Source: Dyella lipolytica
GTDB lineage: Bacteria; Pseudomonadota; Gammaproteobacteria; Xanthomonadales; Rhodanobacteraceae
Direction of reading: 5' to 3'
NCBI RefSeq assembly: GCF_030160075.1
Contig: NZ_BSNQ01000005.1
Coordinates: 1-64,000 of the forward strand
DNA: 64,000 nt
Shown here: positions 1 to 64,000 of the stretch, piece by piece
Layout: each line of letters opens with the position of its first letter
How positions within the stretch are numbered: the stretch's first letter is position 1
Made by a program: the position numbers and the translations under genes
Notes under the pieces: generated by a model
The model's database searches: none
What the model was told of the DNA's origin: nothing
What the model saw: the letters and a program-made list of their open reading frames with translations, nothing else

Positions 1-82
1 CATCCCGAACTCGGAAGTGAAACGCAGCTGCGCCGATGGTAGTGTGGCATTGCCCATGCAAGAGTAGGTCACCGCCAGGGGC
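1..82 (+). rRNA. rrf: 5S ribosomal RNA, 3' part
   Basis: The first 82 bases match the 3' two thirds of a bacterial 5S rRNA. Visible hallmarks are the conserved GAACTCGGAAGTGAAACGC block, GCGCCGATGGTAGTGTGG and AGAGTAGGTCACCGCCAGG. The 5' part lies before the window, so this is the end of an rrn operon. The exact 3' end (about 80-82) is set by comparison with the E. coli molecule and by the terminator that follows at once. Confidence 0.95.
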
Positions 83-90
83 TTTATCCT

Positions 91-123
91 AAAAACCCTC
101 ACCGACATCGGTGGGGGTTTTTT
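91..123 (+). terminator. Intrinsic terminator of the rRNA operon
   Basis: A run of A and CCC pairs with GGG and a run of T around a CACCGA/TCGGTG stem, ending in a T tract. It lies about ten bases after the 5S rRNA and is the expected rho-independent end of the rrn transcript. Confidence 0.9.
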
Positions 124-286
124 CTTGGGCGCCGAAAATCCTGATCTAAGCGCTATACGTAAGATCGCGAAGCCTGGATGATTACCATCTGGAAGTGCAG
201 CCGGACGAACAAAATCGAGGCTCGCTTACCACCTATGATGCGCCATCGGGTCAGCTCGACCGGCGCATTCGTCGAGGAGAAGAGCT

Positions 287-970
287 TTGTTCGTCAATGT
301 CGAAACCCGACGTCAACCACGCCTGCATTGGGCCGCGAGCCTGTTGGTTGGCTTGTGTGTGGTGACCTTCGTGGTGTTGGCATTGATGCCGCCGCCGCGC
401 CGCATCACTTTTCTCTTGGAATGGGGAACCATTCCCGCGAATATTTTCGACGCCCATCAACCGATCTGGCAGCAGCTACGCGATCCGGCGCTGTTGCGAT
501 TGATTACCGCGCTATTCATTCACGTCGCTTGGCTTCATCTGCTGAGCAATCTGCTGTTCTTGATGATCTTCGGTGTCCCGGCGGAGCGCACCTTGGGGTC
601 AGTGCGCTTTCTAGTGCTATTTCTGCTGGGCGGTGTAGTGGCCAACTTGGCCGGAGCGCTATCGCTGGCCGGCGTGCTTAGGCCGATCATAGGATGCAGT
701 GGCGCCGTTTCAGCGGTGTTGGGTGCTTACGTGTCGCTGTTTCCGCGCGCGCGCTTGGGCCTGGTGCTGCCACTTGGGTTCTATCTGGAATTCGTGCGTG
801 TGCCGGCATTCCTGCTGATCGGAATCTGGGCTCTCTTGCAGTTGCTCTTCAGTTATGTGGGCCCCAGCTATGGCGGTTACGCGTGGTGGACCCACGTGGC
901 AGGCTTCCTGTTCGGCGCGGTGTTCGCGTGGACGTCACGCGGTGCAATCATGCGCCGCATGCGGCGCTAA
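287..970 (+). CDS. Rhomboid family intramembrane serine protease
   Basis: A 227-residue inner-membrane protein with about six hydrophobic segments. The rhomboid signature is present: an H79/H84/N88 cluster (HVAWLHLLSN), the catalytic motif GCSGAVS with Ser138 as nucleophile, and His203 (THVAGFLFG) as the dyad partner. Such enzymes cut single-pass membrane proteins within the bilayer; the substrate here cannot be told from sequence. The start is TTG at 287, chosen because GAGGAGA ends six bases upstream and no suitable ATG precedes the first membrane segment. It is followed ten bases later by the DUF1820 gene, so the two are probably co-transcribed. The family call is firm, the physiological role unknown. 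Confidence 0.9.
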   Translation: MFVNVETRRQPRLHWAASLLVGLCVVTFVVLALMPPPRRITFLLEWGTIPANIFDAHQPIWQQLRDPALLRLITALFIHVAWLHLLSNLLFLMIFGVPAERTLGSVRFLVLFLLGGVVANLAGALSLAGVLRPIIGCSGAVSAVLGAYVSLFPRARLGLVLPLGFYLEFVRVPAFLLIGIWALLQLLFSYVGPSYGGYAWWTHVAGFLFGAVFAWTSRGAIMRRMRR

Positions 971-979
971 AATGGCGCT

Positions 980-1303
980 ATGCGTAACAAGAAACTCTAC
1001 AAAGTGACCTTTTTGCACCTGGGCAAGTGCTACGAACTTTATGCCCAGCATGTCGCGTCGAGCGGCCTATGGGGCTTCACCGAAGTGGGTGATCTGGTGT
1101 TTGAGCCCGCTGGTGAAGGCTTGGTGGTCGATCCCACCGAAGAGCGCTTGCGCGAAGAGTTCAAGGACACGCGCGTGTTGCATTTGCCGATGCAGGCCGT
1201 GGTGCGCATCGAGGAAGTGGAGCGCAAAGGTGCATTGGCCATCCGCGACGCGGCAGATGGCCAGAAAGTGACCCCATTCCCGATGCCGCCACGCAGCCGC
1301 TGA
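980..1303 (+). CDS. DUF1820 family protein
   Basis: A 107-residue soluble protein that opens with KKLYKVTFLHLGKCYELYA, the conserved beginning of the DUF1820 family found across gammaproteobacteria. The middle contains the family's FVE/VFEP-like stretch (DLVFEPAGEGLVVDPTEERL) and a PMQAVVRIEEV segment. No catalytic motif is recognised and no function is established. The gene begins nine bases after the rhomboid stop and ends eight bases before the convergent amidotransferase gene, so it probably shares the rhomboid transcript. Confidence 0.85.
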   Translation: MRNKKLYKVTFLHLGKCYELYAQHVASSGLWGFTEVGDLVFEPAGEGLVVDPTEERLREEFKDTRVLHLPMQAVVRIEEVERKGALAIRDAADGQKVTPFPMPPRSR

Positions 1304-1310
1304 GCACCGC

Positions 1311-2054
1311 TCAGCGTGACCCGCGGTTGAGCCCGTGATGCCGCGCGAACATCTTTAGCAACCGTCGCGCGCTTGGTGTGGCCGCGACTTGCTGAAACGC
1401 ATGATGAGGGTCGAAACCTTCGCGGCGCATGTCGTGATGCTTGCGCCGGATATAGGCGCGCATGACGTCGGCATTGAATTCCGGATGGAACTGCACGCTG
1501 ATCGCATTGCGGCCATAGCGAAGCAGATGATGCGGATCACGCGCTGACCGCGCCAGCACCTGAGCGTCTTTGGGAATGTCGAGGACACTCTGTTCGTGTG
1601 TGGTGTGCGCGCGAAATTTGGCCGGGAGATGCGCAGCAAGTGGATCTTGCTCCGCGCCGGGCAGCAATTCGATCGGCAAGGTGCCGATCTCTCGACCGCC
1701 GGGCAGATAATCGACGCGCCCACCCAGTGCATGAGCCATCAGCTGATGGCCGTAGCACACGCCCAGCAGCGGCAGATCGATATCCATCGCGCTGCGAATC
1801 CACCCAGCGGTGCGCTCGCTCCAGGGCGCTCGCTCGGTGACCATGGCCGCCGATCCTGTGATCAGTGCGCCAGAAACGTCGTGCGGCGCTGGTAGCGCTT
1901 CGCCGGCAGCCACGTCAATGACATGCAGCTGATGCGGCATCAGCTGCGTGCCTAGGCGGAACCAGTGCGGGAAATCACCGTGACGCGCGCGGATGTTTTC
2001 GGGAGCTTGGCCGGTGCGGATGATCAGGACAGGTTTCATGTAGCGAGATGACAA
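1311..2054 (-). CDS. Class I glutamine amidotransferase (GMP synthase-like GATase domain protein)
   Basis: A free-standing GATase-1 domain of 247 residues. The nucleophile elbow GVCYGHQ carries Cys100, and FHPE supplies His190 and Glu192 of the triad. Such proteins hydrolyse glutamine, or gamma-glutamyl bonds of other compounds, to release ammonia. No synthetase partner lies next to it, so the substrate is open; relatives are annotated as GMP synthase-like or gamma-glutamyl-gamma-aminobutyrate hydrolase-like. The first codon is TTG at 2054; an ATG five codons in (2039) is equally possible and neither has a strong ribosome site. It is 15 bases downstream of the ATPase gene on the same strand. 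Confidence 0.85.
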   Translation of the reverse strand: MSSRYMKPVLIIRTGQAPENIRARHGDFPHWFRLGTQLMPHQLHVIDVAAGEALPAPHDVSGALITGSAAMVTERAPWSERTAGWIRSAMDIDLPLLGVCYGHQLMAHALGGRVDYLPGGREIGTLPIELLPGAEQDPLAAHLPAKFRAHTTHEQSVLDIPKDAQVLARSARDPHHLLRYGRNAISVQFHPEFNADVMRAYIRRKHHDMRREGFDPHHAFQQVAATPSARRLLKMFARHHGLNRGSR

Positions 2055-2069
2055 CTCGATCGAAAGCGT

Positions 2070-3917
2070 TCAGGGCAGGGTGTCTTCAATGTGTTCAACG
2101 GGAGGCAGTACGGTCAACACCTCTTGTACCGTAGTCAACCCGCGCGCGACTTGGTCGGCTGCGGAGATACGCAGCGGCCGCATACCTTCCGTCAGCGCGG
2201 CCTTGCCAAAACGGATCAAATCAAGTTGAGCGCTGACCAAGCCGCGCAGTCGCGGACTCAGCTCCATCATTTCATAGATGCCAGTACGTCCCAGGAATCC
2301 GGTGTTGCGACATTCCAGACAGCCGACGGGTTTGAACACGCGTTCGGGAATCGGGATCGACCAGCCGTGCGTCAGAACCGCCCATTCGTGCGCTTCCTGT
2401 TGCGTCTCAAGTTTGCAGTGAGGGCACAACGTGCGCACCAGGCGTTGCGCAACGACGCCGGACAGTGTCGACTGAATTAAATAATGCGGCACACCGAGAT
2501 CGAGTAGACGCGTCACGGCGCTTGGCGCGTCATTGGTATGCAGTGTAGATAGCACCAGATGCCCGGTCAGTGATGCCTGCACCGCCATTTGCGCCGTTTC
2601 CAGATCACGAATCTCACCGATCATGATGATGTCAGGATCCTGGCGCAGCAGCGTGCGTACACCGGAGGCGAAGTCCAGGTCGATCGAGGCTTGCACCTGC
2701 ATCTGATTGAATTCAGGCGAGACCATTTCGATCGGATCTTCGACCGTACAAACGTTGATGTCGGGCGTGGCGAGATGCTTGAGTGTCGAGTACAGCGTCG
2801 TGGTCTTGCCCGAACCCGTAGGCCCCGTCACCAGCACGATGCCGTGCGGACGCTCCACCAATCCGCGCCACAATGCATCTTCCGATGCAGAGAAACCCAA
2901 TTGCGAAAAGTCCTTCGCGACGATGTCCGGATCGAAAATACGCATCACCAGTTTTTCGCCGAAGGCAGTAGGCATGCTGGAAATACGCAGTTCCACCTCG
3001 CGCCCGGATGTGGCGCGCGTCTTGATGCGGCCATCCTGTGGGCGACGCTTCTCGGCGACGTCCATGCGTGAAAGGATCTTGATACGCGAGGTGACGGCCG
3101 TCATCACCGGCGGCGGCAGCTCGAACACCTTGTGCATGACACCGTCGATGCGGAAACGCATGATGCCTGCATCGCGTCGCGGTTCCAGATGGATATCCGA
3201 GGCGCGCTGCTCGAACGCGTATTGCAGCAACCAGTCGACGATGTGCACGACATGCCGGTCATCCGCGCCCACTTCACCGGTTTTGCCGAGTTCCAGCAAC
3301 TGCTCGAAGTTCAGGATCGCGGAAGGATCGTAGCCGCTCTGGCTCTTGGCATCCCGTGCCAGCTGGATCGAGCGCTGCACGCCGTAGAACTCTTGCAGAT
3401 AGCGGTTGATATCGATCGGGCTGGACACCACACGATGCACATCCCGTCGCAACATCTGAGCAAGATCTTTAGCCCATGTATTGTCGAACGGCTCGGCCGT
3501 CGCGAACGTCACTTCGCCCGGTGTCGCAGCCACCGGCAGGATGCGATGGCGCTGGGCGTAGGCGTGGCTGATCACCTGAGTGACCACGGCCACGTTGACC
3601 TTCATCGGGTCGATTTTCAGATACGGCAAGCCCGCCTGCCCGGCCAGCCATTCGGTCAACCCTTCCAGGCTGAGCGGTCGCCCTGGATCACGCTGATTGG
3701 TGAGCTTGGCGTTGGCGATGACCACCAGCGGGTTCAGTTCCACCGTGCTGCGGCCGGCACGATTCCCTAACCGCAATTGTTTGGCATCGTCGGCCAAAAG
3801 GTGACCGTCGACCACCAGGGCGGCCAACACGTCATCGAGCGCCAACCGGCCGCGGCGGCCGAGCATGGAGGCAATTTGTGGAGTTGCTGCCATTTGCCAA
3901 GGACCCCTAATGGGCAT
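2070..3917 (-). CDS. GspE/PilB family type II secretion or type IV pilus assembly ATPase
   Basis: A 615-residue hexameric secretion ATPase. The N-terminal MshEN/GspE-N region (about 1-180) precedes a RecA-like motor with Walker A GPTGSGKT (365-372), Asp box, Walker B IMIGEIRD (431-438) and the His box TGHLVLSTLHTND (452-463). A tetracysteine zinc site lies at Cys498, Cys501, Cys533 and Cys536, a feature of assembly (GspE/PilB) rather than retraction (PilT) motors. No other secretion or pilus gene is nearby, so it is an orphan and the machine it powers cannot be named. An alternative ATG at 3893 would remove eight residues. It is divergent from glyQ across 74 bases. Confidence 0.87.
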   Translation of the reverse strand: MPIRGPWQMAATPQIASMLGRRGRLALDDVLAALVVDGHLLADDAKQLRLGNRAGRSTVELNPLVVIANAKLTNQRDPGRPLSLEGLTEWLAGQAGLPYLKIDPMKVNVAVVTQVISHAYAQRHRILPVAATPGEVTFATAEPFDNTWAKDLAQMLRRDVHRVVSSPIDINRYLQEFYGVQRSIQLARDAKSQSGYDPSAILNFEQLLELGKTGEVGADDRHVVHIVDWLLQYAFEQRASDIHLEPRRDAGIMRFRIDGVMHKVFELPPPVMTAVTSRIKILSRMDVAEKRRPQDGRIKTRATSGREVELRISSMPTAFGEKLVMRIFDPDIVAKDFSQLGFSASEDALWRGLVERPHGIVLVTGPTGSGKTTTLYSTLKHLATPDINVCTVEDPIEMVSPEFNQMQVQASIDLDFASGVRTLLRQDPDIIMIGEIRDLETAQMAVQASLTGHLVLSTLHTNDAPSAVTRLLDLGVPHYLIQSTLSGVVAQRLVRTLCPHCKLETQQEAHEWAVLTHGWSIPIPERVFKPVGCLECRNTGFLGRTGIYEMMELSPRLRGLVSAQLDLIRFGKAALTEGMRPLRISAADQVARGLTTVQEVLTVLPPVEHIEDTLP

Positions 3918-3991
3918 CGATTGCCGAGAAAAACGGCGGAAAGATGCGCTGCGGCTATACTAGCGCGCTTTAAACATGGTTACGGAAAGCG

Positions 3992-4918
3992 ATGTCTGCG
4001 CCTACTTTCCAGGATGTGATCCAGTCCCTCAACCGCTATTGGGCGGCGCAGGGCTGCGTACTGCTGCAGCCCCTCGATACCGAGGTAGGCGCCGGTACCT
4101 TCCACCCCGCTACGTTTCTGCGTGCGCTAGGTCCTGAGCCATGGGCGGCCGCTTACGTGCAGCCTTCGCGTCGTCCCACCGACGGTCGCTACGGCGAAAA
4201 CCCGAATCGCCTGCAGCATTACTACCAGTACCAGGTGATGATGAAACCCAATCCCGAGAACATCCTCGAGCTCTACATCGGCTCGCTGAAGGAACTCGGC
4301 CTCGATCCGCAGGTGCATGACCTGCGTTTCGTGGAAGACAACTGGGAGTCGCCCACGCTGGGGGCCTGGGGTCTGGGCTGGGAAGTCTGGCTCAACGGGA
4401 TGGAAGTCACCCAGTTCACCTATTTCCAGCAGGCCGGCGGTCTGGAATGCAGGCCAGTGACTGGGGAGATCACCTATGGCCTGGAACGGCTGACCATGTA
4501 CCTGCAGAACGTCGACAACGTCTACGACCTGATCTGGGCGGAAGGTCCGCAGGGCAAAGTCACCTACGGCGACGTGTTCCATCAGAACGAAGTGGAGCAG
4601 AGCACTTACAACTTTGAACACGCCAACGTTGCCGAGCTGTTGCGCTGGTTCGATGTGTGCGAGGGAGAAGCCAACAAGCTGATCGCGGCAGGCTTAGCTT
4701 TACCGGCCTACGAGCAGGTGATGAAAGCCAGCCACACGTTCAACCTGCTCGACGCGCGGCGCGCGATCAGTGTTACGGAGCGTCAGCGCTACATCTTACG
4801 CGTGCGTACTTTGTCGCGCGCCGTGGCGGAAGCTTATGTGGCGCAGCGTGAAAAGCTTGGTTTTCCAGGCTTAAAGCATAAAACGCTCTCCAAGAGCGGA
4901 AAGGAGCACGTCGCATGA
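3992..4918 (+). CDS. glyQ: Glycyl-tRNA synthetase alpha subunit
   Basis: The 308-residue catalytic subunit of the bacterial alpha2beta2 glycyl-tRNA synthetase, which attaches glycine to tRNA-Gly. It has the family's opening [17 protein letters not shown], the class II motif 2 region with [18 protein letters not shown], and the [13 protein letters not shown] block. Length matches the E. coli enzyme (303). The ATG at 3992 is the only reasonable start. Its stop overlaps the start of glyS by four bases (ATGA), so the two subunits are translationally coupled, as is usual for this pair. Confidence 0.98.
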
Positions 4919-7062
4919 GCGCCGCCAAGTCATTGCTCATCGAGCTGGGTACGGAAGAACTTCCGCCGAAGGCACTGGATGAACTTGGTGCGTCGTTTCT
5001 GCGCGGCATCTGCGACGGACTGGATAAGCGCGGCATTACCGCACTGCTGGAGCAGGCGAAACTCTACGTTACGCCGCGGCGTTTGGCCGTCCATATTCCA
5101 CAGGTGGCGATGACGCAACCGGAGCAGTCGCTCGAGCGCCGCGGCCCTGCCATCAACGCCGCGATGGATGCCGAAGGCAATCCCGGCAAGGCATTGATCG
5201 GCTTTGCGCAATCGTGCGGAGTCGGCGTCGAGCAGCTGGAAAAGCTGGAAACGGACAAGGGCGCATGGTTTGTCTTCCGTACGGTGAAGCCGGGTCAGCC
5301 GGTAGCTTCGCTGTTGCCGGAAATCATCGACGAGGCGCTCAAAGGACTACCCATTCCCAGGCCCATGCGTTGGGCCAGCCACGAGTACACCTTCGTGCGC
5401 CCCGTGCATTGGCTGGTGATCTTGCATGGTGCGGACATCGTCGATGGTGAAGTGCTGGGCCTGAAGAGCGGCCGCAAATCCCGCGGTCATCGCTTCATGC
5501 ATCCACAGCCTGTGCATGTGGCCGATGCGGACAGCTGGCTGGATGCCATGCGCATGGCCAAGGTGCTGGCCGATCCGATGGAGCGCCGCCAGCGCATTCG
5601 CGATGAAGTCGCACGCGCGGCAAAACAAACCGGCGGTAAGCCGCGACTCGACGAAGCACTGCTGAACGAAATCGCCAATCTCACCGAGTGGCCGGTGGCG
5701 ATCGCCTGCACCTTCGAGCGCGAATTCCTCAGTGTGCCGCCCGAAGCCCTCGTCACCACGATGGAGGCAAACCAGAAGTTCGTGCCGGTGTTCGATGAGA
5801 AAGGCACGCTGACCGAGCACTTCATCGGCATCGCCAACGTCGACAGCAAACAGCCGAACGAGATTCGCAACGGCTATGAACGCGTCATTCGTCCGCGCTT
5901 TGCCGATGCGAAGTTCTTCTGGGACGAAGACCTGAAAACTCCGCTCGAGGACTATAAGGAAGCGCTCAAGGGCGTTACCTACCAGCAGGCGCTCGGCAGC
6001 CTGTGGGACAAGAGCGTGCGCGTTGCGGAGTTAGCCCGAATCACGGCCAATCGCGTCGGTGTCGATGCTGGCCAGGCAACGCGTGCTGCCAGTTTGGCCA
6101 AGTGCGACCTGCTTACTCGGATGGTTGGCGAGTTTCCTGAGCTACAGGGTGTGATGGGGCGCTACTACGCGCAGCACGCCTACGAGCCCGCCGAAATCGC
6201 CAATGCGCTGGACAGCGTGTACCAGCCCCGCTTTGCCGGTGACAGCATTGCCGCGGGCAAAGTGGGACAAGTGCTCGCGGTGTCCGAACGCGTCGACACA
6301 TTGGCCGGTATTTTCGCTGTCGGTCTGAAGCCCAGCGGAAACAAGGATCCGTTCGCCTTGCGCCGCGCTGCCTTGGGCCTGGCGCGTACGCTGATCGAAG
6401 GCGGTCTCGATCTCGATCACAAGGCGCTCTTTACCGAAGCTCTGGAATTGTTGCCGGAGGCCGCACTTGCTGCGGGAGTGAAGCCAGCAAAGGATGGGAA
6501 AACGCCTCCTTTCGATGCCGGACAGCGCCGCGCCAGCCTGGTCATCGAACTCAACGATTTCGTACTCGAGCGTTTGCGCGGTTACTACGCCGAACAGGGA
6601 TTCACCATCGAGCAGTACGAAGCCGTGTTGGCCGTTGCCCCGGTCAGCCTGGTCGATTTCGACCATCGTCTGCGTGCCGTCGTCGAGTTCGGTCGTCATC
6701 CTGAAGCGGCAAGTCTTGCAGGTGCCAACAAGCGCGTCGCCAACATTTTGCGCAAGCAGCAAGAGGAGCACGGCGTGCAAAGCATCGGCAGCCACGTCGA
6801 TCCTGCGCATTTCGAAGCGGATGCCGAACGTGCTTTGGCGCAAGCGCTGGAGGCCGCACAAGCGGATAACGCCGGTCCTCTGCAGCGCGGCGATTACACG
6901 GCGGTTCTCTCACGCCTTGCCCAATTGCGGGCCCCGGTCGATGCGTTTTTCGACAATGTGCTGGTGAATGCCGAGGACCCTGCGGTCCGCGCCAACCGAC
7001 TCGCCTTGCTGGGACGTCTCAAGGCGCAGTTCACGGCTATCGCCGACATCGCGCGTTTGTAG
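4915..7062 (+). CDS. glyS: Glycyl-tRNA synthetase beta subunit
   Basis: The 715-residue beta subunit, needed for tRNA-Gly binding by the alpha2beta2 enzyme. It begins with the family signature [15 protein letters not shown] and contains the HD-like region ([19 protein letters not shown]) and a C-terminal DALR-type anticodon-binding segment. Size is close to E. coli GlyS (689). The start codon overlaps the glyQ stop (ATGA). A strong terminator follows 22 bases after the stop, closing the two-gene operon. Confidence 0.98.
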
Positions 7063-7084
7063 TGCATCCGATCACGTTGCAATT

Positions 7085-7114
7085 AAAAAAGGCAGCCATG
7101 TGGCTGCCTTTTTT
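7085..7114. terminator. Bidirectional intrinsic terminator
   Basis: The stem GGCAGCCA/TGGCTGCC with a two-base loop is flanked by six A on one side and six T on the other, so it can end both the glyQS transcript and the convergent regulator transcript from the minus strand. Confidence 0.92.
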
Positions 7115-7135
7115 AGTGATCGATCAAACAGTCGC

Positions 7136-7714
7136 TCAGGATGTCAGGCGACCCATCGGTCGATTGCCCTTCAGCCGCTCGGCAAGGCGATGATTGAAAG
7201 CGACCATCGCGGTGGCATCAACGTCGTTACCGCCCGGGCCGAGTATTTGGTAAAGCTCCGCCAGCATGTCGGAGTTCTCAGCCAAGGTCAGGCGACTGTC
7301 TGCCAGATCCAGCTCCGATTGCAGGATGCGCAGCGCAGTATTGAGGCGCTGGGCATCCATGGCCACGCCGCCCGCTTCCAGTGAATCGGGAGCGTTGCGC
7401 AGCTTGGAGCGGTGACGCTGGGATGCGATGTTGTCGGCGCTGGCGTCATCGGAAACCAGGGTATTCGGGTCGACCTGCATCGATCCTTCGCCGGCCACCA
7501 GCCATACCAGGGAAATGCCCAAGGTACGTGCCAATGTCACGCAGCGCGCGCGCGACGGGTCGGTGTTTCCGTCGCGCCAACTGCGCACGACGCCCTCTGA
7601 AAAACCGCACATGCGTGCGATCTCCGTGACACTACCGACGCGCTGAATCAGCAATTTGATGCGATCGGAGAAGGTCGAGGAGGGCTCGGTAATCGAGTTT
7701 ACGTGCAGATTCAT
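7136..7714 (-). CDS. XRE/cI-type helix-turn-helix transcriptional regulator
   Basis: A 192-residue protein. Residues of about 15-70 form a phage-repressor-like HTH: GSVTEIARMCGFSEGVVRSW is the helix-turn-helix and the following TLARTLGISLVWLVAGEG is typical of the cI/Cro superfamily. The remainder is polar and has no recognisable peptidase (LexA-like) Ser/Lys dyad, so autoproteolysis is not indicated. The C-terminal half is low in similarity to anything I recognise. It faces a 487-base non-coding gap that contains a 20-base palindrome; control of itself or of the lipoprotein gene beyond the gap is possible but inferred only from position. Confidence 0.82.
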   Translation of the reverse strand: MNLHVNSITEPSSTFSDRIKLLIQRVGSVTEIARMCGFSEGVVRSWRDGNTDPSRARCVTLARTLGISLVWLVAGEGSMQVDPNTLVSDDASADNIASQRHRSKLRNAPDSLEAGGVAMDAQRLNTALRILQSELDLADSRLTLAENSDMLAELYQILGPGGNDVDATAMVAFNHRLAERLKGNRPMGRLTS

Positions 7715-8201
7715 CGAAAATTTCCGCAGTTATTTCTGATATAGCGCCGGCAAATTCTTACTGGCTGCCTTGTTTTTCTAGGTAAACCCTCAGTTACAAG
7801 CATGAGGGTGGTAATAATCCGATGACCGATATTCGCACTATTTTGCGAATGGTAGCGCTCTTCAAGTCATCCTCTGGCGCATAAACGCGTGAGTTCAGAG
7901 CGGGTTGACATGTAGTTAGGCCAACAGGGCAAGAAACTGCGGCCGCCGAAAGGGCCGCTCGTATACGGCGATCAAAACGGCTCCCGACCTAGCCAACGAA
8001 TGAGGCCGTCCGGCACCTCGTTGGCATGAAGCCGTACGATTCAGATAGTTACATACGCTGCCGAATGGAGTTTTCGCTAGGTTAGCTTTTCCATGCCGTA
8101 AGTTTGGGCTATTCTCTGAGGCTCCCCCGCGCTTGTTTGTGACGCCGGCGCGTTACCAAACTTTGCGTTCGAATCGATCCAAACCTTGAGGTTTCAATCC
8201 C
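7715..8201. other. 487-base intergenic region with inverted repeats
   Basis: No convincing open reading frame. It holds a perfect 7-base inverted repeat at 7831-7850 and a second inverted repeat, GCCAACGA (7992-7999) with TCGTTGGC (8018-8025), whose loop is GC-rich and could fold in RNA. The base composition of 7715-7900 is more AT-rich than the flanking genes, as expected for divergent promoters of the regulator and the lipoprotein gene. No clear -35/-10 pair could be assigned. Confidence 0.5.
7831..7850. promoter_or_regulatory. 20-base palindrome, candidate operator
   Basis: ATTCGCA and TGCGAAT form a perfect dyad around the six-base centre CTATTT. It lies 117 bases upstream of the XRE regulator start and about 350 bases upstream of the lipoprotein gene. 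Symmetry and position fit a binding site for a dimeric HTH regulator; the partner is unproven. Confidence 0.4.
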
Positions 8202-9065
8202 ATGCGCAGCGTTGTTTGGTCGCTGATGACAGTGGCAGCGGTAGCACTGGCCGGCTGCAGTAATTCTTCAAATCCGTCGTCGTCGACCGGTGCGGATAGT
8301 ACCGAGGCAACGGCGCCCACCGGCCCGGCCACTAGCGTTTCGGGCACCATTACTCTTCGTGGCGATATCAAGCCGTCCGCCCAGGACAAGCTCGACATCA
8401 GCCTGATCGATGTAACGGCACAGGGCTCCGCTCCGCTAGCGACCAAGACGATTGCCCCCGCCACCACGTTCCCCATGACGTACGAGTTGGATTTCAATCC
8501 GGCCAATGTGGCGCCGAATGACTTGTACATCGTGCAAGCCACACTGACCGATGGCGATCGTCACTACGTCATGCCGTTGCAAGCGCCCGTGCTGACCCAG
8601 GGCCATCCGACGACAAACGTCGCGGTGCAACTTGCCCCTGAGCAAACGCCGAGCGAAAAGATGCTCGTCGCATTCCAGGACGTGCAGAAGCAGATTGGCG
8701 GCATGAAGCGGTCCAGCGGTACTCAGCTTCAAAAAGATGCGTCGCTCGCTTGGCAAGTGTTCCGCGACGGCGGCGAAGTGAAGTTCATCCGCGAACTGGT
8801 CGACTACGGCGACAAGGGCTTCACCAGCACCGACTACGCCTACAAGGATGGTAAGCCGTGGGTGGTGCAGCAGCAGAAAAAGTCCGGCCAGACTGCGAAG
8901 CCTTCGTCGGTGGATACCGCCGGTTGGGGCGACGATGGTTCGCTGGTGCTAAAGACTCACGAAGCCGGCGGCAGCACTCAATCGCTGGGCGATGACGATG
9001 CTGCGAACCTGCAGCAGCAGTCCAAGGCGATCCTCAACCTGGCAACGGGTGGCAAGGGCAAGTAA
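8202..9065 (+). CDS. YbaY-type lipoprotein with extra C-terminal domain
   Basis: A 287-residue predicted lipoprotein: hydrophobic signal peptide ending in the lipobox LAGC, lipidated Cys19, followed by a Ser/Thr-rich linker. Residues of about 45-145 resemble the YbaY/YscW lipoprotein domain (SGTITLRGDIKPSAQDKLDISLIDV, then PFTYELDF-like and NDLYIVQATL strands). The part from about residue 150 onward is not part of that family as I know it and is unassigned. No acidic residue follows Cys at +2 (it is Ser), so outer-membrane sorting is expected. Function unknown; the gene is monocistronic and ends at a strong terminator. Confidence 0.8.
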   Translation: MRSVVWSLMTVAAVALAGCSNSSNPSSSTGADSTEATAPTGPATSVSGTITLRGDIKPSAQDKLDISLIDVTAQGSAPLATKTIAPATTFPMTYELDFNPANVAPNDLYIVQATLTDGDRHYVMPLQAPVLTQGHPTTNVAVQLAPEQTPSEKMLVAFQDVQKQIGGMKRSSGTQLQKDASLAWQVFRDGGEVKFIRELVDYGDKGFTSTDYAYKDGKPWVVQQQKKSGQTAKPSSVDTAGWGDDGSLVLKTHEAGGSTQSLGDDDAANLQQQSKAILNLATGGKGK

Positions 9066-9090
9066 GCCCTTCGCGCGAAACCGGAAGATT

Positions 9091-9123
9091 AAAAAAGCCG
9101 TCCGCATTGCGGACGGCTTTTTT
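9091..9123. terminator. Bidirectional intrinsic terminator
   Basis: A 9-base GC-rich stem (GCCGTCCGC/GCGGACGGC) with a three-base loop, flanked by six A and six T. It separates the convergent lipoprotein and esterase genes. Confidence 0.93.
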
Positions 9124-9141
9124 GTTGCGCATGAAGTCGGC

Positions 9142-10992
9142 TTAGAAGCCGAACTTCACTCCCAGGTTGATGCTGTTGTAGCGCTGACTGTTGTCGGCGA
9201 AGTGACCGTTGTAAGCGATCCAGCCCGAAACGTTAGGCATGATCTGCGCCATCACGCCCGCATTGGCCGATCCCCAATTCTTGTCGGGCGTAAAGCCTGC
9301 CATCTCGAAGCTGCCATTCATGCTGTTGAGACCCGCCGTCACCATGTCCGTGCTGGCACGACTATCGTGGTTCCAGCCCAGCTCGGCATACGGTGACAGA
9401 TCCATATCGTGGAACTGCCAATGCCCCTGCAGGCGCCAGCCCAGCGTGCTGATCAAAGCGTTGCGCTCCTGCCGGCCGAACCACATGGCCGTCGCATCGT
9501 TACCGCTTTCGCTGTAGCCGTTGATTTTGATGTTCTGATATTCGAAGTTCGCAAACGGACCGGTCTTGAAGCCGCCGACATCGAACAAGTAGCCGCCATG
9601 CAGACCCATGCCCAGGTATGAACCATCGGTCTTGCCGCTTTCATGGGTGCGATAGTTGCCGACCTGAAACACGCGATTGATGTCGGTATAGCTAGCCTGG
9701 CCGAAATCGCCATAGGTACCCACGTAGGCGCCACCCGAATGCCAAGTGAGGTAACCCAGGCCGCTGATGGCCTGCAAATCGTAGCCGCCACCGCCGCTGA
9801 CATCGGCATAGTGCTCGCCGATACCCAGCGCGACACCTGCCGAAATGCTGTCGCTGGCGCGTACGTCCGCACCCACGGTCAGGTCGACATTGTTGCTGGT
9901 GGTCTTGGGTGCACCTGCGCTCTGGTCGAACTGTTGATTGGAGTAGTTGATGCTGGCAAAGGCGCGTGTATCGCTACCCAAATTGTCCGCCATCATCTGG
10001 TTGCGCACGGCGGCGGTCTGCGTGGTGACGGCAGCAAGTGGCGCTTCTTGCAACAGCGAAATCTGCTGGGGAGCCGCCAATTCCGACAGCACCACTTGCG
10101 CGAGCATCTTGTCCGCTCCCGTGGTGGGATGTACGCCGTCAGCGAACAGGTAGCTGTAATTGGTGCCTGGCGCATAGGTGTATGGCAGACCCGAACCCTG
10201 CGGGCCGCAAAGTACCGAGCTGGAACCCGCGCCGCACGCCGGTGTGGTGACATTGGTGAAGCCGTAGGCACCTGGATTGGCGATGACTTGGCTGAGCAAT
10301 GCAAACGCATTGACCGGGATGATGCCTTTGCCCAGCTGCCCGATGCCGGCATTGAGCTGACCGTTGTAGATCGCGCTGAGCGTCGTTAGCGAGGAGGCCG
10401 CCGAAGCGCCGGCCGCGGTAGCCTCGGGCGTCAGGCCAATGTTGGGTAGATTGAACACCAGGATGTTCCTGGCACCCGCACCCTGCAATTCGCCCAGCAG
10501 TTTCACTTCTTGCTGTGCGGCCGCGACGATCTGCGCCTGCGCGGTGGCTGGCGTGGTCGTCGCGTAGAAAATGTCATTCGCGCCGCCCCACATCGTGTAC
10601 AGCGCGTGGCTGTCCAGGGTGGGATGGCTGCTCAGATACGTGTTTATCTGGCTGGTGATCGTGGGCACGCCGGCCGGTGTGCCGGGCGAGTTGTTGAAGA
10701 TGCCGGCGCCACCCCAGGCGAAGTCGTTGCCGCCGGTGAGCGAGGCCGTCAGCGGATGGCCGAGTGCGGCGGCAACGTTCTGCACCACCACGGCGCCAGG
10801 ATTGGTCGTGAACTCCTGTGGCGGCTGGAAGCTCGGGTCGATGGACAGCGAAAGGTTGCCCGCGTCGCTCAAGCTGTCGCCGAACGTGATGACATTGCTG
10901 AAAGTCGGAGTGGGATTGCCAGTGGCATGGGCGGCGCCAATGAGGCCGAGGGCCAGCGCAACAGCGCCGGCAATCTTGCGCGGGTGAAACAT
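9142..10992 (-). CDS. GDSL-family autotransporter esterase/lipase (EstA-like)
   Basis: A 616-residue type Va autotransporter. A signal peptide (residues 1-23, ending AHA) leads into an SGNH/GDSL hydrolase: block I FGDSLSDAGN with Ser40, block II/III GGNDFAWGG and GGANDIFY with Asn139, and block V DGVHPT with Asp285 and His288. From about residue 340 the sequence alternates hydrophobic and polar residues and ends in aromatic Phe (GVKFGF), the signature of a C-terminal beta-barrel recognised by BAM. Relatives (EstA of Pseudomonas) are displayed on the outer membrane and hydrolyse short-chain esters or lipids. Monocistronic by spacing; minus-strand transcription ends at the terminator shared with the lipoprotein gene. 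Confidence 0.92.
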   Translation of the reverse strand: MFHPRKIAGAVALALGLIGAAHATGNPTPTFSNVITFGDSLSDAGNLSLSIDPSFQPPQEFTTNPGAVVVQNVAAALGHPLTASLTGGNDFAWGGAGIFNNSPGTPAGVPTITSQINTYLSSHPTLDSHALYTMWGGANDIFYATTTPATAQAQIVAAAQQEVKLLGELQGAGARNILVFNLPNIGLTPEATAAGASAASSLTTLSAIYNGQLNAGIGQLGKGIIPVNAFALLSQVIANPGAYGFTNVTTPACGAGSSSVLCGPQGSGLPYTYAPGTNYSYLFADGVHPTTGADKMLAQVVLSELAAPQQISLLQEAPLAAVTTQTAAVRNQMMADNLGSDTRAFASINYSNQQFDQSAGAPKTTSNNVDLTVGADVRASDSISAGVALGIGEHYADVSGGGGYDLQAISGLGYLTWHSGGAYVGTYGDFGQASYTDINRVFQVGNYRTHESGKTDGSYLGMGLHGGYLFDVGGFKTGPFANFEYQNIKINGYSESGNDATAMWFGRQERNALISTLGWRLQGHWQFHDMDLSPYAELGWNHDSRASTDMVTAGLNSMNGSFEMAGFTPDKNWGSANAGVMAQIMPNVSGWIAYNGHFADNSQRYNSINLGVKFGF

Positions 10993-11087
10993 GAGTTCCT
11001 GCTCCTGCGTTTGTTATAGGGAAGTTACGTTAATGCATGCCATACGTCAGCGCATGCTGCGCTGCAAGCAAACGTCGTCATGGGGTC

Positions 11088-11117
11088 GTGAGAACGTGCC
11101 GGGCTGCACGTTCTCAC
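11088..11117. repeat. Perfect 12-base inverted repeat (hairpin)
   Basis: GTGAGAACGTGC at 11088-11099 and its exact complement at 11106-11117 enclose a six-base loop. No T run follows on either strand. It lies between the tex stop and the esterase start, in the direction of both genes, so it may act in transcript ends or processing. Confidence 0.6.
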
Positions 11118-11133
11118 CTTGCCTGGCCTTCAA

Positions 11134-11155
11134 ATCAAGCACGTCGGTGCTTGAT
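11134..11155 (-). terminator. Possible tex terminator hairpin
   Basis: ATCAAGCAC and GTGCTTGAT pair perfectly around a tetraloop, 10 bases after the tex stop on the minus strand. Only a short T-rich stretch (TTTG) follows, so termination efficiency is uncertain. Confidence 0.5.
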
Positions 11156-11165
11156 CCCTAACAGT

Positions 11166-13496
11166 TCAACGCTTCAGGGCACGCGTGAAGGCATCTGCAA
11201 ACGCACTGTTGCCGGGCGCCGCAGAGGGTTTCGCCGGCGCGGCAGCGCCCGGGCGAGGGCTGCGATTGTCACGCGAGCCAGGGCGCGATTCTTTGCCGCT
11301 GACGGGTCGTCCGCTGCGAGCCTGACCCGGCTCGTCGTCCAGGCGCATGGAAAGGCCGATGCGCTGGCGCGGAATGTCCACCTCCATCACCTTCACCTTG
11401 ACGATATCGCCAGCTTTCACGGCGTCGCGCGGATCCTTTACGAAGCTGTGCGACAGCGCGGAGACGTGCACCAATCCATCCTGGTGCACGCCAATGTCGA
11501 CGAAGGCGCCAAACGCAGCCACGTTGGTGACGCGGCCTTCAAGAATCATTCCGGGCTTGAGATCTTTCAGATCCTCCACCCCTTCGGCAAAGCTCGGCGC
11601 GACGAACTCGGGTCGCGGATCGCGGCCCGGCTTTTCCAGCTCCTTGAGAATGTCGCGCACGGTCGGCACGCCGAAGCGCTCGTCGGTGTACTGCTCTGGC
11701 TTCAAGCCACGCAGGAAACTGGTGTCGCCGATGATGCTTTTCACCTCGCGACCGCATTGGGCAATGATGCGCTCGATGACCGGATAAGCTTCCGGATGCA
11801 CGGCGCTCGCGTCCAAGGGATTGTCGCCGCTGGGTACGCGCAAAAAGCCTGCGCATTGCTCAAATGCCTTGTCGCCTAAACGCGGCACCTTGAGCAATGC
11901 TTTGCGATTGGCGAATGGACCGTTGGCGTCGCGGTGCTTTACCACGTTCTCAGCGACGCTGGCGGACAAACCCGCCACGCGCGAAAGCAGCGCGGCCGAC
12001 GCTGTGTTCACGTCGACGCCAACGGCGTTCACGCAGTCCTCCACCTTCGCGTCGAGTGCGCGCGCAAGCTTTACCTGATTCACGTCGTGCTGATATTGGC
12101 CTACGCCGATGGCCTTTGGTTCAATCTTTACCAGCTCAGCGAGCGGATCTTGCAAACGGCGAGCGATGGATACGGCACCGCGCAAGCTCACGTCGAGATC
12201 GGGAAATTCTTTGGCGGCCGCTTCGGACGCGGAATACACCGACGCGCCTGCTTCGCTCACTACGATCTTGGAAAGCTTGAGTTCGGCGTGCTTCTTCATC
12301 AGCTCACCGGCCAGCTTGTCGGTCTCGCGCGAAGCCGTGCCGTTGCCGATCGCAATCAGGTTTACGCCGTGCTGCTTGCTCAGCACAGCAAGGCGAGCGA
12401 GCGATTGATCCCACTGCTTGCGCGGTTCATGTGGATAGATGGTGTCGGTGGCCAACAGTTTGCCAGTGGAATCGACCACCGCCACCTTCACGCCGGTACG
12501 GATGCCGGGGTCCAGGCCCATCACTGTCTTCGCGCCGGCCGGTGCGGCCAGCATCAGGTCCTTGAGGTTGTCGCCGAATACACGAATGGCTTCGTCCTCG
12601 GCGCCCTCGCGCACGCGACCGAACAAATCCAGCGTCAGATGCAGGTGCAGTTTCACGCGCCAGGTCATGCGTACCGTTTCGCGCAGCCACGCATCCGCGG
12701 CGCGGCCGCGATCGATGATGTCGGCGTGCACCGCGACGCGACCTTCGCCTTCGAGATGACCCTGCTCGGCCTCTGTTGAAGGTGCAAGCTCGAGTTCGAT
12801 CACACCTTCGTTGCGCGCGCGCATCAGGGCAAGCAAGCGATGCGATGGAATTTTGCCGATCGCTTCCATGTGGTCGAAGTAGTCGCGGAACTTCGCGCCC
12901 TCCTGTTCCTTGCCTTCGACCAGCTTGGCGCGGATCTGACCCTTGTCCCATAACCAGTCGCGCAATTCGCCGACCAGCCCCGCGTCTTCGGCGATGCTTT
13001 CCATCAGGATCGCGCGTGCGCCATCGAGCGCGGCGCGTACGTCAGGTACGCCTTTTTCGACATCGACGAACGATTCGGCGAAGGCGTCGGGTGATTGTGT
13101 GGGATCTTCGCGCAAGCCAGTGGCAAGGGGTTCAAGACCCGCCTCACGTGCGATCTGCGCCTTGGTGCGCCGTTTGGGCTTATACGGCAGGTACAGGTCT
13201 TCCAGTCGCGCCTTCGTGTCGGCGGCGAGAATGTCGCCCTTCAATGCATCGGTGAGTTTGCCTTGTTCCTCGATGCTGGCGAGGATCGCATCGCGTCGCT
13301 CTTCCAGCTCGCGCAGATAGCGTAGACGTTCCTCAAGCAATCGCAGTTGCGTGTCGTCGAGACCGCCGGTGGCTTCTTTGCGATAGCGCGCGATGAACGG
13401 CACGGTAGCGCCGCCATCGAGCAGTTCCACTGCAGCGCGTACTTGTTCCGGTTTGGCGACGATGTCCTGGGCAATGCGTTGTTCGATGCTGAGCAT
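11166..13496 (-). CDS. tex: Tex family RNA-binding transcription accessory protein
   Basis: A 776-residue protein with the full Tex layout: an N-terminal helical domain ([26 protein letters not shown]), a YqgF/RNase H-like fold containing [17 protein letters not shown] (about 325-345), a helix-hairpin-helix region ([16 protein letters not shown]), and an S1 RNA-binding domain near residues 650-720 ([24 protein letters not shown]). A basic, Pro/Ala-rich tail of about 50 residues follows. Tex binds nucleic acids and influences transcription and, in several pathogens, toxin gene expression. The length matches family members. The gene stands alone; it is not part of an evident operon. Confidence 0.96.
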
Positions 13497-13662
13497 GAGA
13501 CTGAAAGAATTCCTTGGTTTTCGTGTTGCGGTGATTCAGGCGACTTCAGTTCGCCATGATATCAAGCGGCGTGCGATGGTCGCGCTAAATGGCGTCAATA
13601 CGCAGGCATGGCGAAAGAGGCGGCGCAAACCCACAGGGGCGCACCATCCGTTTTTGGACCGA

Positions 13663-14427
13663 TCAAGCGTTGAAGCTGCCGTGGTCGCTGCTAGATTGCG
13701 GTCGTTGTGGCGGCTGTTCCTGCGCGCTGCCATTGAGCACCAACGTGCTGGCCATCAGATCGTGCAGACCTTGCTTGCGCTGCGTCCACGCCACGGCGAT
13801 GTAGCAGACGAAGGGAATCAGTGCGATCACCAGTGTCGTCAACCGGACCGCATTGCGCACGGCTGAACGTCCCAGTGTGATGCGCTGACCGTTCATGTCG
13901 GTAACGCGTAGGCGCAGAGCCAGCTTGCCTGGTGTCGCCTGCCACTTCGAACTTTCACACAGCGCGTAGTAGACAAAGCCGATAACGACCGATGCGACGG
14001 ACGAACTCTCCGTCGCGGCTGCATATTCGCGAAGCGCGGCACTCATGTCCCCGTTGCCCTGCATTTGCTCAAGCAGATGCTTGTAGGCTTCCATGCCGCC
14101 GAGCAGGTACATAACGATCATCGACGGGATCGTCAGAATGATCAGGTCGATGATCCATGCACCGAAGCGTTGCCAGAAACCTGCGTAGTCGATGCGCGTC
14201 GCGCTTGCAGGCTGCTGCAGCGGCGGTGGCGGCGCGTACATACTGGGTGTCGGTGCGGCGGCGGGTGTCTCTTGGGGAAACAGGACCGATAGCGGCTGCC
14301 AGTCTGCGAGACCGTCGTACCAGCCGAGGTCGTCGCGGCCCAGTTGACCGCTGCGCAGCCACTCCCGCACCTGTTTTTCCTGATAGGGGCCGTGGCGTTC
14401 GCCCTGTCGACCGATCCAGACTTCCAT
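13663..14427 (-). CDS. GYF_2 and RDD domain membrane protein
   Basis: A 254-residue protein in two parts. Residues 1-55 form a GYF_2-type module (WIGRQGERHGPYQEKQVREWL, then GWYDGLADWQPL). After a Pro-rich linker, residues of about 85-240 make an RDD family membrane domain: FWQRFGAWIIDLIIL holds the first Arg/Asp-Asp pattern and SKWQATPGKLALRLRVTD the second conserved stretch. Three to four membrane helices are visible. RDD proteins are proposed to be transport-related in some cases, but no substrate can be assigned. It is 71 bases downstream of mnmG on the same strand. Confidence 0.85.
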   Translation of the reverse strand: MEVWIGRQGERHGPYQEKQVREWLRSGQLGRDDLGWYDGLADWQPLSVLFPQETPAAAPTPSMYAPPPPLQQPASATRIDYAGFWQRFGAWIIDLIILTIPSMIVMYLLGGMEAYKHLLEQMQGNGDMSAALREYAAATESSSVASVVIGFVYYALCESSKWQATPGKLALRLRVTDMNGQRITLGRSAVRNAVRLTTLVIALIPFVCYIAVAWTQRKQGLHDLMASTLVLNGSAQEQPPQRPQSSSDHGSFNA

Positions 14428-14498
14428 CGCCTATTCCTCGCTAAGCAGAAGCGCATGATGCCATGCGCCTGCGAGGTATTGGACACGAGGGTCTGCCC

Positions 14499-16376
14499 TT
14501 AAGCGGCGTTGCGTCGCTTCAGGTGGACGAGCAACAAGGAAATCGCCGCTGGCGTCACACCGCTGATGCGTGCCGCCTGGCCGATGGTCGCCGGCAGGCT
14601 GCGCTTGAGCTTCAGCAGTACTTCGGCGGAAAGGCCGCGTACCTTGTCGTAGTCGAAGCCGGTGGGAATCGCCGTACTTTCGTGACGCCGCTGGCGCTCG
14701 ATCTCATCGCGCTGGCGCTCGAGATAACCGGCGTACTTGGTCTGCACCTCGACCTGGGCGGCCACGTCTTCGTGCGCAACCGCGGGCCCGAGTTCGGTCA
14801 CGCTAGTCAGCTTGGCGTAATTGAGTTCGGGGCGGCGCAACAGATCCAGTGCGTTGGTTTCGCGGCTCACTGCCACGCCGAGCTGGCGTTCGATGGCCGC
14901 ACCCAGTGCGTTGTTCGGGGCAGCCCACAGTGCGCCCAGGCGCTGAAGCTCTTGTTCGACGGCGTCGCGCTTGGCGCGCAGCGCGTCGAAACGTGCTTGC
15001 GGTACGACACCCAGGGCGTGGCCGGTTTCGGTCAATCGCAGGTCGGCATTGTCTTCGCGCAGATGCAGCCGGTATTCGGCGCGCGAGGTAAACATGCGGT
15101 AGGGCTCGATGGTGCCGTTGCTGGTCAGGTCATCGATCAGCACGCCGATATAAGCCTCATCGCGACGCGGGTACCACGGTGCCTTGCCCTGCGTCGCCAG
15201 CGCGGCGTTCAGCCCCGCGATCAGGCCCTGCGCCGCGGCTTCTTCATAGCCGGTCGTGCCGTTGATCTGGCCGGCGAAGTACAGGCCGGGAATGTTCTTG
15301 GTTTCCAGCCACGGATGCAGGCCGCGCGGATCGAAATAGTCGTATTCGATCGCGTAGCCGGGTCGCGTGATATGCGCGCGCTCGAAACCCTTGATCGAAT
15401 GGACCAGTTCCAGCTGCACGTCGAACGGCAGCGAGGTGGAGATGCCGTTGGGGTAGATCTCGAAGCTGTCCAGCCCCTCCGGCTCGATAAAGATCTGATG
15501 CGAGCCCTTGTCGGCAAAGCGCACCACTTTGTCCTCGATCGAGGGGCAATAGCGCGGCCCGATGCCCTCGATCTGGCCGGTATAGAGCGGCGAGCGGTCC
15601 AGGGCACCGCGGATGATCTCGTGGGTGCGTTCGCTGGTCTGGGTGATCCAGCAGCTGACCTGGCGCGGATGGTCCTCGCGCGAGCCCAGGTAGGAGAACA
15701 CCGGCGTCGGATCGTCGCCCGGCTGTTCGTCCAGATGGCTGAAGTCGATGCTGCGCAGGTCGATTCGCGGGGGCGTGCCAGTCTTCAGTCGGTCCGCCGC
15801 CACCGGCAGCTCGCGCAGACGCTGCGCCAGGGTGGTGGCGGGCGGGTCGCCCGCGCGGCCGCCGGCATATTGAGCGGGGCCGATGTGGATCTTGCCGGCC
15901 AAAAAGGTGCCCGCCGTGAGCACAATGGACCTAGCGCGGAAAGAAAGGCCCATTTGCGTCACTACGCCGGTGACGCGGCCTTGCTCGATCAGCAAATCGT
16001 CCACCGCTTGCTGGAACAGGTCCAGATGGGGCTGGGTCTCCACCATTCGACGGATCGCTGCCTTGTAGAGCACCCGATCTGCCTGGCAGCGGGTGGCGCG
16101 CACTGCGGGGCCCTTGGACGCGTTCAGCGTGCGCCATTGGATACCCGCGCGATCGGCCGCCTGGGCCATAGCGCCGCCCAAAGCATCGATTTCCTTGACC
16201 AGATGGCCCTTGCCGATGCCGCCGATGGCCGGATTGCAGCTCATCTGGCCGATCGTCTCGATGTTGTGGCTCAGCAGCAGCGTGCGCGCTCCGCACCGTG
16301 CCGCGGCAAGCGCAGCCTCAGTGCCGGCGTGGCCGCCGCCGATCACGATCACATCGTAGGAGGTTGGATGCAGCAT
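14499..16376 (-). CDS. mnmG: tRNA uridine-5-carboxymethylaminomethyl modification enzyme MnmG
   Basis: MnmG (GidA), 625 residues, works with MnmE to install the carboxymethylaminomethyl group at U34 of several tRNAs, using FAD and a folate one-carbon donor. The FAD-binding motif [15 protein letters not shown] is at the N-terminus, followed by the family signatures [19 protein letters not shown] and [10 protein letters not shown]-type ([15 protein letters not shown]). The C-terminal tail [22 protein letters not shown] is the expected MnmE-contact region. ATG at 16376 is preferred; an in-frame TTG at 16388 would add four residues. No mnmE or rsmG is in the window, unlike the common mnmG-rsmG-parAB order. 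Confidence 0.97.
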
Positions 16377-16565
16377 CAGGATGGACAAAATCGAGGGTTG
16401 GACAAAGGCTTATGGTAATGCGGTCGGCGCTGTGGGGCATCCCTTACATCAACATGGCATGTTTTCTGCTTTAGAAATCACCGCACTCTCACGGGCAGAT
16501 GCCGCGCGACACGCGCGCTGAGAAAGGACGACAGGGGTCCATTCGCGTACCGGGATAGGAAGCAA

Positions 16566-16598
16566 GACGGCGCCCTTCGGGGCGCCGTCGTTGTTTTT
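16566..16598 (+). terminator. Intrinsic terminator without an assigned upstream gene
   Basis: GACGGCGCCC and GGGCGCCGTC form a ten-base stem closed by a TTCG tetraloop, followed by GTTGTTTTT on the plus strand. No plus-strand coding gene precedes it between here and mnmG, which is transcribed the other way. Confidence 0.8.
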
Positions 16599-16842
16599 GA
16601 TCTCTGTAGAGAGATCTGGCGCCCGGCGGTCTCAGGAACAGGGGGAATCCAGGATGACCGTATTGCCGGGCGCCAGAAACTGGTAATTCATTCGGGTCGC
16701 ACGGCAACTGCCGCACCCCCGTAACGTGGGCTGATCATGGCTCCGAACGCGTGAACACGGGGTGACTGAAACGGAAAAATATGCCGGTAAACGGCAGCTG
16801 CTGACACAAAAGGTCACAGCGTGATTTGGAGCAAAAGTATTG

Positions 16843-16858
16843 TGTGATCTATATCACG
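16843..16858. promoter_or_regulatory. CRP/Clp-like binding site
   Basis: TGTGA-N6-TCACG matches the CRP/FNR-superfamily dyad TGTGA-N6-TCACA in nine of ten positions. It is centred about 61 bases upstream of the ATG of the small gene at 16912. Xanthomonadales encode the CRP-like regulator Clp, which uses a similar site; which protein binds here is inferred. Confidence 0.55.
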
Positions 16859-16911
16859 GACTGGCACGGCTGTTGCAGCACATGGGTGCAGGCAAAAGAA
16901 GAGGACGTGTC

Positions 16912-17097
16912 ATGGACAACAGTAACGACTTCGCACCGGTATACATGCGTCATGACTTGATGATCGAGATCGGTCGCCTCGAAATGGCGATGGATCATCT
17001 CGTCGAGCGTGAACCACAGCAGCAGCAGCAACTGCGTCCGCGCCTCGAGTCGCGCATGACCCATCTGCTTAGCGAACTGGATCATCTTCCGGCTTGA
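16912..17097 (+). CDS. Small hypothetical protein (61 residues)
   Basis: A 61-residue acidic, helical protein with no membrane segment and no cysteine. It has a run of five Gln (EPQQQQQLRPRLESR) and closes with THLLSELDHLPA, suggestive of a short coiled or helical hairpin. ATG at 16912 is chosen because AGAAGAGGAC lies six to ten bases upstream; a longer frame beginning at 16840 lacks a ribosome site and would run through the CRP-like palindrome. Not recognised as any named family. The preceding palindrome suggests control by a CRP-type regulator. A GC-rich hairpin with a TTCG loop follows the stop. Confidence 0.65.
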   Translation: MDNSNDFAPVYMRHDLMIEIGRLEMAMDHLVEREPQQQQQLRPRLESRMTHLLSELDHLPA

Positions 17098-17139
17098 GCG
17101 GTGCCCGCTCATACCACCATTTTTAGAACCGCCCCGTGA

Positions 17140-17161
17140 CGGCGACCCTTCGGGGTCGCCG
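17140..17161. terminator. GC-rich hairpin, possible terminator
   Basis: CGGCGACCC pairs with GGGTCGCCG around a TTCG loop between the convergent small gene and pepN. It lacks a clear T run, so it may be a weak terminator or an mRNA-end stabiliser. Confidence 0.5.
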
Positions 17162-17174
17162 CCAGCGAGAAAGA

Positions 17175-19820
17175 TCAATGTTGCAGCACGTTGCCGATGA
17201 TCTCGCTGAGATTGGCTGACAGGTCTTCCCGCTGAGACAGGCCATTCAGGGCGAGACGAGCCGCTTCGCGGCGAACCGGTTCCAACCGCTGCCATCCGTT
17301 GAAAGCTGTCGCCAGGCGCGCCGCGATCTGCGGATTGAGCGCATCCAATTGTCCTAGCCGTTCGGCCAGCAGCCGATAACCGGCGCCGTCCGTGCGATGG
17401 AACCCGCTGGGGTTGGTACTGGCGAACGCGCCGAACAAAGCACGCGTGCGATTCGGGTTTTTCAATGTGAACGCCGGATCGCTTTCCAGCGCCATCACCG
17501 CCGCGAGCGCCGGTTCGCCAGGCACCTGCGCCTGCACCGAAAACCATTTGTCCAGCGCCAGCGGATTGTCCGCATAGCGTTGACGGAAATCCGCAAGCGC
17601 AGCGGCAGCCTGAGATGCGCGACCCCGCACCAGCACTCCGAGAGCCGCGAGACGATCGGTCATGCCTGACGCGGCCCCGTATTGCCGTGCCGCCAACGCA
17701 TGCGCTTGATCCGCTTCCAGCAAGGCGAGCAATTCAAGCACGCGACGCTTGAGTCGCCGTTTGGCCTGACTGGCGGCATCGAGTTTCTGGTCGGTATCCG
17801 CGGCCAAGGCGCGATAGCGATCGAGCAACAGTGGCGCACCCAAACGACCGGCCAATCGACGCTGCAGCTCCTGGCGCTGCGCGTGAATCTTTACCGGGTC
17901 CACTTCACCCTGGCGGTCGGCGAATTCGATTTCACCCGGCGGCGTCAGCAGATCCGCCAGAAGTGCATCGTCGATCGCATCATTCTCGAACAGCGCGGTC
18001 AGCGCGTTGCACCACGCCTTGCATGCGGCGGACTCGCCAGTGCCCTGCAATGCGTCGAAGGCGAGGATGGCCAGTTGCTGGCCGGCCTCCCAACGATTGA
18101 AGCCGTCGGCATCGTGCGTCAACAGCAAGGCCAGTTCTTCCGGGGTGTAGTCGTATTCGAGCACGACGGGCGCCGAGAAGCCGCGCAGCAGCGAGGGTAC
18201 GGGCGGAGCGTCCACTTCGCGGAAAACGAAGCGCTGCGAAGTCTTGTCGAGCACCAACACTTTCTCGGTCTCGGCTGCTTCTCCGTCCACGTGCAATGGC
18301 AGCACTTTTCCGCCGCGATCGAACAACGACAACTTCACCGGAATGGGCAACGGCACTTTCTCTGGCTGCCCCGGTGTCGCGCGCGTTTGCTGGGAAAGGG
18401 TCAGTGTGTATTCGCGCTGCGCCGCATCGTATTCGCCTTTGGCATGCAAACGCGGTGTGCCCGATTGCGCATACCATGCCAGGTAAGATTTCAGGTCGAT
18501 GGCGTTGGCTTCGCCCAGCGCGGCAAGAAAATCCTCGATGGTTGCCGCGCGGCCGTCGTGACGTTCGAAATACAAATCCATGCCGCGCCGAAAACCATCC
18601 TCGCCGAGGTGGCCGGCAATCATGCGCACCAGCTCGGAGCCTTTCTCGTAAACGGTCGCCGTGTAGAAATTATTGATCTCACGGTATTCGGCCGGACGCA
18701 CCGGATGCGCCAGCGGGCCGGCGTCTTCCGGAAATTGCGTGCGGCGCAGCAGCGATACGTCTTCGATGCGCTTCAGCGACAGCGAATTCATCTCGGCGGA
18801 AAACTGCTGTTCGCGGAATACGGTAAGTCCTTCTTTCAACGACAACTGGAACCAGTCGCGGCAGGTCACGCGATTGCCGCTCCAGTTATGGAAATACTCG
18901 TGCGCCACGACGGCTTCGACGGCGCGGTATTCCTCATCGGTGCTGCTGTCAGGATCGGCCAGCAAATATTTCGCGTTGAAGATGTTGAGACCCTTGTTCT
19001 CCATCGCGCCCATATTGAAATCGTGCGTGGCGACGACATGGAACACATCCAGATCGTAGTTGCGTCCATACGTGCGTTCGTCCCAACGCATCGAGCGTTC
19101 CAGCGCGTCGAGCGCGTAATGGCAACGGTCGATGACATGGGCCTCGGACCACATCACCAGCTCTACGGCACGACCGTCGGCCGTTACGTAGTCGCGCCGG
19201 ATGCTTTCCAGCCGCCCGGCGACCAGTGCAAAGAGATAACAGGGCTTGGGATGCGGATCGACAAAACGAGCCCAATGACGACCGTCCACGAGCTCGCCGG
19301 CACCGTCAGGGTTGCCACCGGCCAGCAGCACCGGAAAGCGCGCACGGTCGGCGCGCAGGGTCACGGTATAGCGGGCCAGCACATCCGGGCGATCCGGAAA
19401 GAAAGTGATATGGCGAAAACCTTCCGCTTCGCATTGGGTCAGCAGGAAACCCGTTTCCCGCGACCCCGACAAGTACAGGCCTTCCAGTGCAGTATTCGCC
19501 GCCGGCCGAATGCGCACGCGCGTTTCCAGCACGCTGCCGTCGTGCGCGCCATCGACTTCCAGCACGTTGTTTTCGTGCCGGTAGCTTTTGGCGTCGAGCG
19601 CGCGGCCGTCGAGTACGACTGCCAGCAGCTCCAGCCCTTCGCCATCCAGGCGTAGCGGAAGCATCTGCGCAGGGTCGCGGCGCAACACGAGCCGAGAGGT
19701 GACATCTGTCGTGTCGATGCCCAGATCGACATCAAGTTCGACAGTGTCGACGGTCCACGCGGGACGGCGATATTCACGTAGACGGATGGGTGTGGCAGCG
19801 GGTTCGTTGACGAGGGTCAT
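17175..19820 (-). CDS. pepN: Aminopeptidase N (M1 family)
   Basis: An 881-residue cytosolic M1 zinc aminopeptidase that removes N-terminal residues in peptide turnover. The exopeptidase motif GAMEN is at 271-275 and the zinc motif HEYFHNW at 307-313 with its third ligand Glu330 (SLKEG). The order and C-terminal domains (DUF3458-like beta domain and helical tail, NPNRTRALFGAFASTNPSGFHR) are those of E. coli PepN (870 residues). ATG at 19820 (MTLVNEPAATPIRL) is chosen; the upstream frame to 19895 would overlap the divergent gene at 19886. Monocistronic by context. Confidence 0.97.
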   Translation of the reverse strand: MTLVNEPAATPIRLREYRRPAWTVDTVELDVDLGIDTTDVTSRLVLRRDPAQMLPLRLDGEGLELLAVVLDGRALDAKSYRHENNVLEVDGAHDGSVLETRVRIRPAANTALEGLYLSGSRETGFLLTQCEAEGFRHITFFPDRPDVLARYTVTLRADRARFPVLLAGGNPDGAGELVDGRHWARFVDPHPKPCYLFALVAGRLESIRRDYVTADGRAVELVMWSEAHVIDRCHYALDALERSMRWDERTYGRNYDLDVFHVVATHDFNMGAMENKGLNIFNAKYLLADPDSSTDEEYRAVEAVVAHEYFHNWSGNRVTCRDWFQLSLKEGLTVFREQQFSAEMNSLSLKRIEDVSLLRRTQFPEDAGPLAHPVRPAEYREINNFYTATVYEKGSELVRMIAGHLGEDGFRRGMDLYFERHDGRAATIEDFLAALGEANAIDLKSYLAWYAQSGTPRLHAKGEYDAAQREYTLTLSQQTRATPGQPEKVPLPIPVKLSLFDRGGKVLPLHVDGEAAETEKVLVLDKTSQRFVFREVDAPPVPSLLRGFSAPVVLEYDYTPEELALLLTHDADGFNRWEAGQQLAILAFDALQGTGESAACKAWCNALTALFENDAIDDALLADLLTPPGEIEFADRQGEVDPVKIHAQRQELQRRLAGRLGAPLLLDRYRALAADTDQKLDAASQAKRRLKRRVLELLALLEADQAHALAARQYGAASGMTDRLAALGVLVRGRASQAAAALADFRQRYADNPLALDKWFSVQAQVPGEPALAAVMALESDPAFTLKNPNRTRALFGAFASTNPSGFHRTDGAGYRLLAERLGQLDALNPQIAARLATAFNGWQRLEPVRREAARLALNGLSQREDLSANLSEIIGNVLQH

Positions 19821-19885
19821 TCGGTGCAGGGGAAGGCAAAGACGGATCAGGCTAACATGCGGCTCTTTCCCCGTAGGACAAGCGG

Positions 19886-20893
19886 ATGACCGCATTCAGC
19901 ATCGAACAGGCGCGGCTGGGACCACATGACCTCGTTGTCCTGCGCGATGCCGACCGCGGGCGTTGCGTGCGCCTGGCCCGCCGCGGCGCCGCCTTGATCG
20001 GCTTGGAGCAGGTGGCGCGCGGCACGGTGCGGCAGCTCGCCGACGGTTATCGCGACAGCGCGGAACTGGAAAGTCGCCCCAGCTCGCGCTTTGCGATCAT
20101 GGCGCCGTTCGCCAACCGTATCGCCGACGCCCGCTACACCTTCGACGGCCAATCGCACGACCTGCAACCGGGAGTGGAAGGCGCCCAGCGCGCCAGCCGG
20201 CACGGCTTCGTGCGCGGCGTGGATTTCGACATGGCGGGCCAACACACGGATGCGGGCGGAGCGCAGGCGACATTCGTGACGTCGGCCATACGGCCCGGCG
20301 CCTTTGCTGGCTATCCGTTTGCGATCGATCTGGCGGTGACTTATATGCTCGATGCACATGGGCTTTCGCTGTTGGCGAGCATGCGCAACGTTGGCGACAC
20401 CGCAGCCCCCTGTTTTTTCGGCTGGCATCCGTACTTTCGAGTGGGCGACGGTGCCGTCGATACGTGGGAGTTGCAAATCCCCGCGACGACACTAGTACGC
20501 ACCGATGCCGATTTCATCCCTCTGCCGGGCGCAGTGGCCTATCAGCCGCTGGACGAAGCACCGCCCGCATTGGACTTTCGTCGCGCCAAAATCATCGGTG
20601 CCACCGAGATCAATCACGCTTACGCCAACCTTGTGCGTGATGCAGACGGGCGCGCACGCACGCGCTTGCGCAATCCGGTCAGCGGCATGGGTATCAGCCT
20701 CTGGCAGGAGCACGGCATCATGCTGGCGTTCACTGCCGACACGGTGACGCGCGATGTGCGTCGCTCGATCGCCTTGGAGCCGATGGAAAGCATGTCCGAT
20801 GCCTTCAATCGACCCGACTGCGCTGACGCCATTCGTCTTGGACCGGGCGAAGAAAGACAATTTCGTTGTGGCGTGGAGATCGATTCCGTATGA
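19886..20893 (+). CDS. Aldose 1-epimerase family protein
   Basis: A 335-residue galactose mutarotase-like protein of the beta-sandwich superfamily, interconverting alpha and beta anomers of a sugar. Recognisable blocks are SRFAIMAPFANRIADARY, a substrate-binding SRHGFVRG with the catalytic His, and CFFGWHPYFRV. It resembles the YphB/broad aldose epimerase subgroup more than canonical GalM, so the sugar is not assigned. Its stop overlaps the start of the PLP-dependent dehydratase gene by four bases (ATGA), so the two are translationally coupled; no functional link between the two activities is obvious. Confidence 0.87.
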   Translation: MTAFSIEQARLGPHDLVVLRDADRGRCVRLARRGAALIGLEQVARGTVRQLADGYRDSAELESRPSSRFAIMAPFANRIADARYTFDGQSHDLQPGVEGAQRASRHGFVRGVDFDMAGQHTDAGGAQATFVTSAIRPGAFAGYPFAIDLAVTYMLDAHGLSLLASMRNVGDTAAPCFFGWHPYFRVGDGAVDTWELQIPATTLVRTDADFIPLPGAVAYQPLDEAPPALDFRRAKIIGATEINHAYANLVRDADGRARTRLRNPVSGMGISLWQEHGIMLAFTADTVTRDVRRSIALEPMESMSDAFNRPDCADAIRLGPGEERQFRCGVEIDSV

Positions 20894-21840
20894 GTGTGCC
20901 GTTACCTAGCCTCGATCAAATTCGCGATGCTGCAGCGCGCATCGCGCCGCACGCAACCCTGACGCCGGTCATGCGCAGCGATGCGCTCGATGCGGCAGTC
21001 GGCGCGCAGCTGTACTTCAAATGCGAAAATCTTCAGCGTGGCGGTGCATTCAAATTCCGCGGTGCCTGCAACGCGGTGTGGTCGTTAACGGAGGAAGAGG
21101 CTGCGCGTGGTGTCGTGACGCATTCCTCCGGCAATCACGGCAACGCACTCGCCATGGCTGCGGCAACGCGCGGCATCGCCGCGCATGTCGTAGTGCCGGA
21201 CGGCGCAGTGCGTGCAAAACTCGAAGCCATCGAACAAGCCGGTGCCATACTGCATCGCTGCGCACCGACCATCGCGGCACGTGAAGCCAAAGCCGCTGAA
21301 CTGCAACGTGCTACCGGCGCGATCATGGTTCATCCCTATGCAGACACGCGCGTCATGGCCGGGCAGGGCACGGTGGTGCTTGAGCTGTTTCAACAATGCG
21401 ATGGACTGGATGCGCTCGTCACGCCCATTGGCGGTGGAGGCTTGTCGGCGGGATGCGCGATTGCCGCGCATGGCATACGTCCGGCGATTGCGGTGTATGG
21501 CGCGGAACCTGCCGGTGCTGCAGATGCCGCTGAATCGCTGACGCGTGGTGCGCGCGTCGACAATTTCACGCCTGATACCGTCTGCGATGGACTGCGTGCC
21601 TTGATCGGCGAGTCGAACCTCGACGCGCTGCGCGAACATCGCGTCGACGTCATTGCCGTCAGCGACGAAGAAACCATCGCCGCCATGAAACAGCTGTGGC
21701 ATGCGCTCAAGCTTGTCGTGGAGGTGTCGAGCGCCACGGTATTCGCCGCAGTGCTCAAGCAACGCGAGCGCTTCGCCGGAAAGCGTGTGGGTCTGGTGCT
21801 GACCGGCGGTAACGTGGATCTGGATGCGTTGCCCTGGTAG
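20890..21840 (+). CDS. PLP-dependent threonine/serine dehydratase (ammonia-lyase) family protein
   Basis: A 316-residue fold-type II PLP enzyme. The cofactor lysine is Lys55 in GGAFKFRGA, the Asn/Gly contact is SSGNHGNALA, and the phosphate-binding glycine loop is PIGGGGLSAG. The single-domain form without an ACT regulatory tail is that of catabolic threonine dehydratase, serine racemase or threo-3-hydroxyaspartate ammonia-lyase; these cannot be separated by eye. It is distinct from the biosynthetic IlvA at 33201, which has a C-terminal regulatory domain. Start ATG 20890 overlaps the upstream stop. Confidence 0.87.
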   Translation: MSVPLPSLDQIRDAAARIAPHATLTPVMRSDALDAAVGAQLYFKCENLQRGGAFKFRGACNAVWSLTEEEAARGVVTHSSGNHGNALAMAAATRGIAAHVVVPDGAVRAKLEAIEQAGAILHRCAPTIAAREAKAAELQRATGAIMVHPYADTRVMAGQGTVVLELFQQCDGLDALVTPIGGGGLSAGCAIAAHGIRPAIAVYGAEPAGAADAAESLTRGARVDNFTPDTVCDGLRALIGESNLDALREHRVDVIAVSDEETIAAMKQLWHALKLVVEVSSATVFAAVLKQRERFAGKRVGLVLTGGNVDLDALPW

Positions 21841-22052
21841 CGACACGTCGATCACGCTCTAACGTGCTTGCGTGCGTACAACGAATAAGTCTCGTATGCG
21901 CGCAAAAATTTAAGCATGAATCGCGCCAAATGTGATGCCGCATGCATGTGTACTCAACGAACCATGATGCCAATCACGCTTTGATTTTTCGAAATCGCTC
22001 ATCCTGCGTGCTCACAATTTGATGACCAGCATCGAGCAACAGGGGGGGCCTT

Positions 22053-22856
22053 ATGGTCGAGCTGGAAATACAGGTCTTCTCCGATCGAAGAGAGGGCCTT
22101 CTCGCCGAGCTTGGACGCGTCGTTGCCGCCAACAGCTTTTCGCTCATACGTCAGCGGCTGACGCAAGACAGTCGTGGTGCCTGGCTGTCGATGATCGTGC
22201 GTGGTCCGATGGAGCAACGCCTGGCGCTGGAGGAAATGCTGGGCACGCATAGCCGGGTGTTGAGCTTTGAGGCTGCATTGTTCGGCGAGGCCGGCGCCAT
22301 CGCCGCCGCTCCCGTTTCCGTTCCCACGCAGATGGCGCCGAGAACCTTGCAGCCATCTCCCGTAGAAGCGATGTCGCCGCCTGCGCAACCCGTAGCACCG
22401 CTACCGGCGGCCATGCCGGATGTATCCCAGGTCGAGCACACCCTGCCCAAACTTGCCCACGACTATCCGCAGATCTATCCGTGGCTGGTCGCGCTGGAGA
22501 ACAGCGTGGCCGAACCAGCGCGCGAGTCGTCGTTGATGCTGGCCGGACGACGCACCGGCACATGGGTGTACAAACGCGATTACGCACTCGGCGCCAAGCT
22601 TGGCCTGGCCGACGCCATCAAGCGCATCGGCATGCCTGCGCTGCGCGCGCTTGCCGATATCGAGCAGCACGGCGTGCATGTGCATATCCTCAATAGTCCG
22701 CTCTGTGCGCCCGGTGTTCACTCCGGTTGCAAGTTCTACGGTGGTTATCTGGAAGGCTTGCTGGGCGCGTCGGTCACACCCAAAAAAGTATTCGTGCGCC
22801 ATCTCAGTTGCCGCAGCAGCGGCGCTGCGCATTGCAGTCTGGAAATTTCACATTAA
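22053..22856 (+). CDS. ACT-like plus V4R-like (4-vinyl reductase) domain protein
   Basis: A 267-residue soluble protein not belonging to a named gene. Residues 1-75 look like an ACT-type ligand-binding fold (MVELEIQVFSDRREGLLAEL, then SLIRQRL and GAWLSMIVRGP). A Pro/Ala-rich linker (about 90-140) leads to a C-terminal domain ending CKFYGGYLEGLLG ... LSCRSSGAAHCSLEI, the pattern of the V4R small-molecule-binding domain. Cys218, Cys226, Cys253 and Cys261 could bind metal. V4R domains sense hydrophobic ligands in XylR/DmpR-type regulators and occur in BchJ; here no DNA-binding or ATPase part is attached. A strong Shine-Dalgarno (AGGGGGGG) precedes the ATG. It is 26 bases upstream of the MHYT protein gene and probably co-transcribed with it. 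Confidence 0.7.
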   Translation: MVELEIQVFSDRREGLLAELGRVVAANSFSLIRQRLTQDSRGAWLSMIVRGPMEQRLALEEMLGTHSRVLSFEAALFGEAGAIAAAPVSVPTQMAPRTLQPSPVEAMSPPAQPVAPLPAAMPDVSQVEHTLPKLAHDYPQIYPWLVALENSVAEPARESSLMLAGRRTGTWVYKRDYALGAKLGLADAIKRIGMPALRALADIEQHGVHVHILNSPLCAPGVHSGCKFYGGYLEGLLGASVTPKKVFVRHLSCRSSGAAHCSLEISH

Positions 22857-22882
22857 TCGACGCCACTTCAGGGGGAGCCGAC

Positions 22883-23626
22883 ATGCCTATGCAACTTAGC
22901 TACAACTGGCTGCTTGTTCTGCTGTCATACGCCGTATCCGTACTTGGTTCATTCACGGCATTGCAACTGGCCGTCGCCATTCCGGTGGCAACCACGCATC
23001 ATCAGAAAACGGCCGCGGTCGCCATGGCAGGTGGTGCGATGGGGCTGGGGGCGATCTGGGCCATGCATTTCATTGCCATGCTTGCGTGCGACAGCAGCAT
23101 GCAAGTGACTTACGATCCTGCGCTTACCGCGCTGTCGGCATTGGTTGCCTTCGCCGCCTGCTCGGCGGGACTGATGCTGGTCGGCAGCGGCCTGTTCAGC
23201 TGGTTGCGGTTGCTGGCGGCCGGTACCTGCATGGGATTAGGCGTCGCCTCCATGCATTACCTCGGCATGGCCGCGATGATGATGCCCGCAGTCACCAGCT
23301 ACAACATGGGCCTGGTCATTATTTCCCTGATCATTGCTGTCGTTGCATCCATGGTCGCGCTTTGGCTCGCGTTCAATCTGCGCGGCCCCTTGCAGATGAT
23401 CACCAGCGCGCTGGTGATGGGGATGGCGGTTTGCGGCATGCATTACACCGGCATGGCGGCGGCACGTTTCGAAGACAACGGCGGGCAACTGCCGGACGGT
23501 TACGCCACCGGCCTGCGCGGCGACAATCTTGGCCTGACCATCTTCGTCATCGTGGCGACCCTGCTGGTGCTGATGCTGGTGCTCTATTACTGGCGCCAGC
23601 GCTACCGTTCCAGCCTCAACATTTGA
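22883..23626 (+). CDS. MHYT domain integral membrane protein
   Basis: A 247-residue protein with seven predicted membrane helices and three MHYT-type motifs (MHFIAM, MHYLGM, MHYTGM), the pattern of the MHYT sensor domain proposed to bind copper and sense a diatomic gas or redox state. Most MHYT domains are fused to GGDEF/EAL output; this one stands alone and stops after the last helix with a short basic tail. ATG 22883 is preceded by GGGGGAG. With the ACT/V4R-like protein immediately upstream it may form a two-protein sensor, which is inferred from adjacency only. Confidence 0.88.
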   Translation: MPMQLSYNWLLVLLSYAVSVLGSFTALQLAVAIPVATTHHQKTAAVAMAGGAMGLGAIWAMHFIAMLACDSSMQVTYDPALTALSALVAFAACSAGLMLVGSGLFSWLRLLAAGTCMGLGVASMHYLGMAAMMMPAVTSYNMGLVIISLIIAVVASMVALWLAFNLRGPLQMITSALVMGMAVCGMHYTGMAAARFEDNGGQLPDGYATGLRGDNLGLTIFVIVATLLVLMLVLYYWRQRYRSSLNI

Positions 23627-23696
23627 GGATAGGCCGGCATTACCGCCAAAGGTCCTGGGTTATCCTGTTCATCAGTGGAAACCGGGAGAAGCGGCG

Positions 23697-24281
23697 GTGA
23701 CGTCACGCATTCGCTGCCATTGGGCAGCCGACGGCGAGTTGATGCAGTCCTATCACGACACCGAATGGGGCGTGCCGTTGCACGACGATCGCGCCCTGTT
23801 CGAGTTTCTGTGTCTGGAAGGCGCGCAAGCCGGGTTGTCATGGCGCACCGTGCTGCACAAGCGCGACAACTACCGACGTGCATTCCATGATTTCGATATC
23901 GCGCGCGTCGCGGCGATGAAGGATCGGGAGCTGGAAAAGCTGCTGCTCGATCCCGGAATCATCCGCAATCGCCTCAAGGTCACCGCCGCACGCGACAACG
24001 CAGCGGCCGCCCTGGAAGCGATCGACGAACACGGCAGCCTCGATGCGTATCTGTGGTCGTTCGTCAACGGCAAGCCGATCCAGAATAGCTGGCGTGCCAA
24101 GGGCGACGTGCCAGCGAGCACCTCGCTGTCGGATCGGATGAGCAAAGAGCTAAAAAAGCGTGGATTCCGTTTCGTCGGTACTACCATCTGCTATGCCTTT
24201 ATGCAGGCCACCGGCATGGTCAACGATCATCTTGTAGAGTGCTTCAGGCATAAGGCATGCGGAGGAAAGCACAAGCCATGA
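23697..24281 (+). CDS. tag: DNA-3-methyladenine glycosylase I
   Basis: A 194-residue base-excision repair enzyme that removes 3-methyladenine from alkylated DNA. It contains RCHWAADGELMQSYHDTEWGVPLHDD (the conserved start with the zinc-ligating Cys and His), the substrate pocket ELEKLLLDPGIIRNRLKV, and the C-terminal GFRFVGTTICYAFMQATGMVNDH. Length equals E. coli Tag (187). Start GTG at 23697. Its stop overlaps the next gene's ATG by three bases (ATGA-type), so tag and the LptA-like gene are coupled. Confidence 0.96.
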   Translation: MTSRIRCHWAADGELMQSYHDTEWGVPLHDDRALFEFLCLEGAQAGLSWRTVLHKRDNYRRAFHDFDIARVAAMKDRELEKLLLDPGIIRNRLKVTAARDNAAAALEAIDEHGSLDAYLWSFVNGKPIQNSWRAKGDVPASTSLSDRMSKELKKRGFRFVGTTICYAFMQATGMVNDHLVECFRHKACGGKHKP

Positions 24282-24865
24282 CTACTTCTATTTCCGCTTC
24301 TTTCGCACATCCCGCCCATCGCGGGTTCCTGGCGGGCGCCGCCGTTGCCCTTGTCCTTTTCATGCCGTCCGCGCATGCGAAGACCGGCGACCGCAATCAG
24401 CCGATGGTGACGAAACAGGACTCCGTCAGCGGGTTCAATGCGCCCAACACCGTCACGACGCTGACTGGCCATATCGTCATCGCCCAGGGGACCATGAAGG
24501 CCACGGGCAATGACGGCAAGATCTACCTGGACGCCGACTCCCAGGTCAGCCGGATCGTGCTGACCGGAAATCCAGCGCATATCCAGCAGATGGACGACAA
24601 GAACAATCTCATGACCGGCGAAGCGCCCACGCTCGACTACGACAATATCAACGGCGTTGCCGTGCTCACGCCCAATGCCGTCGTGACCGAGCAGGGAACC
24701 GGCGATGCACACGCCGACAAAATCACCTACGACACCCAAACCACGCACTTCACCGGCGTAGGCAACGTCAGCGCGACGTACTTGGCCAAGCAGAGGCCGG
24801 CGACGGCCGCACCGGCGAACCCACAGCCCGCTACCGGTACAACTGCGCCCGCGCCGAGCACCTGA
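24278..24865 (+). CDS. LptA/OstA-like periplasmic protein
   Basis: A 195-residue exported protein. Signal peptide to about residue 34 (ending AHA), followed by an OstA-type beta-jellyroll: VTTLTGHIVIAQGTMKATGNDGKIYLDADSQVSRI, then YDNINGVAVLTPNAVVTEQGTGDAHADKITYDTQT, and a Pro/Ala-rich tail. LptA bridges LPS transport from inner to outer membrane. The canonical gene normally sits with lptC, lptB and kdsC; here it follows tag, so it may be the only LptA or a paralogue. ATG 24278 is preceded by GGAGGAAAG inside the tag reading frame. Confidence 0.8.
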   Translation: MTTSISASFAHPAHRGFLAGAAVALVLFMPSAHAKTGDRNQPMVTKQDSVSGFNAPNTVTTLTGHIVIAQGTMKATGNDGKIYLDADSQVSRIVLTGNPAHIQQMDDKNNLMTGEAPTLDYDNINGVAVLTPNAVVTEQGTGDAHADKITYDTQTTHFTGVGNVSATYLAKQRPATAAPANPQPATGTTAPAPST

Positions 24866-24910
24866 AGATTTTGTCGCTACATCGCCAACCCGTCGATGAC
24901 GGGTATGGCG

Positions 24911-25621
24911 TCACGCCGCGTCATACGAAAGCTTCGGCCGCCAGTCCGTTCCGCGCCCTTCGGGCGTGTAATCGAGCATGTTCCACAGCGGCCATGCCAT
25001 GTCGACATGACGCCCGTCCTGGCCCGGCTCGGACGGTGTAAACAATAACTCGGTGCCATAGGTGTGGTAGATCCGACCGTCGCGTCGTGTGAAGACGTTC
25101 AACATCGGTATCTGCTTCGCGTCAGCTGTTTCGCCGTGATAGTCGGCGTTGTAGCGATTGTGAGCGGAGGAGAGCAGCGGTAAATTCACCCATCCACGCT
25201 GGCGCGCGAATTCGCGGATGCGCTCGATGGCCGATTTGGCGACCACTGCCACGTTGACGCGTTGAAGCAGATGATGGACTGCGCCGTTCCAACCATCGAG
25301 GATCGACGTGCAAGACGGGCAGGCCTGCTGCATCGCCGGGCCATACATGAAACTGTAGATAATCAGATTGTCTTTGCCGTTACGGAACAACTCCGACAAA
25401 CGCACCTGCTTGGCGTTATCCGGAGCGTGCAGGTCGGCATTGCCCTGCTCAAATACGTAGTCTTCCTTGACTTCACCGCCCAACGGTAGCGCGCGCCTCA
25501 GCGTCGCGACGGCTTCGATCTGTCGGCGCAGTTCGATCTCGGCTTTTAACAGTTGATCCCGTGCGGTGCGATAAGCGCCACTTTCCTGTGGAAAGCGAGT
25601 GTCATGCAGTGACTGATTCAT
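24911..25621 (-). CDS. DUF899 family thioredoxin-like protein
   Basis: A 236-residue cytosolic protein of the DUF899 (thioredoxin-fold) family. It has DQLLKAEIELRRQIEAVATLRRALP near the start, typical of the family, and a CPSC-type motif (QQACPSCTSILDGWNG). It ends with the family's WPLWNMLDYTPEGRG. Members are annotated as thioredoxins but the redox partner and role are undetermined. ATG 25621 is preceded by GGGGGA. The gene lies downstream of bioC on the same strand after 106 bases and may be read from the biotin transcript. Confidence 0.85.
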   Translation of the reverse strand: MNQSLHDTRFPQESGAYRTARDQLLKAEIELRRQIEAVATLRRALPLGGEVKEDYVFEQGNADLHAPDNAKQVRLSELFRNGKDNLIIYSFMYGPAMQQACPSCTSILDGWNGAVHHLLQRVNVAVVAKSAIERIREFARQRGWVNLPLLSSAHNRYNADYHGETADAKQIPMLNVFTRRDGRIYHTYGTELLFTPSEPGQDGRHVDMAWPLWNMLDYTPEGRGTDWRPKLSYDAA

Positions 25622-25727
25622 AGGTCCCCCGGTGGCTCGATCGATGTAGAGCGATAAATCCGGAGTCGCCACGTTAGTTGGCGATGGATAAAAAAACCGT
25701 AAGCGCGCGCAAGCGCCCGCGCCGCGG

Positions 25728-26609
25728 TTACCGGCGACGCGAACCGCGTAAACTGTCGACCGAAAAACTGGCGATTTCTCCGCCGTCTTTTGCACGACGC
25801 GATTGTCCCGGTGGTGGGCCCCAAGCGTGCGCCGTCACGACTTCCCATGTGGCCGGAATGCGGCCATCCACACGCATAGCGTCATACGCGGCCAGCATGC
25901 GTTGAAAGTGATGCTTGCCGGTCAAGCCGCGTTCGCGCGCGCGATCGGCATGTGTCGCGCCAAGGCCTTTGAGTTCACGCAGTAAATCTTTCGGTTCGCT
26001 GTAGGTCAGCGTATAGCGATCGACGTCCAGCACCGGATCGCGCAAACCGGCGTTGATCATGGCATCGCCCAGATCATGCATGTCCAGAAAGCGGCTGACG
26101 TGGGAATGCTGATCCACGGAGGCCCATGCTGCCCGCAGTTCGCGCAAGGTATCCGGGCCAAAGGTGGAGAACAACAGCATGCCGCCGGGTTTCAGCACGC
26201 GTGCGCATTCGCCGAACAGCGCGGGCAGATCGTCGATCCACTGAAAGCAAAGATTGGAGTGCAGTACATCGACGCTGTGATCGGGCAGAGGCAATGCAGT
26301 CGCTTCGCCGCATACACGAATAAAAGGTCTGAGCCAGCCGGCGTGCGCCTTCGCGGCACGCAGCATCGGCACTGCCGCATCCACGGCGATCACCTGCGCC
26401 TTGGCGTAGCGCTTCTTCAGCAAGGCGCTGCCACGGCCGGTGCCGGCGCCGACATCGATGATTCTCGCGGGTTGCTGCAGATAGAAATCCAGGCGCTCAA
26501 GCAATAGTTTCTGCACCTCGCGCTGCAGCGCGTCGTGCTGTTCGTAGCTGCCGGCAGCGTGGCTGAAGTTCGCGCGCACGCGACGGGTGTCGACGTGGAA
26601 GTCGCTCAT
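25728..26609 (-). CDS. bioC: Malonyl-ACP O-methyltransferase BioC
   Basis: A 293-residue SAM-dependent methyltransferase. BioC methylates malonyl-ACP so that it can enter fatty acid synthesis and yield pimeloyl-ACP methyl ester, the biotin precursor. Motif I is IIDVGAGTGRGS, and the FSHAAGSYEQHDALQ segment near the start is characteristic of BioC. Its start overlaps the bioH stop by four bases (ATGA). Members are usually about 250-300 residues, so it is full length. Confidence 0.93.
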   Translation of the reverse strand: MSDFHVDTRRVRANFSHAAGSYEQHDALQREVQKLLLERLDFYLQQPARIIDVGAGTGRGSALLKKRYAKAQVIAVDAAVPMLRAAKAHAGWLRPFIRVCGEATALPLPDHSVDVLHSNLCFQWIDDLPALFGECARVLKPGGMLLFSTFGPDTLRELRAAWASVDQHSHVSRFLDMHDLGDAMINAGLRDPVLDVDRYTLTYSEPKDLLRELKGLGATHADRARERGLTGKHHFQRMLAAYDAMRVDGRIPATWEVVTAHAWGPPPGQSRRAKDGGEIASFSVDSLRGSRRR

Positions 26610-27379
26610 CGGTTGGCCTCGAGCCAGGGCAGCAGCGTCTGCGCGACGGCGTCGGCATGACTGAGGAAGGGTGCGTGTCCGGCGTGCGCGATCTCGTGGA
26701 ATTCACCGTTGCACGCCGAAGCAGACCATTGCATGGCGTCGGGGTGGACCAAACGATCGAGCCGCCCTGCGCTCCACCAGCTGCGGCTGGTGTTCAATCG
26801 TGGAAGGCAGGCGCGCAAATCGGTTTGATCGAGCAGGCGGATACCTTCCTGCAGCACGCGTAGGCTGGGCTGCCCACGCGAAAACACTTCGGCGCGCAAT
26901 CGGCGCAGATCTCCGCGTGGATCGGGGCTACCCATCACTTCGAGCGTCAGGAAGCGATCCACCGTGGCGTGGTAGTCGGTTTCCAGATCGGTAGCGAGTT
27001 GTTGCACCAGTGCGGGATCCCGGCCGTACGGCCAATCCGAATCAGCGACGAAGCGCGGCGTGGCGCATAGCATGGCCAGTCCGCGCACATGTTGCGGCAA
27101 ATCCACTGCCGCGCGCAGCGCGACCAGTCCGCCCATCGACCAACCCAGCCATGCGGCTGGGGGTGTTGCCTTGGCAATGGCGTTTGCGCAAGCCGCCGGT
27201 TCCAGGGGAAGGTCGCAATCGCGTGAAAAGCCATGTCCCGGCAGATCGACTAAATGCATGGTGCAGTGTTCGGCAAGGGCGTCGACCAGAGGTTTGAACA
27301 CGCCGCCGTGCATCGCCCAGCCGTGAATCACCACCAGCGGCATCGGGCCGCTGCCGTGGACCTCGATATGCAGGCTCAT
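26606..27379 (-). CDS. bioH: Pimeloyl-ACP methyl ester carboxylesterase BioH
   Basis: A 257-residue alpha/beta hydrolase that cleaves pimeloyl-ACP methyl ester to stop chain extension in biotin synthesis. The nucleophile elbow GWSMGG has Ser81, and the C-terminal HAGHAPF provides the catalytic His; both positions are close to E. coli BioH (Ser82, His235). ATG 27379 overlaps the trhO TAA by one base (TAATG), and its stop overlaps bioC (ATGA), so translation is coupled on both sides. Confidence 0.95.
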   Translation of the reverse strand: MSLHIEVHGSGPMPLVVIHGWAMHGGVFKPLVDALAEHCTMHLVDLPGHGFSRDCDLPLEPAACANAIAKATPPAAWLGWSMGGLVALRAAVDLPQHVRGLAMLCATPRFVADSDWPYGRDPALVQQLATDLETDYHATVDRFLTLEVMGSPDPRGDLRRLRAEVFSRGQPSLRVLQEGIRLLDQTDLRACLPRLNTSRSWWSAGRLDRLVHPDAMQWSASACNGEFHEIAHAGHAPFLSHADAVAQTLLPWLEANR

Positions 27380-28317
27380 TAAGAACGAGCCTTTTGCGTT
27401 TGCTTCCTCTCCCCTCCGGGGCACGCGGGGAGAGTACATGGATGTACTCGGTTCTGAGGAGCGAGGAGAGGATTGAGGTGAGGGGTTGGTGCTTGCTCTG
27501 ATCTCTGTTCAGAGCAAGGCCCCGAACGGCCAATAGCGCAAGATTGTCCCCTCACCCCAGCCCTCTCCCCGGAGGGGAGAGGGGGTAAAGATGAAGGTAT
27601 GAGCGACTTATCGACGGCGCCGCGTTCATCGAATACGAAGCAGTCGCCCTGCCAATGCGTACCGCCGACTTCTTCGAAGTATTTCAGAATGCCACCTTCA
27701 AGCTGATATACGCGCTGCATGCCGACGTCCTGCATATGCAACACGGCTTTCTCGCAGCGAATGCCACCCGTGCAATACGAGACAACGGTCTTGCCGGCAT
27801 AGCGCGCCTGATCGGCCGCTAGCGCCACCGGCAATTCGGTGAAGCTGGATATCCGGTAATCGACCGCTTGCGGAAACTTGCCGACGTCGATTTCGTAGTC
27901 ATTGCGGGTGTCGAGCAGCACGACCTCGTGACCGTCGTCATCATGTCCCTGATCCAGCCAGCGTTTGAGCGTGGCCGCATCCACCGCTGGCGCGCGACCG
28001 CCTTCAGGACGGATCGTCGGCTGGCGCAGCGTGATGATTTCCTTCTTCAGGCGCACGCGCATGCGCTTGAAAGGCACGTCGTCGGAAAGCGATTCCTTCG
28101 CTTGCAAATCTGCAAAGCGCGAGTCGTTGCGCAGCCAGGTCATGAATGCGTCGATCGCTTCGCGCGAGCCGGCCAGAAACAGATTGATCCCTTCCGGCGC
28201 CAGCAAAATGGTGCCTTTCAGCGCCAGCGCATGGCATTGCGCGAGCACGCGTTCGCGCAGCGCTGGCAGGTCGTCCAGGCTGACGAAACGATAGGCGGAG
28301 ATGTTGAGGATCGACAT
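27379..28317 (-). CDS. trhO: tRNA uridine hydroxylase TrhO (rhodanese family), with repeat-derived C-terminal tail
   Basis: A 312-residue protein. Residues 1-240 are a TrhO/YceA-type enzyme: N-terminal ferredoxin-like domain ([32 protein letters not shown]) and a rhodanese domain with active Cys182 in [12 protein letters not shown]. TrhO family members hydroxylate U34 of some tRNAs (ho5U). The last about 70 residues ([16 protein letters not shown] onward, rich in Pro, Cys, Arg) are encoded by the REP-like repeat at 27407-27585. The reading frame stays open through that repeat and its TAA overlaps the bioH ATG. Xanthomonadales homologues I know of lack this tail, so it is probably non-functional protein sequence that preserves coupling. 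It sits between bioF and bioH. Confidence 0.9.
27407..27585. repeat. REP-like GC-rich composite palindromic repeat
   Basis: About 180 bases bounded by hairpins: CTCTCCCC/GGGGAGAG (27407-27434) at one end, CCCTCTCCCC/GGGGAGAGGG around GGA (27561-27583) at the other. Between them are GTACAT/ATGTAC (27434-27447) and CTTGCTCTG/CAGAGCAAG (27492-27518). The right-hand hairpin and its CTCACCCC flank match the repeat at 54034-54162. This layout is typical of dispersed palindromic repeats of Xanthomonadales. Confidence 0.75.
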
Positions 28318-28345
28318 AGGCAAGCCGGGGGCGCTCGAAGGGCAA

Positions 28346-29530
28346 TTATACCGGGGCATCCGCCAGGCGCAGGGACGCCAGCGCTTCCAGCAACCGATCA
28401 ACATGGGCCTCCTCATGTGCTGCCGACAGCGTGATACGCAGTCGCGCCTGGTCTTGCGGCACGGTGGGCGGGCGGATCGCCACCACCAGCAAACCCTGCG
28501 CTTCCAGAGCCTGCGAGGCTTCCAGGGCGCGCTGCGCATCCCTCAGCAACAGTGGCTGGATCGCCGTGCGCGACGGCATCAGCGGCAAGCCGAGTTCGGT
28601 CGCGCCGCGCCGGAAGCGTTGGATCAGATGGTTGAGCTTCTCGCGCCGCCAGCTCTCGCTGCGTGCCATGGCAACAGCGCAATGAGCCGCTGCTGCCAGC
28701 GCCGGCGGCATGGCCGTGGTGTAGATGTATGTGCGTGCAAACTGGATAAGCCCGTCCACCAACGCGGCAGAGCCGGCGACAAAGGCGCCGCTGCATCCAA
28801 GGGCTTTGCCCAGCGTCGCCATAAGGACAGGCACGTCGCGTTCACCCAGGCCGGCTTCGGCCACGCTGCCGGCGCCGTCGTTACCGAGCACACCTAGGCC
28901 ATGTGCATCGTCCACCATCAGCGTGGCGCCTTCGCTATCGCACAGCGCGGCCAGATCGCGCAGCGGCGCGATATCGCCATCCATGCTGAATACGCCATCG
29001 GTGGCAAGCAGTGCGCAGCCTTCGGTGGTGATGCGCAACTGACGTGCCGCAGCATCGATGTCCCCGTGCGGATACCGTTTCAGCGTGGCTCCGGCAAGCT
29101 GCGCGCCATCGAGCAGGCAGGCGTGGTTGAGTTTGTCCTGCACGCACAGTTCGCCGCGTTGTAGCAGCGCCTGCATCACACCGTGATTGGCCATGTAACC
29201 GGTGGAGAACAACAGCGCACGCTCGCGCCCGGTCCATTCGGCCAGCGCTTCTTCCAGTGCGGCGTGTTCGCGGCGATGGCCGCAAATCAGATGCGCGGAG
29301 CCGCTGCCGACGCCACTTGTATCGGCGGCTTTTTTAAGTGCGGCGATCAGACTCGGGTGTTGCGCTAGGCCCAGGTAATCATTGCTGCAAAAGGCAAGCA
29401 AGCGTCGCCCGTTGCTCTCTACCCAGGGGCCGTCAGTGTGCGCAATCGTGCGCAATCGCCGCTGCAACTGAGCCTGCGAACGTTCGGCCGTCTGGACGGC
29501 CAGTCGTTCGAGCAGGTCAGGCCGCGGCAC
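28346..29530 (-). CDS. bioF: 8-amino-7-oxononanoate synthase BioF
   Basis: A 394-residue PLP enzyme that condenses pimeloyl-ACP with alanine to 8-amino-7-oxononanoate in biotin synthesis. The cofactor Lys lies in [12 protein letters not shown], and the glycine-rich [13 protein letters not shown] and [13 protein letters not shown] blocks are conserved. GTG at 29530 gives PRPDLLERL, the same opening as Xanthomonas BioF, and a length near E. coli's (384). It overlaps the bioB end by 14 bases. A longer frame reaching 29584 would extend further into bioB and is unlikely. Confidence 0.93.
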
Positions 29531-30560
29531 TGCAGCCACAACCTTGGCCGCATCCGTTCGCTTCCGTTTCCAGGATGTCGGCATGTACGGTGCCGGCTTC
29601 TTCGATCACTTCCAGCGGGTGCAGGTCGAGGCGGCGGAACAGCGCACGGTCGTGTTCCACGTCGGGGTTGCCGGTGGTCAGCAGCTTCTCGCCGTAGAAA
29701 ATCGAATTGGCGCCGGCGAAAAAGCACAGCGCTTGCACGGCATCGTCCATCTCCTGACGGCCGGCGGACAGACGCACCATCGAGGCTGGCATCAAAATAC
29801 GCGCCACGGCGATCGTGCGCACGAACTCGAACGGATCCAGCGCTTCAGTGCCGTGCAGAGGCGTGCCTTCCACCTGCACCAATTGGTTGATCGGCACCGA
29901 CTGCGGATGCTCGGGCAGATTGGCCAGCGTCTGCAGCAGGCCGGCGCGCTGGGTGCGCGTCTCGCCCATGCCGACGATACCGCCGCAGCAGGTCTTCAGG
30001 CCGGCTTCGCGAATGTGCTCGAGCGTGTCCAGGCGGTCCTGGTATTCGCGGGTGTGGATGATCTCGCCGTAGAACTCCGGCGCGGTATCCAGGTTGTGGT
30101 TGTAGTAGTCCAGGCCTGCGTGTTTCAGCGTTTGTGCCTGCGTATCGGTGAGCATGCCGAGCGTCGCGCAGGTTTCCAGGCCCAGCGCTTTTACGGCGGA
30201 AACGATCTCGGCCACTTTGACCACATCGCGATCTTTCGGGCTGCGCCACGCAGCGCCCATGCAAAAACGGCTGGCGCCGGCATGCTTGGCGGCCTGGGCA
30301 CGGGCGACCACGGCGTCCACCGACATCAGCTTTTCGGCTTTCACGCCGGTGTGGTAGCGGGCTGCTTGCGGGCAATAACCGCAGTCCTCGGGACAGCCGC
30401 CGGTCTTGATCGAAAGCAGGGTGGAGACCTGAACCGCGTTCGGATCGTGGTGGGCGCGATGCTCGCTGTGCGCGCGATGCAGCAGTTCATTGAACGGCAA
30501 GGCAAACAGCGCAGCGACTTCGTCGCGCGTCCAGTCATGGCGAAAAGCGGCTACAGACAT
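29517..30560 (-). CDS. bioB: Biotin synthase BioB
   Basis: A 347-residue radical SAM enzyme that inserts sulfur into dethiobiotin. The [4Fe-4S] cluster motif is Cys56, Cys60 and Cys63 (CPEDCGYC), and the conserved [12 protein letters not shown] segment that contacts SAM and the [2Fe-2S] cluster is present. Start ATG at 30560 gives [10 protein letters not shown]; an upstream ATG at 30590 would add ten residues. First gene of the minus-strand biotin cluster; bioA and bioD are not in the window. Confidence 0.97.
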
Positions 30561-30707
30561 GGGCTTGGGGTTCCAGAAAACACGCGGCATATAAGTGTGG
30601 AAGTGGCCTGGAAGGCTGTCAACTGGATACGCGCGAGAATGGTTGACGGAGCCGAAGGGCCGCCGGACCCATTACCATTTGCTCTCCACTATCGAGGGAA
30701 GCGATCC

Positions 30708-30914
30708 ATGAGTGCAGGACAGGGCAGCAGTGGCAACGTCATCGCGGCGGTATGCAGCTTTTTTATTCCAGGCCTAGGCCAGCTGGTGCAGGGGCGATTG
30801 CTGAAAGCGGTCGTCATGTTCGTGCTGGCCGCGGCGCTGTGGATCGTTTGGATGGGCTGGATCATCCACCTCTGGTCGATCCTCGACGCGGCGTTGTTCA
30901 AGCCGGGCAACTAA
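30708..30914 (+). CDS. Small TM2-like membrane protein
   Basis: A 68-residue protein with two membrane helices. The first turn PGLGQLVQGRLLKAVVMF and the closing HLWSILDAALF resemble the TM2-type PGxGQxY/G...W..D pattern found in small proteins of many bacteria. ATG 30708 is preceded by GAGGGAAGCG. It lies between the divergent bioB start and comF, 15 bases before comF. No function known; topology is likely N-in with both termini cytoplasmic. Confidence 0.78.
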   Translation: MSAGQGSSGNVIAAVCSFFIPGLGQLVQGRLLKAVVMFVLAAALWIVWMGWIIHLWSILDAALFKPGN

Positions 30915-30929
30915 TCCCGCCATCCGCGC

Positions 30930-31643
30930 ATGGATGCGCCGAAACGCCTCCTCACCGTGCTGCATCGCTGGCTATTGCCCTGGCGATGTTTGCTGTGCGG
31001 CGATGCGGGCGCGGAAGGGGTCGACCTGTGTGCGGCGTGCATCGAGGAATTGCCGCGCAATACGCACTGCTGCGAGCGCTGTGCCTTACCGCTGCCCGTG
31101 TCGGCGCCACTGTGCGGCCGTTGCCTGCGCAAGGCGCCCCAATGGCATGCGGCCTGGGCGCCTTTTCGTTACGCGTGGCCACTGGATCGGCTGGAAACAC
31201 GTTTCAAATTCAGTCGCGATCTTGCCGCCGGTCGTGTGCTGGCTACGCTGTGGCAGCGTCAACCCCACCCGCCCGCGTTGCCGCAACTGATTCTTCCCGT
31301 GCCGCTGCATCGACGCCGCCTGCGTGAGCGCGGTTACAACCAGGCGCTGGAAATGGCACGACCGCTAGCGCGCGCATTGAATATTCCTTGTGCGCACGAT
31401 GTCCTGCGCCGCGTTCGTCACACGGACGCCCAGACCGCACTGGACGCAACCGAACGTCGCCGCAATCTGCGCGGCGCATTCGCTTTGCGCGGTGACGTCG
31501 CTTTACCTGCCCACGTCGCCGTGCTGGACGATGTCTTCACCACCGGCACCACGTTGAGCGAATGCACCAGGGTGCTGAAACGCGCCGGTGTCGAGCGGGT
31601 CGATGTATGGGCGCTGGCGCGAGCACCCATACCGGGTCGATGA
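30930..31643 (+). CDS. comF: ComF family phosphoribosyltransferase-like protein
   Basis: A 237-residue protein with an N-terminal four-cysteine-pair region (CLLCGDAG, CAAC, CERC, CGRC) and a C-terminal PRPP-binding-like fold with VAVLDDVFTTGTTL. ComF/GntX proteins aid natural transformation or DNA uptake in several bacteria, though the reaction is unknown. The PVPLHRRRLRERGYNQ segment is conserved in the family. It is adjacent to the biotin cluster, as gntX is to bioH in E. coli. Confidence 0.93.
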   Translation: MDAPKRLLTVLHRWLLPWRCLLCGDAGAEGVDLCAACIEELPRNTHCCERCALPLPVSAPLCGRCLRKAPQWHAAWAPFRYAWPLDRLETRFKFSRDLAAGRVLATLWQRQPHPPALPQLILPVPLHRRRLRERGYNQALEMARPLARALNIPCAHDVLRRVRHTDAQTALDATERRRNLRGAFALRGDVALPAHVAVLDDVFTTGTTLSECTRVLKRAGVERVDVWALARAPIPGR

Positions 31644-31646
31644 GCA

Positions 31647-32672
31647 TCAGCGCACGGCAAGCGCCAGGGCAATACCGATCCACAGCGTGAGGCCAAGCCA
31701 ATTGTTGTGCCGAAACGCAGCCAGGCAGGCGTCGCGTTGGCGGTTGCGGATCAGCCATTGCTGCCAGCCGAACAGTCCGATCGTGGCCAGTACGGCCACC
31801 CAATAGGGCCAACCCAGCTTGGCGCGCGTGCCGACCATCACCATCGCCACCACAAAGGTGCCCATCAATACGCCGATGATCGGCACATCCGCATCGCCAA
31901 ACAGAATGGCGGTAGAGCGCGCACCGGCCTTGAGATCGTCCTCGCGATCGACCATCGCGTATTCGGTGTCGTAGATCACCGACCACAGGATGTTGGCGAT
32001 AAACAGCAGCCAGCCCAGGGGCGGCACACTGTTTTGCACGGCGGCGAAGGCCATCGGTATCGACCAGCCGAACGCCGCGCCCAGCACCACTTGCGGCATA
32101 TCCGTGTAGCGTTTGGTGAAGGGATAGAGCGCCGCCAGCACCGCGCCGATAAAGGACAGCTTGATCGTCAACGGATTGGTCAGCAGCACCAACAGAAAGG
32201 CGAACACCAGCAAGCCGGCGAAAACGATCAGGGCTTCGCGTGGTGTCACCCGTCCGGAAGCGATCGGCCGTCCCGCCGTCCGAGCCACCTGCGGATCGAG
32301 CTTGCGATCGGCGAAATCGTTGATCGCGCAGCCCGCCGCGCGCATGGCGAACACGCCCAGCGTGAAGATCACCAGCATCTTCCAGGGTGGAAAATCGTTC
32401 GCCGCCAGCCATAGCGCCCACCAGGTCGGCCATAGCAGCAACAGGGCACCGATCGGGCGATCCATGCGTGTGAGCACCAGAATGTCGTGTGCCTTCTGCC
32501 GATGTTGTTCGGGCAATTTCTGCAGCAACCAGTCCAGCACGCGCGAGGCGCGCGTGGAGCTGTCGGCCGGCCGTTGCGTGCGACTCGCCGATGGTGCCGT
32601 GGCGGGACGCGTGCGAGTGACGGCCGGCGCCGAAGGAGTGCGCCGCTGGCGCTTGCGAGAGGTCGGAGCCAT
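31647..32672 (-). CDS. ubiA: 4-hydroxybenzoate polyprenyltransferase UbiA
   Basis: A 341-residue integral membrane prenyltransferase of ubiquinone synthesis, attaching the isoprenoid chain to 4-hydroxybenzoate. The two magnesium/diphosphate motifs are NDFADRKLD and YDTEYAMVDREDD. About eight to nine membrane helices follow a basic, disordered N-terminal extension of roughly 60 residues (KRQRRTPSAP and so on) not found in E. coli UbiA (290 residues). ATG 32672 is chosen because the frame further upstream crosses into the divergent gene region at 32806. It ends three bases before the convergent comF stop. Confidence 0.94.
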   Translation of the reverse strand: MAPTSRKRQRRTPSAPAVTRTRPATAPSASRTQRPADSSTRASRVLDWLLQKLPEQHRQKAHDILVLTRMDRPIGALLLLWPTWWALWLAANDFPPWKMLVIFTLGVFAMRAAGCAINDFADRKLDPQVARTAGRPIASGRVTPREALIVFAGLLVFAFLLVLLTNPLTIKLSFIGAVLAALYPFTKRYTDMPQVVLGAAFGWSIPMAFAAVQNSVPPLGWLLFIANILWSVIYDTEYAMVDREDDLKAGARSTAILFGDADVPIIGVLMGTFVVAMVMVGTRAKLGWPYWVAVLATIGLFGWQQWLIRNRQRDACLAAFRHNNWLGLTLWIGIALALAVR

Positions 32673-32805
32673 ACCCTCAAGTGTAGCGTGCCATCCCCAC
32701 GCCGAAACTGTGCGCAATACCACCTGGCTGCTGCCGGCGCGCCGATTGCCCGTGCCTGGGGATCGGTCTAGCATCCGGCATGGCAAACGGCGGCAGGAAC
32801 CATCC

Positions 32806-33186
32806 ATGACTATGTCCATCGGTCATATTGCACTGATCGTGCGCGATCCCGCACGCACTGCCGCCCTATTCTCCGGGGTGCTTGGCGCCCAGGTCATCGC
32901 CGACCGCCCGGATGATGAAGGTCATCCGCAAACCTTTGCGAAATTCGGCGGGGTGTGGTTCGTCATAGTGCAGGGAACCGGCCCTGCTTGCCGCACCGGC
33001 GATCACATCGCGCTCGAGGTCAGCCACGACGAGCTGATGGCATGTGCCGGCAAACTCGCCACGTTCGACGTCGAGCATTTCATGGCGCGCAAGGATACCG
33101 CGCTGTATTTCATGGACTACGACAACCATGTGTTCGAACTGGATGCCGGTGGTTCGATGGATGAGATGCTCGCCGGCCACGCATAG
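32806..33186 (+). CDS. VOC superfamily protein, FosX-like
   Basis: A 126-residue vicinal-oxygen-chelate protein. Metal ligands are visible as His7 (GHIALIV), His67 (GDHIALEV) and Glu111 (FELDAG), in the same spacing class as FosX, and LYFMDYDNHVFELDAG matches the FosX C-terminus closely. FosX hydrates the fosfomycin epoxide with Mn2+. Compared from memory with Listeria FosX, its catalytic Glu44 aligns with Gln42 here, so the hydrolase activity is doubtful. Alternative start ATG at 32812. It stands alone between ubiA and ilvA, convergent with the latter. Confidence 0.8.
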   Translation: MTMSIGHIALIVRDPARTAALFSGVLGAQVIADRPDDEGHPQTFAKFGGVWFVIVQGTGPACRTGDHIALEVSHDELMACAGKLATFDVEHFMARKDTALYFMDYDNHVFELDAGGSMDEMLAGHA

Positions 33187-33200
33187 CGTGCCGGGATGCG

Positions 33201-34766
33201 TTACGCGCGCAGCAGCAATCGATAGGCGGGATTGTCGCTTTCGTCCACGTGTGGATAGCCCAGCGTGTTGAGAAAATCGCGCAGCAGCGAAAGCTCGTTG
33301 GGTGGCACCTGCATTCCGACCAGAATCCGTCCATAGTCGGCGCCGTGATTGCGGTAATGGAACAGGCTGATGTTCCAGTCCGGATGCATGCGTTCCAGGA
33401 AACGCGCCAAAGCGCCTGGGCGTTCGGGAAAATCGAAGCGGTAAAGCCGCTCATCGCGAGCAAGCGCCGAACGGCCACCGATCATGTGGCGCAGGTGCAG
33501 CTTGGCCAGTTCGTCGTCGGTAAGATCGAGTACGCCGAAATCATTGGCGCGGAACGCATCGGTCAGCGCCTCGCGCTCACCACGTTGCGCGGTCTGGATG
33601 CCCACGAAAATATGCGCCGCATGGGCGTCGCCGATGCGGTAATTGAATTCGGTAATCGAGTGCTGGCCAAGCGCATTGCAGAAGCGTCGGAAGCTGCCGC
33701 GTTGCTCGGGAATGGTGACTGCAAACACCGCCTCGCGTTGTTCGCCGACTTCCGCGCGTTCAGCGACGAAGCGCAGGCGATCGAAATTCATATTGGCGCC
33801 CGAGACTATCGCCACAAGCGAGCCGCTGCATGCGCCGTGGGCAGCGACGTATTGTTTGAGTCCCGCGAGCGCCAGCGCGCCGGAAGGTTCCGGAATGCTG
33901 CGGGTATCCTGGTAAATATCGCGAATCGCCGCACAAATGGCATCGGTATCCACGCGCAGCACATCGTCGACGTATTGCTGGCATAGCGAGAAGGTCAATG
34001 CACCCACCTGCTTGACCGCCGTGCCGTCGGCAAACAGGCCGACCTCGTCCAGCGCCACGCGAGTACCTGCATCGAGCGCTCGTGCCATCGAATCGGCATC
34101 GCTGGCCTGCACACCTATCACGCGTACCTCCGGTCGCCGCGCTTTGATCACGGACGCGATGCCGGCAATCAATCCGCCGCCGCCGATGGGAACGAACACC
34201 GAGTGCAGCGGTCCGGGATGTTGGGCCAGCATTTCGAGCGCGATGGTTGCTTGGCCTGCGATCACATCGAGGTCATCGAACGGGTGTACAAACGTTGCGC
34301 CGAGCGCCTCACGCAAACGCAGGGCCTCGGCCTGCGCCTCGCTATAAGAATCACCCGCAAGAACAACATCGGTGTAGCTGCCGCCAAAGCGACGCACGGC
34401 ATCGACCTTGACTTGCGGCGCAGTGACCGGCATCACGATAGTGGCGCGTATACCCAGGCGCGATGCCGCCAAGGCTACGCCCTGCGCGTGATTGCCGGCC
34501 GAAGCGGCGACGACGCCGCGTGCGCGTTGCGTCTCATCGAGCTGCGCCATGCGGTTGTAAGCGCCGCGCAGTTTGAATGAAAACACCGGTTGCTGATCCT
34601 CGCGCTTGAGCAACACGGATGTGCCTAACCGCGCCGAGAGCAGCGAAGCGGGTTCCAGCGCGGTGTTTTGCGCGACTTCGTAAACGCGTGCGGCCTCGGC
34701 CAGGCGTAATACGGACGCCGCCGTAAGCGCCATATCGCTATCGTTTTGCGCCAACCTGGCGTTCAT
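33201..34766 (-). CDS. ilvA: Biosynthetic threonine ammonia-lyase
   Basis: A 521-residue PLP enzyme converting threonine to 2-oxobutanoate, the first step of isoleucine synthesis. The cofactor Lys is in [10 protein letters not shown], with [10 protein letters not shown] and the glycine loop [10 protein letters not shown]. Two ACT-like regulatory repeats occupy about residues 340-510 ([19 protein letters not shown] and [19 protein letters not shown]), as in the isoleucine-inhibited enzyme. It starts with an ATGA overlap on ilvM and is the last gene of the operon; no terminator is evident before the convergent gene 14 bases away. Confidence 0.96.
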
Positions 34767-35002
34767 GCCTGTGCCGGATGTTCAACTTGCAGCACATCGA
34801 CCAGTTTGCGCGTTTGCTGCAGGATCTGCGTAAGCGTGGCATCGTCGCCGCGCACCGTCAGGGTGAGGCGCGATACCGCCGGATCGTTGGTAGCGGCGAC
34901 CGTCAACGTATCGATGTTGTGACCACGCGCGGCAAACAGTCCGGCCACGCGGACCAGGGCGCCGGCTTCGTTCTGCAGCAGAATGGAGAGTGTGTGTTGC
35001 AT
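34763..35002 (-). CDS. ilvM: Acetolactate synthase small (regulatory) subunit
   Basis: A 79-residue single ACT-domain protein ([32 protein letters not shown]) that would confer valine control and stability on acetolactate synthase. The short one-domain form is that of the E. coli IlvM/IlvN type rather than the longer two-domain IlvH. It lies 24 bases after ilvG and overlaps ilvA by four bases. Confidence 0.93.
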
Positions 35003-35026
35003 GGCAGATTCCAGGTTCGGTCGGTG

Positions 35027-36895
35027 TCAGAAGCTATCGGTGGCCGCGGTGTCGCCCAGATGCGGGGCTTCGCGCGCGGGAATGAAATCGCCGGTGATCA
35101 TCTGCGAGTAATTGGCTCCGGGACCGACCATGGGATACACGCCGGCATCCGGGTCGATCATCACTTCCAAGAACGCCGGGCCGTCGAACGCTAAAAATTC
35201 GGCGATGGTTGCGGCCAGCTCGTCGCGCTGCTCCAGCCGACGCGACCATGCGAAACCGTCCGCCTCAGCGGCGCGCACGAAATCCTTGCGATGAAGGCTT
35301 TTATCGGATGACGCGAAGCGGCCCTTGAAGAACAACTTCTGCCACTGCCGCACCATGCCGTCGCCGACGTTGTTGAGCACGACGATCTTCAGCGGCAAGC
35401 CATACGTCGTGACGGTTTCCAGCTCACCGAGGTTCATGCGGATGCTGGCATCGCCGTCGATATCGATGACCAGCGCATCGGGGCGTGCGAACTGCGCGCC
35501 GATTGCGGCGGGTAGACCGAAGCCCATCGTGCCCATCGAACCGGAGGTCAGCAGATGACGTGGCGCGCAGAAGTCGAGGTATTGCGCCGCCCACATCTGA
35601 TGCTGGCCCACACCGGTGCTGATGATCGCGCGCCCCTGGGTATGTCGATTGATCTCTTCCAGCACCGCGTTGGGCTGAATCAGTGCGCTATCGCGGTCGT
35701 AGTTCATGGCGTACGTCTGCTTGAGTGCGCGTACGTGGGCATGCCACTCGCTCGGCGCCGGCTGATGAAGATGTGCTTTGCCGTACTGCGTGAGTCGCTG
35801 CAGCGCGCGATCGAGCGGTCCTACGTGATGCCAATCGGCATGCTTGACCTTGTCGATTTCCGCTGGGTCGATATCGATATGTGCCACAAATTTTGCGCGT
35901 GGTGCGAACTGCGTGGGCACGCTAGCGACGCGGTCGTCAAAACGCGCGCCCAAGGCGAACAGGAAGTCGCAATCTTCCACGGCATAGTTGGCGTAAGCCG
36001 TACCGTGCATGCCAAGCATATGCAACGCCAGCGGTTCCGTAGTGTCGTAGCCGCCGATGCCCATCAACGTAGTGGTGACGGGCAACCCAAACGCCTCGAC
36101 GAAGGCGCGCAGCGCGGGTGCCGCGCCGCCGGCGACAATGCCGCCTCCGGCGTAGATAAGCGGACGCTTCGCGCGCGACAACGCAACAAAAAAGTTTGCG
36201 CATTCGGTATCGCTAAGCGTCGCCTGCTCCACGGCGCGCAAACGGGCGCGATAGCCCGGCAGCGGCAATTCGCCCCGGCCCTCGAAAAGGAGGGTGGCGT
36301 TCTGCACATCTTTGGGTACGTCCACCACCACCGGCCCAGGCCGTCCGCTGCGTGCGATGGTAAATGCGGTGCGTAACGTCGCTTCCAGCTGTGCGGCGTC
36401 GGTGACCAGAAATACATGCTTGGCGCACGCGCCCATGATGTTGCTGATCGGTGCTTCCTGGAACGCATCGCTGCCGATGGCCTGCGTAGCGACCTGTCCG
36501 CAAATGACGACCAGTGGAATCGAATCGGCCGTCGAATCGCGCACCGGGGTCACCATGTTGGTGGCGCCAGGGCCGGAGGTGACGACCGCCACGCCGACCT
36601 TGCCCGAGGCGCGCGCGTAGCCGGCCGCCATGAAACCTGCTCCCTGCTCGTTGGCCGGCACGATCAGCGGCATCGGTTCGCTACCGTCCGGTTTTAAATG
36701 TTCCGCGTTGTGACGGAACACCGCATCGTAGACCGGCAGGATCGCGCCGCCGGAATAGCCAAAAAGTACGTCGACACCTTCGTCAGCCAATACCTGTACG
36801 AGGACATCCGCACCACTCAGGCTCTTTCCTGCCAGTGGGTGACGCGCGGCGCCGATGTCGGCGCCGGCTGCGAATGATGGTTTCAGCATTGGCAT
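35027..36895 (-). CDS. ilvG: Acetolactate synthase large (catalytic) subunit
   Basis: A 622-residue thiamine-diphosphate enzyme condensing pyruvate with pyruvate or 2-oxobutanoate. The N-terminal Glu for cofactor activation lies in ANEQGAGFMAAGYAR, and the ThDP/Mg motif is IDGDASIRMNLGELETV. FAD-binding region residues and a C-terminal ThDP domain are complete with no frameshift. ATG at 36895 is used; a GTG at 36901 with GGGA five bases before it is an equal candidate. The 99-base gap to ilvC holds a GC-rich hairpin. Confidence 0.95.
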   Translation of the reverse strand: MPMLKPSFAAGADIGAARHPLAGKSLSGADVLVQVLADEGVDVLFGYSGGAILPVYDAVFRHNAEHLKPDGSEPMPLIVPANEQGAGFMAAGYARASGKVGVAVVTSGPGATNMVTPVRDSTADSIPLVVICGQVATQAIGSDAFQEAPISNIMGACAKHVFLVTDAAQLEATLRTAFTIARSGRPGPVVVDVPKDVQNATLLFEGRGELPLPGYRARLRAVEQATLSDTECANFFVALSRAKRPLIYAGGGIVAGGAAPALRAFVEAFGLPVTTTLMGIGGYDTTEPLALHMLGMHGTAYANYAVEDCDFLFALGARFDDRVASVPTQFAPRAKFVAHIDIDPAEIDKVKHADWHHVGPLDRALQRLTQYGKAHLHQPAPSEWHAHVRALKQTYAMNYDRDSALIQPNAVLEEINRHTQGRAIISTGVGQHQMWAAQYLDFCAPRHLLTSGSMGTMGFGLPAAIGAQFARPDALVIDIDGDASIRMNLGELETVTTYGLPLKIVVLNNVGDGMVRQWQKLFFKGRFASSDKSLHRKDFVRAAEADGFAWSRRLEQRDELAATIAEFLAFDGPAFLEVMIDPDAGVYPMVGPGANYSQMITGDFIPAREAPHLGDTAATDSF

Positions 36896-36947
36896 GTTCA
36901 CTACGGTCCCTTAGCGATGATCAGAATGTGCCGATAAGAGCCATGCA

Positions 36948-36985
36948 GCGCTCCCCCGCCGGAGGATGGGGGCGTGGGGGAGCGC
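36948..36985 (-). other. GC-rich hairpin between ilvC and ilvG
   Basis: GCGCTCCCCC (36948-36957) pairs with GGGGGAGCGC (36976-36985), and the loop has further CGCC/GGCG pairing. There is no T run on the minus strand, so it is more likely an RNA processing or stability element than a terminator. It lies in the largest non-coding gap of the branched-chain operon. Confidence 0.6.
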
Positions 36986-36994
36986 CGCATGGGG

Positions 36995-38011
36995 TTAACC
37001 AACCTTCTTCAATGGCGCGGGTTCGGACTTTGCGCCGGTCTGCAACCACGGCATGCGTGCGCGCAACTTCGCGCCGACTTGCTCGATCGGGTGATCGAGG
37101 TCCGCCTGCTTCAGCCGTTTGTAGTTCGGTAGACCCGCGTTGTATTCGGCGATCCAGTTGCGCGCGAAGGTGCCGTCCTGGATGTCTTTCAGCACAGCCT
37201 TCATGCGCTCTTTGGTCGCGGCATCCACGATGCGTGGACCGCTGACGTAGTCGCCGTACTGCGCGGTCTCCGAGACGAACTCGAGCATGCGAGTGATGCC
37301 GCCTTCGTAGAACAAATCCACGATCAGCTTCAGTTCGTGCAGTACTTCGTAATAGGCGATCTCGGGCTGGTAGCCGGCTTCGACCAAGGTTTCGAAACCC
37401 TTCAGCACCAGTTCGCTGGCGCCGCCGCATAGCACAGCCTGTTCGCCGAACAGATCGGTTTCGGTTTCTTCTTTGAAGTCGGTCTTGATCAGCATCGCAC
37501 GCGCACCGCCGATGCCGGCCGCATAGGCCTTGGCCTTCTCTTCCGCGTGACCGCTCTGGTCCTGATGCACGGCGTAGACGCAGGGCACGCCGCGACCGCG
37601 TTCGTATTCGCTGCGCACCAGTGCGCCGGGACCTTTCGGTGCGACCAGGACGACGTCGATATCCGCACGCGGCTCGATTTGCTTGAAGTGCACGTTGAAA
37701 CCGTGTGCGAACAGCAACGCGGCACCCGCTTTGATGTTGGGTTCGATCGACTGCTTGTACAGCGTGGGCTGCACCATGTCCGGCGTCAGCACGGCGACCA
37801 GATCCGCGCCGCGTACGGCTTCGGCAGGTTCGACCACGTGGAAACCGTCGGCCACGGCCTTGTGCCAGGTGGGACCATTCGGGCGCAGACCGACCACGAC
37901 ATCCAGGCCGGAGTTCTTGAGGTTGAGGGCGTGGGCGCGGCCCTGGCTGCCGTAGCCGAGAACGGCGATGCGCGCCTTGGCGAGCGTATCGGTGGTGGCG
38001 GTGCTGCTCAT
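36995..38011 (-). CDS. ilvC: Ketol-acid reductoisomerase
   Basis: A 338-residue class I (short) enzyme that isomerises and reduces acetolactate or acetohydroxybutyrate with NADPH. The nucleotide-binding loop is [17 protein letters not shown], followed by [12 protein letters not shown] and the Mg-binding helices ([13 protein letters not shown]). It overlaps the ilvD stop by four bases. Length is standard for the short form. Confidence 0.97.
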
Positions 38012-39738
38012 GCGGTAACTCCTGCGGTGGTCTTTGTCGTGGTGTGTTGTGCTTGCGGCCGTGGGGACACGGCAGTATTCGGATGGGTGGTGGCGCCGTC
38101 GGAAGCGGAGCCGACCAGACGCGCGTACTTGGCAAGCGCGCCGTGCGTGACTTTCGCAACGGGTGCTTTCCAGCCGGCGCGGCGGCTTTCAAGATCGGCG
38201 TCGGTGCGCAGTTCACGGCGGTCGCCGTCGATGAAGATGCGATCGCCGTCGTGCAGCAGTGCAATGGGGCCGCCGCGTGCCGCTTCGGGCGCGATGTGGC
38301 CGACCATGAAGCCATGCGTGGCGCCGGAGAAGCGCCCGTCGGTAATGAGACCGACGTCATTGCCGAGGCCGCGACCCACGAGTGCAGCAGTGACGCCGAG
38401 CATTTCGCGCATGCCCGGGCCGCCGGCGGGGCCTTCGTTGCGGATCACGATCACATCGCCGGGTTTGATCTTGCCGCCCTGCACCGCGGCGAAAGCTTCT
38501 TCCTCGCTTTCGAAAACGCGCGCGACACCTTCGAAGTGATTGGCGCCTTTGCCGGCAAGTTTCAGGATGCAACCTTCCGGTGCGAGATTGCCGTATAGGA
38601 TCGAATAGCCTCCGCGCGGTTTCAGCGGCTGTTTCACCGGATGCACCACGTCCTGTTTCTCGGCGCGCGGCGCAGCGGCGCATTCCTCGTACAGGCTGCG
38701 GCCGGTAACCGTGGGACGATCTTCGAGCATGCCTTCGGCGATCAATTCCTGCGCGACGCGTGCGCTACCACCAGCGCCAAACAACTCGACAGCCGTGTAA
38801 CGACCGCCCGGCAACAGGTCGGCAATCACAGGCGTGTGCACGGAGGCGGGTTCGAAATCCTCGATCGTCCACGGCACGCCGGCTTCGCGGGCAATCGCCA
38901 GCAAATGCAACACGGCATTGGTCGAACCCGCCGTCGCAGCAACCATGCGTGCGGCGTTTTGGAACGCGGTGCGGTCGAGAATACCGAGTGGCTTGCGCTG
39001 CTGGCGCAGGCAATCCATCACCAGCTCGCCGCAACGGAAGGCTGCATGCGCCTTGGCCGGGTGCGTTGCGGGAATATCATTGAAGCCCATCGGCGACAGG
39101 CCCAAGGCCTGCATCACCATCGCCATCGTGTTGGCGGTGAACTGGCCGCCACAGGCGCCGGCGCCGGGGCAGGCGTCCTTTTCGACCGCGGCCAGTTCTG
39201 CATCGTCGATCTTGCCCGCACCGTGTGCGCCGACGGCTTCGAACACCTGCTGGATGGTGATCGGATGGTTGTTGTGCGTGCCGTGCGCGATGCTTCCGCC
39301 ATACAGCGCGACCGCGGGAATATTCAAGCGCGCCATCGCCATCGCCGCGGCGGGAATGGTTTTGTCGCAGCCGCACAGCACCACCATCGCGTCGAGGCAA
39401 TGGCCATCGACGGCCAACTCGATCGAATCGGTGATCACTTCGCGACTGATCAGCGATGCGCGCATGCCTGGCGTGCCCATCGCAATGCCGTCGGTCACGG
39501 CAATCGTGTTGAACTCGATCGGTGTGCCGCCCGCCGCACGAATGCCGGCCGCCGCATGCTCGGCCAATTCACGCAGATTGAGATTGCACGGGCTGACATT
39601 GGACCAGGTGTGCACCACCGCCACCAGCGGCTTGCTGATATCGCTATCCTGCAGGCCGGTAGCACGCAACATGGCGCGCGCCGGGGCACGGTCGGGGCCG
39701 GTTTTGATCAGATCGCTACGCATCATGCCCTCGCTCAT
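38008..39738 (-). CDS. ilvD: Dihydroxy-acid dehydratase
   Basis: A 576-residue Fe-S enzyme making the 2-oxo acids of valine and isoleucine. The cluster-binding cysteines are in [12 protein letters not shown] and [14 protein letters not shown] further conserved block is [18 protein letters not shown]-terminal tail of about 25 Thr/Pro-rich residues goes beyond the usual end. ATG 39738 overlaps the leuB stop (ATGA), its own stop overlaps the ilvC start. Confidence 0.96.
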
Positions 39739-40826
39739 CCGCACGCGCGCAGACCGCACAAAAAGGCGGGTGTGGCCACGTCGTCCAGCGCCTTGATCAC
39801 CGCATCGCGCATGTCGCCGGTGCTGGCCTTGCCGCCGATATCGCGGCTGTGCGGACCATTGGTCAGCACATGACTGACGGCGGCTTCGATGGTCGTCGCT
39901 TCGATGTCCAGTCCCAGCGAATGGCGCAGCAGCAGCGCTGCGGAAAGAATGGCGCCCAGCGGATTGGCGACGCTCTGTCCGGCGATGTCCGGCGCCGAGC
40001 CGTGAATTGGCTCGTACAAGCCAACCTTGCCTTCACCCAGCGACGCGGATGGCAACAGGCCGAGTGAACCGGCCAGCGCGGCGGCCTCGTCGGTGAGGAT
40101 GTCGCCAAACAGATTCTCGGTGACGATCACGTCGTAGCGTGATGGCTGCGTCAGCAAGAGCATCGCCATCGAATCGACCAGCTGATGTTCCAGTTTTACG
40201 TCCGGATACTCCGCGGCGATGCGCGTCACCGTGCTGCGCCATAGACGCGAGGTTTCCAGTACATTGGCCTTGTCCACGGACGTCACCTGCTGACGGCGAT
40301 CGCGCGCCAGCTCGAACGCGCGGCGCGTGACGCGCTCGACTTCGGCCACGGTGTACTTGCACTCATCGGTCGCGGTATCGATGGTGCGCGTCTTGGCGCC
40401 GAAATAAGCGCCGCCGGTAAGTTCGCGCACGAACAGCACGTCAACGTTTTTCAACTTCTCGTTCTTCAACGGCGACAGCGAGGCCAGTGCGGGATGCACC
40501 TGCAGCGGACGCAGATTGGCGAAGACGCCGAGCGCGGCACGCAGTGCGAGCAGGCCCTGTTCCGGACGCACGGGTGCGTGCGGATCGGACCATTTCGGGC
40601 CGCCGACCGCGCCGAGCAGCACCGCATCGGCGTGCTTGCAGGCTTCCAGCGTGGCTGCCGGAAGCGGCTCGCCGGTCGCGTCGATCGCGCAACCGCCGAT
40701 GGCGTGCGCTTCAAACTCAAACGTATGACCGCTGCGCTCCGCAACGGCTTCCAGTACGGCGACTGCCGCTTCGATAACTTCCGGGCCTACGCCGTCGCCG
40801 GGCAGGGTAACGATGCGCGCCTTCAT
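39735..40826 (-). CDS. leuB: 3-isopropylmalate dehydrogenase
   Basis: A 363-residue NAD-dependent decarboxylating dehydrogenase of leucine synthesis. It opens with [14 protein letters not shown] and contains the substrate motif [11 protein letters not shown]-type ([15 protein letters not shown]) and the metal/NAD signature [21 protein letters not shown]. The start ATGA-overlaps leuD and the stop ATGA-overlaps ilvD. Confidence 0.97.
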
Positions 40827-41407
40827 GCCGCTTTCTCCTGTTGCTGTTCGTAATGAGTGATTGCGTCGGCCTGTTGCAGCAGGAAGCCGAGCTGGTCGAC
40901 ACCGTTGAGCAGGCAATGCCGCGCGAACGGTTCCAGCTGAAAGTGGATGCGTCCGCCATCCGGCAGCTCGATGGCCTGTTCACGCACGTCGATGGAAAGT
41001 TCGATGCCGGGGTTTTTGAGCAGCCAGTTGTGCTCCGCGTCGTCGAGCACGATGGCCAATAGGCCGTTCTTCAGCGCGTTGCCGCGGAAGATGTCCGCGA
41101 TCTCGCTGCACAGCACCGCTTGGATGCCATAGTCGAGCAGCGCCCACGGTGCGTGTTCGCGCGAGGAGCCACAGCCGAAGTTGCGGCCGGCGACGAGAAT
41201 GCCGCAGCCGCGCGCTGCCGGTTTGTTGAGCGGGAAATCGGGGTTGTCGCTGCCGTCCTGGAGGTAGCGCCAATCCTGGAAGCAATGCTTGCCCAGGCCG
41301 CTGCGTTCGGTGGTGGTAAGAAAGCGCGCGGGGATGATGCGGTCGGTGTCGATGTTTTCGTCGACCAGCACGGCGGTGCGCGAATGAATGCGCGTTACGG
41401 ATGTCAT
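40823..41407 (-). CDS. leuD: 3-isopropylmalate dehydratase small subunit
   Basis: A 194-residue swivel-domain subunit of isopropylmalate isomerase. It has [35 protein letters not shown] and the closing hydrophobic segment. Pairs with LeuC, whose stop overlaps its ATG by four bases. Confidence 0.97.
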
Positions 41408-42816
41408 GCGGCGGCCTCCGTCAGGTATTCGCGTGGATCGGCAATCGCGCCGGCAATCGCGGAAGCGGCCGCCGTAGCGGGGCTTGCCAGCACGGTGCGC
41501 GCACCTTTGCCTTGGCGGCCTTCGAAGTTGCGATTGGACGTGCTGACGACGAGCTGGCCCGGTTGTGCGAGATCGCCGTTCATCGCGATGCACATCGAAC
41601 AGCCCGGTATGCGCCATTCCGCGCCGGCAGCGAGAAACACGTCATGCAGGCCTTCGCGTTCCGCATCGCGACGCACGGCTTCGGAGCCCGGCACGACCAG
41701 CATGCGCACGCCGCTGGCGATGTGTCGGCCGCGCAGCACATTCGCCGCTTCGCGCAGGTCCGACAGACGCGAGTTGGTGCAGCTGCCGATGAATACGACG
41801 TCGACAGCGGTGCCTTGCATCGGCTGGTTCGGCTTGCCTTGCATGTAATCCAGCGCACGTTGTTCCTGTGCGTTGCGCGCGGCGGGGATGGGCTTGTCCA
41901 TCGCAATAGCCATGCCCGGATGCGTGCCGTAGGTGACCGTGGGGCGTACTTGGCTGGCATCGATGCGCACTTCGCGGTCGTACACCGCGTCAACGTCGCT
42001 ATGCAGGCCGCGCCAACGCTGCACGGCGGCGTCCCATGCCGCGCCCTGCGGTACGTTGGGACGTCCCTTCAACCAGGCGAAGGTGGTTTCGTCCGGTGCG
42101 ATCAATCCCGCACGAGCGCCGGCTTCGATCGACATGTTGCAAATCGTCATGCGCTCTTCCATCGACAAGGCCTCGATGGCTGCGCCGCGATACTCGAGTA
42201 CGTGGCCCGTGCCGCCGTCGACGCCGATCTCGCCGATGATGTGCAGGATCAGATCCTTCGCGCCCACGCCGCGCGGCAGTTTGCCGTCGACATGGATCGC
42301 GAAGGTTTTCGGTTTGCGTTGCAGCAGGCATTGCGTGGCCATGACATGGCCGACTTCGGTGGTGCCGATGCCGAAGGCCAGCGCACCGAATGCACCGTGC
42401 GTGGAGGTGTGGCTGTCGCCGCAGACAATCGTCATGCCCGGCTGGGTGGCGCCGAGTTCGGGACCGATCACGTGCACGATGCCGCGATCGCTGCTATCCC
42501 AGCCATAGAGCTTTACGCCGAATTCGCGACAGTTCGTTTCCAGCTGCGCGACCTGCGCTTTGGCTTCGGCGTTCGCGTAGGGGCGTTCGCCGTTTGCCTG
42601 CGCGGGCAACGTTGGGGTGGAATGATCTAGCGTAGCCAGCGTGCGATCGGGACGACGCAGTTTCAGGTCACGCTCGCGCAATTCGCTGAAAGCCTGCGGT
42701 GAGGTGACTTCATGCACCAAGTGCAGGTCGATGTAGAGCACCGCCGGTGTGTCGACGGTTTCGGTCGCGACGACATGAGCGTCCCAGATTTTTTCAAATA
42801 GCGTGCGCGCGCTCAT
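41404..42816 (-). CDS. leuC: 3-isopropylmalate dehydratase large subunit
   Basis: A 470-residue aconitase-family subunit with a [4Fe-4S] cluster. Signatures are [35 protein letters not shown] and GCSMCIAMN, which together give the three cluster cysteines. Length matches E. coli LeuC (466). ATGA overlaps at both ends. Confidence 0.97.
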
Positions 42817-43751
42817 GCGGCCTCCTCGGCGCGATTGGTTTCTACATGGGTAAGCCAGCCGTAACGGTCTTGCGTGCGGCCGTTGAACAAACCGAAGAAG
42901 GCATCGCGCAGCGCGCGCGTGATCGGGCCAGGTGTGCCGCTGCCAACGTTCTTGCGGTCGACCGAACGTACGGGTGTGATTTCCGCAGCCGTGCCGGTCA
43001 TGAACACTTCGTCGGCGCTGTAGAGCGCTTCGCGCGGCAGATCGCGTTCTTCGACGGAAAGGCCAAGATCGCCGGCGAGCGTGATGACGGTGTCGCGTGT
43101 GATGCCGGCGAGAATGCCCGCGCTAGAGGGCGGCGTAAGCAATTTGCCGCGCTTGACCAGGAATAGGTTTTCGCCTGCGCCTTCACTGAGCAAACCGTTG
43201 TGCCCCAGCGCGATACCTTCGTCAAAACCGCCGCGGCGCGCCTCCAGTCCGATCAGTTGGCTGCTGAGGTAGTTACCGCCTGCTTTCGCCCAGCTAGGGA
43301 TCGTGTTGGGCGCCGGACGATGCCACGACGAAACACACACGTCCGCGCCGACTTCGGCTGCCTCGCCGAGATAAGCACCCCATTCCAAAGCCATGATCGC
43401 GACGTCGACGGGCGCACCGTCCCTGGGGAGAACGCCGAGCCCGCCGGCGCCGCGAAAGACAATCGGTCGTACATAAGCGGATGCCATCCGATTGGCGCGA
43501 ATCAATTCCAGGCAGGCTTCATCGATCTGCTGTTCGCTATAACCGATCTCGATCTCGTACACGCGCGCCGATTCGAACAGGCGGCGCGTGTGATCGGCGA
43601 GGCGAAAATACGCAGGACCGTCGGGCGTGGCATACACGCGCTCGCCTTCGAAGACGGATGAGCCGTAATGCAGCGCATGCGTGCTGACGTGGACCGTGGC
43701 TTCGGCCCAGGGCTTGATGCGCCCGTTGTGCCAAAGAAAGGGCGTACTCAT
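42813..43751 (-). CDS. ilvE: Branched-chain amino acid aminotransferase
   Basis: A 312-residue fold-type IV PLP transaminase performing the last step to leucine, valine and isoleucine. The cofactor Lys is in [13 protein letters not shown], the family [15 protein letters not shown] and [16 protein letters not shown] are conserved, and length is near E. coli IlvE (309). It is placed between leuA and leuC, with ATGA overlaps on both sides. Confidence 0.97.
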
Positions 43752-45355
43752 ACGGAAACTCCTTGCAATGGCGCGGCATTGGCGTGTCGTTCGATGCCTT
43801 GCCGTTCGATGCGATTGACGATGGCGAGCGCGGCATGCGCGGTCGCTTCGATGATGTCGGTGCTCACGCTGCTGCCGTTCCAGTCGTGCCTCGCGTGGCG
43901 CGCGGTGAGTTGCGCATAGCCTTGCGCATCGCCGCCCTCGCTCATTGCGCGGACCTGGAAACGGGTCAACACCATGTCGGTGCCGGTGGCGCGCTCGATC
44001 GCACGCAGCACAGCGTCCACCGGACCATCGCCGATGGCGGCTTCGCCGACTTTGCGGCCGTCGTCATGGATCAGCTTTACCGTCGCCGAAGCGCTGCTAC
44101 CCAAGTGCGAACTGGTGTTGAGCTGATCGAGGCGCCACGGGCCCGTGGCATCCGGATCCAAGCCCAGGGCCAATGCCTCGAGATCCTCGTCGCGAATATC
44201 GCGTTTGCGATCGGCGAGTGCTTTGAAAAGCTTGAAAACGCCGTCGAGGGCCGCGTCGTCCAACGAGTGGCCGAGTGCTTCCAGACGCTGACGCAGCGCA
44301 TGGCGGCCGGAATGCTTGCCGAGCACCAGGGTCGTCGCGGCAATGCCGACGTCCTCCGGGCGCATGATTTCGTAGGTGCCGCGATGCTTGAGCATGCCGT
44401 GCTGGTGAATGCCCGACTCGTGCGCGAACGCGTTTTCGCCCACGACTGCCTTGTTGCGCGGCACGGCCTGGCCGGTCACCTGGGTCAGCAGGCGCGAAGT
44501 GGGATACAGCTTGCGCGTGTCGATGCGCGTATGGAGGCCGAAATGCGGGGCGCGCACCTTCAGCGCCATCACGATTTCTTCCAGCGCCGCATTGCCGGCG
44601 CGCTCGCCGATGCCATTGATGGTGCACTCCACTTGCCGCGCGCCGGCACTCACTGCGGCCAGGCTGTTGGCCACGGCCATGCCCAGGTCGTCATGGCAAT
44701 GCGTGGAGAACACGGCCTTATGCGCATCGCGCACGTGGCGACGCAGGTAGGTGAACAACTCCACCATTTCGGCAGGCGTGGTGTAGCCCACCGTGTCAGG
44801 CGCGTTGAGCGTGGTGGCGCCGGCGGCGATCGCGGCACTGAACACTTCGACCAGAAATTCCGGCTCGGTGCGCAGTGCATCTTCCGCGGAAAATTCGACA
44901 TCCGCGCAGTATTTGCGGGCGCGCTCGATGGACGCGACAGCCGTATCCAGCACCTGTGCCTTGCTCATGCCCAGCTTGTGCTCGCGGTGCAGCGGGCTGG
45001 TGGAGAGAAACAGGTGGATGCGCGCGTGCCGTGCGCGTTCGAGTGCACGTGCAGAGGTGTCGATATCGCCGTTCTGGCAGCGTGCGAGTGCGCACACCGT
45101 GGTGTTGCGCAACGTGCGCGCGATTTCTTCGACAGCGGCGAAATCGTCCGGGGAAGCCTGCGGAAAACCGGCTTCGAGGATATCCACGCCTAGCGCTTCC
45201 AGCGCTTGTGCCATGCACAATTTCGCGCGCCGGTCCATGGAAAAACCGGGCGCTTGCTCGCCGTCGCGCAAGGTGGTGTCGAAGATGCGTACGCGATCTT
45301 CGGCGCTTTCTCCACCTTGGTCGTTGTCGTTCGGTTGTGCTGTTTCGGGGGTCAT
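43748..45355 (-). CDS. leuA: 2-isopropylmalate synthase
   Basis: A 535-residue enzyme condensing acetyl-CoA with 2-oxoisovalerate, the first committed step to leucine. The catalytic domain begins RIFDTTLRDGEQAPG and has the HCHDDLGMAVANS metal-binding stretch; a C-terminal LeuA dimer/allosteric domain runs from about residue 390. ATG 45355 is preceded by GGAGCC. First structural gene of the operon, 36 bases after the attenuator terminator. Confidence 0.97.
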   Translation of the reverse strand: MTPETAQPNDNDQGGESAEDRVRIFDTTLRDGEQAPGFSMDRRAKLCMAQALEALGVDILEAGFPQASPDDFAAVEEIARTLRNTTVCALARCQNGDIDTSARALERARHARIHLFLSTSPLHREHKLGMSKAQVLDTAVASIERARKYCADVEFSAEDALRTEPEFLVEVFSAAIAAGATTLNAPDTVGYTTPAEMVELFTYLRRHVRDAHKAVFSTHCHDDLGMAVANSLAAVSAGARQVECTINGIGERAGNAALEEIVMALKVRAPHFGLHTRIDTRKLYPTSRLLTQVTGQAVPRNKAVVGENAFAHESGIHQHGMLKHRGTYEIMRPEDVGIAATTLVLGKHSGRHALRQRLEALGHSLDDAALDGVFKLFKALADRKRDIRDEDLEALALGLDPDATGPWRLDQLNTSSHLGSSASATVKLIHDDGRKVGEAAIGDGPVDAVLRAIERATGTDMVLTRFQVRAMSEGGDAQGYAQLTARHARHDWNGSSVSTDIIEATAHAALAIVNRIERQGIERHANAAPLQGVSV

Positions 45356-45390
45356 GCCTGGCTCCGTTTGGGGCGGTGCCGAGGGGCAAC

Positions 45391-45423
45391 AAAAAACCCC
45401 GCATCCTGATCGGGTGCGGGGTT
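45391..45423 (-). terminator. Attenuator terminator of the branched-chain operon
   Basis: On the minus strand AACCCCGCACCC pairs with GGATGCGGGGTT, closed by a short loop and followed by six T. It precedes leuA by 36 bases. Its 5' arm can alternatively pair with GGTGCGGG at 45480-45473, at the end of the leader peptide frame. Confidence 0.9.
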
Positions 45424-45468
45424 CTTCGGGGTATCTAGGTTAGTTTTGCTTTACCTTGACACGCGCCC

Positions 45469-45606
45469 TCAGCCCGCACCTCCGTTGGTAATAAGGAGTA
45501 CGAGTACGAGGGGAAGAAGAAGCAGGCCACCGAAGGGCAGCAGATCCATGTCCGTCGGTGGACGGATCGCACGGGTCACATAACGGTGGCTGTTGCGCTG
45601 CGGCAT
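45469..45606 (-). CDS. Leader peptide of the leu-ilv attenuator
   Basis: A 45-codon frame, or 26 codons from a second ATG at 45549. The C-terminal half is LLLLPLVLVLLITNGGAG: seven of its first eleven residues are Leu, with two Val and an Ile, all three end products of the operon. Its stop lies 46 bases before the terminator hairpin. If the TTGACA promoter is used, the first ATG falls nearly at the transcript start, so either a leaderless start or the internal ATG is used. The identity as a control peptide follows from codon content and position. Confidence 0.82.
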   Translation of the reverse strand: MPQRNSHRYVTRAIRPPTDMDLLPFGGLLLLPLVLVLLITNGGAG

Positions 45607-45614
45607 GTCGTCGA

Positions 45615-45643
45615 CCCTAAGGCACGCTGTAACGACGTGTCAA
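45615..45643 (-). promoter_or_regulatory. Candidate promoter of the branched-chain operon
   Basis: TTGACA (45643-45638) and TTAGGG (45620-45615) are 17 bases apart on the minus strand. The -35 box is perfect, the -10 box poor (TTAGGG against TATAAT). Transcription would start around 45608. Confidence 0.55.
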
Positions 45644-45886
45644 TCTTTTTTTTATGAAAAATTTTCCGAATGCCAATTCGTTCGCGTACGGACGGATGGA
45701 CGTCCATATGTATCAACGCATTTCGTATCAATTCGTTTCATTAGCAACCAATGCCGATGTTCCCGGTGACGTGTGCTTCTACGAATATCAAGCAACGCAG
45801 ACGAGCGAAAAGCGACATCACAAAGCCGACGATGCCCTGTTGGCGCAGAATTCTGGGCGCGGTAAGCGACCCGCTACCATGGCGTC

Positions 45887-47284
45887 ATGAACGCCCGAAA
45901 CCTACTGATGCCTCGTCGTCTTCCCCTGCGCCTGCTGCCATTGGGCCGTTTCATGCGGCCGAAACGGGAGGCCTTGCAGGCGTTTGCGGTGCACGCCGAC
46001 GGCATCCGGGTGCTGGACGATCCGATTGCCTTCCGCCGGACCCTGCTCGAGCTGATCGCACAGGCCACGCGCCGCATCGTGATCGTTGCCTTGTACTTGC
46101 AGGATGACGACGCCGGCCGTGAAGTACTCGATGCGCTCTATGCCGCCCGCAGAAACCATCCATCGCTCGAGGTGGAGATCTATGTGGACTGGCACCGCGC
46201 CCGGCGCGGCCTGATCGGCAAGGATGCCAGTGAAGGAAACGCGGCGCTCTATCGCCAGTACGCGACGCGGTTTGGTGATGACGTGCCGATTTACGGTGTG
46301 CCGGTGCAGAACCGGGAGCTGTTCGGCGTACTGCATCTGAAGGGTTTCGTGATCGATGAGGACGTGTTGTACAGCGGGGCGAGCATCAACGACGTCTACC
46401 TTGCCCGGCACGGACGTTATCGGCTCGATCGCTATCACCTTATCCGTCATGGCGGGCTGGCCGACAGCATGGCCGCCTTCGTGCACGATCATCTGCGCGA
46501 CAACGAAGCGGTCAGGCGAGTCGATCAAAGACCGTTACCGGCTACGCGCGATTTGCAGCATGCGATCCGTCATCTGCGCCGACAGCTGCAGCACGCGCGT
46601 TACCAGGTGCCGCGCGAACCGCTACCTGAAGGTGCGGTGGCGGTTACGCCGCTGCTCGGTTTCGGCCGCAGCGACAATCAGCTCAACGATACCCTCCTGA
46701 GCTTGCTGCGCGATGCTCGGCAGCGGGTGATCCTCTTCACGCCATACTTCAATCTGCCGCGTCCTGTGCGTGCGGTGCTCGGCAACCTGCTGCGTCGCGG
46801 CTGTGTCATCGACATCATGGTCGGCGACAAGACCGCCAACGATTTCTACATCCCGCCGCAGGAGCCCTTTCGCAAGATTGGTTTGCTGCCGTATCTTTAC
46901 GAAAGCAACCTGCGACGGTTTGCGCGTGCCCACCGTACGCATATCGCTCGCGGCCAGCTCAACCTTTGGCTATGGCGCGATGGCGACAACAGTTATCACC
47001 TCAAGGGTTTGTTGATCGACGACGAGATCGCCGTATTGACCGGCAACAATCTGAATCCTCGCGCGTGGGCGCTGGATCTGGAAAACGGGCTGCTGTTGCG
47101 CGACCCATCGTGTCTGCTCACGGCGAGGCACGAGGCCGAATGGGCCGCGCTGCGCAGCCATGCCGCGCGGCTGGACGACTACCATGCGTTGGATAACCCT
47201 CGTCGCTATCCGGCCGAGGTGCGCAGACTGTTACGGCGACTTAGCCGGGTGCGGTTGGATCGCCTGCTCAATCGATTGCTTTAG
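45887..47284 (+). CDS. pssA: Phosphatidylserine synthase (PLD superfamily, type I)
   Basis: A 465-residue peripheral enzyme forming phosphatidylserine from CDP-diacylglycerol and serine, the precursor of phosphatidylethanolamine. The two PLD motifs are LHLKGFVIDEDVLYSGASINDVYL and YHLKGLLIDDEIAVLTGNNLNPRAW, the latter nearly identical to E. coli PssA (451 residues). A cardiolipin synthase would have a different, membrane-anchored N-terminus. Basic helices at both ends suit membrane surface binding. Preceded by an AT-rich gap of about 240 bases that should hold its promoter. Confidence 0.92.
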   Translation: MNARNLLMPRRLPLRLLPLGRFMRPKREALQAFAVHADGIRVLDDPIAFRRTLLELIAQATRRIVIVALYLQDDDAGREVLDALYAARRNHPSLEVEIYVDWHRARRGLIGKDASEGNAALYRQYATRFGDDVPIYGVPVQNRELFGVLHLKGFVIDEDVLYSGASINDVYLARHGRYRLDRYHLIRHGGLADSMAAFVHDHLRDNEAVRRVDQRPLPATRDLQHAIRHLRRQLQHARYQVPREPLPEGAVAVTPLLGFGRSDNQLNDTLLSLLRDARQRVILFTPYFNLPRPVRAVLGNLLRRGCVIDIMVGDKTANDFYIPPQEPFRKIGLLPYLYESNLRRFARAHRTHIARGQLNLWLWRDGDNSYHLKGLLIDDEIAVLTGNNLNPRAWALDLENGLLLRDPSCLLTARHEAEWAALRSHAARLDDYHALDNPRRYPAEVRRLLRRLSRVRLDRLLNRLL

Positions 47285-47877
47285 TGGGCGCTGAGTCGCG
47301 TCAGCCGCATAGTCAGCCAGCGCGACACATCCGGCCACTCGCTGGCAATGATGGAGTAACACACCGTATCGCGGAGCGTGCCATCCGGGCGGCGCTTGTG
47401 GGCGCGCAGCACGCCGTCGCGGTGCGCGCCGAGGCGTTCGATCGCGCGCTGCGAATCGAGGTTGCGGCCATCGGTGTGAAATTCCACGGCGACGCATTGC
47501 AGCGCTTCGAACGCGTATCCGAGCAGCAGTCGCTTGCAGGCCGTATTCAAATGGCTTTTCTGCCAGCGTTTCGCATACCAGGTATAGCCAATCGCTATAC
47601 GTGGGAGGGCAGGGTCGAAGTCATAGAACCGGGTAGTGCCGACGATGTCTCCGCTGCTTTTCTCACGCACCGCGAACGGCAGCATGTTGTTCGCGGCGAG
47701 GCCGTCGAGTGCCTTCTCGATATAGGCTTTCGCCTGTCCGGGTGCCGGCGCGCTGGTAAACCAAAGCTTCCACAATTCGCCATCCGCCGCGGCGGCTTCG
47801 AGATCGGGTGCGTGCTGCAGGCCGAGGGGTTCGAGCAGGACGTGATCGTCCTGTAGAGAAATCGGGGTAAGCGGCAT
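47281..47877 (-). CDS. GNAT family N-acetyltransferase (RimJ/RimL type)
   Basis: A 198-residue acetyltransferase-fold protein. The typical opening LLEPLGLQHAPDLEAAAADGELW, the central GTTRFYDFDP beta strand and the acetyl-CoA contact NTACKRLLLGYAFE are present, and the SQRAIERLGAHRDGVLRAHKRRPDGT segment is characteristic of RimJ/RimL-like enzymes. The target (ribosomal protein, peptide or small molecule) is unknown. Its stop overlaps the convergent pssA stop by four bases. Confidence 0.87.
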   Translation of the reverse strand: MPLTPISLQDDHVLLEPLGLQHAPDLEAAAADGELWKLWFTSAPAPGQAKAYIEKALDGLAANNMLPFAVREKSSGDIVGTTRFYDFDPALPRIAIGYTWYAKRWQKSHLNTACKRLLLGYAFEALQCVAVEFHTDGRNLDSQRAIERLGAHRDGVLRAHKRRPDGTLRDTVCYSIIASEWPDVSRWLTMRLTRLSAH

Positions 47878-47882
47878 CGGAT

Positions 47883-48089
47883 TCAGGCGTCGAGGTCGGG
47901 GATCAGCTTGCTTTCAAGTCGCGCAATGTTGTCTTTCAACAGCAGCTTGCGCTTCTTCATGCGGGTGATCTGCAGCTCGTCGCGGCCGATCGACGCGGCC
48001 AGCTGCGCGATCGCTGCATCGAGGTCGCGATGCTCCTGACGGAGTTCGGCCAGCAGATGGGCGATTTGAGTCGGGTCCTGGGCCTGCAT
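47883..48089 (-). CDS. YdcH-like DUF465 protein
   Basis: A 68-residue, strongly charged helical protein. The segment [15 protein letters not shown] followed by [21 protein letters not shown] is the DUF465/YdcH signature. It probably forms a two-helix coiled coil. ATG at 48089 (MQAQDPTQI) is preferred over an upstream frame that would overlap the ttcA promoter region. Function unknown. Confidence 0.85.
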
Positions 48090-48193
48090 GGCGGACAAGT
48101 CGCAAAGGCGGCGGTAGAGCGCCGATTGTAGCGCGCCAGATCGCGGCAGGTGAGGCGGGTACAATAGCCGCTTGCCCGTTCGATACCACCGCC

Positions 48194-49078
48194 ATGTCCG
48201 CTCCCCCCGAGGTCGCCCAACCCGATATTGCCCGCAAGCTGGCTTACGAGGCCGGCAAGCTGGCCAAGCGCCTGCGCCACCAGGTCGGTCAGGCGATCGC
48301 GGACTTCAACATGATCGAGGACGGCGATAAGGTCATGGTGTGCCTTTCGGGCGGCAAAGACTCGTACACCATGCTGGACATCCTGCTCTCGTTGCAGGCG
48401 AAGGCGCCGGTGCGTTTCCAGTTGATCGCGGTGAATCTCGATCAGAAGCAGCCGGGGTTTCCCGAATACCTGCTGCCGCAGTATCTCACCGAGCGCGGCG
48501 TGCCCTTTCATATCATCGAACAAGATACCTACAGCACCGTCACTCGGGTGATTCCCGAGGGCAAGACCATGTGCAGCCTGTGTTCGCGGCTGCGGCGCGG
48601 CGCGCTGTACCACTGGGCGGCGGCCAACGGCATCACCAAGATCGCGCTGGGGCATCATCGCGACGATATTCTGGGTACGTTTTTCCTCAACATGTTCTAT
48701 CAGGGCAGCTTGAAGGCGATGCCGCCCAAGCTGCGGTCCGACGACGGACGTCATGTGGTGATCCGACCGCTGGCGTACTGCAAAGAAAGCGATATCGCCG
48801 ACTACGCCGCGCACAGGCAGTTTCCGATCATTCCCTGTAATCTCTGCGGCTCGCAGGAGAACCTGCAGCGCAAGGCCGTCAGCCGCATGTTGCACGAGTG
48901 GGAGCGCCAGCACCCCGGGCGCAGCGAAACCATTTTTCGCGCGCTGGGTAATGTGGCACCCTCGCAGTTGGCCGATCGTCAGCTGTTCGATTTCGCTGCG
49001 CTGGGTGCTCGCGAAGGTGCTCAGCGCGTCGACGTGCATGGCTGGCTTGCCGGAACCGAAGGCGACAGCAACCGTTAG
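48194..49078 (+). CDS. ttcA: tRNA 2-thiocytidine(32) synthetase TtcA
   Basis: A 294-residue PP-loop ATPase that thiolates C32 of certain tRNAs with a [4Fe-4S] cluster. The PP-loop is [10 protein letters not shown], and the cluster/catalytic pairs are CSLCSR and CNLCGS. The start MSAPPEV follows a weak Shine-Dalgarno. It is followed after 57 bases by the aminotransferase gene on the same strand. Confidence 0.96.
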
Positions 49079-49135
49079 CATCCCGGCGGACGTCTGGACG
49101 TCCATACCTCCATCTACCCATTGTCGAGTACAGCC

Positions 49136-50335
49136 GTGTCCCTCTTTGCATCTGTTGAAATGACCCCGGGTGATCCGATCCTGGGACTTACCGAAGCTTT
49201 TGTGGCCGATACGCGTCCGGGCAAGGTCAACTTGGGCGTGGGCATCTATTACGACGAATCCGGCCGCATTCCGCTGTTGCGCGCGGTGCGCCATGTGGAA
49301 GAGATGCTGGCGCGTGAGGCGAAGCCGCGCGGCTACCTGCCGATCGATGGTCTGCCGGCGTATACCCAGGCGACGCAGAAGCTGGTTTTCGGCGCCGATT
49401 CCCCGCTGCTGGCGGCCGGTCGCGTGGCGACCTCGCAGACGGTCGGCGGCAGCGGCGCGCTGCGCGTGGGTGCGGATTTGCTGCGGAAAGCTTTGCCGAA
49501 AGCGAAAGTGGCGATCAGCAGCCCGAGCTGGGAAAACCATCGCGTGGTATTCAACGCCGCCGGTTTCGAGGTGGTGGATTACACCTATTACGACGCGGCA
49601 ACACACGGTCTCAATTTCGCAGGCATGCTGGCCGACCTCGGCAAACTGGAACCTGGCACCGTCGTGCTGCTGCATGCCTGCTGTCATAACCCCACCGGCG
49701 TGGATCTCACCGTCGAGCAATGGCAGCAAGTGGTGGCGCTGGTGAAAGATCGCGGCCTGCTGCCCTTCATCGACATGGCTTATCAGGGCTTCGACAAGGG
49801 TATCGACGAGGATGCTGCAGCGGTGCGTCTGTTCGCCGAATCGGGCATCGAATCCTTCGTGGTCGCCAATTCCTATTCCAAGTCGTTCTCGTTGTATGGC
49901 GAGCGCGTGGGTGCGCTTTCCATCGTCGGCGCCAACCGCGACGAGGCGCTGCGCGTGCAATCGCTGGTCAAACGCATCATCCGCTCGATATATTCCAGTC
50001 CGTCTACGCATGGCGGCGCACTGGTGGCAGGCGTGCTCAACAGCACGGAACTGCGTGCGGTATGGGAGCAGGAGCTGACCGAGATGCGCGAGCGCATTCA
50101 CGCGATGCGTGCCGGCATGGTGGAAAAGCTGGCCGCCAACGGCGCGCCGCAATTCGGCTTTATCCAGAAGCAGGCGGGCATGTTCTCGTACTCCGGTCTG
50201 AGCAAGGCGCAAGTGGATCGTTTGCGCGAAGAACATGCGATCTACGCCATCGGCACCGGCCGCATCTGCGTGGCCGCGCTCAATCGCGCCAATCTCGATA
50301 CGGTGGTTGCTGCAGTCGCTGCGGTGAGCCGCTAA
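49136..50335 (+). CDS. Aromatic/aspartate amino acid aminotransferase (TyrB type)
   Basis: A 399-residue fold-type I PLP transaminase of the subgroup of TyrB/AspC. It begins MSLFASVEMTPGDPILGL, has the cofactor Lys in NSYSKSFSLYGERVGAL, and HNPTGVDLT for cofactor contact. The substrate set (aromatic or dicarboxylic) is not decidable by eye. GTG at 49136 matches homologues; a TTG at 49121 is less likely. A GC-rich hairpin at 50354-50373 follows the stop. Confidence 0.92.
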   Translation: MSLFASVEMTPGDPILGLTEAFVADTRPGKVNLGVGIYYDESGRIPLLRAVRHVEEMLAREAKPRGYLPIDGLPAYTQATQKLVFGADSPLLAAGRVATSQTVGGSGALRVGADLLRKALPKAKVAISSPSWENHRVVFNAAGFEVVDYTYYDAATHGLNFAGMLADLGKLEPGTVVLLHACCHNPTGVDLTVEQWQQVVALVKDRGLLPFIDMAYQGFDKGIDEDAAAVRLFAESGIESFVVANSYSKSFSLYGERVGALSIVGANRDEALRVQSLVKRIIRSIYSSPSTHGGALVAGVLNSTELRAVWEQELTEMRERIHAMRAGMVEKLAANGAPQFGFIQKQAGMFSYSGLSKAQVDRLREEHAIYAIGTGRICVAALNRANLDTVVAAVAAVSR

Positions 50336-50353
50336 ACCTCCATAAATATCATC

Positions 50354-50373
50354 GCCCCGGCGACGGCCGGGGC
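50354..50373 (+). terminator. GC-rich hairpin after the aminotransferase gene
   Basis: GCCCCGGC pairs with GCCGGGGC around GACG, 19 bases after the stop. The T run that follows is poor (TCAGCGTCTTG), so termination here is only likely. Confidence 0.5.
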
Positions 50374-50452
50374 TCAGCGTCTTGTCTGCCGATAAGTCAC
50401 TGGGTCTCGGTTTGCGCCGGGGCGACGGCATGACCCTTCAATCGGATCCTTC

Positions 50453-51370
50453 ATGTTTTTTCGCAACCTCACGCTATTCCGCTTTTCTCCCGCTGTTGCC
50501 GAAGATCTGAAGCGCCTCGATGAGGCGTTAGGCGACCATCGCTTGCGTCCCTGTGGTCCGCTGGAAATGGGCACGCGTGGTTTCGTGCCGCCGGTCGGTC
50601 GCGGCGAAGAGGCCGCGCTCACGCACGCTGTGAACGCCTGCACGCTGCTCACCGTGGGCAGCGAAGAAAAACTGCTGCCGGCGGCCGTGGTGAACGACGA
50701 GCTGCAACGCAAAGTGCAAAAAATCGCCGAGGAAGAAGGCCGCAAGGTTGGCGGTCGCGAGCGCAAGCGCATCAAAGAAGATCTGCTTACCGAACTGCTG
50801 CCGCGCGCCTTCGTGCGCAGCTCGCGCATGTCGGCTTACGTCGACCGCAAGCACGGCTGGCTGGTGCTCGATACCGCCAGCCGTAAAGCAGCGGAGAACG
50901 CGCTGACGCAAGTGCGCGAAGCGCTCGGCAGCTTTCCCGCCGTACCGCTCGCGCCGGAAGAGGGTCCGCGCGTGTTGATGACCGACTGGCTCGCCAGCGG
51001 CAAGCTGCCGGGCGGTCTCGTACTCGGCGACGAATGCGAACTGCGCGATCCGGCCACTGCTACCGGTGCCATCGCGCGTTGCCGTCGTCAGGATCTCGAT
51101 GCCGAAGAAGTAAAAGAGCATTTGCGCAACGGCAAGCAAGTGTTCCAGCTGGGACTGGTGTTCGATGACCGCATGAGCTTCGTGCTGGGCGAGGATCTGG
51201 TGCTGCGCAAGCTGAAATTCCTCGATGTCGTGCTGGACGAGCTGGGCGACAGCCAGCAAGACGCGGCCGCCGAGCTGGACGCCCGGTTTGCCCTGCTGAC
51301 CCTGGAATTGGAGCGTTTGCTGGCCAAACTCGAGGAATGGTTCGGCCTCCCGCGTCCCAAGGAGAATTGA
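50453..51370 (+). CDS. rdgC: Recombination-associated protein RdgC
   Basis: A 305-residue ring-forming DNA-binding protein that modulates RecA. It starts MFFRNLTLFRFSPAV as E. coli RdgC (MFWFKNLMVYRLS-type), contains GFVPPVGRGEEAALTHAVNA, and IAEEEGRKVGGRERKRIKEDLLTELLPRAF, the conserved nucleic-acid-contact region. Length equals E. coli RdgC (303). Not part of an obvious operon. Confidence 0.97.
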   Translation: MFFRNLTLFRFSPAVAEDLKRLDEALGDHRLRPCGPLEMGTRGFVPPVGRGEEAALTHAVNACTLLTVGSEEKLLPAAVVNDELQRKVQKIAEEEGRKVGGRERKRIKEDLLTELLPRAFVRSSRMSAYVDRKHGWLVLDTASRKAAENALTQVREALGSFPAVPLAPEEGPRVLMTDWLASGKLPGGLVLGDECELRDPATATGAIARCRRQDLDAEEVKEHLRNGKQVFQLGLVFDDRMSFVLGEDLVLRKLKFLDVVLDELGDSQQDAAAELDARFALLTLELERLLAKLEEWFGLPRPKEN

Positions 51371-51439
51371 GACGCGCGCCAGATCGGGCTTCCCGGGGGT
51401 CAGGTCAAAAAGCCCTTGCGCATGGCGTCGCCGCCCCAC

Positions 51440-51497
51440 ATTCTGCCTGGGCTCGGGGGCCATTTTGGCCCCCGGCGGTAGTACCGATAGGCAGAAT
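51440..51497 (+). promoter_or_regulatory. 5' UTR hairpin covering the ribosome-binding region
   Basis: ATTCTGCCT (51440-51448) pairs with AGGCAGAAT (51489-51497), the base just before the ATG at 51499. Inside, GGGGGCCA/TGGCCCCC forms a second stem. The outer pairing would enclose the only purine-rich site (AGGCAGA) upstream of the metalloprotease gene. Confidence 0.6.
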
Positions 51498-51498
51498 C

Positions 51499-52266
51499 AT
51501 GGCGTACCTCGACGGCGACTGGCTGGAGTTGGCAACACTCAGCGGCAACACCATTCGTGTGCTCAAAGCAGCACACCCACGGGCGCGACGGCTGCGCTTG
51601 ACCGTGTCGCCCAAGGGCGCGCGCATCACGTATCCGCAAGGCACGCATCCGTCGCAAGTCAACGCCTTTCTACGTCACAACGCCGATTGGTTGGAGAAGA
51701 AACTCGACGAACTGAATCTCTTCGTCGAACCGCTGCCGCCATTGCGCGTGGGCACACCCATCGACTTTCCGTTGCGCGGTGAAACAGCCACGCTGTATTG
51801 GGCCGAAGGTGTCTATCCGCGTGTTGTCGCCTACGACAACAGCCTGACGCTGGAAATCCCGCGCCCGCACAGCCGTGCATTGCCGGTCGCGCGCGGCCTG
51901 CTTGCTTCGTATTTCGAAAATCAGATCCGCCGTGATGTCTCGCGCTGGCTGGCCGGCTACGTACCGCAGCTTGGTCTGGCGCCGACTGCGCTACGCATTC
52001 GCCCGATGAAAAGCTTGTGGGGCAGCCTCGATACGCGCGATCGCATCAATCTCGATCTCGCACTCGCGCTCGCACCGCCCGCAGCCCTGCGCTACGTGCT
52101 GGCACACGAGCTTTGCCATCTGAAAGTACGCAACCACTCGCCGCGCTTCTGGGCGCACGTGGAATCGATCTTCCCCGACTGGCGCGAACAGCGCGACTGG
52201 CTGCGCCAGAATGGTGCGACGCTGAAGGCGGAACTGGACAGGCTGATCGCCGACGTCGCCGATTGA
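51499..52266 (+). CDS. DUF45/YgjP-type zinc metalloprotease
   Basis: A 255-residue cytosolic metalloprotease of the M48-like DUF45 family. The zinc motif is HELCH (His203, Glu204, His207), followed by LKVRNHSPRFW, with MKSLWGSLDTRDRINLDLAL-type conserved sequence before it. E. coli YgjP is about 170 residues, so this form has a longer N-terminal beta-rich part (about 90 residues). Substrates are unknown. ATG 51499 (MAYLDGDW) is preferred over a frame from 51337 that would overlap the rdgC end and the hairpin. Confidence 0.87.
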   Translation: MAYLDGDWLELATLSGNTIRVLKAAHPRARRLRLTVSPKGARITYPQGTHPSQVNAFLRHNADWLEKKLDELNLFVEPLPPLRVGTPIDFPLRGETATLYWAEGVYPRVVAYDNSLTLEIPRPHSRALPVARGLLASYFENQIRRDVSRWLAGYVPQLGLAPTALRIRPMKSLWGSLDTRDRINLDLALALAPPAALRYVLAHELCHLKVRNHSPRFWAHVESIFPDWREQRDWLRQNGATLKAELDRLIADVAD

Positions 52267-52324
52267 TGGCGCGCCACACCGCCGCTTGGGGATAAACAGA
52301 GTTTTCCGACGCAAGGGGATGGCG

Positions 52325-52903
52325 ATGTCGATTCCGTTCGGGTATCTGTTTGGCGGTGCGTGGCTGCTGTGGCTCATGTACTGGGGCATCAGCGCGGCGA
52401 ACGTGAAACAAGCCGTGCGCGTCGAATCCCCGCTGTCGCGCTTTGGCAAATACAGCTTGCCACTGATCGTCGCGGTGCTGTTGATGATGAATACCGGCTG
52501 GTTAAACGGCACCGTGCTGCGCGAACGCTTTATGCCGGCCGACGAATGGGTGGTGTGGCTTGGCTTCATCCTCACGCTTGCAGGGCTCGCCTTCGCCTGC
52601 TGGGCGCGCGTGATTCTCGGACGCAACTGGAGTGGCGTGGTCCAGCTGAAACAGGATCACGAACTGATCGTCCGTGGCCCTTACAGCATCGTGCGCCACC
52701 CCATCTACACCGGTTTGTTGCTCGCCTTTCTCGGCAGCGCTCTGGCGATCGGGGAGTGGCGCGGATTGCTCGCCACTGCGATTGTCGCGGCCTCGTTCTG
52801 GCGCAAGCTGCGAATGGAAGAGCGTTGGTTGTGCGAGCTCTTCGGTGAGCAATATCGCGCGTACATGCAGCGCGTCAAAGCGCTGGTGCCTTGGGTGTTG
52901 TGA
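52325..52903 (+). CDS. Isoprenylcysteine carboxyl methyltransferase (ICMT) family membrane protein
   Basis: A 192-residue protein with five membrane helices. The family motif is at the C-terminal half: GPYSIVRHPIYTGLLLAFLG and EERWLCELFGEQYRAYMQRV. It belongs to the ICMT/PEMT-type methyltransferases acting on membrane lipids or lipidated substrates; no prenylated protein is known in such bacteria, so the substrate is uncertain. ATG 52325 has AAGGGG seven bases upstream; in-frame ATGs at 52286 and 52319 are possible. Confidence 0.85.
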   Translation: MSIPFGYLFGGAWLLWLMYWGISAANVKQAVRVESPLSRFGKYSLPLIVAVLLMMNTGWLNGTVLRERFMPADEWVVWLGFILTLAGLAFACWARVILGRNWSGVVQLKQDHELIVRGPYSIVRHPIYTGLLLAFLGSALAIGEWRGLLATAIVAASFWRKLRMEERWLCELFGEQYRAYMQRVKALVPWVL

Positions 52904-52944
52904 TTCCCCATGGCCTGATTTCGGCGGACACTCTAAATAAATCG

Positions 52945-52977
52945 ACGTCATCCCGACTTTCGTCAGGATGACGTTTT
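52945..52977. terminator. Bidirectional intrinsic terminator
   Basis: ACGTCATCC pairs with GGATGACGT with an inner GAC/GTC stem, followed by TTT on the plus strand; on the minus strand the stem is followed by CGATTTATTTAG. It lies between the convergent methyltransferase-like and hydrolase genes. Confidence 0.8.
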
Positions 52978-53016
52978 AAAGGTTGTTTTAAGCTTATCTA
53001 GCGCAAGCGGGCACTG

Positions 53017-54006
53017 TCAGTGCGCCAGTGCGAAGCTGGTCAGCACTTGTACGAATTCCTGCGGCTTCTCCATCTGCGGCATGTGATTGCACCCATTGAG
53101 CACACTGGTGCTGATCGCCGGCGCATGGGTGAGGCCGTTGCGCAGGCTGTCCAGTGCGGAGATATCGATGATCTTGTCGTCGTGACACCACAGACCCAGC
53201 GTCGGCATGGTCAGCTTGTCGAGGCGGCTCTGCAGCGACAGCACCTGAGAGTCTTCGTCCAATTCGTGAAAGGTGCTTTCGATGAAAGCGCGATTCTTGA
53301 TGCTGTCCTTCACGAACACATCGATAAAGCGCCCTGGAATATTGGGTACATGCTCGAATGCCAACGCATTGGCACGCAGGAAGCCGGCACGGTCGTCGTA
53401 GATGAAGGGATCTTTGCCGCTCCGCGCTTCCTTGGCGAAGTCGTTTTCCTTGAAATTCAGGCCAAACGAATCGATCAGCGCCAATTCGCTGACATCATCC
53501 GGATGCTCAGCGGCATACACGCCGGCAATCGCGCCACCCATTGAATGACCTACGAGCAGAAAGTGCTGGAGGTGCAGCGTCTGCACGAAATCGTTGAAGC
53601 GTGCGACCTGGCTGTCGATGTTGTAGCTGGCGTTGGGAATGCGCGAGGACTCGCCCCAACCCGGCAGGTCGGGAATGATCACGTGGAAATGCGCGGTGAG
53701 CATGGGCGCGACCTTCAGCCACACTTCCTTGCGTGCCGCAAAGCCGTGCAGCAAGACGATGGTCGGCCCTTGGCCACCTTCGTAATACACCCACTGCGTA
53801 TCGCCGGCCTGCACGGAACGCTTTTCCAGCTGCGCATTCATCGCCTCGCGCATCGAGTTGGCCTGGAGCAGCCATTGCGGCGCGAACAGATAACTGCCGC
53901 CTAGCGAAACGACCAGCAGCGCGGCAACGATGCCGAGGAATTTCAGGCGACGTATCAGCAAGCGTTGCCATAGGGGGCGAGATGGGTTCAATGCGGATGT
54001 GGTCAT
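53017..54006 (-). CDS. Membrane-anchored alpha/beta hydrolase
   Basis: A 329-residue hydrolase with an N-terminal signal-anchor (residues of about 20-42, LKFLGIVAALLVVSLGGSYLF). The fold shows the oxyanion region VLLHGFAARKE, the nucleophile elbow GHSMGG, an acidic CHDDKIIDI and the C-terminal catalytic His in GCNHMPQMEKP. It is probably in the periplasm facing outward. Related to lipases/esterases and haloperoxidase-type hydrolases; the substrate is unknown. A REP-like repeat lies between it and the M1 peptidase upstream. Confidence 0.85.
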   Translation of the reverse strand: MTTSALNPSRPLWQRLLIRRLKFLGIVAALLVVSLGGSYLFAPQWLLQANSMREAMNAQLEKRSVQAGDTQWVYYEGGQGPTIVLLHGFAARKEVWLKVAPMLTAHFHVIIPDLPGWGESSRIPNASYNIDSQVARFNDFVQTLHLQHFLLVGHSMGGAIAGVYAAEHPDDVSELALIDSFGLNFKENDFAKEARSGKDPFIYDDRAGFLRANALAFEHVPNIPGRFIDVFVKDSIKNRAFIESTFHELDEDSQVLSLQSRLDKLTMPTLGLWCHDDKIIDISALDSLRNGLTHAPAISTSVLNGCNHMPQMEKPQEFVQVLTSFALAH

Positions 54007-54033
54007 AGCTAGTGCCGGATGCAGGTTGTGAAT

Positions 54034-54162
54034 CCTTCTCCCACCGGGAGAAGGTGCCCCGAAGGGGCGGATGAGGGTACGAGCGGAGCCTAGAAGCGGG
54101 AAACTTCAATATCGCGCAAGCTCCGCACCCTCACCCCAACCCCTCTCCCAAAGGGAGAGGGG
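54034..54162. repeat. REP-like palindromic repeat
   Basis: A 129-base element with end hairpins CCTTCTCCC/GGGAGAAGG (54034-54054) and CCCCTCTCCC/GGGAGAGGGG (54140-54162), an inner GCCCC/GGGGC stem, and GATGAGGGT and ACCCTCACCCC flanks. The right end matches that of the repeat at 27407-27585. It lies between the minus-strand hydrolase and the M1 peptidase genes. Confidence 0.75.
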
Positions 54163-54171
54163 CTAAAGCGC

Positions 54172-56022
54172 TTACTTCTTTGAGGCCTTCGCAAACAATG
54201 CCTCGACAGCCTGCTGTGTCAGCGGGTGATAACCATCCTTCGCTTTGGCATACACCTGTTCGGCGAAAGCAAGACCGTCCGGCGTCTTGCTCAGCGCGGC
54301 ATAGACCGGCATCGTCAGGTACAGACGGCCGATGCGCGTCATATGTTCGGCGGCGTCCGGCCACGCGGCCTTGTCGCCCGCGGCAATGGCGTGAACGTAC
54401 CAACGCATGCCGATTTCCGCATTCGGCGTACCGGTGAGATGCCACGCGGCATCGAGCGCCTGCATTTTGTCCAGCGGCGGCACATCCGGCAGGCCGTCCA
54501 GGAAGTACATCCATTCCTGCGTGTTCCAACCCTTCGCATCGAGCTTGTCGGCGGTCAGCGTGCCCGCTAGAAAGGCACTGCGCTCCTTGTCGATGGCGTC
54601 GAAGCGCGGCGAAGCAGGGATCGGTGCATTTTTCGGAATGCCGGCGTCGTAGACCCACTCCCTTGCTTCATCCCAGCTCATTTTGCCGGGGTATTTGTCG
54701 ATCAGGTTTGGTTTCAGGTAGTCGAGCATCTGCTCGGTGGTAATGCTCTGGAACGCGAAGTGATTGAAGTAGCCCTTCAGATAGTTGTCGAACGTATCGC
54801 GGCCGAAGCGCTGCTCCAGCGTGCGCAGAAACCAGGAGCCCTTGTTGTAGGCGACGTCGGAGAGCGAATCGTCGGCATCGATACCGCCTGGCTTGGGAGC
54901 AAGGCGCTGCGCGTTTGCGGGCAGCGTGCCGACTTCCTTCTGCAAGGTATGAATATCGAGCAGGGCTTCCTCGTCGGCCTGACGCTTGCCGTACAGCGCT
55001 TCGGTGATGCGGCCCTGCACATAGGTGGTCACGCCTTCGTTGAGCCAGATGTCGCGCCACGACGCGGCCGTCACCAGGTTGCCCGACCACGAGTGCGCCA
55101 GCTCATGCGCTACCAGCGAGACCAAGCTCTTGTCACCGACAAGCACAGTCGGCGTGGCGAAGGTCATGTTGGGATTTTCCATGCCGCCGTACGGAAAGCT
55201 CGGCGGCAACACCAGGATGTCGTAGCGGCCCCAGCGGTAGGGACCGTACAACTTCTCCGCCGTCTGAATCATCTTCTCGGTGTCTTCGAACTCGTGCGCG
55301 GCCTTGCCGACTACCGACGGCTCGGCATACACCGCCGAACGCGGGCCGGTTTCTTTCACCGCAAGATCGCCCGCGGCGATCGCCAGCAGGTAGGAGGGGA
55401 TCGGATGCGTCTGGTTGAAGCTGAAATCGCCGTTCAACGGATGCTTGGGATTATTCGGCGCGCTCATCGCCACGCGAGCATCCTGTGGTGCGGTGACATG
55501 GGCGTCATACGTGAAACGGATCGCCGGCGAATCCTGCAGCGGCACCCAGGAGCGTGCGTGGATGGATTCCGATTGCGAGAACATGAAGGGCTGCTTCTTG
55601 TCCGCCGTCTGCGCGGGGGGCAGCCACTGCAGGCCGGAGGCGTCCGGCGAGGTGGTATAGACGATGCGCACTTCATGCGGACGCTGCGGCGTCTGGATGG
55701 TCAGCTCGCTACCCAGTTGCTTGTCGCGCGGCGCCAACGCGTACTGCAGCGGTGACGTCTTGCCCTTGGCATCGACCGCTTCCACGCTGGCGATGTTCAG
55801 ATCGCGCGTGTCCAGGGTCAGTGCTGTGGCTTTGGGATCCTTCCAGTCCAGCGTCAGCGTGGCCTGGCCATCGAGCTGGCGGTGCGGGAAATCAATCTTC
55901 AGCGTCAGGTCCAGATGGGTGACGCGCACCTCGTCCGGCTGGGCGTAGGAATAGGGATCGTTGGCGTAGGCTGCCAAAGGCAACAGCAGGGCGCCCAGGG
56001 CCAGGGTACGGAGCGGGAACAT
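54172..56022 (-). CDS. Exported M1 family metallopeptidase (leukotriene A4 hydrolase-like)
   Basis: A 616-residue zinc aminopeptidase. Signal peptide of 20 residues (LALGALLLPLAAYA) precedes the mature start NDPYSY. The exopeptidase motif is GGMEN (279-283) and the zinc site HELAHSWSGN (His306, His310) with Glu329 in WLNEG. This is the LTA4H/PepN-like GGMEN subgroup, shorter than cytosolic PepN at 17175. It probably degrades peptides in the periplasm. ATG 56022 is preferred over 56064, which would make the signal peptide implausibly long. Confidence 0.92.
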   Translation of the reverse strand: MFPLRTLALGALLLPLAAYANDPYSYAQPDEVRVTHLDLTLKIDFPHRQLDGQATLTLDWKDPKATALTLDTRDLNIASVEAVDAKGKTSPLQYALAPRDKQLGSELTIQTPQRPHEVRIVYTTSPDASGLQWLPPAQTADKKQPFMFSQSESIHARSWVPLQDSPAIRFTYDAHVTAPQDARVAMSAPNNPKHPLNGDFSFNQTHPIPSYLLAIAAGDLAVKETGPRSAVYAEPSVVGKAAHEFEDTEKMIQTAEKLYGPYRWGRYDILVLPPSFPYGGMENPNMTFATPTVLVGDKSLVSLVAHELAHSWSGNLVTAASWRDIWLNEGVTTYVQGRITEALYGKRQADEEALLDIHTLQKEVGTLPANAQRLAPKPGGIDADDSLSDVAYNKGSWFLRTLEQRFGRDTFDNYLKGYFNHFAFQSITTEQMLDYLKPNLIDKYPGKMSWDEAREWVYDAGIPKNAPIPASPRFDAIDKERSAFLAGTLTADKLDAKGWNTQEWMYFLDGLPDVPPLDKMQALDAAWHLTGTPNAEIGMRWYVHAIAAGDKAAWPDAAEHMTRIGRLYLTMPVYAALSKTPDGLAFAEQVYAKAKDGYHPLTQQAVEALFAKASKK

Positions 56023-56141
56023 CGTGCGGCTTCCGAGGGGAATAGGGAGCGGCGAGTATGCCACTCCCGCCTGGCTCCCGGCCTATGGCGAAGGTACAAG
56101 GCCGGGGTTCGCTAACGCTCTCCCCAACCCACCTCATCCCA

Positions 56142-57302
56142 TTAGCCCACGGGATAAATCGCGCCGCCCACCCATGTCTCGTGCACGGTCAGCGAGTCGT
56201 CCAAAACCGCGAAATCCGCGCGATAGCCTGCTGCAATCCGCCCATGCGTGCGGCCGAGCCCGATCCACTCCGCCGGATAACTACTCGCCATGCGCGAGGC
56301 TTCCGCTAACGGTATTCCCAGCAGTTCTACCGTATTGCGCACGGCGCCAGCCATGTCGAGCGCGGAACCGGCCAACACGCCGTCCTCGCTTTGGCAAATG
56401 CCGTCGCGCATCACGATGGTCTGCCCATTGAGTACGTAATCGGGCCGGTCGCTGCCTACGGGCGGCATCGCATCGGTGACAAGCACGCATTTACCGCTCG
56501 CTTTCGCTGCGATCGCTACGCGCAACGTCGCCGGGTGCACGTGATGACCGTCAACGATCAAACCGCACCAGCTGTGCGGATCGTCAAGCGCCGCACCGAC
56601 CACGCCTGGATCGCGGCTGCTCAGTGGTGTCATCGCGTTGTACAGATGCGTGAAGCCGCACACGCCAGCGTCGAGCGCGGCGCGCGTAGTGGCGTAGTCA
56701 GCGCCGGTATGGCCGGCCACGACGATGACGCCGGCTTCGCTCAAACGCGCGATGATCGACGGGGGAACCTGATCCGGTGCCAGCGTAAGCATCACTGCGC
56801 CGCGATGCGGTGCGGTAAGCACTTCGATATCGCTGGCGTCGGGCTGACGGAACAGATTGGCGTTATGGATACCCTTGCGCGCTGTGGCAAGAAAAGGGCC
56901 TTCCACGTGAATACCTAGAATGCCGGGAATGTGCTGCTCGATCGCCTCATCTACCGCGGCGAGTGCGGCGTGCATTTGCTCGGCAGTATCGGTAATCAGC
57001 GTGGGCAGCATGCCGGTAGTGCCGTACTTGCGATGTGCTTCGGCGATGCCGCGCAGCGTTTCCACCGTCGGCGCATCGTTGAACAACAGGCCACCCCCGC
57101 CATTCACTTGCACATCGATAAAGCCAGGCAGCAGCAGGCGACCTTGCAGATCATGTCGTTGCGCGTCGGCCATGCGCGCATCGTCGTGCGCGACGATGGC
57201 GACAATGCGCTTGCCACGCACCAGCACGGCCAGGCCTTCGCGCGGACCGTGATCGCCGAGCACGCGTCCATTGACCAGAGCAATCAGCGGATTCGCGGGC
57301 AT
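56142..57302 (-). CDS. nagA: N-acetylglucosamine-6-phosphate deacetylase
   Basis: A 386-residue amidohydrolase converting GlcNAc-6-phosphate to glucosamine-6-phosphate and acetate. GFIDVQVNGGGGLLFND is the conserved start, metal ligands lie in HVEGPF, AGHTGA and GFTHLYNAM, and the catalytic Asp is in VTDAMPPVG. Length is close to E. coli NagA (382). ATG 57302 overlaps the nagB-II TAA by one base (TAATG). Confidence 0.96.
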   Translation of the reverse strand: MPANPLIALVNGRVLGDHGPREGLAVLVRGKRIVAIVAHDDARMADAQRHDLQGRLLLPGFIDVQVNGGGGLLFNDAPTVETLRGIAEAHRKYGTTGMLPTLITDTAEQMHAALAAVDEAIEQHIPGILGIHVEGPFLATARKGIHNANLFRQPDASDIEVLTAPHRGAVMLTLAPDQVPPSIIARLSEAGVIVVAGHTGADYATTRAALDAGVCGFTHLYNAMTPLSSRDPGVVGAALDDPHSWCGLIVDGHHVHPATLRVAIAAKASGKCVLVTDAMPPVGSDRPDYVLNGQTIVMRDGICQSEDGVLAGSALDMAGAVRNTVELLGIPLAEASRMASSYPAEWIGLGRTHGRIAAGYRADFAVLDDSLTVHETWVGGAIYPVG

Positions 57303-58336
57303 TACACGGTCTCCGTGACCTTGCGCAGATGCGGCGGTACGTCCGGATCGTAACCGCGCGCAAGCGCAAGCGCGCTAGCGGCGCGATAAAAACTCTGCAC
57401 GGCGAGTAGCGGCGTCACGATAGGTTCGATACCGGTGGGTAGCGGCAGGGCGTCGGCGCCTTCCACGCCGGGTGCAGCGACCCACACGCGCACGCCGCGC
57501 GAGCGGAATTCGGCGGCAACGGACAAGGTATTTTCCAAGGTGCCGTCATCCTGACCGAGGAACAGCACGGGAAGGTCGGGGCCGACGATCGCCATCGGAC
57601 CATGCTTCACTTCTGCTGCGCTGAACGCCTCAGCGTGCAAGCCGCAGGTTTCCTTCAGCTTGAGCGCGGCTTCCAACGCTGCGCCGAAACCGTAACCGCG
57701 ACCGACGACATACAGGTTGTGCACGTCGACCAGGCCGCGTTCCAGCGGACTCCAGTCACTCTCCCAGCCGCGGCGTAGATCGTCGGGCAGGCGAGCGATG
57801 GCTGCATGCAGCGCCTTGTCGTTGGTCCAGTAAGCCGTCAGCTGCAAGATCGCTGCGAGCGTAGCGAGGTAACTCTTGGTGGCGGCGACGCTGCGCTCAG
57901 GGCCGGCACGCAGCGGAATAACTGTGTCGGCCAATTCAGCGAGCGGCGAATCTTCGACATTCACCATCGCCACGACATATGCACCCCCTTCTTTCGCAGC
58001 TTGCGCGCTGCGCAGCAGGTCGGGGCTTTTGCCCGATTGCGAGATCGCTACGAACAATGCGCCGTCGAGCTTGAGATGCGCATCGTAGATCGAGGAAATC
58101 GACGGAGAAGCCGACGCCGTGACCAAACCGAGTTGGGTTTCGAAGACATATTTCGCATACGCCGCCGCATGATCGGAACTGCCGCGCGCACAAGTCACAA
58201 TGAAACGCGGCGGCTCCGCACGCAATCGTTCGCCGAGCGATTTCAGCAGCGATGCGTTCTGCGCCAGCTGGCGTTCGACGGTCGCGGCGCTTTCCTGCGC
58301 CTCGTTGTACATCAGGGTGTCACGAGCGGATTTCAT
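57302..58336 (-). CDS. SIS-type glucosamine-6-phosphate deaminase NagB-II
   Basis: A 344-residue protein with two SIS sugar-phosphate isomerase domains, resembling the isomerase half of GlmS without the glutaminase part. First SIS domain shows CARGSSDHAAAYAKY and AISQSGKSPD; the second has VGRGYGFGAALEAALKLKETCG and EVKHGPMA. In nag loci of Xanthomonas and Shewanella this NagB-II form deaminates glucosamine-6-phosphate to fructose-6-phosphate, replacing E. coli NagB. Location between nagR and nagA supports that role. Confidence 0.92.
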   Translation of the reverse strand: MKSARDTLMYNEAQESAATVERQLAQNASLLKSLGERLRAEPPRFIVTCARGSSDHAAAYAKYVFETQLGLVTASASPSISSIYDAHLKLDGALFVAISQSGKSPDLLRSAQAAKEGGAYVVAMVNVEDSPLAELADTVIPLRAGPERSVAATKSYLATLAAILQLTAYWTNDKALHAAIARLPDDLRRGWESDWSPLERGLVDVHNLYVVGRGYGFGAALEAALKLKETCGLHAEAFSAAEVKHGPMAIVGPDLPVLFLGQDDGTLENTLSVAAEFRSRGVRVWVAAPGVEGADALPLPTGIEPIVTPLLAVQSFYRAASALALARGYDPDVPPHLRKVTETV

Positions 58337-58471
58337 GGGGACTCCGGGAAAAGAACGAAACGCAGCGTGTGCCTCTGCTCACCAAAAATGATGCGCACGA
58401 CGACGACCCGCTGTGCGGGATGACGAAGCAAAAACGAGCGCGGCGGCGCGTTGCGCCTGCCGCCAAGAGGA

Positions 58472-59500
58472 TCAGGTCTGACGCGGCGGCGCCGTCGAGC
58501 CGCGCACCACCAGTTCGGGCATAAAGCCCTCGTTGGCCGGTTCGGCGCGCTGGTTCTGCAGTCCGCCGATCAGGCGCAAAGCGGCATGTCGCCCGATCTC
58601 GCTGGTCGATTGCCGCGCAGTCGTCAGCGCCGGCCACGCTTGCTTGGAAAAGGGGCTGTCCTCGAAGCCGGCGATGGAAAGATCCCACGGCACATCCAGC
58701 CCCGCCGATCGCGCGGCGGCGAGCACGCCAGCGGCGATTTCGTCGTTGCAGCCGAAGATCGCCGTGGGTGCTTCCTTCAACGCCAGCAATTTGCGTGCAC
58801 CGCGAAAACCGTCGTCGAACGCATAACGGCCGGGCAGGATCAGTTTGCGATTGATGGCGATGCCGTAGTCCTTCAACGCGTCCGCATAGCCCTGATAACG
58901 CTCCGGGCTGGAACGGTGATGCGGTTCGCCCCACAAAAAACCGATTCGAGTGTGACCGAGTTGGATCAAGTGCTCGGTGATCGCGTAGGCCGCGTCGTGA
59001 TCGTCCACATAGACGCAGGGCATGCCGTCCTGCGGATCCTCGCGCGCGGCGATGATGCGCACGAAAGACACATCGTGTGCCTGCAGTGTCGCCAGCAAGG
59101 CGGACTGCTCTGACATCGGCGGCGCCAGAATCAACCCGGCCAGACGAGCGCGTTGCACCAGCGATACCAGCTCTTCCGCCAGTTTCGGTGCGGTCGAATC
59201 GCAGGGATAGATCTGCAAGCCGAAACCCCGCTCGCGGCAGGCCGACAGCACGCCGTTCTGCATATCGATCACGTAGTGCGCGTTCGGGTTGTCGTAGACC
59301 AGGCCGATTGCGTACGAGTGCGAGCTGCTGCGCAGACTGCGGGCGGAGGGATCCGGCTGATAGCCGAGCTGCTCGATCGCCCGCTCCACCTTCTCGCGGG
59401 TCTCCGGGCGCACCGCAGCCTCGTGATTGATAACGCGGGAAACCGTCTTCAGCGAGACGCCTGCGTGCTTGGCGACATCCTTGATGGTGGGACTGTGCAA
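58472..59500 (-). CDS. nagR: LacI family transcriptional regulator, probable NagR
   Basis: A 342-residue LacI/GalR regulator. The HTH is TIKDVAKHAGVSLKTVSRVIN at the extreme N-terminus, with the hinge helix NHEAAVRPETREKVERAIEQLGYQPDPSARSL; the rest is a periplasmic-binding-like ligand domain. TTG at 59500 is the only start that keeps the HTH, and GGGAGGA lies eight bases upstream. It is in the nag operon, downstream of nagP, so control of that operon by GlcNAc or its phosphate is expected. The symbol is a context-based call. Confidence 0.87.
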   Translation of the reverse strand: MHSPTIKDVAKHAGVSLKTVSRVINHEAAVRPETREKVERAIEQLGYQPDPSARSLRSSSHSYAIGLVYDNPNAHYVIDMQNGVLSACRERGFGLQIYPCDSTAPKLAEELVSLVQRARLAGLILAPPMSEQSALLATLQAHDVSFVRIIAAREDPQDGMPCVYVDDHDAAYAITEHLIQLGHTRIGFLWGEPHHRSSPERYQGYADALKDYGIAINRKLILPGRYAFDDGFRGARKLLALKEAPTAIFGCNDEIAAGVLAAARSAGLDVPWDLSIAGFEDSPFSKQAWPALTTARQSTSEIGRHAALRLIGGLQNQRAEPANEGFMPELVVRGSTAPPRQT

Positions 59501-59593
59501 CGAGAGATCCTCCCGGGTGTCGGGTGGGCATCGTAGCCCAGTCGCCGGGTTGAGTGGTGGTGGTACGACTGCCGGGGCCTGCCATAAGCGCTC

Positions 59594-60880
59594 TCAACGC
59601 GCGTGGTTGCCTACGTTATGGCCGCGCATACCGTAATAAAGGATGTAGAGATAGCACGGCACGATGACAACCAGAAACGCCAGCTGGAAATCGATGTACT
59701 GCTTGAGGTGCACGAAGGCCTGCGGCAGTAGCGCGCCGCCCACGATCCCCATGATCAGGAAGGCCGAACCCAGCTCGGTATGGCTGCCCAGGCCCTTGAT
59801 CGCCAGCGGGAAAATGGCCGGCCACATCATGGCGTTGGCGAAACCCAGTGCGGCCACAAAGGCCACCGAAACTTTGCCATGCGTGAGATATGCGCCAATC
59901 GCGAACAGCACGCCGAGTACCGCCGATACAGCCAAATAACGCTGCTGCGAAATGAAGCGCGGAATCAGCACCAAGCCGAGAACGTAACCGCTCAGCATCG
60001 CCAGCATCGTGTAGGTCGTGAAATGCGACGTCATCTTCAGCGGCAGTCCGAAGCCCTGCCCATAGGTATTGATGGCATCGCCGGCCATCACTTCCACACC
60101 TACGTAGAGGAACAAGCACAGCACGCCCAGCCACAGGTGCGGGAAGCTGAAAATACCGCCGGCGGTGTGGCCGATCGCGCGCTCGCTGTTGGCACCGGAA
60201 GGCTTGATTTCCGGCAACGATGACAAAACGATCCAAACCGCCAACACAACCAGAATGCCAGCCATCGCCATGTACGGCAGAAACACGCGCGACGCGAACT
60301 CGGTGAGCAATGCTTCGCGCGCCGGGCCAACCGCCGTTTTCGCAACCTGGTCCTGGAAGGAATCGATGCCGGTCATCACCAGCGCACCGAAAACGAGCGG
60401 CGCTAGCGCGCCGGCCACTTTGTTGCAAATGCCCATGAAAGCGATGCGCTGCGCTGCGCTATCGATCGGACCGAGAATGCTGATGTAAGGATTGGATGCC
60501 GTCTGCAGCAACGACAAACCTGCGCCGATCACAAACAAGCCGGCCAGTGCGCCTGGGTAGACGCGCATGCGTACATACTCGCCGAACACCGCTGCGCCGA
60601 TCGCCATCACAAACAGGCCAAGTGCCATGCCTTTCTTCATGCCGGTGCGCTTCAGCACTACGCCGGCCGGTAGCGCGAGCACGAAATAAGAAACGTAGAA
60701 AGCGAAAGGCACCAGGAACGCATTGATGTCGTTGAGCGTGAAAGCCACTTTTACAAACGAAATCAGCGGCCCATTGAGCCAGGTGACGAAACCGAAGATG
60801 AAAAACAGTACGCCGATGATGACCATCGGCAGCAGTGTCGACGTGCGTGGCGCGTCGGCGGTGTACGTGGTGGACGACAT
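59594..60880 (-). CDS. nagP: NagP family GlcNAc transporter (FucP-type MFS)
   Basis: A 428-residue major facilitator protein with twelve membrane helices. It resembles the FucP/NagP proton symporters: FFIFGFVTWLNGPLISFVK near the start, KRTGMKKGMALGLFVMA and GVEVMAGDAINTYGQGFGL. In related bacteria NagP carries N-acetylglucosamine across the inner membrane. ATG 60880 was chosen over an upstream in-frame codon. First gene of the minus-strand nag operon. Confidence 0.9.
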   Translation of the reverse strand: MSSTTYTADAPRTSTLLPMVIIGVLFFIFGFVTWLNGPLISFVKVAFTLNDINAFLVPFAFYVSYFVLALPAGVVLKRTGMKKGMALGLFVMAIGAAVFGEYVRMRVYPGALAGLFVIGAGLSLLQTASNPYISILGPIDSAAQRIAFMGICNKVAGALAPLVFGALVMTGIDSFQDQVAKTAVGPAREALLTEFASRVFLPYMAMAGILVVLAVWIVLSSLPEIKPSGANSERAIGHTAGGIFSFPHLWLGVLCLFLYVGVEVMAGDAINTYGQGFGLPLKMTSHFTTYTMLAMLSGYVLGLVLIPRFISQQRYLAVSAVLGVLFAIGAYLTHGKVSVAFVAALGFANAMMWPAIFPLAIKGLGSHTELGSAFLIMGIVGGALLPQAFVHLKQYIDFQLAFLVVIVPCYLYILYYGMRGHNVGNHAR

Positions 60881-60952
60881 GAACGATTCCCCGTGAAGAC
60901 CCGATGTCGGCGAATGTGCGACATCGCCGTAGCGATCTTTATTGTCCCCAAG

Positions 60953-60996
60953 GCATAACGTTGTCAATCGATGGCGTTGTCGCGTGGCCGACAACG
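60953..60996. promoter_or_regulatory. Candidate NagR operator cluster near nagP
   Basis: CGTTGTCG (60975-60982) and CGACAACG (60989-60996) form an exact inverted repeat with a six-base centre. Next to it, at 60966-60953 on the minus strand, is TGACAACGTTATGC, like the operator at 61187. Both lie 75 to 120 bases before the nagP start. Confidence 0.5.
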
Positions 60997-61294
60997 TGCG
61001 TCATTTCGCCGAATTCGATGCTTGTGTGTGGTGCGTTGCAACACGCTAAGTACTAGGTCATTTGTCCTAGGTGGTACTACGTAAATATCAAATTCTTCAT
61101 GCGGTTACGTCTTTTGGTCCGCAACCGTGCTGCATAACGTTTCGCACCGCCACAAACATGCTTTGAAGGTAATCTTTACGACCTGTTGACAGCGTTGTCA
61201 TTCGTGACCAGACTCCGTCATCAGAGTCGCGCAGCAGAGGGCAAGCCCTTGTAGCTGTGTAGGGCAAGCGCGACGGGATACGTTAGGAGGGGGC
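60997..61294. other. Divergent promoter region nagP/kinase
   Basis: No open reading frame. AT-rich stretch 61055-61180 includes the operator at 61187 and a GTCCTAG/CTAGGTG-type local repeat (TACTAGGTCATTTGTCCTAGGTGGTA) around 61050-61075. The kinase Shine-Dalgarno TAGGAGGGGG is at 61284-61293. Promoters are expected here but no clean -10/-35 pair was assigned. Confidence 0.5.
61187..61200. promoter_or_regulatory. Candidate NagR operator (TGACA-N4-TGTCA)
   Basis: TGACAGCGTTGTCA is a palindrome with arms TGACA and TGTCA around GCGT. It is 95 bases upstream of the kinase start and in the same divergent gap as nagP. LacI-type sugar regulators bind such even-spaced dyads; NagR is the likely binder. 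Confidence 0.6.
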
Positions 61295-62326
61295 GTGGTT
61301 CAGGCTGTCACACGTGGCAATGCGCAATCGGTGCCGTCACCGGGGCTGGCTTTTCTGGCTGCCGATGTGGGTGGCACCCATGCGCGCATCGGCCTGGTAA
61401 GCCCGCGTCCGGACGGCCATCGTCCCGTCACGGTGCTGGAATACCGCCGCTATGCCTGCGCCGAATGGCCCAGCCTTACTGCGGTGCTGAAAGATTTCAT
61501 CGCGCAGTTGAACCCGGGTATGCACGTAGAACAGTGCGCGGTGGCTAGCGCGGGCTACGTGTTGGGCGACGCCATCGTCAACGACAACCTGCCGTGGCCG
61601 GTGTCGATCCGCGATATCCGCGAGACGCTCGGTATCGCCAATCTGGCGGTCATCAACGATTTCGAAGCGGTGGCCTACGCCACGCAATTCATGACCCAGG
61701 CCGACACTGCGTCGGTGATCGAGACTAGCTCGCCGCAAGTTGTTGGTCCGGTATTGGTGATGGGACCGGGTACGGGTTTGGGCTCCGCGGTTCTTTTTCC
61801 TGGCAAGCCACACGCCACGGTGCTGGCCACCGAAGCGGGACAAGTCGCTCTGGCGCCCGGCAACGAACTGGAAATCGAGATCCTGCGATTGCTGTCGCGC
61901 GAACGCTCGTACGTGTCGTTCGAACATGCGCTGTCCGGTCCTGGATTGGTCAATCTCTATAACGCGATCTGCACCTTGCGCGGTGTCACGCCGACCTTGC
62001 ATCTCCCGGCTGACGTAACCCGCAGTGCCGTGGAAAGTTCGGATGCAGCAGCCGTAGAAGCACTGAATGTGTTCTGCGGATTGCTTGGCAGTTTCGTCGG
62101 CGATCTCGTGCTCCTTTATGGCGCACGCGGCGGTGTGTATCTCGCCGGCGGCATTCTGCCGCAGATCCGCGAGCTGCTGCTGTCGAGCACATTCGCCGAG
62201 CGTTTTTTCAACAAGGGCGTTATGCGTCCTTACCTGCAGCAAGTACCTGTACGACTGATGGAACACGGCCAGCTTGGGGTCATCGGCGCCGCTGGCCTGT
62301 ATTTGGACAGCCAGCATGCTCATTGA
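61295..62326 (+). CDS. Glucokinase-family sugar kinase, probable GlcNAc kinase (NagK-II)
   Basis: A 343-residue kinase of the bacterial glucokinase (Glk, PF02685) family. ATP/phosphate motif AADVGGTHARIGLV, sugar-contact NDFEAVAYA and the second phosphate loop GPGTGLGSAVLF are present. In nag loci of Xanthomonas, glucokinase-family proteins phosphorylate GlcNAc before NagA. The sequence alone does not separate glucose from GlcNAc. GTG at 61295 is preceded by a strong TAGGAGGGGG. Confidence 0.85.
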   Translation: MVQAVTRGNAQSVPSPGLAFLAADVGGTHARIGLVSPRPDGHRPVTVLEYRRYACAEWPSLTAVLKDFIAQLNPGMHVEQCAVASAGYVLGDAIVNDNLPWPVSIRDIRETLGIANLAVINDFEAVAYATQFMTQADTASVIETSSPQVVGPVLVMGPGTGLGSAVLFPGKPHATVLATEAGQVALAPGNELEIEILRLLSRERSYVSFEHALSGPGLVNLYNAICTLRGVTPTLHLPADVTRSAVESSDAAAVEALNVFCGLLGSFVGDLVLLYGARGGVYLAGGILPQIRELLLSSTFAERFFNKGVMRPYLQQVPVRLMEHGQLGVIGAAGLYLDSQHAH

Positions 62327-62451
62327 CGGGCGCGCCGAGGGACAGAGAAGCGACGATTTTTCAACCAACCGGGCGCAAGCCCATACGCCAAACAGTACGG
62401 GCATGCCGCGAACATCTTCCGTGCTGAAAACGCCTCTGAGGGGAGGAAATC

Positions 62452-64000
62452 ATGTCACATCGTAAGACTATGCTTGCCGCGAGCATCATCGCGAGCCTTT
62501 GTCTGTCCAGTGCGTTGCATGCACAGGACGCCACGCAAACTACACCTGCCAATACCGTTAACCAGACTACCGAGCAGCAGGCCGAGAAGGCCAATGCGAA
62601 GCAGCTGGGTACGGTAACTGTGGTTGGTATCCGCGCCAGCTTGCAGCAGTCGATGGATACCAAGCGCAACGCCGATGCCATTGTTGATGCCATCACGGCA
62701 ACCGATATCGGCAAGTTCCCGGCCACCAACGTCGCCGAAGCGCTGGCACAGGTGCCTGGCGTAACGCTTGACCATCTGTTCGGTGCAACCCAACGCGTCA
62801 GCATCGACGGCATCGATCCCAGCCTCAACCTCAGCTATCTGGACGGCCATCCGGTGGCGCAGGCAATGTGGCTGTACGGTGATAATCCGAACCGCGGCTT
62901 CAACTATTCGCTGCTGCCGCCCGAGATTCTCGGCAAGCTCGAAATCTATAAGTCGCCCGAAGCGCGTCTGCCGGAAGGCAGCCTCGGCGGTACCGTGTTC
63001 ATGCACACAGTGCAGCCGCTCGATGTCGATGCGAATACGCTTACCGGCTCCTTCGGCGCGAACTACAACGACATGGTCGGCAAACAGCGGCCGAACGCCG
63101 CAGTTTTCTACAGCTGGCATAACGCCGACAAGACCTTTGGCGTAGATGTTTCCGCTCAGCACTACGAGGAGATTACGTCTCGCGAAGGCCAGGAAATCTT
63201 CAGCTACTCGCCTGTTTCGGCTGCCGCTGCAGTTAACCCGGCGATCGCCGCGGAAGTCGCCGCTGGCACCATCAAGGCGTCGGATCAGTTCCCGACGGAG
63301 CTGAACTCAGCCAACTTTATCCAGACCGAGAAGCGCAACAGCATCCTGGTCAACATTCAGTACAAGCCGAACGAGCACTTCGACAGCACGCTCAGCTTGA
63401 TGTACATGAATGACAGCCTCAACAACATCAACACCTCGCTATATCCGATTGCGGGCTTCGCCTACAAAGGCATCAGCTATTTGGCGCCGAGTTCCAATGG
63501 CGTCATCTCCAGCGGCACGCAGGTGGGCACGCCTTGCTTCAACGCCACCAGCTGCACCAGTACCGCCGATAGCTTCGAGGACAATGACGCACGTCACTCC
63601 TTCGTCAAGACGCGTGGCGTCGACTGGCGTGGCACCTATTACGGTGATGGCTGGCGTCTGGGCGGTCAGGTCGGTGTGAGCACGTCGCGCGACGATATCT
63701 CGCAGGCGTTCAAGGAGCTCTACTACGGTGGCGGCTTCAATTGGAATATCAACAAGGGTTTCACCTACACCGACCTGGCTACCGCCAACAACCCGTCTTA
63801 CTGGGCTGACAACGATTTCGGCGGCAACATCGGCTACAAGCCATACAAGTCGAAGGACCAGTACGCACAGTTTGATTTCAGCAAGGATCTCGACGGCTTC
63901 TTCAACGAAGTGCTGTTCGGCGCGCGTTACGCTTCGCACTGGGAAAGCCAAGGGCTGCTGATCTTTACGGGCGTGCCCAATCAGACGCTTAACCAGATTG
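62452..64000 (+). CDS. TonB-dependent outer-membrane receptor, 3' end beyond window
   Basis: At least 516 residues, cut by the window. The signal peptide ends ALHA at about residue 24. The plug domain contains a TonB-box-like LGTVTVVGIRASLQQSMDTKR, the pattern IVDAITATDIGKFPATNVAEALAQVPGVTL, and a beta-barrel begins after about residue 200 with alternating aromatic strands. Location after the GlcNAc kinase suggests uptake of GlcNAc or chitin oligosaccharides across the outer membrane. GGGGAGGAAAT lies before ATG 62452. It is the last visible part of the nag locus. Confidence 0.93.
   Translation, partial: MSHRKTMLAASIIASLCLSSALHAQDATQTTPANTVNQTTEQQAEKANAKQLGTVTVVGIRASLQQSMDTKRNADAIVDAITATDIGKFPATNVAEALAQVPGVTLDHLFGATQRVSIDGIDPSLNLSYLDGHPVAQAMWLYGDNPNRGFNYSLLPPEILGKLEIYKSPEARLPEGSLGGTVFMHTVQPLDVDANTLTGSFGANYNDMVGKQRPNAAVFYSWHNADKTFGVDVSAQHYEEITSREGQEIFSYSPVSAAAAVNPAIAAEVAAGTIKASDQFPTELNSANFIQTEKRNSILVNIQYKPNEHFDSTLSLMYMNDSLNNINTSLYPIAGFAYKGISYLAPSSNGVISSGTQVGTPCFNATSCTSTADSFEDNDARHSFVKTRGVDWRGTYYGDGWRLGGQVGVSTSRDDISQAFKELYYGGGFNWNINKGFTYTDLATANNPSYWADNDFGGNIGYKPYKSKDQYAQFDFSKDLDGFFNEVLFGARYASHWESQGLLIFTGVPNQTLNQI

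Follow-up and report, generated by a model that had tools for sequence, protein, structure and literature searches.

The window, that is, the whole 64,000-nucleotide stretch of Dyella lipolytica DNA analysed here, carries on its minus strand a leu-ilv operon in the order leuA-ilvE-leuCDB-ilvD-ilvC-ilvB-ilvM-ilvA, whose genes mostly overlap or nearly so. The first structural gene, leuA (43748 to 45355), is followed by ilvE (42813 to 43751), leuC (41404 to 42816), leuD (40823 to 41617), leuB (39735 to 40916), ilvD (38008 to 39759), ilvC (36995 to 38011), ilvB/ilvG for the acetolactate synthase large subunit (35027 to 36901), an ilvM-like gene for an ACT-domain small subunit (34763 to 35002) and ilvA for threonine dehydratase (33201 to 34766). 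All three branched-chain pathways are encoded by the operon. LeuA is 90% identical to its D. psychrodurans counterpart. In the leuD frame homology begins near residue 71, leaving about 70 extra N-terminal residues, and the true start of this gene is probably internal. The divergent neighbour on the plus strand (45887 to 47284) is a gene for a CDP-diacylglycerol-serine O-phosphatidyltransferase of the PLD family, and positions 1 to 80, also on the plus strand, hold the 3′ part of a 5S rRNA gene.

On the leuA strand, a leader frame of 45 codons runs from an ATG at 45606 to a TGA at 45471 to 45469, and its translation is MPQRNSHRYVTRAIRPPTDMDLLPFGGLLLLPLVLVLLITNGGAG. As an earlier, sequence-only reading of this DNA had claimed, the frame (45606 to 45469) ends in a stretch dense in Leu, Val and Ile: these residues occupy 13 of the last 25 codons, 21 to 45 (10 Leu, 2 Val and 1 Ile). 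The control codons, 28 to 39 (LLLLPLVLVLLI; 45490 to 45525, minus strand), specify Leu, Val and Ile plus one Pro. Leu is dominant among the control codons and all three end products are matched, which, together with the full gene content of the operon, bears out the claim that these codons cover all that the operon makes. The Leu, Val and Ile codons of the leader are rarer than expected by a small margin (930 of 20,000 draws were as rare, p ~ 0.05), and codon rarity was not relied on as a feature. An internal start at Met20 was discarded, as it is not conserved among relatives.

Between the leader and leuA lies an intrinsic terminator (hairpin 45391 to 45423, minus strand), present as first described, with a strong stem and six T (45396 to 45391). 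Its 5′ arm, CCCGCACC (45413 to 45420, minus strand), is also the 3′ arm of a mutually exclusive antiterminator, since it is the exact complement of GGTGCGGG (45473 to 45480, minus strand); this eight-base match, already noticed in the sequence-only reading, was verified. That reading had placed GGTGCGGG after the stop codon, but it actually lies inside codons 43 to 45 (GGT GCG GGC), immediately 5′ of the TGA. The corrected position fits attenuation better, because a ribosome at the stop codon would cover GGTGCGGG. Alignment and folding place a small AGGT...ACCT hairpin (45437 to 45456, minus strand; 45456 to 45453 with 45440 to 45437) in the antiterminator loop; in the alignment it is found in Dyella, Rhodanobacter and Luteibacter and is lost elsewhere. 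The terminator core pairs are invariant across 21 aligned sequences, and the folding of the leader beats that of all 200 dinucleotide shuffles (z = -4.0).

A covariance model built from 21 sequences was searched in 399 genomes of the order, where it matched 304 genomes and 81 of the 98 genera, with one convincing place in the genome of D. lipolytica itself. We inspected 76 loci with stronger matches, one or a few per genus; some came from the same species twice, and 70 leaders were distinct. The leader was present in all 76, with its run of Leu, Val and Ile codons and one Pro kept throughout. The element precedes leuA, ilvC, ilvD or ilvE at these loci: the head gene is leuA in Rhodanobacteraceae, mostly ilvC in another large family, and ilvD or ilvE elsewhere. 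In Lysobacter an ilvA-like reading frame, recognised by eye, sits directly 5′ of leuA, suggesting that the attenuator moved with the head of the operon. Upstream of leuA the leader peptide starts with M[PST]QR and ends with LVLVLLIT.GGAG in Dyella, Rhodanobacter, Luteibacter, Tahibacter and others.

The sequence-only reading had missed a putative promoter so close to the leader ATG that a 5′ untranslated region would not fit. Its -35 box, TTGACA (45638 to 45643, minus strand), was recognised from the conserved position of TTGAC and from a pattern match in the genome itself, and its -10 box, TAGGGT (45614 to 45619, minus strand), from the alignment of upstream regions; the spacer is 18 nt, and the -10 box lies 7 nt 5′ of the leader ATG. 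That alignment reads TTGAC, a spacing of 17 to 18 bases, TAnnnT, 6 to 8 bases and ATG. TTGAC was found 35 to 38 nt 5′ of the leader ATG in 74 of the 76 loci, ahead of four different head genes, and the two exceptions (L149 and L152) both belong to one distant family. At -1, 70 of these 74 loci have C and the other 4 have T; such a pyrimidine would be expected if transcription started on the A. The -10 box is degenerate, being TAGGGT here and TTATCT-like in Xanthomonadaceae, and it is more so in ilvC-headed loci, at the same distance to the ATG. The full promoter-plus-ATG pattern occurs 3 times in the 4.05-Mb genome (4 times in the reversed control), two of the three being amino-acid leaders, and is so sparse that a chance match at the leader ATG is very unlikely.

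No marked enrichment of Shine-Dalgarno sites was detected before the leader ATG across the 76 loci (median anti-Shine-Dalgarno energy -3.1 kcal/mol, against -2.5 kcal/mol for shuffled sequences); the site of leuA itself reaches -5.8 kcal/mol. Since the promoter stands too near for a Shine-Dalgarno site or a 5′ untranslated region, we predict a leaderless leader whose start codon lies at the 5′ end of the transcript or no more than 2 nt from it. A -10 box about 6 to 8 nt before the AUG without a Shine-Dalgarno site is the arrangement of a leaderless mRNA. The sequence right after the start, ATGCCGCAGCGCAACAGCCACC, is CA rich, and CA-rich sequence just downstream of the start aids leaderless translation (PMC9031893).

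It may be instead that the attenuator is real and its transcript not leaderless, starting from a promoter further upstream with an ordinary 5′ untranslated region, and that the conserved boxes are coincidental or mark a minor start. The -10 box is off consensus, and a simple sigma-70 scan did not list the leader promoter, an omission due to the degenerate -10. Nevertheless, we regard an upstream start as improbable in view of the nearly constant distance from -35 to ATG, the unfailing pyrimidine at -1, the lack of marked Shine-Dalgarno enrichment, and the same layout before another predicted leaderless leader. The latter, preceded by one of the other two occurrences of the full pattern, is a 49-codon, Thr- and Ile-rich ORF ahead of a homoserine dehydrogenase gene in the same genome (C9:839993-840300); in all 19 Rhodanobacteraceae genera examined it has TTGAC 36 to 38 nt 5′ of its ATG.

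At 72 of the 76 loci, the stop region paired with the terminator 5′ arm more stably than did 95% of shuffles. The pair occurs in at least five compensated forms, GGTGCGGG/CCCGCACC, GGAGCGGG/CCCGCTCC, GGTAGCGGG/CCCGCTACC, GCGCGGGG/CCCCGCGC and GGGGGCG/CGCCCCC. A check of conservation proposed in the sequence-only reading was thus passed by the leader frame and, through compensatory changes in relatives, by the GGTGCGGG/CCCGCACC pair. Native arms pair at -16 to -18 kcal/mol, and arms swapped between arm types mostly at -9 to -13 kcal/mol, except for one G-U tolerant combination at -15.8 kcal/mol. Swapping arms among all loci gave no discrimination (median 0.51) and is uninformative because most loci share one arm type.

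The third structure of the earlier proposal fared less well. Pairing of CCCTC (45512 to 45508) with GAGGG (45470 to 45466), extended by inner pairs, gives a possible protector hairpin (45466 to 45512, minus strand) in the minimum-energy fold of the window, but it is not conserved beyond base composition: in most relatives region 1 paired with region 2 no better than did shuffled region 1 (a median of 33 of 100 shuffles were as good). The set of three classical structures therefore describes the predicted fold of this genome and not that of the family.

We then folded the leader of the window stepwise, with the ribosome footprint removed and with arm 3 made and arm 4 not yet. The predicted probability of the antiterminator was 0.95 to 0.98 with the ribosome at codons 28 to 39, where a stall frees the antiterminator arm, 0.06 at codon 22, 0 at the stop codon and 0.02 with no ribosome. 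A stall favoured the antiterminator and a ribosome at the stop forbade it in 68 of the 70 distinct loci. At equilibrium the terminator always won in the full transcript (P = 1.00), indicating that the switch must be kinetic, set by the order of folding, as in known attenuators. The antiterminator probability without a ribosome had a median of 0.60 over the 70 loci; in this state the window and about a third of relatives sequester the antiterminator arm, which is free in the rest, and many relatives are predicted to antiterminate.

The locus has a short ORF in which codons for the products of the operon form a run, an intrinsic terminator between this ORF and the first gene, and a mutually exclusive antiterminator sharing a terminator arm. 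Leader frame, covarying antiterminator, terminator and operon content agree with the original proposal of an attenuator, as does the putative promoter position, and we hold it very likely that a ribosome-mediated transcription attenuator heads the leu-ilv operon. The following account of transcript start, leader translation, stalling and amino-acid regulation is inferred. RNA polymerase would begin on the first base of the leader AUG or beside it, and a ribosome would load on this 5′-terminal AUG without a Shine-Dalgarno site and trail the polymerase. Were tRNAs for Leu, Val and Ile amply charged, this ribosome would reach the stop codon and cover the last three codons, GGUGCGGG, leaving the shared arm CCCGCACC to form the terminator, and transcription would end ahead of leuA. 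With charged tRNA scarce, it would stall in the LLLLPLVLVLLI run; GGUGCGGG would then be free to pair with CCCGCACC as it emerges, no terminator would form, and the operon would be transcribed.

A different ligand, be it a protein or a riboswitch ligand, might act on the same hairpins and make the leader frame secondary. Conservation of the accessory AGGT/ACCT hairpin in part of the family would suit such a ligand, but many relatives do without that hairpin and always keep the control codons, and no Rfam family reaches its threshold at the attenuator; we give this idea very little credence. Still less credible is a constitutive or plain intergenic terminator beside a chance open frame, without attenuation: the terminator is indeed strong and wins at equilibrium, but conservation across the order extends to the leader peptide, its control codons and a covarying antiterminator, and the element follows the branched-chain operon even when its head switches from leuA to ilvC or ilvD. 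Equally slight is the chance that the branched-chain element belongs to the threonine operon leader family, Rfam RF00506, which it matches over the full model at 25.8 bits and whose E. coli member thrL also ends in GGT GCG GGC TGA, given that seven other places in the genome score higher, that it has no Thr run, and that a separate Thr-rich leader precedes the homoserine dehydrogenase gene.

Membership in RF00506 was rejected, as 25.8 bits is far below the gathering score of 55. The branched-chain element resembles Thr_leader in that both have GGUGCGGGC as the antiterminator arm, overlying the stop codon, and CCCGCACC as the terminator arm, and differs from it in lacking a Thr control run. The most plausible reading of the ending shared with thrL is that both converged on one antiterminator arm. 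A look upstream of hisG, trpE and pheA in the D. lipolytica genome revealed no leader peptide for His, Trp or Phe, and such leaders may be confined to the operons for threonine and the branched-chain amino acids.

In its textbook form an attenuator has a Shine-Dalgarno site at the leader start and a protector hairpin; the latter causes termination without translation and is found in many, not all, leader-peptide attenuators. The Dyella element is like the E. coli ilvGMEDA, ilvBN and leuABCD attenuators in its Leu/Val/Ile-rich leader, its mutually exclusive antiterminator and terminator, and its place at the head of a branched-chain operon. It differs from them in that the leader has no Shine-Dalgarno site and a longer N-terminal part with a conserved M[ST]QR[NT], that the antiterminator arm is encoded by the last codons, that no protector hairpin is conserved, and that the operon behind it is a full leu-ilv operon headed by leuA. 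A survey of proteobacterial attenuators by Vitreschak et al. in 2004 reportedly included predicted ones in branched-chain operons of Xanthomonadales. The attenuation mechanism is already known, and its predicted order-wide leaderless form would be new.

Attenuation from a leader AUG at the 5′ end has precedents elsewhere. In the ilvBNC attenuator of Corynebacterium glutamicum (PMC11857589, citing Morbach et al. 2000), transcription begins one nucleotide away from the leader AUG and there is no ribosome binding site; this branched-chain attenuator shares the layout predicted for the Dyella element but comes from an actinobacterium, with an unrelated 15-residue leader and a three-hairpin model in which the first hairpin covers the start. 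The trpL of Sinorhizobium meliloti, where attenuation is exerted by a leaderless small ORF, shows that the arrangement exists in Proteobacteria (PMC7298713), and mycobacterial polycysteine leaderless ORFs also drive attenuation (Canestrari et al. 2020, cited in PMC9031893). Both concern other amino acids and other classes and bear no sequence relation to the Dyella leader. In the literature searched, outside which most subscription journals fell, no leaderless attenuators were reported in Gammaproteobacteria.

On balance, we favor the view that the branched-chain operon of the order, and at least in Rhodanobacteraceae the threonine operon, are run by leaderless control ORFs, with the promoter fixed on the leader AUG, ribosomes loading at the 5′ end, a dispensable protector and, in many species, failure of initiation read as a signal to transcribe. 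If the leaders are truly leaderless, the control codons would be read by ribosomes initiating on a 5′-terminal AUG, amino-acid control would be tied to conditions that favor leaderless translation, and this may account for the non-conserved protector. The predicted leaderless design, common to the order and to two operons in Rhodanobacteraceae, is the part that deserves specialist attention; the covariance model and the promoter-plus-ORF signature provide a means of annotating this type of leader, for which Rfam has no family.

After the stop codon of the threonine leader lies a GC-rich hairpin (GGCCCCGCCC...GGCGGGCC), which in this genome has no T run, suggesting that the mode of control may differ from that of the branched-chain element. 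The homoserine dehydrogenase gene is on a separate contig from the leuA attenuator in this genome; in several relatives the two share a strand, with the gene a few kb 5′ of the attenuator.
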